Shown piece by piece: positions 1 to 34,332 of a stretch of 34,332 bases of DNA (position 1 is the first letter of the stretch; each line of letters opens with the position of its first letter). The translations under genes and the position numbers were made by a program. The stretch is from a virus, in IMG/VR virus record IMGVR_UViG_3300022602_000258, positions 1-34,332 of that record; one strand, written 5' to 3'. The notes below the pieces were generated by a model. The model was not told where the DNA came from. It ran no database searches and saw nothing but the letters and a program-made list of their open reading frames with translations.

Positions 1-150
1 GGAAGAAACGCCAATATAACCTTGAGTAAACATATCATTATGCTCAGATAACTTCAGCCAATAAACGGCACAAGCGTTACCAGCGGTATAGACTAAACCC
101 GTTGTGCCACTTGACACGCCATTGTCGGCTTTGAGAATATTGGATGACAT
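1..150 (-). CDS. Partial tail fibre-like protein (N-terminus only)
   Basis: The reading frame opens with ATG at 148-150, just after the stop of the S74 fibre gene, and runs off the left edge, leaving 50 visible residues. Its start (MSSNILKADNG...SGTTGLVYTAGN) resembles the start of the neighbouring S74 fibre protein (MSSIASGTTTTTGLVYTSDT). The two therefore look like paralogous fibre N-termini that could dock to the same partner. The remainder (ACAVYWLKLSEHND...) suggests a different distal domain. A role in the tail fibre is inferred from this similarity and from position. Confidence 0.55.
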   Translation of the reverse strand, partial: MSSNILKADNGVSSGTTGLVYTAGNACAVYWLKLSEHNDMFTQGYIGVSS

Positions 151-151
151 A

Positions 152-1024
152 TTATGCTACCTTTGCTTTAAGAGCCGTTAATTCTGCTGATAGTTCTTGG
201 ATTGCTTTAATACATAGAGACACCATATTTCCATAAGCCAAAGCGTCAGGTGTTCCATCGTTTGCATATTGAACAAATTCTGTTAAACCTGCCGTATGAA
301 CTTCTTCAGCAATTAAACCACCAAAAGTTTTTCCAGTATCAGCTTCAGATTTTCCTTGATAAGTTACTGCTCGAAGTTTTAAAAGGTCAGAAAGACCATG
401 AACAGCATCTTGGATATTTGTTTTGTATTTTAAGGATGATGTAGAACGATAAAGATTTCCATTAGATGAATCAATATATACGTTTGCGGCTGAACCTGTT
501 GTTTTTCCTGCAACCGAAGGAAGAAAAACATACCCATCATCTCTACATTGAATAAGTGTATATGAAGCATTTGCAACGCTCAATGAATATGTTGACCCAG
601 ATACAGTATTTCCTGCAACAGTAAGTTTACCAACTGCACTTGTAGTACCAACCAACAAATTACCAGAGGTGTCAAGACGCATTTGTTCTGTGCCACCATT
701 TGTGCCTACAGTCGCACCAGTAGCAAAAATTAAAGCACCACTAGCAGTGTACATACAAGCTGAACCAGTATTGTCTGTCATTAAAAGTTGACCGCTAATA
801 GAACTAAAGTCTGTTCTGGCGGCTATTTGTAATCCATAGTTACCTGTTGAACCGCCAATAACCAATTTTGTAGTAGGACTACTTGTACCTATACCAACCC
901 TTTGACTTGTATCTATTGTTACCGCAGTAGTCGTGCCATTAGTTTGTAAAACTAGATTACCTGTTGTATCAGACGTATATACTAAGCCTGTCGTTGTCGT
1001 TGTTCCTGATGCAATTGAACTCAT
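152..1024 (-). CDS. Tail fibre with C-terminal S74 intramolecular chaperone domain
   Basis: 290 residues. The N-terminal and central parts are low-complexity Ser/Thr/Gly beta-rich sequence with fibre-type motifs such as VGIGTSSPTTKLVI (about 43-56) and MRLDTSGNLLVG (about 115-126). From about residue 195 the protein matches the peptidase S74 (endosialidase-type) chaperone: SSLKYKTN at 196-203 with the expected Ser/Lys pair, then GKTFGGLIAEEV (231-242) and an aliphatic helical end (CIKAIQELSAELTALKAKV). Such domains trimerise fibres and then cut themselves off. An AAGGA ribosome binding site precedes the ATG. It is the last complete gene of the leftward structural arm. Confidence 0.85.
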   Translation of the reverse strand: MSSIASGTTTTTGLVYTSDTTGNLVLQTNGTTTAVTIDTSQRVGIGTSSPTTKLVIGGSTGNYGLQIAARTDFSSISGQLLMTDNTGSACMYTASGALIFATGATVGTNGGTEQMRLDTSGNLLVGTTSAVGKLTVAGNTVSGSTYSLSVANASYTLIQCRDDGYVFLPSVAGKTTGSAANVYIDSSNGNLYRSTSSLKYKTNIQDAVHGLSDLLKLRAVTYQGKSEADTGKTFGGLIAEEVHTAGLTEFVQYANDGTPDALAYGNMVSLCIKAIQELSAELTALKAKVA

Positions 1025-1038
1025 ATTAATCCTTTATA

Positions 1039-1926
1039 TTACACAACCACCCAGCGCTGACCAGAGCTGACTGTTACTGATACACCCGTATTCACTGTAA
1101 CTGGACCGACTGAGAATGCGTTGTTGCCTGACGCTATCGTATAGCTTGTAGATACGGTTGTACCATTAATCATAAAGCCGTTTGATGAAATTACTTCAGG
1201 GGCTGTTAACTCACCTGTACTTGGTTTAAATACATATTGGGTACTGGATGTATAAATAATCTGCGCTGTACCGCTTGTTGCGTGGGCGAAAAGTGGATAA
1301 GTTGAACTTGACGTTGAAGTATCATTATTAATACTTGATCCGCCGACTGAGTACCAACCTGGTACGCTTGCAACCTCGCTATAGCCTTCAAACTGCTTCG
1401 TAGTAGAGTTGTATCTGATCATCCCTTCTATCGGACTAGCAGGCTCTTGTGCGGTCGTTCCTACAGGCAAAAGCAATGCGGCAGTACCACCAAAAGAAGA
1501 TGTTTTGATAAAGTCACCCGCCACAGTGCTCCAAAATACAATAGCCTGTTCGCCGCTGTAAACCGTTACCCCAGTCGTTGGTCCTGTTACACCTCTAACT
1601 GTAATGCTATACCCGCCAGTTGTGGAGTTGTTAACCACATACATCTTACTCGCATTGGGTACGTTTATATTCCTATTGGCAGTACGCGCGCCAGTGCAGA
1701 GTAATTGAGCATACTGCGCCGTTGTGCTAACAATGTTATTTCCTGAGCTATTACCAACCGTCTGGGTAAGCGTAATGTCCGCATCTGTAGTAATATTGTT
1801 AGTTCCAGCTATGGCTATGTCAATATAATCGGTAGTTCCATAGTTAATGTCGTAACCCCAAGTGCCAGACTCGGAGCCAACAACGGGCTCTACAAGCTGT
1901 AAATTTGTTGAATACGTTACGGACAT
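1039..1926 (-). CDS. Tail fibre / distal tail structural protein
   Basis: 295 residues. The start, MSVTYSTNLQLVEP...GTWGYDINYGTTDYIDIAI, is a head often seen at the N-terminus of fibre or receptor-associated proteins of marine and freshwater phages. A motif near residue 163 (PASPIEGMIRYNSTTKQFEGY) is typical of beta-structured fibre stalks. The last 40 residues (SVGPVTVNTGVSVTVSSGQRWVVV) form a terminal module shared with the 68-residue protein at 2842-3048. The gene sits between two other fibre-type genes. The exact position in the virion cannot be read from sequence. Confidence 0.7.
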   Translation of the reverse strand: MSVTYSTNLQLVEPVVGSESGTWGYDINYGTTDYIDIAIAGTNNITTDADITLTQTVGNSSGNNIVSTTAQYAQLLCTGARTANRNINVPNASKMYVVNNSTTGGYSITVRGVTGPTTGVTVYSGEQAIVFWSTVAGDFIKTSSFGGTAALLLPVGTTAQEPASPIEGMIRYNSTTKQFEGYSEVASVPGWYSVGGSSINNDTSTSSSTYPLFAHATSGTAQIIYTSSTQYVFKPSTGELTAPEVISSNGFMINGTTVSTSYTIASGNNAFSVGPVTVNTGVSVTVSSGQRWVVV

Positions 1927-1935
1927 TTATAACCC

Positions 1936-2841
1936 CTATGATGTAATCTTAGTCCAATTTGGCGCTTGGCTGTCATCAATTTGCGTCCAATTAGGTGTTT
2001 GAGAAGTTCCCACATTTTGCCATGTAGGAGTTTGACTGTCATTAACTTGCGTCCAATTGGGCGTTTGATTATCCCCTATATTCTGCCACAACGGAGTTTG
2101 GTTGTCATTAATTACACTCCAATATGTAAAACCTAATGCGCCTAAAGCCCCAGCCGCCTGTACGCCCGCTAAAGTTAAAGTCGTAGAATGGGCTACTGTA
2201 CCAACCGATCCCGCCGCACTCGCTCCAGAAATAGCCGTTGATTTACCTGGCTGTATAGACCCCGCCAAACCACTGGCACTTATTCCTGTTAGCGTAATTA
2301 CTAAATTCGGTACTACAGTTCCAACATTACCAGTCGCAGAGTCTCCTGTCTCCCCCTCACTTGTGCTCGGAGTAACTGTACCCGTAAGTCCCTTAGAGAA
2401 TACGCCGCTTAAATTGACCGTGCCGTTGGGCGATACCGTGCCTGTAAATCCAGATGCTAAAACCCCGCTAAGTGCAACTTGTTGCACTGGGGATACCGTA
2501 CCTGTTAAACCAGATGCAATAACGCCTGTAATTGAAACCGTAATATTGGCTGTTGTATTACCAACAAATCCAGATGCTGATACGCTTGTTATTGCTATTG
2601 TGATATTGGGGCTGATCGTTCCTGTAAAGCCCGCCGCATTTACCCCAGATAAACCAAACGATGCATCTCTGGTTAAAGTGCCCGTTAATCCCGCCGCATT
2701 AACACCTGTTAAAGCTATTGTTGAACTAGGAGATACCGTCCCCGTCTGACCAGATGCGTTAACTCCTGTAAGAGCTACATAAACAACGGGCGTGCCTAAA
2801 GTTGCAAAAGGAGACTGGGCAAAGGCGGCGTACCCAAACAT
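1936..2841 (-). CDS. Repeat-rich tail/structural protein
   Basis: 301 residues dominated by about eleven imperfect repeats of some 20 residues with the pattern (A/S)LTGVNASG(L/F)TGTVSPN. They are followed by five copies of a shorter Trp-rich repeat such as DNQTPNWTQVNDSQTPTWQN. The opening MFGYAAFAQSPFA resembles short phage structural proteins. The regular Gly/Thr-rich period suggests an extended beta fibre or solenoid. One repeat unit carries the dispersed 16-bp dyad at 2472-2487, which changes its consensus PN-x-T to PVQQV. No enzymatic motif is visible. A role as a surface fibre is inferred from composition and neighbours. Confidence 0.65.
   Translation of the reverse strand: MFGYAAFAQSPFATLGTPVVYVALTGVNASGQTGTVSPSSTIALTGVNAAGLTGTLTRDASFGLSGVNAAGFTGTISPNITIAITSVSASGFVGNTTANITVSITGVIASGLTGTVSPVQQVALSGVLASGFTGTVSPNGTVNLSGVFSKGLTGTVTPSTSEGETGDSATGNVGTVVPNLVITLTGISASGLAGSIQPGKSTAISGASAAGSVGTVAHSTTLTLAGVQAAGALGALGFTYWSVINDNQTPLWQNIGDNQTPNWTQVNDSQTPTWQNVGTSQTPNWTQIDDSQAPNWTKITS
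2472..2487. repeat. 16-bp dyad site (in repeat protein gene)
   Basis: Exact copy in complement orientation, coding for VQQVAL on the minus strand, inside one unit of the roughly 20-residue repeats. Confidence 0.75.
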
Positions 2842-3048
2842 TTAGAACACCAACCACCGTGACCCACTCGGCACTGTTACTGAAACACCATTACTCAAAG
2901 TTATCGGACCCACACTACTTGCTGAATAACCAGTTGGAATAACCACAGACGTAGTAAGAGTCATAGAGTTAAGAACTAACCCCTGTACACTTAATGCCCC
3001 AGTTGTGGGGATAAGTTTGTCTGCTACGTTGTCTTGGTTAATAGCCAT
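2842..3048 (-). CDS. Small protein sharing the fibre C-terminal module
   Basis: 68 residues, adjacent to the repeat protein that follows. Its second half (SASSVGPITLSNGVSVTVPS plus GSRWLVF) closely matches the C-terminus of the fibre protein at 1039-1926. It looks like a terminal fibre module carried as a free-standing gene, possibly a cap or accessory subunit of the fibre. This is inference; the family is not one I can name. Confidence 0.6.
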   Translation of the reverse strand: MAINQDNVADKLIPTTGALSVQGLVLNSMTLTTSVVIPTGYSASSVGPITLSNGVSVTVPSGSRWLVF

Positions 3049-3050
3049 GA

Positions 3051-3326
3051 TTAAACGTCCGTTGCGCCTTGGTATTGAGACATTGTTTTAAGAACTGTGT
3101 ATATTGCAGTCATCAGCTCACCCTTACCCGCTAAGTCTGCTAGTCCAATGTAGTGTGCGTGTTCCATTACAGGACTTAGATTTGAGTCTCTAGCATCCTT
3201 TGAGAAATGCACAGATACCTGTACTTGGATGTTGTCTTTGTTTCCAAAGAAGTTGGTTACACGAGCGTAAGCCTCTGGTGCTGGTGCGCCAAATTGAGTT
3301 GTGCCTAAGTTTAGTTTAAGTGCCAT
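3051..3326 (-). CDS. Hypothetical protein in fibre cluster
   Basis: 91 residues, soluble, not low-complexity like its neighbours, and so probably a folded globular protein. The sequence begins MALKLNLGTTQFGAPAPEAY and includes the stretch NIQVQVSVHFSKDARDSNLS. It overlaps the stop of the 751-residue fibre gene by one base and lies 2 bp ahead of the small fibre-module gene, so the three are probably translated together. I do not recognise a domain. A structural or fibre-assembly role is suggested only by position. Confidence 0.6.
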   Translation of the reverse strand: MALKLNLGTTQFGAPAPEAYARVTNFFGNKDNIQVQVSVHFSKDARDSNLSPVMEHAHYIGLADLAGKGELMTAIYTVLKTMSQYQGATDV

Positions 3327-5581
3327 TATCCGACCTCTATTGTTTCAAGTTTACAAACCCAATGTATAGTGGTACTTGCCGCACCAGTTGCATTGATACT
3401 TATTGCTTTATTTGTATTATCTGCTGTTGCAGAAACAACCCATGTTGATGCACTTGCTGTGTATCCTATTGTAGTTACACTTGGAGTTCCAACAAGAGCT
3501 ACAGTTCCGCTTGTATTTTGTATTGAACCAAGTATCTGATATGAAGCAGTATCGTTTGTTGATGTGTTTCTGCCAGTAATTAATGCCCTAAATGTGTAAG
3601 CATAATTTGATGGAATTACTGCTTGATTTAATGTTCCAGCAGTTCCAGAATCAGCAGTTAATACAACTAAAGTGGCAGATGTACTTGTATTCCTTAAAGT
3701 ATAAATACCTGTTTGAGCATCTCCTTGAGCAGAAAATTCACCAGAAGCATAGGCTTGTGCGCCTATTACACCTCTAGTAATTGCTGATTTACCACCTAAA
3801 ATTGATGACCAATCGCCTGAAGCAGTATTTCTGTTTGCACTAGTCCCTGCATCACCACCACCACCAATAAAGCTATATGATCCTGTTGCTTGGTTATTTC
3901 CTCCTCCTACTACTACTCCATGAGGTGTGTAGAAAGATAGGGTTATACCAGCAGTAGTTGTTGCCGCTTGAGATATTGTGAATGTATAAGCAGTTCCTGT
4001 TATTGTTGTAGAGGCTACTGTCTGAGATGCTGAAACTGTCCAAGTAGAACCAGAGCCTGAAACAATGTATGTTCCCGCAGTAACCCCTGTTCCTGTTAAT
4101 ACTTGTCCTGCTATTATTGTTCCAGAGGTTAAAGAACCTACTGTAAGAGTTGTACCTGAGATAGTGGACGTTGCCATTACCGCAGGAGTTCCTGTTGTTA
4201 CAGATGATGTTGCGTATGTATAGTTAACAACGCCTGTACCAGTAATTAACTGCCCTACTTTAATGTTGGCATTTGTACTTGATAAATAGACAGTTGTTTG
4301 TGCAGTTAATGCAATTGTTGTTGTGTTTGTTGTTGCGGTACTTGATGCTGTGCCTGAGTTTGATGCGCCACCGCCTATAAAATTAAAAAACCCAACCGCT
4401 TGGTTTGCATTGCCACCAACAATAGTAGCAAATTGTGATACGTTTGATCCAGCATTATTACTTAAGCCACCGCCAATAAAACCGTAGTTACCACCACCAG
4501 TACTATTTGTGCTACCACCAACAATAGAAGAATAGTTTGTGGTAACAGTATTGTTAATTCCACCTGAAATAACTGATGCTAAAGCACTAGCTACTTGTGC
4601 CGCAGTAGATCTACTTGTTTGCCAATCAACCGCATTAGCACCCCTAGCATTACCACCTGTAGCAGTAGAATCTGTTTTTTGTGCCTGAAGTGCTCCTGTT
4701 CCCAATGGTTGCAAAACAAGAGGTGTATTTGTTCCTCCTGCCGCTTTAATTGCAGGGTAAGAAGCATCCCCTACCACCTGAATATAAGTAGTAGAAGCAT
4801 CTCCCAAAGTTGATGTTCCTGTGGCTTCTAAGGTTGTAAATTTACCTGTGTTAGCAGTATTTGCACCAATAACAGCGTTATCAATTCCAGAACCACCCAT
4901 TACTAAACCGGCAGTTCCCCATGTTACAGCGCCACTAACCCCAGCACCGGGTACAAACTGATAACCTGACCAACTTCCTGCAACTGAACTATTGTTTTCG
5001 CAGAATATAAACCCAGCCATTCCGGGAACTATTGTCGTTATTGTTGTTAAAGATCCATCTTGTAGAGTTACATTACCTGTAGAGTCATTATCAATAATGT
5101 AACCCTGACCAAGTGCTACAGTATTAGCCGCAGGTAAAACTATAGTTTGTGTTGTAGAACCTACAAATCTTTGATAATAACTACTGGCAACAGTAAGTGT
5201 TGTTGTTCCTGCGGCAGTTGTTGTACTTGTCCAACCTGGCGTAAAACTATTCCCGGATATATTTCCGTTTACATCTTGAATAACAGCTTTTTCGGCGGGG
5301 TAAGTAATGAATATATTAACCGTACCACTAAAGGTTACTACAGAACCTGAGTTACTTGAAGATAATATTGTTGTTCTAGAAAGAGCTGGTGTAGCAGATG
5401 TGTATGTACCATAACCTACTTCCCAGTTACCAACTGTATCTGTTGCGGCGTAATAGGTTGTATTACCGCTGGTTAAAGCAGTAAAAGACTGAAACCCAGT
5501 AACCGCAGACCCAAGCGTAAAACTACTTGTCGTATACGATACACTGGTAACTTGGACTCTATCAGCTACTTGCAGAGCCAT
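3326..5581 (-). CDS. Large tail fibre with YadA/Hep-Hag-like head repeats
   Basis: 751 residues. The N-terminus (MALQVADRVQVTSVSYTTSS, then WEVGYGTYTSATPALSRTTI and an ITYPAEKAVIQD segment near 90-100) is the conserved attachment head of many phage fibre proteins. The middle has head repeats of trimeric adhesin type: GGINNTVTTNYSSIVGGSTN, GGNYGFIGGGLSNNAG, GGNANQAVGFFNFIGGGASN and a later GGNNQATGSYSFIGGG. Between them lies a Gly/Thr-rich inserted module (GQLITGTGV..., GQVLTGTGVTAGTYI) also seen in three other virion proteins here. The C-terminus is a compact beta domain. It probably forms a trimeric receptor-binding fibre. Confidence 0.8.
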   Translation of the reverse strand: MALQVADRVQVTSVSYTTSSFTLGSAVTGFQSFTALTSGNTTYYAATDTVGNWEVGYGTYTSATPALSRTTILSSSNSGSVVTFSGTVNIFITYPAEKAVIQDVNGNISGNSFTPGWTSTTTAAGTTTLTVASSYYQRFVGSTTQTIVLPAANTVALGQGYIIDNDSTGNVTLQDGSLTTITTIVPGMAGFIFCENNSSVAGSWSGYQFVPGAGVSGAVTWGTAGLVMGGSGIDNAVIGANTANTGKFTTLEATGTSTLGDASTTYIQVVGDASYPAIKAAGGTNTPLVLQPLGTGALQAQKTDSTATGGNARGANAVDWQTSRSTAAQVASALASVISGGINNTVTTNYSSIVGGSTNSTGGGNYGFIGGGLSNNAGSNVSQFATIVGGNANQAVGFFNFIGGGASNSGTASSTATTNTTTIALTAQTTVYLSSTNANIKVGQLITGTGVVNYTYATSSVTTGTPAVMATSTISGTTLTVGSLTSGTIIAGQVLTGTGVTAGTYIVSGSGSTWTVSASQTVASTTITGTAYTFTISQAATTTAGITLSFYTPHGVVVGGGNNQATGSYSFIGGGGDAGTSANRNTASGDWSSILGGKSAITRGVIGAQAYASGEFSAQGDAQTGIYTLRNTSTSATLVVLTADSGTAGTLNQAVIPSNYAYTFRALITGRNTSTNDTASYQILGSIQNTSGTVALVGTPSVTTIGYTASASTWVVSATADNTNKAISINATGAASTTIHWVCKLETIEVG

Positions 5582-5590
5582 ACACTACCC

Positions 5591-6070
5591 TTAAGTTGTA
5601 GACAAACGAACTAATGCAGTTGTAGTCGTGTTAGATGGCATTGTTAATGTAAAGTTTCCAGCCGTAATGGTCTGTGAACCAAACGTGTATACCGCTACCG
5701 CCTTATTACTCTGTGATGAGTTATAAAGAAGCATCGTATCAAACGCAGTAGTAAGCGTTACCGTACTGTAAACAATACTCGCAGATGGTGTCCAATACCC
5801 TACTCCCGCCGTGGTAGATGAGTTTGTAGATGTTGGATTATTTGCATTTGTTACTGTTACCCCACCCGCTGAATACCCCGTACCAGATACTTCATTGGTA
5901 GCAGAGTATGCAGTAGTAGACGCATTCATTGTAGCAGTCGTAACATACAAAGCCGCCTTGAACGTATCAGCCGTATTAGCCGTATGTGCAGGATTAGCAG
6001 AACTAAAGTTATGAGTTGAACTTAATAACTCACCTAAAAAAGAAGTACACATTGATTGCTGATTTGCCAT
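5591..6070 (-). CDS. Virion structural protein, paralogue A
   Basis: 159 residues, beta-rich and Thr/Ser-rich. It aligns over most of its length with the protein at 6265-6708: both have HNF near the start, a TF-x-AL(Y/F) strand, EV-x-GTGY-x-AGG, VGYW, an LLYN/LIYN-x-SQ-x-N segment and a terminal TTTA-x-x-R. The pair flanks a 63-residue gene and probably arose by duplication. The gene starts after an AGGATAAATC ribosome binding site used repeatedly in this arm. The protein type recurs near fibres in many phage genomes, but I cannot assign a biochemical role. Confidence 0.65.
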   Translation of the reverse strand: MANQQSMCTSFLGELLSSTHNFSSANPAHTANTADTFKAALYVTTATMNASTTAYSATNEVSGTGYSAGGVTVTNANNPTSTNSSTTAGVGYWTPSASIVYSTVTLTTAFDTMLLYNSSQSNKAVAVYTFGSQTITAGNFTLTMPSNTTTTALVRLSTT

Positions 6071-6073
6071 GAT

Positions 6074-6265
6074 TTATCCTAAAGTTGCACCGATCAAATC
6101 GGTAAAAGGTGTTTTCTTAAGAGTAACATGGGCAGAACGATGTACAAGCTCACCGTTTAAGTAATACTCATCCCAGGTTGTATATTCAACATCGTTATCT
6201 ACACTGCCAGATTTATGCTCAAGCAATGAATCATCCATCTCGCCTTTGGTCGTTGTGATTAACAT
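6074..6265 (-). CDS. Small hypothetical protein between two paralogues
   Basis: 63 residues, acidic, beginning MLITTTKGEMDDSLLEHKSG. The segment EYTTWDEYYLNGELVHRSAH reads like a small beta-sheet protein. It overlaps the stop codon of the upstream paralogue B by one base and lies 3 bp before paralogue A, so it is part of the same translation unit. No domain is recognised. Its place between the two paralogues suggests a virion or assembly role. Confidence 0.6.
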   Translation of the reverse strand: MLITTTKGEMDDSLLEHKSGSVDNDVEYTTWDEYYLNGELVHRSAHVTLKKTPFTDLIGATLG

Positions 6266-6708
6266 TATGCAATCCTTAAAATGGCTGTCGTTGTTCCCGC
6301 AACTGGAAATTGAACAGTAAATGAGTTAGAACAAGTCTTATCACTACCAAAATCCAATACACAAACAGAAGCGTTATTTTGACTTGCATTGTAAATCAAT
6401 GCGCCTCTAACAGTAAAGGCGGCAGGGCTCCAAATAGCATTACTGAAAGACCAATATCCTACCGTACCGCCTGTTGATCCAGATGTTGGCGTTGTACTAA
6501 TTGTCAGCGCCTGACCACCAGCCGTATACCCAGTTCCAACTACTTCACCCGTCAAACCAGATACATACTGCGTTGTTGATGGCCCAAGCGTTGCCGATCC
6601 ATTAAATAAAGCAATGTAAAAAGTATTTGGACTTGTAGGACCAAAGTTGTGCAAGCCTTGAGAAAGCTGGACTTTGAAACTGGTTGTTGCACCTTGTTGA
6701 AAAGCCAT
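6265..6708 (-). CDS. Virion structural protein, paralogue B
   Basis: 147 residues, homologous to the protein at 5591-6070 (shared EVVGTGYTAGG, VGYWSFSNA, LIYNASQNNASV and a final TTTAILRIA). This copy has a more regular start (MAFQQGATTSFKVQLSQGLHNFGPTS), which suggests it is closer to the ancestral form. Its start codon overlaps the stop of the adaptor-like gene. A head-tail or fibre-base structural role is inferred from location; no enzyme motif is present. Confidence 0.65.
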   Translation of the reverse strand: MAFQQGATTSFKVQLSQGLHNFGPTSPNTFYIALFNGSATLGPSTTQYVSGLTGEVVGTGYTAGGQALTISTTPTSGSTGGTVGYWSFSNAIWSPAAFTVRGALIYNASQNNASVCVLDFGSDKTCSNSFTVQFPVAGTTTAILRIA

Positions 6709-7820
6709 TATGTAACCGCCTGTCTATATTGTCCCGATCTGTATGCATCTTGACGCTCCATACCATCTCCAAGACGTTTTGCAATTGCCAATGCTTCGTT
6801 GTACTTTTTATCGTAAAGAGCTATCAAATCAGGCTCTCCCTTGATAAACGTATATGCCTCTACAAGTGAACCATATAGTAAAACAGAATCAAAATTCTGA
6901 CCTAACCAGCTTGTTCCCGTTGGGTTATTTACCGAACTAACTTGCAATTGGAATCCTGTACCACCTGGAATAGATGCTGATAACAAGTCATTTACAGCAA
7001 AATAAGACCCATTTGTACTCATTGTGACCGATGTTACAGCCCCTCCAGATACAACAATATCAGCCTTTGCACCACTTCCAGTACCGCCTGTTAAAGCTGT
7101 GTTGTAATATGTACCATTTGTATATCCCGATCCAGCCGTGTAAATGCTAGTTACATTAACAGCAGATTGCACAATAGAAACAGGATAATAGTAATAATGC
7201 ATCTCTGCACTATACCCAATATCAGGCGTAGGACCAACAATAAATGATAGATTATTTGTAAGCGCTGAACTTACCACAGACGGCCCAAAAAGCGCGTAAT
7301 ATCCTGGCGTAGCGTAATAATTAGGCAATGGAAATGCCTCACGCATATAGTTAACATCTTTATTAAGCAAGTAGTTATACTGCCCTTGGAAATTAATTGT
7401 GCCGCTAACATTATTAGCATTAACCACAGATAAATAAACCGTAGTTCCAGATACCGATGTGACATAAGCACTAGAACCTATACCTGTTCCAGTCACATAT
7501 TGGCCAATCTGGATGTTACCTGTAACAGTTCCTGATGTAGTGATCGTATATGTACCAGCAGTGCCAGTTGCAGTAGCAGATGCAGTCGTATAAACAGCTA
7601 AAGAATACGGCGCAAGAAAGTCTGTAGGGCAAGCTAAATATGGGTTATAAGCCGTCAAAACGCCCGTAACATTCTTACGCAAAGATGGAAATTGAACCGT
7701 GTTATAGATTCTTTGCTCAGCTTGCTCAACAAACGTAGGAATATCCGCTACGAAAGTGGTTTCGTAGTTCTGTAGATAGTCCTGTATTGACTGAGAAAGC
7801 TGAGAGTAATCTAAACTCAT
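6708..7820 (-). CDS. Head-tail adaptor-like protein with two inserted beta modules
   Basis: 370 residues. The ends match the helical adaptor family of short-tailed phages (SU10-type): SQSIQDYLQNYETTFVADIP and VEQAEQRIYNTVQFPSLRKN at the start, and SVLYGSLVEAYTFIKGE-like helices (...LVEAYTFIKGEPDLIALYDK) near the end. The core is interrupted by two surface modules: a Gly/Thr-rich one at about 84-144 (GQYVTGTGIGSSAYVTSVSG) and a second at about 224-300 (GSGYTNGTYYNTALTGGTGS). Both insert types recur in phage virion proteins. It probably sits in the neck between portal and tail. The start overlaps the end of the preceding small gene. Confidence 0.7.
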   Translation of the reverse strand: MSLDYSQLSQSIQDYLQNYETTFVADIPTFVEQAEQRIYNTVQFPSLRKNVTGVLTAYNPYLACPTDFLAPYSLAVYTTASATATGTAGTYTITTSGTVTGNIQIGQYVTGTGIGSSAYVTSVSGTTVYLSVVNANNVSGTINFQGQYNYLLNKDVNYMREAFPLPNYYATPGYYALFGPSVVSSALTNNLSFIVGPTPDIGYSAEMHYYYYPVSIVQSAVNVTSIYTAGSGYTNGTYYNTALTGGTGSGAKADIVVSGGAVTSVTMSTNGSYFAVNDLLSASIPGGTGFQLQVSSVNNPTGTSWLGQNFDSVLLYGSLVEAYTFIKGEPDLIALYDKKYNEALAIAKRLGDGMERQDAYRSGQYRQAVT

Positions 7821-8128
7821 GCCATTGGGCCTCTGGACATAAAGCCACGCTCAGCCGCTCCAGCTCCACGCATCTTAATACCATCAGTCTTAACATCATT
7901 AGCACCAGGATCACCCATGCTAACGCGCAATGTACCTGTCAAACGGCCTTGCTGTTTTGCATTAAGCGTATTAGGGTCTGTATGAACAAAAGAATCAGTC
8001 TTGGGACTAATGTTCTTGCCGCTCATTGTGTGAGGACGAGCATATTCATCAGCATTACCATTGTGAACATCTTTTGCCCTGTGAATAGATGGGCTATTCT
8101 TTTTGGTTGGTTTAACCATTGTCTTCAT
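7817..8128 (-). CDS. Small basic virion-cluster protein
   Basis: 103 residues, rich in Lys, Gly and Asn, with a clear GGAGG ribosome binding site before the ATG. The C-terminus (DGIKMRGAGAAERGFMSRGP) resembles a motif I associate with small proteins near the structural genes of aquatic phages. It overlaps the start of the adaptor gene by 4 bp. Probably a minor virion or DNA-associated protein; the function is not established. Confidence 0.6.
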   Translation of the reverse strand: MKTMVKPTKKNSPSIHRAKDVHNGNADEYARPHTMSGKNISPKTDSFVHTDPNTLNAKQQGRLTGTLRVSMGDPGANDVKTDGIKMRGAGAAERGFMSRGPMA

Positions 8129-8129
8129 A

Positions 8130-8357
8130 TTAACCTCCGCGACCAGAACTCTTCTGGTTCATTGCACGAGCCATATTACGACCCATTGCTTTCATAGATT
8201 GGCCAGTTACACCGCCTTTTGCCATCTTTTTAACAGTTTTACCGCCCTTTTTGAGTTTGGATAAGTCTGTATGCTTACCAGTATGCTCTTGTTTATCATG
8301 CATACCAAAAGCCTTTTTGATTAGCTTTTTATCTTCTTGAATATCGTCATGTTTCAT
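8130..8357 (-). CDS. Small Lys/Gly-rich protein with KKGGK motif
   Basis: 75 residues, strongly basic, with LKKGGKTVKKMAKGG in the middle and MKAMGRNMARAMNQKSSGRG at the end. The KKGG/AKGG motif is shared with the small proteins at 10201-11412. A good AGGAGAAATC ribosome binding site precedes the ATG. Composition suggests binding to nucleic acid or to an acidic virion surface. No named family. Confidence 0.6.
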   Translation of the reverse strand: MKHDDIQEDKKLIKKAFGMHDKQEHTGKHTDLSKLKKGGKTVKKMAKGGVTGQSMKAMGRNMARAMNQKSSGRGG

Positions 8358-8365
8358 GATTTCTC

Positions 8366-8794
8366 CTACGTTGTTACTATGGTTACTGTACCAACTTGCA
8401 CGTTGAGTTGCAAGTAATTCTGTGTAAGAGCAACATCAAAAGAACTTGCTCCCCCAACTGGATTCCAACCCCACTGAAATACCCTGCTACCTTCGCTAGG
8501 ATACCCATCTTGCGTAATACTTGTACCGTTTGACCGACAAGTATGCAATCCAGTTGTACCAGATTGATAATAACTAATGTCTGGCCTTGGATCACGCACG
8601 CCTTGTGGATCATCTACTGGGTACATACCAAGTTGCAACTGCGGCTGGTCTGGGTCCCAACAAGTTGGACACACTTTTAAGTCATACGTCTTGGTTTTAA
8701 TGATCTCTTTTTTAAGATCAAACAACTTATAGCGAAAACCACACCGATCACATTCTGCAATCGAGTTTTTACCAGAAGAAAACCTGTTTCCCAT
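8366..8794 (-). CDS. Zinc-ribbon structural-cluster protein
   Basis: 142 residues. The N-terminal third has a four-Cys zinc ribbon: C15-x2-C18 (AECDRCGFRYKLFD) and C42-x2-C45 (KVCPTCWDPDQP). The rest is beta-rich and ends in a hydrophobic strand (LQLNVQVGTVTIVTT). Its start overlaps the stop of the preceding gene (TAATG), which indicates coupled translation. Small zinc-ribbon proteins next to adaptor genes are common in related aquatic phages. A structural role is likelier than a regulatory one given the position. Confidence 0.65.
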   Translation of the reverse strand: MGNRFSSGKNSIAECDRCGFRYKLFDLKKEIIKTKTYDLKVCPTCWDPDQPQLQLGMYPVDDPQGVRDPRPDISYYQSGTTGLHTCRSNGTSITQDGYPSEGSRVFQWGWNPVGGASSFDVALTQNYLQLNVQVGTVTIVTT

Positions 8795-9744
8795 TAGGTT
8801 CCACCACCAATATACATTCTCTGCGGCACAAACCGTAAAGAAGCCTTCTCTCTGTCCTCTGTTGAAGCCAAATCCCAGGATTCATCGTATTGTTGCTTAA
8901 GTATTTGTAGTCTATTTAGCCCATCTGGTACTTTTAAACATAAATAATAAGCCAAACCAGACACCATACAGTTTACAAACCTGAATGGCACGTCCATTAT
9001 GTTGACTCCATTACCAACATCTTGCATTCTGCGTAGTCTCCAGTACACAAACTGGTAACTTGCGGCTGAATCAGGCGTTGGCCATACAGTAATACTGTTC
9101 TTTTGAGACAAAATGATAGGAGCACCCAAAGCATGAGATGCCGCAGTTGTATTTTGCTGGCCTCTAGTGCAGTTTAATAGGTAAGGCGGGTTGCCATTTG
9201 CGGCTGGTTGCACTTCGTTATACCCAATTAACTCGGAATCTAACGTAATCCAACCTGCATTTGGTAAACCAATGAGAGAATTTACAGCTATAGTGGTATC
9301 TGTTGCACCAATAGCGGCCGAAATTGCATTACTTGTAGGTTGATTATTAGCCGTTAAACGCTGAATCCAAACCTGAATAGGTCTTCCTTGGTTTAACTTG
9401 TTAGGCAAGGTAGCATAAGTATCAATACTAATACGCGTAATTGTTAAATCGGCCTGGTTACTGGCCACATTTGCATTAGTTCTAATGACATTTTCAATAA
9501 TATCTACTGTGTCATCGGGCAATGCATATGTAGGCTGACCTTGAACAAGCGGTATATAGTCCTGCTCAAATGTCCACATATTAAGACCACGATTGGCCCA
9601 GTCTGTAAACAATAAATTAAGAGAACGCCTAGCAGTCCTTACGTCATAACCGCTTCTTACTTCAACTCCAACGCGCTCATAAGCCTCCTCTATAACATCA
9701 GTTAACTGAAGATTAAACGCGGAAGAACCAGAAGTAGTAGCCAT
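8794..9744 (-). CDS. Tail nozzle/adaptor-type structural protein with inserted Ig-like module
   Basis: 316 residues. The start has helices typical of head-tail connector proteins of short-tailed phages (LQLTDVIEEAYERVGVEVRS, then RTARRSLNLLFTDWANRGLN). A later helical region (RFVNCMVSGLAYYLCLKVPD) is followed by a Lys/Arg-rich end. About residues 140-210 hold a separate module (ISAAIGATDTTIAVNSLIGL, ITLDSELIGY, NCTRGQQNTTAASHALGAPI) of a type often spliced into phage virion proteins. I place it in the neck or upper tail with the 370-residue adaptor; which ring it forms is uncertain. Confidence 0.65.
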   Translation of the reverse strand: MATTSGSSAFNLQLTDVIEEAYERVGVEVRSGYDVRTARRSLNLLFTDWANRGLNMWTFEQDYIPLVQGQPTYALPDDTVDIIENVIRTNANVASNQADLTITRISIDTYATLPNKLNQGRPIQVWIQRLTANNQPTSNAISAAIGATDTTIAVNSLIGLPNAGWITLDSELIGYNEVQPAANGNPPYLLNCTRGQQNTTAASHALGAPIILSQKNSITVWPTPDSAASYQFVYWRLRRMQDVGNGVNIMDVPFRFVNCMVSGLAYYLCLKVPDGLNRLQILKQQYDESWDLASTEDREKASLRFVPQRMYIGGGT

Positions 9745-9998
9745 TATTTAGGAGCTACACAAGTTAATGTTACAGCAACAGGAGTGGGTGCAACAAGTTG
9801 CACTTCTTCTACAACTTCAATTACAGGCTCAAAAATAACATTGTTAACAGGTGCTACAACATAATTTTCTAAACCGTCAATAATTTTTTGAAGATCATCT
9901 GCAATATGGCCATGATCTCTTTGCTGTTGTACCGCACGAACTTTAAGCTCGCTAAGCAAGTATTCAGCTTTTTCTTCAATAATGTTTAATAAACTCAT
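9744..9998 (-). CDS. Small hypothetical protein carrying a dyad site
   Basis: 84 residues. The N-terminal half is helical (LLNIIEEKAEYLLSELKVRA). The C-terminal half is a Val/Pro-rich tail in which the 16-bp dyad is translated as VQLVAP. ATGA overlaps join it to the gene before, and a TAATG overlap joins it to the gene after. No domain is recognised. Confidence 0.6.
   Translation of the reverse strand: MSLLNIIEEKAEYLLSELKVRAVQQQRDHGHIADDLQKIIDGLENYVVAPVNNVIFEPVIEVVEEVQLVAPTPVAVTLTCVAPK
9788..9803. repeat. 16-bp dyad site (in small hypothetical gene)
   Basis: Exact GTGCAACAAGTTGCAC on the plus strand; on the coding minus strand it is translated VQLVAP. Confidence 0.75.
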
Positions 9999-10204
9999 TT
10001 TGCGGCCCTCATGTTGTCAACTAGATTTGGATAAGGTCTACCAGCGGCCTTTGCCATTGCTTTAGCCTTTGCTTTTTTGGAAGAAGATAACTTCTTGGGT
10101 TTGCCAAGTCCTTTTGGACGAGGCTTATCCCAAACTTCTCCACCCTTCTTCTTGCCAGGCACTTTTGAAGGATTAATATCACCCATGCCACGGCTTGAAA
10201 TCAT
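9995..10204 (-). CDS. Small basic protein of the virion cluster
   Basis: 69 residues, about a quarter Lys/Arg. It starts MISSRGMGDINPSKVPGKKK and ends with KAMAKAAGRPYPNLVDNMRA. Both ends are familiar from aquatic phage genomes next to head and tail genes. An AAAGGACAT ribosome binding site lies upstream. The charge suggests contact with packaged DNA or with acidic capsid proteins; this is inference. Confidence 0.6.
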   Translation of the reverse strand: MISSRGMGDINPSKVPGKKKGGEVWDKPRPKGLGKPKKLSSSKKAKAKAMAKAAGRPYPNLVDNMRAAK

Positions 10205-10476
10205 CGCATATGTCCTTTGGTATGGCCGCGTTCAATGCAACCGTCTGCACGGTGTGATGCACCGCCCTTAGACATTTTATGCTTAACCTTGCCACCCCTT
10301 TTCATGTTTTTACTAGCCTCTTGTGCGGCAGTATTGGTCTTCTCTTGGGTTTTTTGTTCGTTACGTTGTTTTTCCATATCGTAACGATCTTTAGGTGAAA
10401 CATAATCTGCATCTGATTCGTCAGTGCGTTGAGGATTTACAAAGCCTCTACCAGCTCCAGCATCTTTTGTAGCCAT
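10201..10476 (-). CDS. Small basic protein with ADGC-TKG tail
   Basis: 91 residues. A charged helical first part (SPKDRYDMEKQRNEQKTQEK) leads to MKRGGKVKHKMSKGG and a C-terminal motif, RADGCIERGHTKGHMR. The tail recurs in the proteins at 10480-10683 (RADGCAEKGHTKG) and 11605-11892 (CADGCAIRGLTKGTMR). Translation starts at AAAGGATAAATC-ATG, a leader copied in front of the next gene. The shared tail suggests a common target, perhaps a capsid or scaffold binding site. Confidence 0.65.
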   Translation of the reverse strand: MATKDAGAGRGFVNPQRTDESDADYVSPKDRYDMEKQRNEQKTQEKTNTAAQEASKNMKRGGKVKHKMSKGGASHRADGCIERGHTKGHMR

Positions 10477-10479
10477 GAT

Positions 10480-10683
10480 TTATCCTTTGACGTGACCGCC
10501 ACCACACATCACAATTTTGCCTTTGGTGTGCCCTTTTTCAGCGCAACCATCAGCACGTTCGTGACAGCGATGAGCCATACCACCTTTTTTCATCATACCT
10601 CCTGGACGAGCCGCCGCCATTCCTGGTCTAACAGGCATCTTTCCAGCCATAGGAGGACGTATAGTCATTTGTGGCATTGGCAT
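10480..10683 (-). CDS. Small Met/Pro/Gly-rich protein with ADGC-TKG motif
   Basis: 67 residues. The first half is Met/Pro-rich (MPMPQMTIRPPMAGKMPVRP) and the second half contains MMKKGG and AHRCHERADGCAEKGHTKGK. It has four Cys and several His in the tail, so metal binding is possible. It shares its upstream leader sequence with the preceding gene. No named family. Confidence 0.6.
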   Translation of the reverse strand: MPMPQMTIRPPMAGKMPVRPGMAAARPGGMMKKGGMAHRCHERADGCAEKGHTKGKIVMCGGGHVKG

Positions 10684-10686
10684 GAT

Positions 10687-10920
10687 TTATCCTTTGTGAT
10701 GTACATGACCACCATGCTTATAAGCTTGATGCTTATGCAAGTGCTCTACAGTTTCATGATGCTTAGTATGTCCAGCGGCGTGCTCACCATAATGATGATG
10801 ATGGTGTTTATGTCCACCTTCCTCATGCTCTTTTAAATGGTGAACTGCGTGCTTGTGTTCATGATGATGCTCATGACCAGCAGGATGGACGTGCTTGTGG
10901 TGCTCTGGATGATGTGACAT
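10687..10920 (-). CDS. Extremely His-rich small protein
   Basis: 77 residues, of which I count 32 His, arranged as HH, HHH and HHHHH runs separated by Glu, Lys and Gly (for example GHEHHHEHKHAVHHLKEHEE). There is no Cys, little hydrophobic content, and the end matches the KHGG motif of neighbouring small proteins. An AAGGA ribosome binding site and conserved spacing support a real gene. Tight binding of Ni, Zn or Cu ions would be expected chemically. A role as a metal store or in virion assembly is speculation. Confidence 0.6.
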   Translation of the reverse strand: MSHHPEHHKHVHPAGHEHHHEHKHAVHHLKEHEEGGHKHHHHHYGEHAAGHTKHHETVEHLHKHQAYKHGGHVHHKG

Positions 10921-10929
10921 TTTTAGTCC

Positions 10930-11412
10930 TTATTTCTTGTGATGAGTTTTACCGCCACGCTTCATAGCTGGGCCTTTAACGTTATACAAAGGTCCATCGC
11001 CAACTGTGTTGCCCTTCATCTTAGGCATCATAGCTTTTGTAGCGCCTTTTTTCTCAACAGAGTGCTCGCCATGTGGTTTTCTACCGCCCTCAGTAACTTT
11101 GCTCATCTTGGCTGTAGTAATGCCTTTTTTCTCTTCAATACCATGCATACCAGTAGTTGATCCACCAGATGCCATTTTTTTGACGTGACCGCCGTGTTTC
11201 ATCGCCATTTGCAAATGATGATGAGCCATTTTCATATGATGCCCGTGAGCTTCGTGATCTTTCATTTCTCCACCTCTTTTAAATGTGCGGCCTGTGTCCG
11301 CTTTACTGAACTCCTGCCCCACACTACGCGGGACTCCCACTTTCTTGGCGAACGCTGGATTGTGGGCCACCGCCTCCATGAAATTATGTTGTGCTTTTGA
11401 TTTACTTGGCAT
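10930..11412 (-). CDS. DUF3008-like N-terminus with KRGG/His-rich tail
   Basis: 160 residues. The opening MPSKSKAQHNFMEAVAHNPA, followed by AKKVGVPRSVGQEFSKADTG, matches a small conserved family that I recall as DUF3008-like, found in phages and bacteria. The remainder is low-complexity: HGHHMKMAHHHLQMAMKHGG, repeated KRGG motifs, and a final AMKRGGKTHHKK. It looks like a conserved domain extended by the same short motif that runs through this gene cluster. The function is unknown. Confidence 0.65.
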   Translation of the reverse strand: MPSKSKAQHNFMEAVAHNPAFAKKVGVPRSVGQEFSKADTGRTFKRGGEMKDHEAHGHHMKMAHHHLQMAMKHGGHVKKMASGGSTTGMHGIEEKKGITTAKMSKVTEGGRKPHGEHSVEKKGATKAMMPKMKGNTVGDGPLYNVKGPAMKRGGKTHHKK

Positions 11413-11413
11413 A

Positions 11414-11602
11414 TTAGAATTTTACAATCCAACCTTTACCAAATGCAAATCCAACCACAATTGCTCCAATCCAAATAAGAATCTTGTTGATAACAGTCTT
11501 ACCTACTTGTTTGTAAAACTCACCAGCCAATTCTTCAATAGCAATCTTTGCCGCTTCTTTGGCTATAGCTTGTTCGCGTTCTGTTAATTCTATATCTGAC
11601 AT
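11414..11602 (-). CDS. Small single-span membrane protein
   Basis: 62 residues when started at MSDIEL, which has a GAGGT ribosome binding site; an upstream in-frame ATG lacks one. A charged amphipathic first half (ELTEREQAIAKEAAKIAIEE) is followed by a hydrophobic segment at about 38-58 (INKILIWIGAIVVGFAFGKG). This is the only clear membrane protein in the structural arm. It could be holin-like or a membrane-anchored virion protein, but the sequence does not decide. Confidence 0.6.
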   Translation of the reverse strand: MSDIELTEREQAIAKEAAKIAIEELAGEFYKQVGKTVINKILIWIGAIVVGFAFGKGWIVKF

Positions 11603-11604
11603 AT

Positions 11605-11892
11605 TTACCTCATTGTGCCTTTTGTAAGACCACGAATTGCACATCCATCAGCACATTTCCAAACCCTCAAGCTTTTGTTAATGCGGCTATTAGGATCATG
11701 CGCTGTCTTTTCTGAAGTTAACTTTTTCTTCATACCTTCCATTCTGGCACAAAATGATTTTTTCCTAGAGCCACCCTCTGGTTGAGGAGGCTTTAGATCA
11801 TGCCCTTCTTTCTTGGCAGAAGCTCTACCTTTAGCATTTAAGCCGCCATTTGGGTTTTTACCCTCTTTGCGTTGCCATGCTGGAGTAGACAT
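11605..11892 (-). CDS. Conserved small protein (DUF6321-like) with ADGC-TKG tail
   Basis: 95 residues. It begins MSTPAWQRKEGKNPNGGLNA and contains PPQPEGGSRKKSFCARMEGM and a Lys-rich middle, a pattern I recall from a conserved phage family (DUF6321-like, recalled rather than searched). The last residues, WKCADGCAIRGLTKGTMR, carry the motif shared with two other small proteins here. Its start overlaps the stop of the 849-residue gene (TAATG). Confidence 0.65.
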   Translation of the reverse strand: MSTPAWQRKEGKNPNGGLNAKGRASAKKEGHDLKPPQPEGGSRKKSFCARMEGMKKKLTSEKTAHDPNSRINKSLRVWKCADGCAIRGLTKGTMR

Positions 11893-14441
11893 TAAGCCAT
11901 CGCCTCTTGTGCAACAACGTTAATCTGAACAGTAGCACCAGCAGAAGAAGTTACAGCAACCGTCAAAATGTCGGCTACGTTACCTTTAATGTTGGTAAGC
12001 ACTGGGAAGAAGTTGCTTAAATCAAGCTGTTGCAAACCGTTAGGAGGAGTTGAGAATGCATACACAACCTCACCTCCAGCCAAAGTGGTAGCACTTAAAT
12101 CTTGCTCAGCAAATGAGTTATATGAACCCAATGTGTTAAGTGCAACAAAGTTTGCTTGACTTAAAGACAATTGGTTAGTAGGCGTACTTGAAATTAACTC
12201 AACCAAGCAAGTTGCAGATGAATTTAATAACAATGTTGCAGGCAATAATTGACCGCGATCAATCAACCCAATTTGATAGTTATTTCCAGATGATGGACTA
12301 TTTGCTAATGGTAAACCCGTAACAACATCTCCAAATGTTATTGCACTGGTTGTATTAGATGTAATACGGCCTGTGTATGGAGATACAGCAGATGCTCCAG
12401 ATGTATAGTTTGCAGGAGCACTAGCAAAATAACCCCAGCTAACCACAACTGTAGTAGTTGGATTTGTATTTGGTATTGTTACAGAGTAAATACCATTCAT
12501 GTAAGCAGGAGTTGATCCGCTAATAATAATTACATCACCCTGTTTCAAATTATGAACAGAACTAAATGTAATTGTAGATGTGTAGTTTGTAATACCAGCT
12601 ACAGTTCCAGATGCAGGATTTGAAATGGCGCTGATAGATGGCAAACTGGCCTGGTAATAAACAAACTTACCAACCCACTGATTTGCACCCCAATATGTTC
12701 CAGTTGGATTTGTTGTGGCTGTTACACCTGTCAACAATTGAATTGGAAGAATCATTGTGGTTGTAGATGGAACTTGCTGAATTAACCAAGTCTGAGCGGC
12801 ATATGTGGTTGTAGCAGTCAAAGTGCCAGTACCAGTAGTTTGTGCAGAACTAACTTGATAAGTACCCAGTCCACCAGGTGCATATGAGTTATATGTGCCA
12901 GATGCTTGAGCTGTAAATGCCTTATTAATCGTAATGGTAGCGCCATTAACCGCAGTAATGTACGTTGCTGTTGGTACGCCTGTACCCGCAAACAACTGGC
13001 CTACTGCAAACGATGTACCAGCCGCCAATACAACAACACTTGATCCAACTGCGCCACCGCTTGCAAAAGTTTGTGAACCCACAGCAGAACTTGTAGCAGT
13101 CAATTGAGCAACAATGGTTGGAGAACCTGTAACACCAGTTCCTGACAATACTTGTCCAATTTGAAGAGCTCCAGTAGCTACAGCAGTTGTAACTGTTAAA
13201 GTTGTTCCAGAGAATGCGTAGTTTCCAGTTGCAACAGTACCTACTTCAGTAAATGAACTAAGAGTAATGTACTGAGCTGGGCTATTAGCATTAGCTGTAT
13301 TTGTTACAGCATAACCATGAGCAGAGCCAAATGTAACCAAAGCCTGACCACTACTGGGCTGTCCTACTACAGAAGATATAGAAGGAGTAGCCGAGCTAAT
13401 TGTTAAAGTCGTAGGTGATCCACCCGTAGCCGCCGCATTGCTTTGATCAAAAATATCAGAGCCAACAGCTCTCATCCTAAATGACATTGCAGGATAGCGA
13501 ACAGAAGATGCAGGAACTGAACGGTTTTGAGTTTTAGCATCATTACCATATGAATAAGTAAATCCACGCTGTTTATCAATTGATCCTTCAATCAATACTG
13601 ACACACCATAGTGAGTCATTAATGATGCTGTACTACTTCCGTTATCCCTTTGCTCATAACGAACAGGCAAGTTACCAGTACGGCTCCAAGGCTTAACTTG
13701 AGCAACGCCGTTAATAACACCATTACCAGTACCAACTTGATGCAATACCCAAGGCTCGCCATTAAGGACTACGCCCCAACGAAGAGCTCCTGCGCCGTAC
13801 CAAGCATACTCCATCCATATCATTTGAACTTTAGTCCAATCAAGTGCATAGATAATATTCTTATTACCGTTCCATGCCTCGCAAGGAATAATCTGATCAA
13901 CTACACCATTGCTTCCAGAATCAGAACGAATAACTACATACATAGCTCCTGGATTTAAAGGTCCAGTAGGCCCAGTCTGCATAAAGAAAATACCATTGGA
14001 ATCATCAAAAATACCAACACGTTGAGTTTGGCCAGTAACAGAACTACCAAAGTTAACGTTAGATGCCATGTAAAAAGTCTTACCTGGCTGGTATCTATGG
14101 TAAGGACGGCTTTGACGAATCGTAATATCACCAGGAGTATTACCTCCACCAATGTTCATTGATACGCCACCCAAACCAGGATTCTGAACAATGTAAGCTT
14201 GTCCAGATGTATTCTGAATAAAGTTTTCCCAACGCAAAGGTTGTACGCCGTATTCAAAGTCGGCATCATAAATATTTTGCGATTGGCTAACTTTTAACTT
14301 ACCAACAACATCACGCAAACGCTGGGGCGCTACAAACTCAGCGGCCCCGTCAATACCTTGCCAAGCGGTGCTGGGGGTTTGTGTCCCCATACTAGCCGTT
14401 TGGTTATTAGGCGAGAAAAAATTAAACAGATTCAAACCCAT
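11892..14441 (-). CDS. Large virion structural protein with tandem surface modules
   Basis: 849 residues. The first about 330 form a conserved phage structural domain, with motifs such as RLRDVVGKLKVSQSQNIYDA, the SRPYHRYQPGKTFYMAS segment and RVGIFDDSNGIFF. Two tandem Gly/Thr-rich modules follow at about 405-540 (TTLTVTTAVATGALQIGQVL, GQLFAGTGVPTATYITAVNG), then further beta repeats and a C-terminal domain. A TAGGAG ribosome binding site precedes the ATG. Its place next to capsid genes suggests a tail or head-decoration protein. The precise role is uncertain. Confidence 0.65.
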   Translation of the reverse strand: MGLNLFNFFSPNNQTASMGTQTPSTAWQGIDGAAEFVAPQRLRDVVGKLKVSQSQNIYDADFEYGVQPLRWENFIQNTSGQAYIVQNPGLGGVSMNIGGGNTPGDITIRQSRPYHRYQPGKTFYMASNVNFGSSVTGQTQRVGIFDDSNGIFFMQTGPTGPLNPGAMYVVIRSDSGSNGVVDQIIPCEAWNGNKNIIYALDWTKVQMIWMEYAWYGAGALRWGVVLNGEPWVLHQVGTGNGVINGVAQVKPWSRTGNLPVRYEQRDNGSSTASLMTHYGVSVLIEGSIDKQRGFTYSYGNDAKTQNRSVPASSVRYPAMSFRMRAVGSDIFDQSNAAATGGSPTTLTISSATPSISSVVGQPSSGQALVTFGSAHGYAVTNTANANSPAQYITLSSFTEVGTVATGNYAFSGTTLTVTTAVATGALQIGQVLSGTGVTGSPTIVAQLTATSSAVGSQTFASGGAVGSSVVVLAAGTSFAVGQLFAGTGVPTATYITAVNGATITINKAFTAQASGTYNSYAPGGLGTYQVSSAQTTGTGTLTATTTYAAQTWLIQQVPSTTTMILPIQLLTGVTATTNPTGTYWGANQWVGKFVYYQASLPSISAISNPASGTVAGITNYTSTITFSSVHNLKQGDVIIISGSTPAYMNGIYSVTIPNTNPTTTVVVSWGYFASAPANYTSGASAVSPYTGRITSNTTSAITFGDVVTGLPLANSPSSGNNYQIGLIDRGQLLPATLLLNSSATCLVELISSTPTNQLSLSQANFVALNTLGSYNSFAEQDLSATTLAGGEVVYAFSTPPNGLQQLDLSNFFPVLTNIKGNVADILTVAVTSSAGATVQINVVAQEAMA

Positions 14442-14487
14442 AAAAACTCCTATTAAATCAAAGAAAGGGGCGCAAGGCCCCTAGCTA

Positions 14488-15219
14488 TTAGTCGAAGTTA
14501 CCGTATGGGTAAGTTGTGGAGTTACCGATGTTAGGATCAGCCTGTGTGTAACGAACAGTAAAGTTGAGCTTACCGCCTGTAGGCACTGCAACAGAAGTAG
14601 AACCTGTGATACTCAATGTAAACACAATTTGTGAGAAGAAGCTTGGCTGTGTTCCAACTTGTGGATTTTGAATATCAGAAGTTGTTGCCAACATATTGAT
14701 CAAGTTAGTTGCTGTGTAAGTCGTAGACAAACGACCTGCTGTACCAACACCAGTGCTTGAAGAAATAACGGCTGTACCATATGTTGGTGTACCGCCTGCG
14801 GCTGTGTAGTTGTTAGAAACAAACACAGATGTGTTAGACAATGTTGCGCCACTTTCGCCAGTAATAGCAAGTAAGTAATCAACTGTAATGTCTTGAATAA
14901 CACTGTTGATTGGAACGTACATTACCGCGCCACGATAAATCTGGCCACTTGAACCAGTAACGTCAGCAGGGATTGTTTGTGTTGTTGGTCCTGCATTTTG
15001 GAATGCAGAGCTAGGTGTATATACAGTAGCATTCTGGTTTGGTATCACGTTTGATGATACAAACTGTCCTGATGCTCCGCTATAACCAGCGGTGTTTACT
15101 GTTGTGTTAGATAAATCAATATAACAAGTTTGGACTAACTCTGTGTAACCAATATCGCGAAGAGGTCCAAAACGATTGTCACCCGATATGATCGGGCCGT
15201 CAAATGTACTGCGTGCCAT
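14488..15219 (-). CDS. Head-proximal structural protein
   Basis: 243 residues. The start MARSTFDGPIISGDNRFGPL is a recurring head in phage virion proteins found downstream of capsid genes. The rest is beta-rich (VMYVPINSVIQDITVDYLLA) and ends with LNFTVRYTQADPN. It is the first gene after the terminator and promoter cassette and has an AAGGAAA ribosome binding site and an untranslated leader of about 85 bases. Its own promoter suggests it is needed in a different amount from the capsid. Decoration or tail subunit are both possible. Confidence 0.65.
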   Translation of the reverse strand: MARSTFDGPIISGDNRFGPLRDIGYTELVQTCYIDLSNTTVNTAGYSGASGQFVSSNVIPNQNATVYTPSSAFQNAGPTTQTIPADVTGSSGQIYRGAVMYVPINSVIQDITVDYLLAITGESGATLSNTSVFVSNNYTAAGGTPTYGTAVISSSTGVGTAGRLSTTYTATNLINMLATTSDIQNPQVGTQPSFFSQIVFTLSITGSTSVAVPTGGKLNFTVRYTQADPNIGNSTTYPYGNFD

Positions 15220-15243
15220 TATAAGTTTCCTTATGCAAAAGAT

Positions 15244-15289
15244 ACCTTGTTAATCGTTGCATCGTCTGCTGGGCCAGTGGCAACAAGGT
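15244..15289 (-). promoter_or_regulatory. 5' leader inverted repeat with alternative pairing
   Basis: The leader of the gene at 14488-15219 contains perfect 8-base arms, ACCTTGTT (15244-15251) and AACAAGGT (15282-15289). GTTGC/GCAAC pairing inside the same span would compete with them. Mutually exclusive helices in a leader can act in attenuation or mRNA protection. No ligand or leader peptide is evident. Confidence 0.35.
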
Positions 15290-15308
15290 TGAATTCCCAG
15301 ATGCCCTT

Positions 15309-15336
15309 AATATACACTATTTTCAAATATAGTCAA
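15309..15336 (-). promoter_or_regulatory. Sigma70-type promoter downstream of the capsid gene
   Basis: On the minus strand TTGACT (15336-15331) and TATATT (15314-15309) are separated by 16 bases, each one mismatch from consensus. It lies between a terminator and the gene at 14488-15219, so it would start transcription of the post-capsid structural genes. Confidence 0.65.
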
Positions 15337-15348
15337 CAAATTTTGTAT

Positions 15349-15375
15349 AAAAAAAGGGCCCCTTGTGAGAGCCCT
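15349..15375 (-). terminator. Rho-independent terminator after the major capsid gene
   Basis: Minus strand AGGGCT...GGGCCCT stem (about six pairs) followed by seven T residues, 29 bases after the capsid stop codon. It would end or attenuate the terminase-to-capsid transcript just before the new promoter. Confidence 0.7.
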
Positions 15376-15381
15376 CCTTAA

Positions 15382-15397
15382 GTGCAACAAGTTGCAC
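15382..15397. repeat. 16-bp dyad site (after capsid stop)
   Basis: Exact copy, noncoding, 7 bases downstream of the capsid stop and directly before the terminator and promoter cassette. Confidence 0.75.
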
Positions 15398-15403
15398 CTG
15401 ATC

Positions 15404-16306
15404 TTAGTAAGAACCGTAAAGTCCTAGTGGATCAGACCAGCCGAAGCTGTAACGCTCACGAGACTTGTAACGGACGTTACCTGTATCAAAGTCACCGTCC
15501 ATTGAGTTCTGTAAGGACACGCGCTCAAAGTGCTTAAGTCCGTTAGGAACGTCAGTGGTCAGGAACCATGCGTTAGGTGCTGTCAAGAAGTGGTTAACTG
15601 TGTAACCTTCTGGGATAGAACCGTTGTTCTTGATAGCGTTCAAGTCGTTGTTGTTTGTACCAACGCGCAACTCTGTGTCTAATAGACGAGTTGCAACGAA
15701 CATGAGTGCTGGGGGAACAATCAACTTCTTGGGACGTGCGGCAATCAAAAGTCCACGCTCGTCTGTCCATGCGGCGATTTGAATAACGGCATTCTCAAGG
15801 GATGTCTCATTCAAGTCAGCAGGAGTAGATGGAGTGTTGGCGTTTGTACCACCGTTAACCAATGGGTGAGCACTGTTCAATAAAGATACGCCGTCACCGC
15901 CAACGTATTGGCTGTTAAATGCGTTGTTCAAAGTTGAAGCGGCTTTAACCTGCTTGGTATACGCCATAGCGCGAGCTAGACCCTTGGTATAACGTGCTGA
16001 CAAAGAGTCATACAAGTTATCTTCAATCGCTTCTTCAGTGATTGAGAATCCAAGAGCAATAGTCTCGTGGTTATAACGTGCTGTGAATGCTTCTTGCGCA
16101 TTGTCATAAGCAAGGGATTGACCCTCGTTTTTGACTGGTGCGGCTGAGAATCCAGACAGTTTGGTTTCTTCTTCAAAGCTACGCTCAGATTTCTCTGTTT
16201 CGTAGATTTCTTTATGCTCTTCGCCGTAACGGGCATACTCTAAACCGAACAATGCGTTCAATCCAGGGAGCAACTCTTTCAGTAGTTGTGCGCGTGAAAT
16301 AGCCAT
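15404..16306 (-). CDS. Major capsid protein (Mu gpT-like/HK97 fold)
   Basis: 300 residues. Features of the phage major head subunit include MAISRAQLLKELLPGLNALF at the start, a flexible region with EGQSLAYDNAQEAFTARYNH, the ALGFSITEEAIEDNLYDS helix, LNSAHPLVNGGTNANTP, an ARPKKLIVPPALMFVATRLL strand pair, and GVRYKSRERYSFGWSD-like ending (NVRYKSRERYSFGWSDPLGL). The size suits an HK97-type subunit. A strong AAGGAG ribosome binding site and its place after scaffold and decoration genes support the call. A GroES-like gene upstream may assist its folding. Confidence 0.85.
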   Translation of the reverse strand: MAISRAQLLKELLPGLNALFGLEYARYGEEHKEIYETEKSERSFEEETKLSGFSAAPVKNEGQSLAYDNAQEAFTARYNHETIALGFSITEEAIEDNLYDSLSARYTKGLARAMAYTKQVKAASTLNNAFNSQYVGGDGVSLLNSAHPLVNGGTNANTPSTPADLNETSLENAVIQIAAWTDERGLLIAARPKKLIVPPALMFVATRLLDTELRVGTNNNDLNAIKNNGSIPEGYTVNHFLTAPNAWFLTTDVPNGLKHFERVSLQNSMDGDFDTGNVRYKSRERYSFGWSDPLGLYGSY

Positions 16307-16321
16307 GTTTTAGCTCCTTAA

Positions 16322-17209
16322 TTAAACGCCAGTAGCATTGAAGTAGCTGTGGAAACCAAAGTTCCAAGTTACCAATACTTCTGGATAGCCAGTGAATGAA
16401 AAACCAACAGCAGTCGATTGTGCAGTTGTAACAGCGGAGCTGATAGTTACTGCTGTACCGTTTACTTTGGTTACCCAGGTGTTTGAACCTGCCAAAATGC
16501 CAGGGCCGTTAACAGCCATTCCAGCAACAATACCAGAGTTAGCGGCAGATAAAGTAATAGTTGTGCTAGAACTTGTACCTGTTTGCAACACTGTTACTGC
16601 TGTATCTGGAACCATTCCAACAATACGCAAAGGAGCACCACTTGTTAATGGAGCACTTGTTGTAGATGTCGTAGTAGCAGAAGCAGAAAGAGCAATACCA
16701 GCAGTAGAGTCACCGCTAGTTGTAGAGCCGCCTGGACCTGTATAGAAAGCATTTGCACCAATATATGCGTTGTTAGCATAATAAGGAGTAAATGTTGAAC
16801 TTACAGTACCAGTGTTAGCTGTACCACCGTTAACAACAACGCCTTTGAAGATCATTTGTGGATCATCAACAACATAACCAATACAGTCTGTTGCGGCTGT
16901 ACTAGCTTGCCAATAGTTGAAACGGTTTTTGCCGTAAATTGGACCGCTAGTATTTGTATATTCACAACCAACAAATACACCAATGGTGTTTGAGGAAGGA
17001 ACAGATGTGCTGTTATATGTCAAGCCAGTTTGGATCAATGTTCCAATCGTAGCTCCTGTATAACCAATATCAACAATGTCACCATTGAAGAGCGAGTTGC
17101 TGTAACCGTTGTTGATAGGGAACATTCTGGTTGAACCAGAAAACACCCTACCACCAATTAGGTTTACAGGCTTTAGCCCGTAAGGGGCTGGGATAATAGG
17201 ATAAGCCAT
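16322..17209 (-). CDS. Head decoration-like structural protein
   Basis: 295 residues. The N-terminus (MAYPIIPAPYGLKPVNLIGG, VFSGSTRMFPINNGYSNSLF, NGDIVDIGYTG) is a pattern seen beside capsid genes of aquatic phages. The middle includes FVGCEYTNTSGPIYGKNRFN. The C-terminal quarter (about 205-285) has the Gly/Thr surface module also seen in the fibre and adaptor proteins (GIVAGMAVNGPGILAGSNTW). A role in capsid decoration or as a second head protein is inferred from gene order. Confidence 0.65.
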   Translation of the reverse strand: MAYPIIPAPYGLKPVNLIGGRVFSGSTRMFPINNGYSNSLFNGDIVDIGYTGATIGTLIQTGLTYNSTSVPSSNTIGVFVGCEYTNTSGPIYGKNRFNYWQASTAATDCIGYVVDDPQMIFKGVVVNGGTANTGTVSSTFTPYYANNAYIGANAFYTGPGGSTTSGDSTAGIALSASATTTSTTSAPLTSGAPLRIVGMVPDTAVTVLQTGTSSSTTITLSAANSGIVAGMAVNGPGILAGSNTWVTKVNGTAVTISSAVTTAQSTAVGFSFTGYPEVLVTWNFGFHSYFNATGV

Positions 17210-17219
17210 TTAAATTCCT

Positions 17220-17669
17220 TTATTTGAGACTTGCACTTAACCCTCGTCCGCGTGTGACCTCAGAGTATTTCTCAGAGAACTTGCGCATTCTTGGATCGTT
17301 ATCTTTCATAAAACTGTTGTCAACCGATTCCATTTGATCTGCGGCTTGCTTAGCGTAATACCGATCATAAGCTTTGACTTTTTCTACGGTGTTTTTACAT
17401 AGAATCAATCCACCTATTTCGACATTACCGTTTACAGAACCTTCAAGCATAAGCTCTGGGTGATCTGAAGCTTTCACTGGCTCCCATCCATCGCGCCTCA
17501 TACGAGACAATCTAATGGCATCTGGATTGCCTAAGATATGAGTTAGCACATAGCGATACTCATAACCAGGTTCAGGTGTTGGGTCTGGTAGTGAACTAGC
17601 AGGCTTGTAATCAATATGAACTTCTTTTTCGCGTGTTTCTAAATCACGGGTTTTTTTAACATCAACCAT
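17220..17669 (-). CDS. Small charged head-assembly protein
   Basis: 149 residues when started at MVDVKKTRD, which has a GGAGAAACAAA ribosome binding site and overlaps the scaffold stop by 8 bp; a longer form starting 16 codons upstream has none. Motifs include EPGYEYRYVLTHILGNPDAI, SRMRRDGWEPVKASDHPELM and a basic C-terminal helix. Proteins of this type sit between scaffold and capsid genes in many phages. The function is unknown. Confidence 0.6.
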   Translation of the reverse strand: MVDVKKTRDLETREKEVHIDYKPASSLPDPTPEPGYEYRYVLTHILGNPDAIRLSRMRRDGWEPVKASDHPELMLEGSVNGNVEIGGLILCKNTVEKVKAYDRYYAKQAADQMESVDNSFMKDNDPRMRKFSEKYSEVTRGRGLSASLK

Positions 17670-18609
17670 TTTGTTTCTCCAATTTTTGTTGTTCAAGATA
17701 ATATTTCTTCGGATCAAGATTAAACTTTTTCACTAACGCGGCTTGCGTAGGTGTTAGCTGAACCTTTTTGACACCCGATGAACGAGTAGCAGGAGCAACA
17801 ACATTTGAAGGACGTTTAGCGGTTTGAGCCGTAGATTTTGATTCTGGTTCACCAAATACTTCTGGGAACTTTGAATGGATGCGTGAATCTATTTCTTGAT
17901 AGTATTCATCGGAACGCGGGTCAATGCCCGTATTGACTAGCTTTTGGTGCAGTCCTAGTGCATAACTGGTAACTTCTTCAAACCCATTAGAACCAAACCA
18001 CTGGTTTTTTGCCTGCCAGCGCAGGGATTTTTCGTCAGGTCTAACTTGTTGAGTCTGTCTAGGTTGAGTTTGTACATCATTGTCTTCACTTTGTAAAGGG
18101 GTATGACGGTAATTCTTAACCTGTTCAAAGCGCATTTTGGCTTCTGTCAATGCTTCTTGAGCCGCAATAATGGCATCAGTATCATAGGCTTCTTGTGCTT
18201 CCTTATACTGTTTACGAGCCAAAACCAGGTCAGCTTCGGCCTTTTGTTTGGCAGATGAAACAATCATCTCCTGGCCAGCATTAACGTTGTTTTTTAGAGT
18301 CTTGTTTTCTTCAATCAAACGCTGAGTAAGCCTTTCCAGCTCTTGTCTTTCGCGCTCAATAGATTCTGCTTTCCTACGCTCATCGTGTCTAGCGTGCGTC
18401 AATTCCTTGATGCGGGACTGAACATTTTGAGAGTAACTTGCTATTTCATCTTCTGTAGGGTCTGCAACTTCCTTGTTTAAAGGTTGTCTGCCCCTGTCTT
18501 TTTCGGGTGTGTCATCCACGATTTCAATTTCAAACTCATCACCGTCCGCTTCAATCTCAACGTCCGTTTTGTTTTCAATCTCATCGGGAAATTTGTATGT
18601 GTCGTTCAT
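17662..18609 (-). CDS. Scaffold protein
   Basis: 315 residues. It has an acidic N-terminus (VEIEADGDEFEIEIVDDTPE), a long coiled coil at about 65-175 rich in Glu, Lys and Gln (KAESIERERQELERLTQRLI), then a Gln/Pro linker and a basic C-terminal helix (LTPTQAALVKKFNLDPKKYY). That architecture and its position before the capsid gene are typical of phage scaffolding proteins, which shape the procapsid and then leave. AAAGGAAATAT precedes the ATG. Confidence 0.75.
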   Translation of the reverse strand: MNDTYKFPDEIENKTDVEIEADGDEFEIEIVDDTPEKDRGRQPLNKEVADPTEDEIASYSQNVQSRIKELTHARHDERRKAESIERERQELERLTQRLIEENKTLKNNVNAGQEMIVSSAKQKAEADLVLARKQYKEAQEAYDTDAIIAAQEALTEAKMRFEQVKNYRHTPLQSEDNDVQTQPRQTQQVRPDEKSLRWQAKNQWFGSNGFEEVTSYALGLHQKLVNTGIDPRSDEYYQEIDSRIHSKFPEVFGEPESKSTAQTAKRPSNVVAPATRSSGVKKVQLTPTQAALVKKFNLDPKKYYLEQQKLEKQNG

Positions 18610-18618
18610 ATATTTCCT

Positions 18619-19056
18619 TTACATAGCACGGGTAATACCGCGTGGGTCTTGCACAACTGCATCTACTTGATCTTCGTTAATAAGCCTAAACTCTTTGCCA
18701 AAAATCATGAAACGTGTACCAGCATAAGTCCGAGTCAAAATGAAATCACCAGGCTTGCACCAGGGTCCATTTGGGTATCTTTCTTTATCTTGGTATGCGT
18801 CAGGTCCTACTTTCAACACAAACAAAACGGTTGTGGCGCTCTGTTCTTGCTGTGCGAAATGGGAAGGTCTAACCAAATCAAGCTCGGTTCCATCTAACTT
18901 ATCGGATACCTGGGGTACTCCGCAAAGTATTTTGTAACCAACTGGGTCTGGAAGCGCTGTAGCCTTTTGCTCATCTGTTGCATCCTCTACTGGGCTCTCA
19001 ATAGGTTGGATGGGTTCAGGCATTTGCACGCCTGGTGGAAGAATTAAATCACTCAT
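18619..19056 (-). CDS. Phage GroES-like co-chaperonin
   Basis: 145 residues. After a Pro-rich extension of about 35 residues comes a GroES fold signature: DPVGYKILCGVPQVSDKLDG, a mobile-loop region, ATTVLFVLKVGPDAYQDKER, PNGPWCKPGDFILTRTYAGT, MIFGKEFRLINEDQVDAVVQ, and the terminal DPRGITRAM. These are the beta-barrel strands of the co-chaperonin seen in phage T4 gp31 and similar proteins. It lies beside scaffold and capsid, so it probably adapts the host GroEL chamber for folding the capsid subunit. It overlaps the preceding gene by 8 bp. Confidence 0.8.
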   Translation of the reverse strand: MSDLILPPGVQMPEPIQPIESPVEDATDEQKATALPDPVGYKILCGVPQVSDKLDGTELDLVRPSHFAQQEQSATTVLFVLKVGPDAYQDKERYPNGPWCKPGDFILTRTYAGTRFMIFGKEFRLINEDQVDAVVQDPRGITRAM

Positions 19057-19240
19057 CTTTGTCTACCTTTTCCGCAAGATCAATAACATAACGCTCTGCA
19101 ATGGCTAGACCTTGGATCACCCCACAGAGTTTTTGGTACTCGTCAAAATTTTTGCATACTCCCGCCGCGAGATCATCAGCGTAGTTGTTCATGTCTTTGC
19201 GTATGTATTCGCGCAATACGCGTGCGAAGTCTTGTATCAT
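19049..19240 (-). CDS. Small helical protein next to portal
   Basis: 63 residues, all helical by appearance (MIQDFARVLREYIRKDMNNY, CGVIQGLAIAERYVIDLAEK). It joins the portal gene by an ATGA overlap and the GroES-like gene by an 8-bp overlap, so it is translated with them. Similar small helical genes occur beside portal genes in other phages. No domain is recognised. Confidence 0.65.
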   Translation of the reverse strand: MIQDFARVLREYIRKDMNNYADDLAAGVCKNFDEYQKLCGVIQGLAIAERYVIDLAEKVDKDE

Positions 19241-21918
19241 TCTTTAGATTTCTCCTTTGGTTTTTCGGCGGCTTGCTTAGCTTGCCGTGCTTGTTGCTCC
19301 ATCCTAAGATTCTCTTGTTGTCTGTCAAGATGATCTTTTTGAATGGTATGCAATCTGTCTGCGGAGTTTTCTCCGTGTTCAAGAGCTGTCTTCCTAGCGT
19401 CCATGCGCTTGTCTTCCATCTCTCTGCCATGCTCTAAAGCGGCCTGGCGAGCCGTAAGTTCTTGTTGAGATTTTGTCTTCGCAATATCAACCCCAACTTG
19501 CGTTCCAGTACGCATCTCTTGAGATTTGATATTTTCTTTTTGATGCTGTATATCTGCACCAATTTTCATAGCGCCTAACTGTAAAGTACCAGAAACCTTT
19601 TCCTTCTCAAGCGCCAAACGTGCCGCCTCAAGTGTGGAATCTGTCTGCAACTTAGACTGTGCCAACTGCATATCTTGTTGCATCTTTTGCTGTTTGATTG
19701 CAACTTCTTGCTGTCTAATCTGCAACTCTTGTTGCTGTAACTGTATAAGCGGGTCTTGTGCTTGCTGTTGCGCTTGTTGCTGAGCCGCCGCCGCCTGGTG
19801 TTGCTGTAATACTTGTTGCGCCGCTTTTGCCATCATGTCTGACATAGCGTACTCAATCTTAGGATCAAGCTTCTCCTCTTCTTTAGGCATTGCCATACCC
19901 AACTGTTGCTCTACTTGTTGTCTATACATATATCCAACGTGCTCGGCAATATGCGCCTGTAGTGCCGCTTGTATCTGCTGAGCCTGCGGATTCTGCCCTA
20001 TAGATGCCGCAACCATCGGGTCTTGCAATAACCCTTGGTGCATCTGGATGTGCGCTTGGTGGTTCTGATACTGAAATGCCTTTAGCGGTTTGCCTTTAAG
20101 CGCCGCTTGGTTTTCAGATACAGGGTCCGTAGGTTTCTGATCGTCTGGCAAAGGAACGAGTTTTTCTGCATTTTTAATCCCCAAAACATCAAGCATTGAA
20201 CGATGTAGCTGTGGCAAATCATATATCTGCGGAGCCATCTGCGCCATTTGTATAACGGCTTGGTACTGCACCACGCGTTGAGACATGGTAGCGGCATTAG
20301 GATCACTAACAGGAATAATATCAACTAAATCATAATCAGCCTTCTTAGACTTGCGTCCCCCATATTCAGGATCATATGTATAGTCTTCGTCTGTATAGTC
20401 TCGAATTAAATTCTTTATTAACTTAAGCTCTTGCTTTAAACTAAAATGTGTTCTAGCCTGCACCGCCGTTAACACTTTTAACTGGCGCTCTAATAATGCC
20501 AGCGTAGTTCCAACAGGAGCTTGGGCAGACATATCGCTAATCTGCATATCAGCAGTAGCGGCAAACCTCCTGCCCTCCTCAACAATCGTACCTAACAATC
20601 CAGCCAATACCGCGCTTGGTTCCTTATAAGGCAACGGAAGAATACTATCCCTAATGTTCCCAGATGCTAAATCTACATCTCTGAACTCTCCTGGCCTAAT
20701 GGGTGTATCATCACCTTTAATCCGAAGTCCTCTGGATTTAAGACCTCCAGGCAAGTTAGATAAAGTTCCCGCGTCCACCAGTTGACGCATAATGCTTGTC
20801 GCCGACTTTGCATATCCCCCAATGAGGTGGAAGAGTCCAAATCCGTAAGCTCCAAATCCTGGGATGTATTGGTAGTGTACGAAATGCTGGCGCTTAAGTT
20901 TAAGATCATCGCCCTCCTTCCAGTTCCTCCGAATCGACAATACTTCATTTGTACCCTTTATGAAAGTAACAACATAGGGAAGCATAATCCCTGTCGGTCC
21001 ATCATCGTCCTCATCCTCAAACCCCTCTAGGTCTAAGTCAACGTGACACTCATACAGAGTATATCTTTCATCGCTTAAATCATTAAACCCAGTCTCTTTA
21101 TCTTTCCCCTTTTGTATCTCACTCTTATCATTCTGTGGATCAGGCAAATCTATATCTAAATAAAATCCAGCGCGTTGTAATTTAACAATATCATTCTTTG
21201 TCTTACGCATCACATGGGTAACGCGGTACGCCGTATCCATATCCGTTGTCCCATACGGCAAAATAATATCTTCTGCTGGAACAAACATCGACACAGGTCT
21301 ACCCAATCCTGGATCGTAATAAGTCTTCTTAAATGTAGAACCCACCGCAGGCAAAGAGAACAACATCCTCTCATGCTCTGGTCTAAACTCCTTCATCTCC
21401 TCAGTCAATTCAAAGTTCATATCATCTTGAACATTGATTGCCTTCTCTCTTATCTCAGGAGTTTCTTTACCAATAATCTTACTCAACACAGGACCAGCGG
21501 TCGGGAATGTCTCCGTCACCATCTCCGCTTGGAACCTAACAATCGCCTCAGTAATCAATGGATGAAACACCCCGCACGCGCCGTCCCAAGGTTCAGTCCT
21601 ATCCTCTATATGAAGACCCAATAACTTCAACCCCTCAGAGTACGCTTTCTCCCAATCCTTCCTAGAACCAATATCTTGTGTAATATCAAAATCTAACTCT
21701 GATGCTAAAGACGATACCGCACCTGGATGCATTTCTTCAGCAAGGTTCGCATTAAAGTCTTCGCCGCTTTCCTCCCCCTCCTCCAGCGTTATCTCCATCC
21801 CATCCATCTTAATACCAACAGATTCTGGATCAACAATCTCTATCTCTAACGGCTCCTCATCTTGAGCTAAACTCTCAATACCCTGGGGCGCTTGATATAA
21901 ACTTTTATCAATACTCAT
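19237..21918 (-). CDS. Portal protein
   Basis: 893 residues. Motifs of the large portal class of short-tailed phages are DIGSRKDWEKAYSEGLKLLG, DRTEPWDGACGVFHPLITEA, PAGPVLSKI-like sequence (FPTAGPVLSKIIGKETPEIR), FKKTYYDPGLGRPVSMFVPA and GFGAYGFGLFHLIGGYAKSA. The last about 250 residues are a Gln-rich coiled coil (QQHQAAAAQQQAQQQAQDPL, then LQQQELQIRQQEVAIKQQKM), longer than in many portals, which may form the inner barrel. The gene follows TerL with an AGGATAAATA ribosome binding site. It forms the DNA-entry ring of the capsid. Confidence 0.85.
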   Translation of the reverse strand: MSIDKSLYQAPQGIESLAQDEEPLEIEIVDPESVGIKMDGMEITLEEGEESGEDFNANLAEEMHPGAVSSLASELDFDITQDIGSRKDWEKAYSEGLKLLGLHIEDRTEPWDGACGVFHPLITEAIVRFQAEMVTETFPTAGPVLSKIIGKETPEIREKAINVQDDMNFELTEEMKEFRPEHERMLFSLPAVGSTFKKTYYDPGLGRPVSMFVPAEDIILPYGTTDMDTAYRVTHVMRKTKNDIVKLQRAGFYLDIDLPDPQNDKSEIQKGKDKETGFNDLSDERYTLYECHVDLDLEGFEDEDDDGPTGIMLPYVVTFIKGTNEVLSIRRNWKEGDDLKLKRQHFVHYQYIPGFGAYGFGLFHLIGGYAKSATSIMRQLVDAGTLSNLPGGLKSRGLRIKGDDTPIRPGEFRDVDLASGNIRDSILPLPYKEPSAVLAGLLGTIVEEGRRFAATADMQISDMSAQAPVGTTLALLERQLKVLTAVQARTHFSLKQELKLIKNLIRDYTDEDYTYDPEYGGRKSKKADYDLVDIIPVSDPNAATMSQRVVQYQAVIQMAQMAPQIYDLPQLHRSMLDVLGIKNAEKLVPLPDDQKPTDPVSENQAALKGKPLKAFQYQNHQAHIQMHQGLLQDPMVAASIGQNPQAQQIQAALQAHIAEHVGYMYRQQVEQQLGMAMPKEEEKLDPKIEYAMSDMMAKAAQQVLQQHQAAAAQQQAQQQAQDPLIQLQQQELQIRQQEVAIKQQKMQQDMQLAQSKLQTDSTLEAARLALEKEKVSGTLQLGAMKIGADIQHQKENIKSQEMRTGTQVGVDIAKTKSQQELTARQAALEHGREMEDKRMDARKTALEHGENSADRLHTIQKDHLDRQQENLRMEQQARQAKQAAEKPKEKSKE

Positions 21919-21927
21919 TATTTATCC

Positions 21928-23427
21928 TTAGTAATAAGCGGCAGACCTGCGCCGTCTATATATTGGTTCATCTGGTTCATCACTACCCAAAGATATAAAC
22001 CCTCCCTTTCTGAATCGAATCAATGCCTGCGTAGTCGAGTCTACCAAGTCATCGTGATCAGAATTAGGGAACGCCGCCATCTCTTCAATTAACTCATCAG
22101 CCCATCTTGTTGCAGGAGCCCATACCTTACCGCTCGCAAACAAATCAGACACAGAGTTAATCCTCACCATCTTATCATTTCCCCTGCTCGGCGTAAACTC
22201 TTGTACAGGTATTCCCATAGCCCTCAACTCAAATATCAACGGTGCTCCACTTGCCTTCGCCTCAACAATAAAAGAGTCTGGTTCCCAGTTCCTATATTCT
22301 CGCATAGCAATCTCCTTTAACTCAGGAAATTCCATCCTCCTCTTAAATGCATCAAGCAAAATAATATTGGGATCGCGCGCATTCTCGTTTAAATAAAATA
22401 TCCCCCATGTCGTACACGCAGAATAGTCACTCCTCTCACTCTTCGTAAACGCCGTATCCCAACTCTGAATAATATACTCGCACGGTGGTATATCTTCCCC
22501 TTCCCATATCCTCCACCAATCCCTCTTAACAATCGCCCCCTCCTCACTGGTCGGGCTTTGCATATACTGCGCATTCCACTTACTCGCAGGCAATTCAGAC
22601 TTTAACGCCTCCAGCTCTGGCAAACTCCAAAACTCTGGCCAAAGCGGCTTTCCACTCGGCATAATCGCAGGCAACTGTATAACGTCCCACTTCTCTCCGT
22701 CCCGATCAATCATCGACTGCACAATCTTGCCCGTCAAATCCTTCTTCGCCCACCTCGTCATCACCACAACAATAGACCCACCAGGCTGAAGACGTTGTCT
22801 CGGTCCAGATGTATACCACTCATACACCTTATCAAACACTGTTGGATCACCCTGCGCCAACGCCGCTTCTTGCTCACTATGCGGATCATCAATAATAAGT
22901 AAGTCCGCACCCTTACCCGTCACCGTACCTCCAACACCTATCGCAAAATATTCGCCATTCTTATTCGTACTCCACCGCCCCGCCGCCTTAGAGTCAGACC
23001 GCAAATTAACAAAAGGAAATATCCTATGGTACTGCTCACTCGCAACTAAGTTCCTCACCTTCCTACCAAACCCCACCGCCAACTCAGCCGTGTTAGATGT
23101 CTGGATAATCTTCTTCCCAGGATACTTCCCCAAATACCACGCAGGCAAAAGATAACTCGCAAACTCACTCTTAGTATGCCGAGGCGGCATATTAATAATC
23201 AACCGTTTTATCTCTCCCCTGGCTATCTGTTCAAACTTCTCAGCCATTAACTCATGATGCCGACCGTGTATAAACCCAGGCCACATCTCATTAACAAACA
23301 TCATAAAGTCATCTGCCGCCCGCTCAACCGTCAGACTCTTCTTATAAACCTCAAACATCTGAAACATCTCCTCAGCCATATCATCTGGCATCTTAGAGAT
23401 AGCATCAATAATATCTTGATCCTTCAT
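21928..23427 (-). CDS. terL: Terminase large subunit
   Basis: 499 residues. The ATPase has a Walker A-like IINMPPRHTKSE (about 77-88), a Walker B LLIIDDPHSEQ (176-186) and the coupling segment IVVVMTRWAKKD (219-230). The nuclease half shows the three acidic centres expected of the RNase H-like fold: SWDTAF (D324), FIVEAKASG (E389) and the HDDLVDS cluster (458-464). It pumps DNA into the procapsid and cuts concatemers. Its ATG overlaps the stop of the winged-helix gene (ATGA), so the two are translationally coupled. Order with TerS and portal is standard. Confidence 0.95.
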   Translation of the reverse strand: MKDQDIIDAISKMPDDMAEEMFQMFEVYKKSLTVERAADDFMMFVNEMWPGFIHGRHHELMAEKFEQIARGEIKRLIINMPPRHTKSEFASYLLPAWYLGKYPGKKIIQTSNTAELAVGFGRKVRNLVASEQYHRIFPFVNLRSDSKAAGRWSTNKNGEYFAIGVGGTVTGKGADLLIIDDPHSEQEAALAQGDPTVFDKVYEWYTSGPRQRLQPGGSIVVVMTRWAKKDLTGKIVQSMIDRDGEKWDVIQLPAIMPSGKPLWPEFWSLPELEALKSELPASKWNAQYMQSPTSEEGAIVKRDWWRIWEGEDIPPCEYIIQSWDTAFTKSERSDYSACTTWGIFYLNENARDPNIILLDAFKRRMEFPELKEIAMREYRNWEPDSFIVEAKASGAPLIFELRAMGIPVQEFTPSRGNDKMVRINSVSDLFASGKVWAPATRWADELIEEMAAFPNSDHDDLVDSTTQALIRFRKGGFISLGSDEPDEPIYRRRRSAAYY

Positions 23428-23735
23428 TCAATATTCCTAAAGTTAATATAAGCAGGCCGTACACTCCTATCCTTCCCAGGCAATTTCTTTAACGCCCCCA
23501 ACTCACAAAGATTCTTAATAACCCTAGATACATTCCCCCGACCCTTATCCCCACTATTCCTCATAATGTCATCTATAGTCGGCCCATACCCAAACTCCTT
23601 CCACCACTCATCCACCACTATAAATATATTCCTCTCCTTCGGTGTCATCTCCATCTCCATACACTGTTCATAACTCTTACCCACTATCCTCATCCTATCC
23701 AACATACTTTTGCTGTATTCGTATTTTTTCTTCAT
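23424..23735 (-). CDS. LexA-like winged-helix DNA-binding protein
   Basis: 103 residues when started at MKKKYEYSK; longer in-frame extensions would begin with TTG and run into the dyad repeat. Residues about 32-95 read MEMTPKERNIFIVVDEWWKE, YGPTIDDIMRNSG and NVSRVIKNLCELGALKKLPG, the order of helices and the wing of the LexA N-terminal domain. No peptidase domain follows. A 16-bp dyad lies 25-40 bp upstream of the start. It sits between TerS and TerL, an uncommon place for a regulator, and could control the packaging genes. Confidence 0.7.
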   Translation of the reverse strand: MKKKYEYSKSMLDRMRIVGKSYEQCMEMEMTPKERNIFIVVDEWWKEFGYGPTIDDIMRNSGDKGRGNVSRVIKNLCELGALKKLPGKDRSVRPAYINFRNIE

Positions 23736-23759
23736 ATAAATCAACAACTTACAGCAGGG

Positions 23760-23775
23760 GTGCAACAAGTTGCAC
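23760..23775. repeat. 16-bp dyad site GTGCAACAAGTTGCAC (upstream of winged-helix gene)
   Basis: Exact copy, noncoding, 25-40 bp upstream of the LexA-like gene start. Seven-base arms flank a 2-base AA centre, too short for a good RNA loop, which favours a protein-bound DNA site. Confidence 0.75.
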
Positions 23776-23886
23776 TTGTTTTTTTAAAAAATATACCCCC
23801 CCCACCTTTTTATTTTGAGCTTTGGAAAAACAATTTCTCATATCAATTACTTTTTTTGCGGAATCGTTTGTATGGAATAGTATGCG

Positions 23887-24585
23887 TTAGGAAGTCCCAC
23901 GCGGGCCTGCGAGCGCGCGGGGTGCGGGTGCGGTGGAGTCTGCGAGTGCGGAATTTGCGTCTGCGCTTTGTGCGTGCGTGTCTGCGAGTGCGTGCGTGTC
24001 TGTTGCGTCTGTGTTATCTATCTCGTCTTGGAGACTTCGTGCGCCAGTTCGAGATGGTTTGGCCTCTACGTCTATCACTTCCTTGATACGTTCTATCAGT
24101 TGAGCCTTGATGTCCTCAGACTTCTTGTTGATGACGGTCGTTTCTTTTAGCTCAACGAATGCGCCTACTTCATATAGCTTGCCTATGAGTTCCAATGCTT
24201 TCATCCTTTGTGCAGGTGGGAACTCAGTATCGAGTGAGTGTTGCACCAACTGTTGTACGAGCAATGCCTTTAGTTGAGCGGGTTCTCGCTGTTTTTCTGC
24301 TTCCATTGCCAGCTTATAGGCTTCTATCTCCCTGACCACACTTGGATGCTTGGCCAGTTTATACGGATCTTTATCTAGAGACGGTTCATATCCTACGTTG
24401 TATGTCTCTTTATATGCTTGTCTTTTACTCATAGTGCCTAAAGCAACTTTGCGGGCGAATTCTCTTTGCTTATTTGTAAGCGGTTGTTTTGTCCCTAGGA
24501 TTGTCTCTATTGGTGTCTTGTCTAGCGTCTCTTTTATCTGCGCTCTTGTCATTCTCTTGACGGTCTTCTTGTTCTCTGCGGTCAT
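23887..24585 (-). CDS. terS: Terminase small subunit-like protein
   Basis: 232 residues from the ATG that has an AGGGG ribosome binding site; a TTG five codons upstream is less likely. The central part matches small terminase patterns: PLTNKQREFARKVALGTMSK, RQAYKETYNVGYEPSLDKDP, AKHPSVVREIEAYKLAME and a coiled region to about 185. The last about 45 residues are low-complexity repeats (DTHALADTHAQSADANSALA) encoded by GC-rich DNA unlike its surroundings. The protein would recognise the packaging site and recruit TerL. It heads the leftward arm behind a strong promoter. Confidence 0.75.
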   Translation of the reverse strand: MTAENKKTVKRMTRAQIKETLDKTPIETILGTKQPLTNKQREFARKVALGTMSKRQAYKETYNVGYEPSLDKDPYKLAKHPSVVREIEAYKLAMEAEKQREPAQLKALLVQQLVQHSLDTEFPPAQRMKALELIGKLYEVGAFVELKETTVINKKSEDIKAQLIERIKEVIDVEAKPSRTGARSLQDEIDNTDATDTHALADTHAQSADANSALADSTAPAPRALAGPRGTS

Positions 24586-24594
24586 TTCATTCCC

Positions 24595-24610
24595 CTGCAA
24601 CTTGTTGCAC
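24595..24610. repeat. 16-bp dyad site, one mismatch (upstream of terS)
   Basis: CTGCAACTTGTTGCAC: the complement-orientation form with only the first base changed. It lies 10-25 bp upstream of the terS start and downstream of the predicted promoter, where a bound protein would hinder transcription or translation of the packaging operon. Confidence 0.7.
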
Positions 24611-24636
24611 CAGTTCGTGAGTATATATCAATAACC

Positions 24637-24666
24637 ATTATAAACAGGATGTACACACCTTATCAA
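24637..24666 (-). promoter_or_regulatory. Sigma70-type promoter for the leftward structural arm
   Basis: On the minus strand TTGATA (24666-24661) and a perfect TATAAT (24642-24637) are 18 bases apart. Transcription would begin near 24630 and run into terS, TerL and the head genes. The -35 box overlaps a DnaA-box-like 9-mer, and a dyad site lies about 20-35 bases downstream of the start. Confidence 0.65.
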
Positions 24667-24784
24667 CAGGGCGGGATAACTCAAATAGTTATTCACATTG
24701 ATACTTTAGATTTACAAAAACTGTAACCGATTAGTTTACATAGGGTTTTCATATGTGGATAACCATACCCGAAAATGTGGACAA
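24660..24784. other. Cluster of DnaA-box-like 9-mers, candidate replication origin
   Basis: Four 9-mers lie within 125 bp of noncoding, AT-rich DNA at the divergence point: TTATCAACA (24660-24668), TTATTCACA (24689-24697), a perfect box in reverse TGTGGATAA (24754-24762), and TGTGGACAA (24776-24784). The density and the location between divergent operons resemble an origin that uses host DnaA. No DnaA gene or initiator is seen in the window, so the assignment is a proposal. Confidence 0.5.
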
Positions 24785-24820
24785 CTCTGACTTGGCACGA
24801 TTCTTTCGCATATAGATAGG
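24735..24820 (+). promoter_or_regulatory. Possible rightward promoter region for the early operon
   Basis: TTTACA (24735-24740) and GATAAC (24758-24763), 17 bases apart, form one candidate. TTGGCA (24792-24797) with TATAGA (24811-24816) has a short 13-base spacer and is weaker. A rightward promoter must exist between 24667 and 24850 unless transcription enters from elsewhere, but neither match is strong. Confidence 0.3.
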
Positions 24821-24862
24821 ATGGTCGGTAAATTTAATAAACATACACACAGGAGTTTGAAC

Positions 24863-25096
24863 ATGACAACGTTAGCAATAAATATGACTGAGCCTGATTT
24901 CATTCGGTTTGTGCGGGCTTATGCTATGCAGAATTACGATAAAGGCGGTTGGGACGAAGTTTGTGAAGCATGGGACGATGGCGACATTCTTGAGTATTAC
25001 ATTGAGGGAAACCCCACAAAGGCATTCAAAGAGTTATCCAAAACGGTCAAGCTCCGTTACGAATACGCACAGGAGATTCGTAGCACCGCATTCTGA
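24863..25096 (+). CDS. First gene of the rightward operon, hypothetical
   Basis: 77 residues from the ATG preceded by CAGGAG; an in-frame ATG 14 codons upstream has no ribosome binding site. Sequence features: TEPDFIRFVRAYAMQNYDKG, WDEVCEAWDDGDILEYYIEG and a helical end. Acidic and soluble, it is of a type seen in early regions of several phages. Its stop codon lies one base pair-free position before the first hammerhead ribozyme stem. The function is unknown. Confidence 0.7.
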   Translation: MTTLAINMTEPDFIRFVRAYAMQNYDKGGWDEVCEAWDDGDILEYYIEGNPTKAFKELSKTVKLRYEYAQEIRSTAF

Positions 25097-25146
25097 GCAT
25101 AACTGATGAGACTTCAATAGTCGAAACCCCGAAAGGGGTCTTATGC
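25097..25146 (+). ncRNA. Hammerhead ribozyme 1 (type I)
   Basis: Complete core in the correct order. Stem I is GCATAA (25097-25102) with TTATGC (25141-25146). CTGATGA is at 25103-25109. Stem II is GACT/AGTC with a TCAAT loop (25110-25122). GAAA is at 25123-25126. Stem III is CCCC/GGGG with a GAAA tetraloop (25127-25138). The cleavage site TC is at 25139-25140, with cutting predicted after 25140. It lies entirely in the spacer between two genes, and the downstream product would carry the next gene's ribosome binding site. Two further copies with compensating changes support the fold. Confidence 0.9.
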
Positions 25147-25163
25147 AACTACAAGGAATACAA

Positions 25164-25307
25164 ATGTTAACAACAACACTACAAGACCCATTACAAGTGA
25201 AAGCCTACTTAAGGGCATTCGGCCTGAGATATACATTTTGGTATCTAAATGAAATGTGCAACTGCACCGTAGGCCGTACGGTCTATTTACTCATCCTATC
25301 AATCTAG
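25164..25307 (+). CDS. Small hypothetical protein after ribozyme 1
   Basis: 47 residues (MLTTTLQDPLQVKAYLRAFG, then YTFWYLNEMCNCTVGRTVYL). The AAGGAA ribosome binding site sits in the leader that ribozyme 1 would release, and the ATG follows at normal spacing. The next gene starts 9 bases after its stop. The sequence has a small hydrophobic end but no clear membrane segment. No family recognised; it is supported by leader and spacing. Confidence 0.5.
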   Translation: MLTTTLQDPLQVKAYLRAFGLRYTFWYLNEMCNCTVGRTVYLLILSI

Positions 25308-25316
25308 GAGATCACC

Positions 25317-25496
25317 ATGCTACATGACAGAGACTATTACTTAGCTTGCGCACAAAACATGGAAAAGAGCGGTGGCGGGTTTGCGTCCGCAATTGCACAA
25401 GCCTTTTACAAAGCTGATGCCAAGAACGCTATAAAAATTGTTGTGGCCTTTTCAGATTTATTTGAAAAGTTTGCACCAAAGGAGAATGAGCAATGA
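25317..25496 (+). CDS. Small hypothetical protein
   Basis: 59 residues, preceded by an AGGAGAT ribosome binding site. It contains MEKSGGGFASAIAQAFYKAD and a C-terminal helix (FSDLFEKFAPKENEQ), a pattern that recurs in small phage proteins. Its stop overlaps the next start (ATGA), so translation is coupled. The function is unknown. Confidence 0.65.
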   Translation: MLHDRDYYLACAQNMEKSGGGFASAIAQAFYKADAKNAIKIVVAFSDLFEKFAPKENEQ

Positions 25497-25642
25497 TGTG
25501 GCTAGTCAAAATCATTCAGGACGGCACAGTCTTGAGCGAAGAGCGGTTCAATACTTCAGAGGGAGCGCAGTATTGGGCAAAGCAATACCTGAGAACTAAC
25601 CGCCTCACAAACTGCGACATAACCATCCAACTATCTAACTGA
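25493..25642 (+). CDS. Small hypothetical protein ending inside ribozyme 2
   Basis: 49 residues (MMWLVKIIQDGTVLSEERFN, then EGAQYWAKQYLRTNRL). The gene begins with an ATGA overlap. Its last sense codons form the 5' strand of ribozyme 2 stem I, and its TGA stop (25640-25642) is part of the CUGA core. Termination at this codon therefore places the ribosome on the ribozyme. No known domain. Confidence 0.65.
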   Translation: MMWLVKIIQDGTVLSEERFNTSEGAQYWAKQYLRTNRLTNCDITIQLSN

Positions 25643-25683
25643 CGAGGCCGTAAGGCCGAAACGGTCGAGAGACCGTCTTAGAT
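25633..25683 (+). ncRNA. Hammerhead ribozyme 2 (type I), overlapping a stop codon
   Basis: Stem I ATCTAA (25633-25638) pairs with TTAGAT (25678-25683). CTGACGA is at 25639-25645. Stem II is GGCC/GGCC with a GTAA tetraloop (25646-25657). GAAA is at 25658-25661. Stem III is CGGTC/GACCG with a GAGA tetraloop (25662-25675). The cleavage dinucleotide TC is at 25676-25677. All paired positions fit, and the outer stem I and stem II/III pairs differ from ribozyme 1 by compensating changes. The stop codon of the upstream gene is at 25640-25642, inside the core. Confidence 0.92.
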
Positions 25684-25702
25684 TAACTACAAGGAAATAA
25701 CA

Positions 25703-26062
25703 ATGGAAACTACAAGAGATTTAGCAAGCGAACTAGGCCAATTTATTGGCACAACACGGTATTACAAGCCGTCTATTTTCTCAAGCATGAGAATCACGGA
25801 TGGGGTGAAATACTTTATTGACCAAGCGGGCGCTTACTGGTTTACTGACATAGTAGCGACAGAAATCGTGCCTTTAATTGACGATTTTATGGTTGTGCAA
25901 CTTGTTGCACTTGACAACAAGGCCACGATCATTGCAGAGGACGGTGACGAAGAACAAATATTTCTTAAGAAAATTAGCTACACAGACTGCTTGGACGGAG
26001 AGTACAAATTTTTTATGCAAAAAGGTGATTTTGTGGTCATGATGTTGCCAAGTGAGTATTGA
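25703..26062 (+). CDS. DUF6876-like protein
   Basis: 119 residues. The order LGQFIGTTRYYKPSIFSSMR, ITDGVKYFIDQAGAYWFTDI and DCLDGEYKFFMQKGDF resembles a small phage and bacterial family that I recall as DUF6876 (recalled, not searched). The dyad site at 25895-25910 is read as VQLVAL in the middle of the protein. The ATG follows the AAGGAAATAAC leader released by ribozyme 2. The function is unknown. Confidence 0.65.
   Translation: METTRDLASELGQFIGTTRYYKPSIFSSMRITDGVKYFIDQAGAYWFTDIVATEIVPLIDDFMVVQLVALDNKATIIAEDGDEEQIFLKKISYTDCLDGEYKFFMQKGDFVVMMLPSEY
25895..25910. repeat. 16-bp dyad site GTGCAACTTGTTGCAC (in DUF6876-like gene)
   Basis: Exact copy within coding sequence, read as VQLVAL in the frame shared by all coding copies. 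Confidence 0.75.
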
Positions 26063-26063
26063 A

Positions 26064-26261
26064 ATGATATTAACAACAACCGACCAGATCGAGCACTTCA
26101 GGATGTTGACGCTTTATCAAGGGCTAAAACTTGAGATTGCGGGCATGAAAGTAAACCGTCATACCTCTATCTTGAAAATTCTCAAGAAAATGGGCTACAA
26201 GGGCACAAGAAAAGAAATCTTGCTGCAACTGGCTAAAGACTTAGGCAAAGAGATTAACTGA
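26064..26261 (+). CDS. Small helical phage protein ending inside ribozyme 3
   Basis: 65 residues from the ATG two bases after the previous stop; a GTG four codons upstream (26052) is an alternative. Features: MILTTTDQIEHFRMLTLYQG, LKLEIAGMKVNRHTSILKIL and a basic helical end. Proteins with this start are common in phages of Proteobacteria. Its TGA stop (26259-26261) forms part of the ribozyme 3 core and the codons before it form stem I. The function is unknown. Confidence 0.65.
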   Translation: MILTTTDQIEHFRMLTLYQGLKLEIAGMKVNRHTSILKILKKMGYKGTRKEILLQLAKDLGKEIN

Positions 26262-26303
26262 CGAGCCCTAATTGGGCGAAACGGTCGAGAGGCCGTCTTA
26301 ATC
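26252..26303 (+). ncRNA. Hammerhead ribozyme 3 (type I), overlapping a stop codon
   Basis: Stem I GATTAA (26252-26257) pairs with TTAATC (26298-26303). CTGACGA is at 26258-26264. Stem II is GCCC/GGGC with a TAATT loop (26265-26277). GAAA is at 26278-26281. Stem III is CGGTC/GGCCG with a GAGA loop and one G-U pair (26282-26295). TC is at 26296-26297. The fold matches ribozymes 1 and 2. The stop of the upstream gene (26259-26261) lies in the core. Confidence 0.9.
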
Positions 26304-26322
26304 AACTACAAAGGAAATACAA

Positions 26323-26613
26323 ATGCAAACTTACAAATTTTTTGAAGATCCAGGCCACGCCTGGTTAGAAGTTCCACTAAGAGAATTGATCGACTTAGGA
26401 ATTGCAAGTGCCATCAGCCATTATTCGTATATTAAAACTCGACTGGATACCCCGTTTGTTTACTTGGAAGAGGACTGCGATTATTCCACTTTTGCGGACG
26501 CAATGGCTATGGCGGGCAAGCAATTTAAATACGAATCAATTTATCAAGAGAACACACCGATTCGAAACTACGCAAACTACCGCCCGCTTGATTGGGCATC
26601 TTACAAAGGATAA
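26323..26613 (+). CDS. Hypothetical protein after ribozyme 3
   Basis: 96 residues. The start MQTYKFFEDPGHAWLEVPLR, then SAISHYSYIKTRLDTPFVYL, EEDCDYSTFADAMAMAG and IRNYANYRPLDW, form a soluble alpha/beta protein of a type found in several phage early regions. The AAAGGAAATAC leader is nearly identical to that of the genes after ribozymes 1 and 2. No enzymatic motif is recognised. Confidence 0.7.
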   Translation: MQTYKFFEDPGHAWLEVPLRELIDLGIASAISHYSYIKTRLDTPFVYLEEDCDYSTFADAMAMAGKQFKYESIYQENTPIRNYANYRPLDWASYKG

Positions 26614-26616
26614 CCT

Positions 26617-26775
26617 ATGGCCGAGATTGATTTAACGTCAATCTGGAATGCCTTAGAGGGGTACAGGGAAACCTGTATTCCAGAGGGCAACGCAGAATAT
26701 GATGAGGAATGGAATGAAATATGTACCCAAATGGCATGGATAGCTGAAAAACTAAACCAAGAGGAGGACGTATGA
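26617..26775 (+). CDS. Small acidic helical protein
   Basis: 52 residues (MAEIDLTSIWNALEGYRETC, then EEWNEICTQMAWIAEKLNQE), strongly acidic, with an AAAGGATAACCT start region 3 bases after the preceding stop. It joins the next gene by an ATGA overlap. The function is unknown; acidic small proteins in this position could be host-takeover factors, but that is speculation. Confidence 0.6.
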   Translation: MAEIDLTSIWNALEGYRETCIPEGNAEYDEEWNEICTQMAWIAEKLNQEEDV

Positions 26776-26882
26776 CCAAAGAAAAGATGCAATGGTTTGC
26801 GGTGAACTTTATATATACGGTTGTCTATATATTTTGTATTGCCGTGTTGTTTATGGATGCCTTAGTATGGAGACCCAATTAA
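26772..26882 (+). CDS. Very small single-span membrane protein
   Basis: 36 residues with one hydrophobic segment at about 8-29 (WFAVNFIYTVVYIFCIAVLF). It starts within the previous stop (ATGA) and is followed directly by the next ATG at 26883. Position, overlap and membrane profile support translation despite its size. Possibly a small inhibitory or membrane-modifying peptide; no family recognised. Confidence 0.55.
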   Translation: MTKEKMQWFAVNFIYTVVYIFCIAVLFMDALVWRPN

Positions 26883-27074
26883 ATGATTACAGAAAACGAA
26901 CTCAAAGAGCATGGATACGAAGTATTGCCAAGGGCAGGATGGTTGCGAATTGATTGCACCATGATGCCAAAAGACTGGTACGACATTTGTAAGGACTTTG
27001 GTGTTGACCCAAGTTGTGACGAGATCATTCTTGCAATTGCAGGAGTAAAAGAAGTTTATAAGGAGAATGAATAA
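26883..27074 (+). CDS. Small hypothetical protein
   Basis: 63 residues, acidic (MITENELKEHGYEVLPRAGW, then TMMPKDWYDICKDFGVDPSC). It begins immediately after the stop of the membrane peptide and ends with a TAATG overlap to the next gene. The pattern suggests a compact alpha/beta fold. No assignment. Confidence 0.65.
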   Translation: MITENELKEHGYEVLPRAGWLRIDCTMMPKDWYDICKDFGVDPSCDEIILAIAGVKEVYKENE

Positions 27075-27271
27075 TGGCTAAATTTATAGTAACTTTGGTT
27101 CGAGTTGAGCACGCTATCTATCGCATAAATGTGGAGGCCGAAGATCAGGAGCAGGCCGAAGAATTGGCGCAGGAAAAGTGGAACGAAGGAGATATTGACC
27201 TAGATACAGGCGAAGTTGTGTATGGTGAAGACTTTATTAATCATGTTGAAGAAACAAAGGGAAACACATGA
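27074..27271 (+). CDS. DpnD/PcfM-like small protein (tentative)
   Basis: 65 residues. MAKFIVTLVRVEHAIYRINV followed by EAEDQEQAEELAQEKWNEGD resembles a widespread small fold with two strands and one helix found in DpnD/PcfM-type proteins (my recollection). It overlaps both neighbours (TAATG before, ATGA after). The role is unknown; the fold is a guess from the strand/helix order. Confidence 0.55.
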   Translation: MAKFIVTLVRVEHAIYRINVEAEDQEQAEELAQEKWNEGDIDLDTGEVVYGEDFINHVEETKGNT

Positions 27272-27519
27272 ACGCAAAAGAACAAACAGTTTATTGGGAA
27301 AATATCGCAATTAAACAATTGGTAGGTCGAAAAATAGTCAACGTGCGATACATGAATGATGCTGAAGCAAAGGAATACGGTTGGTACAACAAGCCAGTAA
27401 TCATTATCTTGGACGATGGCAACATCATTTTTCCATCAGCCGATGATGAAGGAAACGATGGTGGTGCTATCTTTACTAACGATGACAAGCAACCAGTTTT
27501 GCCAGTTTTACGGTTTTAA
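27268..27519 (+). CDS. Small hypothetical protein
   Basis: 83 residues: GRKIVNVRYMNDAEAKEYGW, PVIIILDDGNIIFPSADDEG and a closing strand. It is likely a beta-rich fold, and similar sequences occur in several phages. The ATG overlaps the previous stop. It is followed by 17 noncoding bases before the next gene. The function is unknown. Confidence 0.65.
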   Translation: MNAKEQTVYWENIAIKQLVGRKIVNVRYMNDAEAKEYGWYNKPVIIILDDGNIIFPSADDEGNDGGAIFTNDDKQPVLPVLRF

Positions 27520-27536
27520 TACGAAATGGAGACAGT

Positions 27537-27692
27537 ATGACAGTAGCAGATTTAATCCGTAAACTTTTACAAGTGGACGATATAACCAAACCAGTTTACA
27601 TTTACAAATACGAAGATAGCAGACTCGCTGAAATAGACGTAGTTGACGAACTATCCGACAGGGTTGACATCAACGCAAGGGAAACGGCATGA
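27537..27692 (+). CDS. Small hypothetical protein
   Basis: 51 residues (MTVADLIRKLLQVDDITKPV, then SRLAEIDVVDELSDRVDINA). GGAGACAGT lies just before the ATG, and an ATGA overlap leads to the next gene. The sequence looks like a helix plus strand module of a kind common in phage early regions. No assignment. Confidence 0.6.
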   Translation: MTVADLIRKLLQVDDITKPVYIYKYEDSRLAEIDVVDELSDRVDINARETA

Positions 27693-27838
27693 AACACACA
27701 CGTTGCGAGGAACTGGGGGTTTGCCAAAAACTAGACTGCAACCAATGCAAAGTGCAACAAGTTGCACCCATAAAGACAAAATGGTTATTCCCAGTACATT
27801 TTAAGACCAAGACTAGAAAGCGGAGTTCCAAGTCTTAA
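27689..27838 (+). CDS. Small Cys-rich protein, convergent with primase gene
   Basis: 49 residues. Four Cys in the first 20 residues (RCEELGVCQKLDCNQCK) may bind zinc. The dyad site is read next as VQQVAP, and the basic tail (TKTRKRSSKS) suits nucleic-acid binding. Its last 54 bases overlap the 3' end of the leftward primase-like gene, so the two transcripts are complementary there. No family recognised. Confidence 0.55.
   Translation: MKHTRCEELGVCQKLDCNQCKVQQVAPIKTKWLFPVHFKTKTRKRSSKS
27752..27767. repeat. 16-bp dyad site (in Cys-rich gene)
   Basis: Exact GTGCAACAAGTTGCAC, read as VQQVAP, close to the point where the two transcription units converge. Confidence 0.75.
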
Positions 27839-28564
27839 CTCGTAATCGTTGAAATCCTCATTAGCCTCTCCTACCCAGTAACGAGAGGCTATTTTTTTGG
27901 CGGTGCGCACCCCAACTGGGTCATTATCGGCCACAACCAACGGATTTACGGCATTCTTTGCTATCTCAAGCATATTGGACGCACTAAAACAAACGTGTAT
28001 CTTAAATGGCACGCCAAGCAACCGAAGTGCCCTTCTCACAGACAACCCAGTTGCATACCCTTCCACCAACACATCTTTGCCCTTTTCATCCATCACCAAA
28101 CTCGCACCCTTTGTCAATTGCCCCGACAAAAACTTCTTAGTTCCATCCGCATTTATCATTTGACAACCAACCAATTTGCCATCAACCCGCATTGGAACAA
28201 TCAGCATTTCCTTCCACACCCAACCATTTTCATCAAATCCTTTCCTGATTAAATATGGATGCTTGGCTTTCTTGGCGCTTTTAAGGATGTATTCAGCCTT
28301 TTCGCACGCTTTCGCACGCTTTTCCAATTTATCTTCATTAGCCTTCTTTATACGTTCACGATCAACCAAAAGTGGCTTATCGGACTTGTAAGGGGCATGA
28401 AGCTCCATTGTTGCAAAGTTAATGACTGCACCACTACAACCATCAAAAATGTATGCGCCATTGGTCTTATTTGGCTTGTCTAACGTCTTAACTCTTGCCC
28501 ATCTGCCAATTACTAAATTATCAATCACCAATCCATATTGGTATGCAAAATCTGTAAAGCTCAT
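27785..28564 (-). CDS. Toprim primase-like protein
   Basis: 259 residues. The N-terminal part (about 1-60) is a small globular region, followed by a basic helix (LEKRAKACEKAEYILKSAKK) and KMLIVP-like strands (EMLIVPMRVDGKLVGCQMIN). The C-terminal half has Toprim motifs: VLVEGYATGLSVRRAL (catalytic Glu) and PLVVADNDPVGVRTAKKIAS (acidic metal-binding pair). It lacks an obvious helicase domain, which is encoded separately by the next gene upstream. It probably makes RNA primers for phage replication. ATGA overlap with the helicase gene. Confidence 0.8.
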   Translation of the reverse strand: MSFTDFAYQYGLVIDNLVIGRWARVKTLDKPNKTNGAYIFDGCSGAVINFATMELHAPYKSDKPLLVDRERIKKANEDKLEKRAKACEKAEYILKSAKKAKHPYLIRKGFDENGWVWKEMLIVPMRVDGKLVGCQMINADGTKKFLSGQLTKGASLVMDEKGKDVLVEGYATGLSVRRALRLLGVPFKIHVCFSASNMLEIAKNAVNPLVVADNDPVGVRTAKKIASRYWVGEANEDFNDYELRLGTPLSSLGLKMYWE

Positions 28565-30036
28565 TTGTTTCTACTCTTTGCCCATGCAATGTTTCTTGAA
28601 CGAATCCAACTAACCGTTTTCTGCGTAACTGGACTTGGATTAGCACTCAGCCCCCTTGGAAATACACCAAACTTCTCTTTGTATTTGTGTGCCGCCCAAC
28701 CATCTTTGAAGTTTCGCATCCTTGCATAGTATAAAAGTTCGGAGTAAAACTGTTGATTGTTTTGGGTTTTATCAGCGCCATCGGTAAACAATTCTTGTAG
28801 CTCACCTGGCACTATGGCTATGCCACGCAACGGTTTTTCATACCCGCAGGAGTAGCAAATGTTGCTTCCCATAATCCACAAAGCTCCACATTGAGGACAC
28901 TTTGCTTCTTTCTTTTCGTCCTCAGTCGGCTCTTTTTTGGCTTTATCTTCTATGCCACTTTCAAGCTCGGTCACTCCTTCTTCGTAAAGTTGATCCCAAT
29001 CTTTCCTAAAACGCAGATAATTTCCACCGTGATCCAACCAAACACCAAACTCTTTGCCTGGAGATGGACGCATAACGCGCCCCATTTGTTGGACGTGCGA
29101 ACTAAACGACTTCGAAAACGGTCTTGCACTTACTCCCATCAACACGTCTGGCACATCAAACCCACGAGTTAATATATCGGTAGCAATCAACCCATGTATA
29201 TTTGTGTCAGGCTTACTGAAATCATCTATGACTTCACGCTTATATTCGCCATCTTCCATATAGGAAATGGACTTAAAGTTGTACCCTTGCTCGTTAAACT
29301 GCCTTTCCAAGTCACGCCCATGCGCCACACCTGAGCAAAATACTACCGTCTTTACTGGTCTACCGAATATTTCATTGGTTTTATTCTTCCATTCGGTAAC
29401 AATATCGCCAGTAATCTTCATGCCACGCGCAGTAACTTCATCTTGCGACCATTCACCCGCAACTTTTTTTGCCCCAGTCATGTCAATTTCTTTGGCAATA
29501 TAGATTTTTAACGGTGTCAGCCAACCTTCTTTGATGAGTTCTTTCGTAGGCTTTGCACCAACCACCACATCATAAATATCGCCCAATCCCTTGGTAAATG
29601 GTGTAGCAGTCAGCCCAATTACCTTTATTGCTGGGTTGTCTTTGATAAAAACAACCAAACTCATACGCATGATGTGGCATTCGTCAATGATTAAATAATC
29701 AATGTGAGGAAAATCAGAACGCTTTTCTAACGTTTGAACAGAGCAAATCTGAATATTTTCTGTCGGGTTGTACCGCCAGTGGTCTGCTTGCATCACTCCA
29801 TGCGGAATAGAGTAGCGAGATAGTCTTGTGCTGGACTGATTGACCAAAACAATCCTATCCATCATCATTGCAACGCGCTTGTTTTGCTTTGCATATTGTT
29901 GCATCAAGGAGATGGCAACCTCTGTTTTGCCAAATCCTGTAGGAGCATATAGCAATTGACTGCCTATGCCCAGATCAAAATTGAGATTGATCTTGTCAAC
30001 CACCTCAATTTGGTGGGGTCTGAGCGATAGATTCAT
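28561..30036 (-). CDS. Superfamily 2 DEAD/DEAH-type helicase with zinc ribbon
   Basis: 491 residues. Motifs: Walker A LLYAPTGFGKTEVA (31-38 core), DECH box in YLIIDECHIMR (118-121), TATPF (143-147), a C-terminal RecA lobe with GLIATDILTRGFDVPD, and QQMGRVMRP (317-324) as motif VI. A zinc ribbon follows (Cys at 380, 383, 394 and 397; CPQCG...CYSCGYEKP). The arrangement suits a phage replicative or recombination helicase. It lies between the ParB-like and primase-like genes, with both junctions overlapping. Confidence 0.85.
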   Translation of the reverse strand: MNLSLRPHQIEVVDKINLNFDLGIGSQLLYAPTGFGKTEVAISLMQQYAKQNKRVAMMMDRIVLVNQSSTRLSRYSIPHGVMQADHWRYNPTENIQICSVQTLEKRSDFPHIDYLIIDECHIMRMSLVVFIKDNPAIKVIGLTATPFTKGLGDIYDVVVGAKPTKELIKEGWLTPLKIYIAKEIDMTGAKKVAGEWSQDEVTARGMKITGDIVTEWKNKTNEIFGRPVKTVVFCSGVAHGRDLERQFNEQGYNFKSISYMEDGEYKREVIDDFSKPDTNIHGLIATDILTRGFDVPDVLMGVSARPFSKSFSSHVQQMGRVMRPSPGKEFGVWLDHGGNYLRFRKDWDQLYEEGVTELESGIEDKAKKEPTEDEKKEAKCPQCGALWIMGSNICYSCGYEKPLRGIAIVPGELQELFTDGADKTQNNQQFYSELLYYARMRNFKDGWAAHKYKEKFGVFPRGLSANPSPVTQKTVSWIRSRNIAWAKSRNK

Positions 30037-30833
30037 TTTTTGGATTTTTCTGCTTTTTCAGCCCTGCGTTTCCAATATTGCACTTGCTGAATAGCATCGG
30101 CCGATTTTTTCTGATAGTCGTTGCGGGATAAAGTCATAGCCTGCAACTCACCCTCACATTTTGCCAAATCCAGCCTCAAGCTCTTAATTGTTTCTTGTAC
30201 GTCAGCTATTTCTTCTTCTGGTAAATCCAAACTACCTACTGCAATGGCATCACGCAACCTAACATTCTCTTGCATCAACGCAGAATTCTCAACAACCAAC
30301 TCTTCCAACTTTTCGTTAAATGTTTCATCTTCCAACGGTTCTTCGTAAACTGGGTCGGGTGCAACTTGTTGCACTTTCTTTGACTTTTTGCCCATTTCTT
30401 TTGCAAGAGCAAGTTCTTTGCGAACACGACCAACCGTCATGTCTGAGCACTTACACATCCTGGCAATCTCACGATTACTTTTGTCGCTAAATTCAACATC
30501 TTCTAATATTTCAATAACGATTTTGCGTAAGTCTTCGTTACTTCTGCGTAGTCCATGATTCGAATTTGCACTCCAAGAGTAAATCTTGGCATCACGCTTT
30601 GTACCCTTGGAAATGTCACAATCAACTTCTGTTAGCTTGGCTCTGCGGTGAGCATGGTAACGGTGAAAACCATCACCCAACCAATTATCCAAGCCGTCAA
30701 AGAATATTTTGACTGGCGGCATTACCACTTTGTTTAAAAGGTTCTCTGTGTACTCCTGAATAATGTTATCGTGAATTTTTACCCGTGATTGTGTATCTCC
30801 ATCAATCCTGATTTTCTCAATATTAATTTTCAT
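30033..30833 (-). CDS. ParB-like DNA-binding protein with coiled-coil tail
   Basis: 266 residues. The ParB/Srx-type N-terminal domain shows IRIDGDTQSRVKIHDNIIQE, PPVKIFFDGLDNWLGDGFHR and YHAHRRAKLTEVDCDISKGT. A helix-turn-helix follows at about 115-140 (SDKSNREIARMCKCSDMTVG). The dyad site at 30359-30374 is translated in the linker as KKVQQVAP. The last about 100 residues form a coiled coil (LVVENSALMQENVRLRDAIA). ParB proteins bind palindromic parS sites of about 16 bp. No ParA is seen, so this is a ParB-type regulator rather than a proven partition protein. Confidence 0.75.
   Translation of the reverse strand: MKINIEKIRIDGDTQSRVKIHDNIIQEYTENLLNKVVMPPVKIFFDGLDNWLGDGFHRYHAHRRAKLTEVDCDISKGTKRDAKIYSWSANSNHGLRRSNEDLRKIVIEILEDVEFSDKSNREIARMCKCSDMTVGRVRKELALAKEMGKKSKKVQQVAPDPVYEEPLEDETFNEKLEELVVENSALMQENVRLRDAIAVGSLDLPEEEIADVQETIKSLRLDLAKCEGELQAMTLSRNDYQKKSADAIQQVQYWKRRAEKAEKSKK
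30359..30374. repeat. 16-bp dyad site (in ParB-like gene)
   Basis: Exact copy in complement orientation on the plus strand, coding for VQQVAP in the linker after the helix-turn-helix. Confidence 0.75.
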
Positions 30834-31018
30834 TCTTCTTCCCTTGTTGTATGTTTATGTAATTCTGTTTCTTCTCTTGTGAAGAATATCCGTTTGCACT
30901 CCGTACACATCCACGCGGGCTTGAACCGCTCATCTAGTTTGCCCGTATGCACACCCAGTTCTCTTGCCTCATAAGTGTTAATCTTTTGGAACACTTGCTT
31001 CTTCCTCCATCCTGTCAT
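30830..31018 (-). CDS. Small zinc-finger-like protein
   Basis: 62 residues. PAWMCTECKRIFFTREETEL plus HKH gives C38-x2-C41 and H54/H56, a C2H2-like finger with unusual His spacing. The first half is basic. It overlaps its downstream ParB-like neighbour by an ATGA and the preceding gene by 41 bases. It could be a DNA-binding accessory of the replication block. The finger is visible, but folding is not certain. Confidence 0.6.
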   Translation of the reverse strand: MTGWRKKQVFQKINTYEARELGVHTGKLDERFKPAWMCTECKRIFFTREETELHKHTTREEE

Positions 31019-31220
31019 GTTGTTCCCTTGCTTTCATCATTGCATCTGCCATTTCATAAGATATTTCAGCAACAAACCGTTGAGATATTTGATTTCTAAC
31101 ATCTATATGCTGAAGTAAACCCTGCATAGCTAACCCCGAAAAGTAGTCCCTCAAGTCCATACCTGAATGCTCTTGCCGTCCATTATGGATTGAAATAACG
31201 CTTGGAAATGCCTTAATCAT
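30978..31220 (-). CDS. Small hypothetical phage protein
   Basis: 80 residues. Features: SGMDLRDYFSGLAMQGLLQH, IDVRNQISQRFVAEISYEMA and an acidic helix. The DLRDYFAA-type segment resembles a sequence common in phage small proteins near replication genes (my recollection). A GGGGGTTACG ribosome binding site precedes it. It overlaps the upstream membrane peptide gene. The function is unknown. Confidence 0.65.
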   Translation of the reverse strand: MIKAFPSVISIHNGRQEHSGMDLRDYFSGLAMQGLLQHIDVRNQISQRFVAEISYEMADAMMKAREQHDRMEEEASVPKD

Positions 31221-31314
31221 CGTAACCCCCTAATATCATTATGATGTAACAAAAAATGGCCAGAATCCAGATCGCCCCGACACCCAATGTACCAATTAGC
31301 AATAACCAATCCAT
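31213..31314 (-). CDS. 33-residue membrane peptide
   Basis: MDWLLLIGTLGVGAIWILAI, then FCYIIMILGGYDD: almost entirely one membrane span. The ATG lies 4 bases after the preceding stop (31319), and the stop overlaps the next start, the same tight spacing as its neighbours. No family can be assigned at this length. Possibly a small membrane effector. Confidence 0.5.
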   Translation of the reverse strand: MDWLLLIGTLGVGAIWILAIFCYIIMILGGYDD

Positions 31315-31318
31315 TATC

Positions 31319-31567
31319 TCATTCACTATTTTTCTCCTTCAATTTGCGCTCAACCAGGCGGGCGTATTGGGCTAAAGTAACACTGATAAAAGGAATATCG
31401 TTGATTTCTTCATCTGTCAGGTCATACCATGTATTCCAACGCTTTGGTTTTTCTTCTGGCATATTGATTTTGGCTTTCAATATTAAAGGTTTACCACCCT
31501 CAACCTCTACTTTAGTAACCCCTGCTCTTGGGTGTACCCATTCTAAAAATTCAATTTCTACATTCAT
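31319..31567 (-). CDS. Small hypothetical protein with KLKEKN tail
   Basis: 82 residues. VEIEFLEWVHPRAGVTKVEV, then ILKAKINMPEEKPKRWNTWY and DLTDEEINDIPFISVTLAQY suggest a small alpha/beta protein. The last residues, ERKLKEKNSE, belong to a repeated junction shared by five genes in this block, which doubles as the ribosome binding region of the next gene. The start is at an ATGA overlap. Confidence 0.65.
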   Translation of the reverse strand: MNVEIEFLEWVHPRAGVTKVEVEGGKPLILKAKINMPEEKPKRWNTWYDLTDEEINDIPFISVTLAQYARLVERKLKEKNSE

Positions 31568-31797
31568 GTGTTTTTCTCCAGTTGTTTCTTAATCCATTCG
31601 TCTAGCTTCTCGTGTAGCCAATCAATATTACGCTCACCAACAGATTTGCCGTTGTCTGTTGTTCTAGGATCGGTCAAAATATCTTTGATGATATCTCCTG
31701 AAGTGAACGTGATGGTGCTTCCGTCATGTGTCGTGTTTACACTTAAGCCGACTCCTTTATGAGAAACGCCAAACCCCGCTGTTAAAACTTCATTCAT
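31564..31797 (-). CDS. Small hypothetical protein with LEKNT tail
   Basis: 77 residues from MNEVLTAGFG, which has a GGAGAGC ribosome binding site within the end of the upstream gene. Contains GVSHKGVGLSVNTTHDGSTI and a charged helical end finishing KKQLEKNT. That tail is a variant of the shared junction. The function is unknown. Confidence 0.6.
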   Translation of the reverse strand: MNEVLTAGFGVSHKGVGLSVNTTHDGSTITFTSGDIIKDILTDPRTTDNGKSVGERNIDWLHEKLDEWIKKQLEKNT

Positions 31798-31951
31798 TTT
31801 CGCTCTCCATAGCATCAATAATTAACTGTTGCTTTACTAATTCCAAACAACCGATTGCGGTTGCTGTGTAAAGCGTTTCGTCGTACTTGTGGATTAGTTC
31901 TAGCATTTCTTCAACAAGACTATCCGCCAATTTACCTTGACTAAAGTTCAT
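31790..31951 (-). CDS. Small helical protein
   Basis: 53 residues from MNFSQGKLAD, preceded by the AAAGGAGAAGAACAC junction; a longer in-frame start has no such signal. Mostly helical (VEEMLELIHKYDETLYTATA). It ends ESENE and overlaps the next start by 8 bases. No assignment. Confidence 0.6.
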   Translation of the reverse strand: MNFSQGKLADSLVEEMLELIHKYDETLYTATAIGCLELVKQQLIIDAMESENE

Positions 31952-32187
31952 GTGTTCTTCTCCTTTAATTGATTTATCGCCCAATCAAGCCATTCTTTTG
32001 CATCCATTTCGTAATAACCAACAGGTCCAACAGATGACAACTCTTCTCCAAGTCTGATTGCGGCTTTATGCCACTGCTCATTTTGGTATTTGTCAGCCCA
32101 CGCATTTAACTCATCAATGGTGTACCAAGGACGTGTTTTGCTCCATGCTTCACGGGCTTTGGTAAAGTTGTAATCTTCCATGCTCAT
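31948..32187 (-). CDS. Small hypothetical protein with LKEKNT tail
   Basis: 79 residues: WSKTRPWYTIDELNAWADKY, then EQWHKAAIRLGEELSSVGPV and MDAKEWLDWAINQLKEKNT. Trp-rich and probably globular. Both ends use the repeated junction: an ATGA start after a copy and an LKEKNT tail forming the next one. The function is unknown. Confidence 0.65.
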   Translation of the reverse strand: MSMEDYNFTKAREAWSKTRPWYTIDELNAWADKYQNEQWHKAAIRLGEELSSVGPVGYYEMDAKEWLDWAINQLKEKNT

Positions 32188-32696
32188 GTGTTCTTCTCCT
32201 TTAATTTAGCTTCTGTTTCTTTAGCAAAAGCCATAAACCAAGTAAACAACCAAGCGTTTTGTTCCCCGTTATTTAACGGAACTCCATGCCTTGCGCTCCA
32301 ATCAATTTCAGGACAAGTTTTTCCTTTTATAACTATTAACTCTTCCTCAGTCAACCCTACCCATTCAGGCTTTACATATTTTTCAGCACACGCAACGCAA
32401 TACAACGCATAACCACCGCCAACCCCACATTCAGCGCATCCTTGTTGTGGTGTTGTGTAAAGAAGCAATGGCTCAATGTCAATTGTTACTGGTGCGGTAA
32501 CTGTTGTTGGCTTTGCCCAATAAAAACCGCCTTCTTGCGGACTAAAATAAGCAACAGGCTCGTCTTGCTCTTGCTTTAGTGCTTTTTCTAGGGATTCAAT
32601 GGCTGAATAAAATCTTTTATCAGTTTCAATATTGAATCCAAGAGTAGATGTATTTTTCAACGCTTCAAGCGCTTGTTGTATTACTTCTTTAGTCAT
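32184..32696 (-). CDS. Hypothetical protein with EPVA/LYTTPQ/EWVGLT cassette
   Basis: 170 residues. A helical start (MTKEVIQQALEALKNTSTLG) leads to DEPVAYFSPQEGGFYWAKPT, LLLYTTPQQGCAECGVGGGY (with a Cys pair), then EWVGLTEEELIVIKGKTCPE and a tail ending EAKLKEKNT. This cassette set is frequent in phages of Betaproteobacteria and enterobacteria. Cys pairs may bind zinc. It ends in the repeated translation junction. Confidence 0.65.
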   Translation of the reverse strand: MTKEVIQQALEALKNTSTLGFNIETDKRFYSAIESLEKALKQEQDEPVAYFSPQEGGFYWAKPTTVTAPVTIDIEPLLLYTTPQQGCAECGVGGGYALYCVACAEKYVKPEWVGLTEEELIVIKGKTCPEIDWSARHGVPLNNGEQNAWLFTWFMAFAKETEAKLKEKNT

Positions 32697-32928
32697 AATT
32701 TTTTTCCTTCAGCTTTGCTTCTATTGCTTGTGCTAACAAAATTGGAAAACCTGCGTTTTTTATTGTTAAATCAACAAGCTCATTATTAGTCAACCCTACC
32801 CATTCTTTAGTTTGTGGTGTGGTGTAGAGAGGAATGTGGTCATGTTGAAAACAACCATCAACTTGTTTGCTTGTGTAAACAGTATGTTCATCTTCACTCA
32901 TCCATGCAACAGGCTCTTCTTTAGTCAT
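32689..32928 (-). CDS. Hypothetical protein sharing the same cassette
   Basis: 79 residues from MTKEEPVAWMSEDEHTVYTS, where an ATGA overlap with the upstream small gene fixes the start. It then has IPLYTTPQTKEWVGLTNNEL and a tail EAKLKEKNYD. It is a shorter relative of the protein encoded next, keeping the EPVAW, LYTTPQ and EWVGLT segments. No enzyme motif. Confidence 0.65.
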   Translation of the reverse strand: MTKEEPVAWMSEDEHTVYTSKQVDGCFQHDHIPLYTTPQTKEWVGLTNNELVDLTIKNAGFPILLAQAIEAKLKEKNYD

Positions 32929-33089
32929 ATTAACTCCATATAAATACCCAGCAATATTTTCAGCAACCATCTTTGAAAAGCATTAGGCGGTTTTGGTATA
33001 TGACTGTGAAAAGTTATGTTGCTATCTTTGCCAAGTCTAAACTTTATATTTGGCTTAGGCGGTGAATAAAAAGTATATTCTTCAGTCAT
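32925..33089 (-). CDS. Small basic protein in the junction block
   Basis: 54 residues: MTEEYTFYSPPKPNIKFRLG, then ITFHSHIPKPPNAFQRWLLK and ILLGIYMELI. It fills an otherwise empty gap exactly: the start overlaps the preceding stop, and its TGA overlaps the next ATG. An amphipathic hydrophobic end suggests membrane contact. No family can be named with certainty. Confidence 0.6.
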   Translation of the reverse strand: MTEEYTFYSPPKPNIKFRLGKDSNITFHSHIPKPPNAFQRWLLKILLGIYMELI

Positions 33090-33316
33090 TCTTGTCCTCT
33101 GTTAGCAATAATTATTTCCATAGTTCTATCTTGTGCTTCATACAAAGGCTTTGCACATTCTTTGCATAGTTGGGCGTTTATCCCTCGCCAATGAAATGAA
33201 AACATTCTGTGTGTTTTTGGAAACTCCATTCCTGGATAATCACTGCACTCATACACTTCTGTATCAAGCGTTTTCTTGCATCCATCACAAATATGCTCAT
33301 AGGTTAGCTTAATCAT
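33086..33316 (-). CDS. Small zinc-binding protein
   Basis: 76 residues with CDGC near residue 10 and CKEC near residue 52 (HICDGCKKTLDTE, QLCKECAKPLYEAQ), a likely four-Cys zinc site. The sequence ends ANRGQE, and the same RGQE end closes the HNH gene upstream. ATGA overlaps occur at both ends. It may be a small nucleic-acid-binding protein; the role is unknown. Confidence 0.65.
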   Translation of the reverse strand: MIKLTYEHICDGCKKTLDTEVYECSDYPGMEFPKTHRMFSFHWRGINAQLCKECAKPLYEAQDRTMEIIIANRGQE

Positions 33317-33789
33317 TCTTGTCCCCTATAAAACTCACCATGTGCTGACTGCCTAGCTTTATTTGCAACTAATGCGGCTTCTTCAATTGATAAAAATGAA
33401 CCAAGGTGAACGCTTTTTCTGTTTACACAAATTGACGCAATCCACTTCTTTGATTGCTTGTGCCAAACAACGCCTTTAATACCGCTTGAACTTGTTGCTT
33501 TTCTGTTTTGATTATTTTGAGATGAAGTTGCTTCTCTTAAATTTTCAATCCTGTTGTTCATTCTGTTGCCATCAATATGGTCAACCTGAATTGGCATATA
33601 CCCATAGTGATACAAAAAAACCAACCGATGTACACGGTAAGACTTACCGCCTACGCTAGACCTGAGATAACCCTTGTCTGTAAGCGAACTCAATGTGTCG
33701 CCAACTTTTCTGCATTTGCTATTGGTTTTTGCAATGAGCTTTCCATCAACATAATCAACCAACTCTTTAAGTTTTTCTTGCGTAATCAT
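33313..33789 (-). CDS. HNH homing endonuclease with AP2 domain
   Basis: 158 residues. The HNH core reads VHRLVFLYHYGYMPIQVDHI followed by DGNRMNNRIENLREATSSQN (about 53-92), with the conserved DHIDGN-x-x-NNRIENLR motif. The C-terminal half is an AP2-type DNA-binding domain (SGIKGVVWHKQSKKWIASIC, VHLGSFLSIEEAALVANKAR). Such genes are mobile and cut unoccupied alleles. Here it keeps overlapping junctions with both neighbours, so if it invaded, the overlap was built or preserved afterwards. Confidence 0.9.
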   Translation of the reverse strand: MITQEKLKELVDYVDGKLIAKTNSKCRKVGDTLSSLTDKGYLRSSVGGKSYRVHRLVFLYHYGYMPIQVDHIDGNRMNNRIENLREATSSQNNQNRKATSSSGIKGVVWHKQSKKWIASICVNRKSVHLGSFLSIEEAALVANKARQSAHGEFYRGQE

Positions 33790-33992
33790 TTGCTATCTCC
33801 CCTTGCTCTGATGGCGTTTGAATCGCTTGTCAATGAATATGAATCATGTAATTGCCGAAGTACAGCGCAAAACTTCTCACGCTCTTTTTCTGCTATTAGT
33901 TTGGCGAAGGCTATAAAGTTATCACGTTCTTCTTTTTTGATAACTCCAGCAAATGCTTGACAAGCCATCTCAATTATTTCTTCTTTAGTCAT
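33786..33992 (-). CDS. Small hypothetical protein with AIRARG end
   Basis: 68 residues. A helical body (MTKEEIIEMACQAFAGVIKK, then IAFAKLIAEKEREKFCAVLR) ends in SNAIRARGDSK. The AIRARG end is common in phages of Proteobacteria. It overlaps the HNH gene by an ATGA. The function is unknown. Confidence 0.6.
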   Translation of the reverse strand: MTKEEIIEMACQAFAGVIKKEERDNFIAFAKLIAEKEREKFCAVLRQLHDSYSLTSDSNAIRARGDSK

Positions 33993-34101
33993 ACCATCCC
34001 CAGTTTATTAAGTATTTAATCCAGTCCTGGTCTTCACTATGATAGTTATACCAAGGGTCGTACCTACACCCTATCTTTATTCCCGTCTTTGTCGTTAACA
34101 T
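33985..34101 (-). CDS. Small Trp-rich protein
   Basis: 38 residues: MLTTKTGIKIGCRYDPWYNY, then HSEDQDWIKYLINWGWYD. It starts within the 3' end of the upstream gene and overlaps the next start by 8 bases. The Trp/Tyr-rich, patterned sequence and tight overlaps favour a real gene in this compact block. No assignment. Confidence 0.5.
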   Translation of the reverse strand: MLTTKTGIKIGCRYDPWYNYHSEDQDWIKYLINWGWYD

Positions 34102-34246
34102 TGTTATTTCCTCTTAAATGATGCAATACGTCCAATACATATAAGTTGTGCTCCTTGCCCCATCTCTCTATCTCAGCACAAATAAACTCACATCCGTCCT
34201 CAAAACCTTTCAGGTAATGCTTATCCTCAACGCTAATTATTTCCAT
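34064..34246 (-). CDS. Small hypothetical protein
   Basis: 60 residues: MEIISVEDKHYLKGFEDGCE, then FICAEIERWGKEHNLYVLDV. An AAGGAAAAAC ribosome binding site precedes the ATG. Helical and acidic in the first part, it ends in a polar tail. Its 3' end overlaps the next small gene by 38 bases. The function is unknown. Confidence 0.6.
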   Translation of the reverse strand: MEIISVEDKHYLKGFEDGCEFICAEIERWGKEHNLYVLDVLHHLRGNNNVNDKDGNKDRV

Positions 34247-34331
34247 AGTTTTTCCTTATGTATTGGAGTATCGCCCTGTCTTCCTTTATTCGGATTAAAT
34301 ACTCCAGCTTGCCTTTGCTTTCGTAATCCCG
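34233..34331 (-). CDS. Partial small protein at right edge (C-terminus)
   Basis: The last 32 residues of a gene entering from the right: RDYESKGKLEYLIRIKEDRA, then ILQYIRKNYGNN before the TAG stop. A charged helical pattern and a 14-base overlap with the next start make it more credible than the alternative frame. No family can be assigned. Confidence 0.4.
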   Translation of the reverse strand, partial: RDYESKGKLEYLIRIKEDRAILQYIRKNYGNN

Positions 34332-34332
34332 C

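Follow-up and report, generated by a model that had tools for sequence, protein, structure and literature searches.

Type I hammerhead ribozymes at three gene junctions of a phage operon and their predicted role in splitting its mRNA

A rightward phage operon with ribozyme motifs between its genes

What do three ribozyme motifs do between the small genes of a single phage operon? The window analyzed here, the whole 34,332-nucleotide stretch of IMG/VR record IMGVR_UViG_3300022602_000258, comes from an uncultured, apparently freshwater tailed phage. Among named phages, Pelagibacter phage HTVC027P has the most similar terminase (55% identity), and comparing the operon DNA and one of the ribozymes with named phages gave no useful match. 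Flanked by leftward packaging genes on one side and leftward primase and helicase genes on the other, a plus-strand operon of 13 small genes with about twelve junctions begins with gene A at 24863 and ends with gene M at 27692:

21928-23427, leftward: terminase large subunit, a packaging gene beside the operon
24863-25096, plus strand: gene A, opening the rightward operon; 77 aa, no PHROG
25164-25307, plus strand: gene B, 47 aa; opens predicted block 2; homologue in the related contig L211
25317-25496, plus strand: gene C, 59 aa; overlaps gene D at ATGA
25493-25642, plus strand: gene D, 49 aa; TGA stop at 25640-25642, inside hammerhead 2
25703-26062, plus strand: gene E, 119 aa; predicted block 3
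26064-26261, plus strand: gene F, 65 aa; weak match to phrog_19182; TGA stop at 26259-26261, inside hammerhead 3
26323-27692, plus strand: genes G to M, seven small genes, predicted block 4; without a further hammerhead

The ribozymes occupy three of the roughly twelve junctions, namely A/B, D/E and F/G, and junctions B/C and C/D hold no ribozyme. The claim of a preliminary description that three hammerheads separate genes of one phage operon is strongly supported; its placement of them in successive spacers has to be abandoned, as genes B, C and D intervene between the first and the second. No sigma-70-like promoter was found on the plus strand inside the operon before 27.5 kb, which is consistent with a single operon transcript. 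Intrinsic terminators (a G+C-rich hairpin followed by a U run) were also considered and rejected, as none of four terminator-like sites coincides with a ribozyme. The reading that we develop below, and to which we assign a probability of about 85%, is that self-cleavage at the three junctions would split one operon mRNA into blocks; what is shown in its favor is the structure with its covariation, the retention of all three ribozymes by a sister phage, their strict position between a stop and a start codon, and their prevalence in phages.

Pattern, fold and covariance identify three type I hammerheads

The three elements were laid out as follows:

25097-25146, plus strand: hammerhead 1, type I, predicted cleavage after C 25140
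25097-25102/25141-25146, plus strand: hammerhead 1, stem I, GCATAA/TTATGC
25103-25109 and 25123-25125, plus strand: hammerhead 1, core, CTGATGA and GAA
25110-25122 and 25126-25139, plus strand: hammerhead 1, stem II (loop TCAAT) and stem III including A15.1-U16.1
25633-25683, plus strand: hammerhead 2, type I, GUAA-loop variant, predicted cleavage after C 25677
25633-25638/25678-25683, plus strand: hammerhead 2, stem I
25639-25645 and 25658-25660, plus strand: hammerhead 2, core, CTGACGA and GAA
25646-25657 and 25661-25676, plus strand: hammerhead 2, stem II (loop GTAA) and stem III
26252-26303, plus strand: hammerhead 3, type I, predicted cleavage after C 26297
26252-26257/26298-26303, plus strand: hammerhead 3, stem I
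26258-26264 and 26278-26280, plus strand: hammerhead 3, core, CTGACGA and GAA
26265-26277 and 26281-26296, plus strand: hammerhead 3, stem II (loop TAATT) and stem III

Searching the window with the pattern CTGANGA-N(6-30)-GAAAC-N(6-30)-GTC returned exactly three matches (25103-25140, 25639-25677 and 26258-26297) and none elsewhere, with 0.09 matches expected and none of 100 shuffles yielding three. All three carry the type I core, consisting of CUGAYGA, GAA, the A15.1-U16.1 pair and C17, with three stems around it and an open stem I. RNAfold predicted the hammerhead three-way junction as the minimum free energy structure of each 58-60-nt segment (z about -2.75). In segments of 125-127 nt, hammerheads 1 and 2 kept this fold; in hammerhead 3, an upstream stretch competes for stem I and an alternative pairing was preferred. 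Pattern, fold and the covariance model described below agree on three full hammerheads with the positions and stems given in the preliminary description, including its three stem I sequences that differ outside UAA/UUA. A correction concerns stem III of hammerhead 3 (CGGTC/GGCCG), which includes a G-U pair, as the sequences in that description already indicate. By sequence and predicted fold, the three are genuine type I hammerheads.

Further hammerheads were gathered by two patterns from other viral contigs, plus prokaryotic genome contigs. A structural scan of 1.93 Mb identified 224 unique complete hammerheads in 145 loci and gave no match in the reversed sequences; as parts of the core are prescribed by both patterns, the figure is no estimate of prevalence. 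Covariance model R1, built from 46 of the hammerheads collected from other contigs and none from the window, scored hammerhead 3 at 74.3 bits (E 1.1e-16), hammerhead 1 at 64.8 bits (E 2.9e-14) and hammerhead 2 at 51.6 bits (E 7.1e-11), so that all three reached significance with an independent model (E 1e-16 to 7e-11). Among the 46 homologues, 99.9% of stem cells were paired and 13 of 16 pairs had changed on both sides, the three invariant pairs being given no weight as they are largely fixed by the search patterns. The covariation score was 0.829, compared with 0.180 after shuffling and 0.058-0.108 in slid registers. The next match in the window, a hammerhead-like stretch at 33060-33095 (14.7 bits, E 0.17), lacks stems II and III and was dismissed as chance.

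A scan with Rfam Hammerhead_1 and Hammerhead_3, which the preliminary description had proposed as a check, turned out differently: none of the three reached the gathering threshold, and the sole Rfam trace in the window was a mis-registered Hammerhead_3 match to hammerhead 2, at 25.6 bits versus a cut-off of 48.5. Rfam 15 likewise returned no gathering-threshold matches in 15 loci with about 40 such clear ribozymes, and we therefore attribute the negative outcome to models that miss this subclass, that is, to coverage and not to absence. The window ribozymes share with Hammerhead_1 (RF00163) and Hammerhead_3 (RF00008) the catalytic core CUGANGA ... GAAA ... UH and the three stems, but differ in having a short hairpin III and an open 6-bp stem I with no outer stem I. 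Standard Rfam annotation overlooks these ribozymes in phage genomes, which represents a practical annotation gap.

A uniform subclass with linked loop II and stem I flanks

The window ribozymes belong to a uniform type I subclass whose typical form has a 6-bp open stem I between A/A flanks and a UNANU loop on a 4-bp stem II; within it, hammerhead 2 represents a minority loop and flank type. Stem I measured 6 bp in 194 of the 224 collected hammerheads. Among 133 ribozymes collected without a stem I constraint, the base 5' of stem I was A in nearly all; stem I opened with A-G in 125 and its 3' side read C-A in 126. In a set free of loop and flank constraints, 58 of 81 ribozymes had a 5-nt loop II over 4 bp, and these loops followed the consensus UNANU (U first in 58, A third in 53, U fifth in 46). 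The minority type that includes hammerhead 2 combines a GUAA or similar loop with a U/A-U/U flank (slashes mark the ends of stem I) and comes mostly from one phage group. Loop class was linked to flank class with an odds ratio of 36 (p 5e-9), a statistic that ignores phylogeny; similarly, the A/G-C/A flank accompanied 151 of 161 UNANU loops versus 0 of 7 GNRA loops, with relatedness uncorrected.

Neither an outer stem I (pairing 0.667 versus 0.653 in shuffles) nor a Watson-Crick pseudoknot of loop II showed a clear excess over shuffled controls, and the link between loop and flank may reflect a non-Watson-Crick contact of loop II with the unpaired flanks. The predicted activity of hammerheads 1 and 3 would rely on such a contact. 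Extended type I hammerheads of the Schistosoma type have the same permutation, and in both loop II would be expected to touch the far part of stem I. Unlike them, the window subclass has no outer stem I beyond an internal loop, and its flank is a single-stranded A / AA. Hammerheads of one collected locus (L140) carry another loop II (TAA-rich) and flank (TA/G..), possibly a further docking variant.

Conservation and turnover in related phages

The preliminary description had suggested searching related phage contigs for the same architecture, and it was present in a sister phage (L225) and in others. The sister phage, with a 98% identical terminase and an operon region 85% identical in nucleotide sequence, carries all three hammerheads at the same positions. 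Hammerhead 1 differs only at the variable N7. In hammerhead 2, stem II changes from GGCC/GGCC in the window to GTTC/GAAC and stem III from CGGTC/GACCG to CCGTA/TACGG; in hammerhead 3, stem III changes from CGGTC/GGCCG to CCGTA/TACGG. These changes are compensatory and leave the remaining core, stem I and pairing unaltered.

That the motifs might be chance or decayed sequences without activity is extremely improbable: the E-values, the covariation, the absence of structural matches in reversed sequence versus 224 in the real one, and the conservation in the sister phage all argue against it.

The wider sample comprised 40 terminase relatives for which 4 kb or more of upstream DNA was available. 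At a terminase identity of at least 82%, all seven carried 2-4 hammerheads, in every case located in the divergent early region and with the first one 1.6-1.9 kb from the terminase; among the more distant relatives, 10 of 33 carried 1-3. Model matches were absent from 23 of the 40, which means that the wider group can do without the ribozymes, and a scan of nine hammerhead-less relatives with Rfam families for a replacement ribozyme found nothing. The gene A family was followed by a hammerhead in 6 of 6 hammerhead-bearing relatives, and the gene E family was directly preceded by one in 6 of 7 relatives.

Some of this turnover fits an unlikely alternative in which the ribozymes serve as repeated DNA for homologous exchange of gene cassettes, with RNA cleavage being secondary. 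The genes between ribozymes are shuffled among relatives, and the colinear contig L211 (CAIKVH010000128.1), which retains genes A, B, C, D, F, G and J, has neither gene E nor hammerhead 2. Moreover, in a set of 40 contigs stems I and III were more alike within than between phages, with an exact stem III core shared at 0.20 within phages versus 0.023 after permutation, and hammerheads 2 and 3 show a concerted change of stem III when the window is compared with the sister phage. Yet gene adjacency was conserved in 18 of 45 cases at ribozyme junctions versus 73 of 218 elsewhere, indicating no enrichment of breakpoints in this small sample, and the strong stem covariation with changing DNA shows that selection acts on the fold of the RNA and not on the identity of the DNA. 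L211 is binned with a Burkholderiales genome, a weak hint at the host.

Shared stems could also mean that, through common stem I strands, the upstream product of one ribozyme is ligated to the downstream product of another, yielding spliced or circular RNAs. Stem I is often identical within a phage, and an exact outer stem I was found at 0.32 within phages versus 0.059 after permutation; as a sign of trans-ligation this was rejected, however, because stem III is shared as well and duplication or conversion explains both. In the window, stem I has a different sequence in each of the three ribozymes except for UAA/UUA, which disfavors cross-pairing, and Perreault et al. (PMC3088659) sought spliced or circular products and found none, making religation very improbable. 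As a separate observation, stem III of hammerhead 2 (25661-25676) and of hammerhead 3 (26281-26296) is near-identical within each phage and differs between the window and the sister phage; the identical change in both suggests conversion between copies.

Ribozymes fit onto stop codons and precede short leaders

The TGA stop of gene A (25094-25096) directly adjoins stem I of hammerhead 1, and genes D and F stop at the core UGA of hammerheads 2 and 3. Downstream of each predicted cut lies a short leader:

25141-25163, plus strand: predicted leader after cleavage 1, 23 nt, AAGGA before ATG 25164 (gene B)
25678-25702, plus strand: predicted leader after cleavage 2, 25 nt, AAGGA before ATG 25703 (gene E)
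26298-26322, plus strand: predicted leader after cleavage 3, 25 nt, AAAGGA before ATG 26323 (gene G)

The same geometry recurred among 227 hammerheads: an ORF stop fell at -24..+17 in 90.7%, and an ATG ORF began 11-60 nt past the cut in 86.3%. Both features together were found in 80.6%, whereas the mirrored strand yielded 0.9% and randomly chosen positions 3.5%; with a simple ORF caller single cases may be wrong, while the contrast with the controls is large.

These positions raise the possibility, which we regard as tentative, that processing is gated by translation, with cutting only where no ribosome is present, so that the ribozyme would report translation status and not act constitutively. 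As the upstream stop lies in or against the ribozyme, a terminating ribosome would cover stem I and the core, and only ribosome-free RNA would be cut. Consistent with gating, the ribozyme itself contained 111 of 206 adjoining stops, of which 50 coincided with the core UGA, as do two of three in the window, and 33 with the UAA of stem I. The upstream reading frames were also used unequally (101/71/34, p 8e-8), the frame running on to loop II being the rarest. However, the motif itself supplies UAA and UGA in two frames, so that the overlap may be mere compactness, and 57 of the 206 stops (-6/-5) have their last base on the first base of stem I or immediately upstream of it. Speculatively, this could extend to a large, Rfam-invisible subclass that forms arrays with as many as nine ribozymes on a contig; there, the core would also be the stop context of the preceding gene, and cleavage would be gated by termination. 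If true, such a ribozyme would be a protein-free, translation-coupled operon splitter.

Predicted processing of the operon mRNA

According to the favored reading of constitutive self-cleavage at gene junctions, each transcribed hammerhead would fold, with its open 6-bp stem I, 4-bp stem II and short hairpin III, and cut 3' of C17. The folded ribozyme would cap the 3' end of the upstream piece, which would carry a 2',3'-cyclic phosphate, and the downstream piece would start with a 5'-OH and a 23-25-nt leader bearing its own Shine-Dalgarno sequence. Ends of this kind would be expected to protect against 3' exonucleases and against 5'-monophosphate-dependent entry by RNase E. The polycistronic RNA would thereby be divided into the blocks A, B-C-D, E-F and G-M, whose stability and translation could differ. 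We infer cutting by these three ribozymes, the usual hammerhead end chemistry and a benefit in block-wise mRNA processing. Several points count against this reading: stem I has only 6 bp, hammerheads 1 and 3 would need the proposed loop II contact, stem I of hammerhead 3 has a competing upstream partner, 23 of the 40 terminase relatives gave no model match, and only three of about twelve junctions hold a ribozyme.

Published precedent and prevalence of arrays

Hammerheads in phages are known from published surveys, as the preliminary description had said. Perreault et al. 2011 (PMC3088659, Fig. 3) described clustered prophage hammerheads on either side of individual genes or short blocks of genes, among them a triple around ardA in Agrobacterium tumefaciens; cleavage in vitro was shown for three arrangements, including a triple that is also active in E. 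coli, and processing into shorter mRNAs was proposed (PMC3088659). De la Pena et al. 2017 (PMC6155905) likewise reported neighboring hammerheads around ORFs that encode small proteins of unknown function, and described what hammerheads do in bacteria and phages as an open question (PMC6155905). Given these descriptions, the arrangement is already known, and three separators in one operon are not the unusual part that they had been taken for.

Arrays were also common in our scans. Two or more hammerheads, with a maximum of nine, were found in 34 of 50 viral records chosen for having at least one, a choice that leaned to multi-copy loci, and in each of the 50 all listed matches lay on one strand. 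Among loci from the second pattern, 17 of 79 had two or more within the retrieved stretch. Two arrays are far denser than that of the window: one contig (G009, the contig of L027) carries nine hammerheads at 4.4-8.7 kb, and the 5.8 kb of locus L208, whose contig was assigned to an Aliivibrio bin, contain nine matches, including a weak one.

Like the Perreault clusters, the window has at least two same-strand hammerheads flanking genes or short blocks in phage DNA. Compared with the clusters that they describe, it differs in its uniform type I subclass, in stops that overlap or abut the ribozyme and in the phage group. HDV-like theta ribozymes of gut phages (PMC10879173) are likewise described as self-cleaving RNAs encoded by phages; they have another fold and are linked to tRNA-based recoding, not to mRNA gene junctions. 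No paper on stop-codon overlap or on this subclass was found in the literature searched, a scope that excluded most subscription journals and supplements. What appears to be new is the precise fit of each ribozyme onto the preceding stop codon, an anatomy sharper than any we found published. Being compact, abundant, fixed in geometry, precisely positioned between stop and start and supplied with natural compensatory mutants in sister phages, the subclass offers a clean test bed.

A dyad repeat dispersed through the phage

Separately, the 14-bp dyad TGCAAC(AA/TT)GTTGCA occurs in eight exact copies in the window, at 2473, 9789, 15383, 23761, 24596, 25896, 27753 and 30360, with 0.14 copies expected when up to one mismatch is allowed. 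Among the other retrieved loci, it was present only in L225 and L211. The window also encodes a protein that could act on such a site:

30033-30833: ParB-like protein

Its presence makes a role of the dyad as a parS-like or operator site possible.
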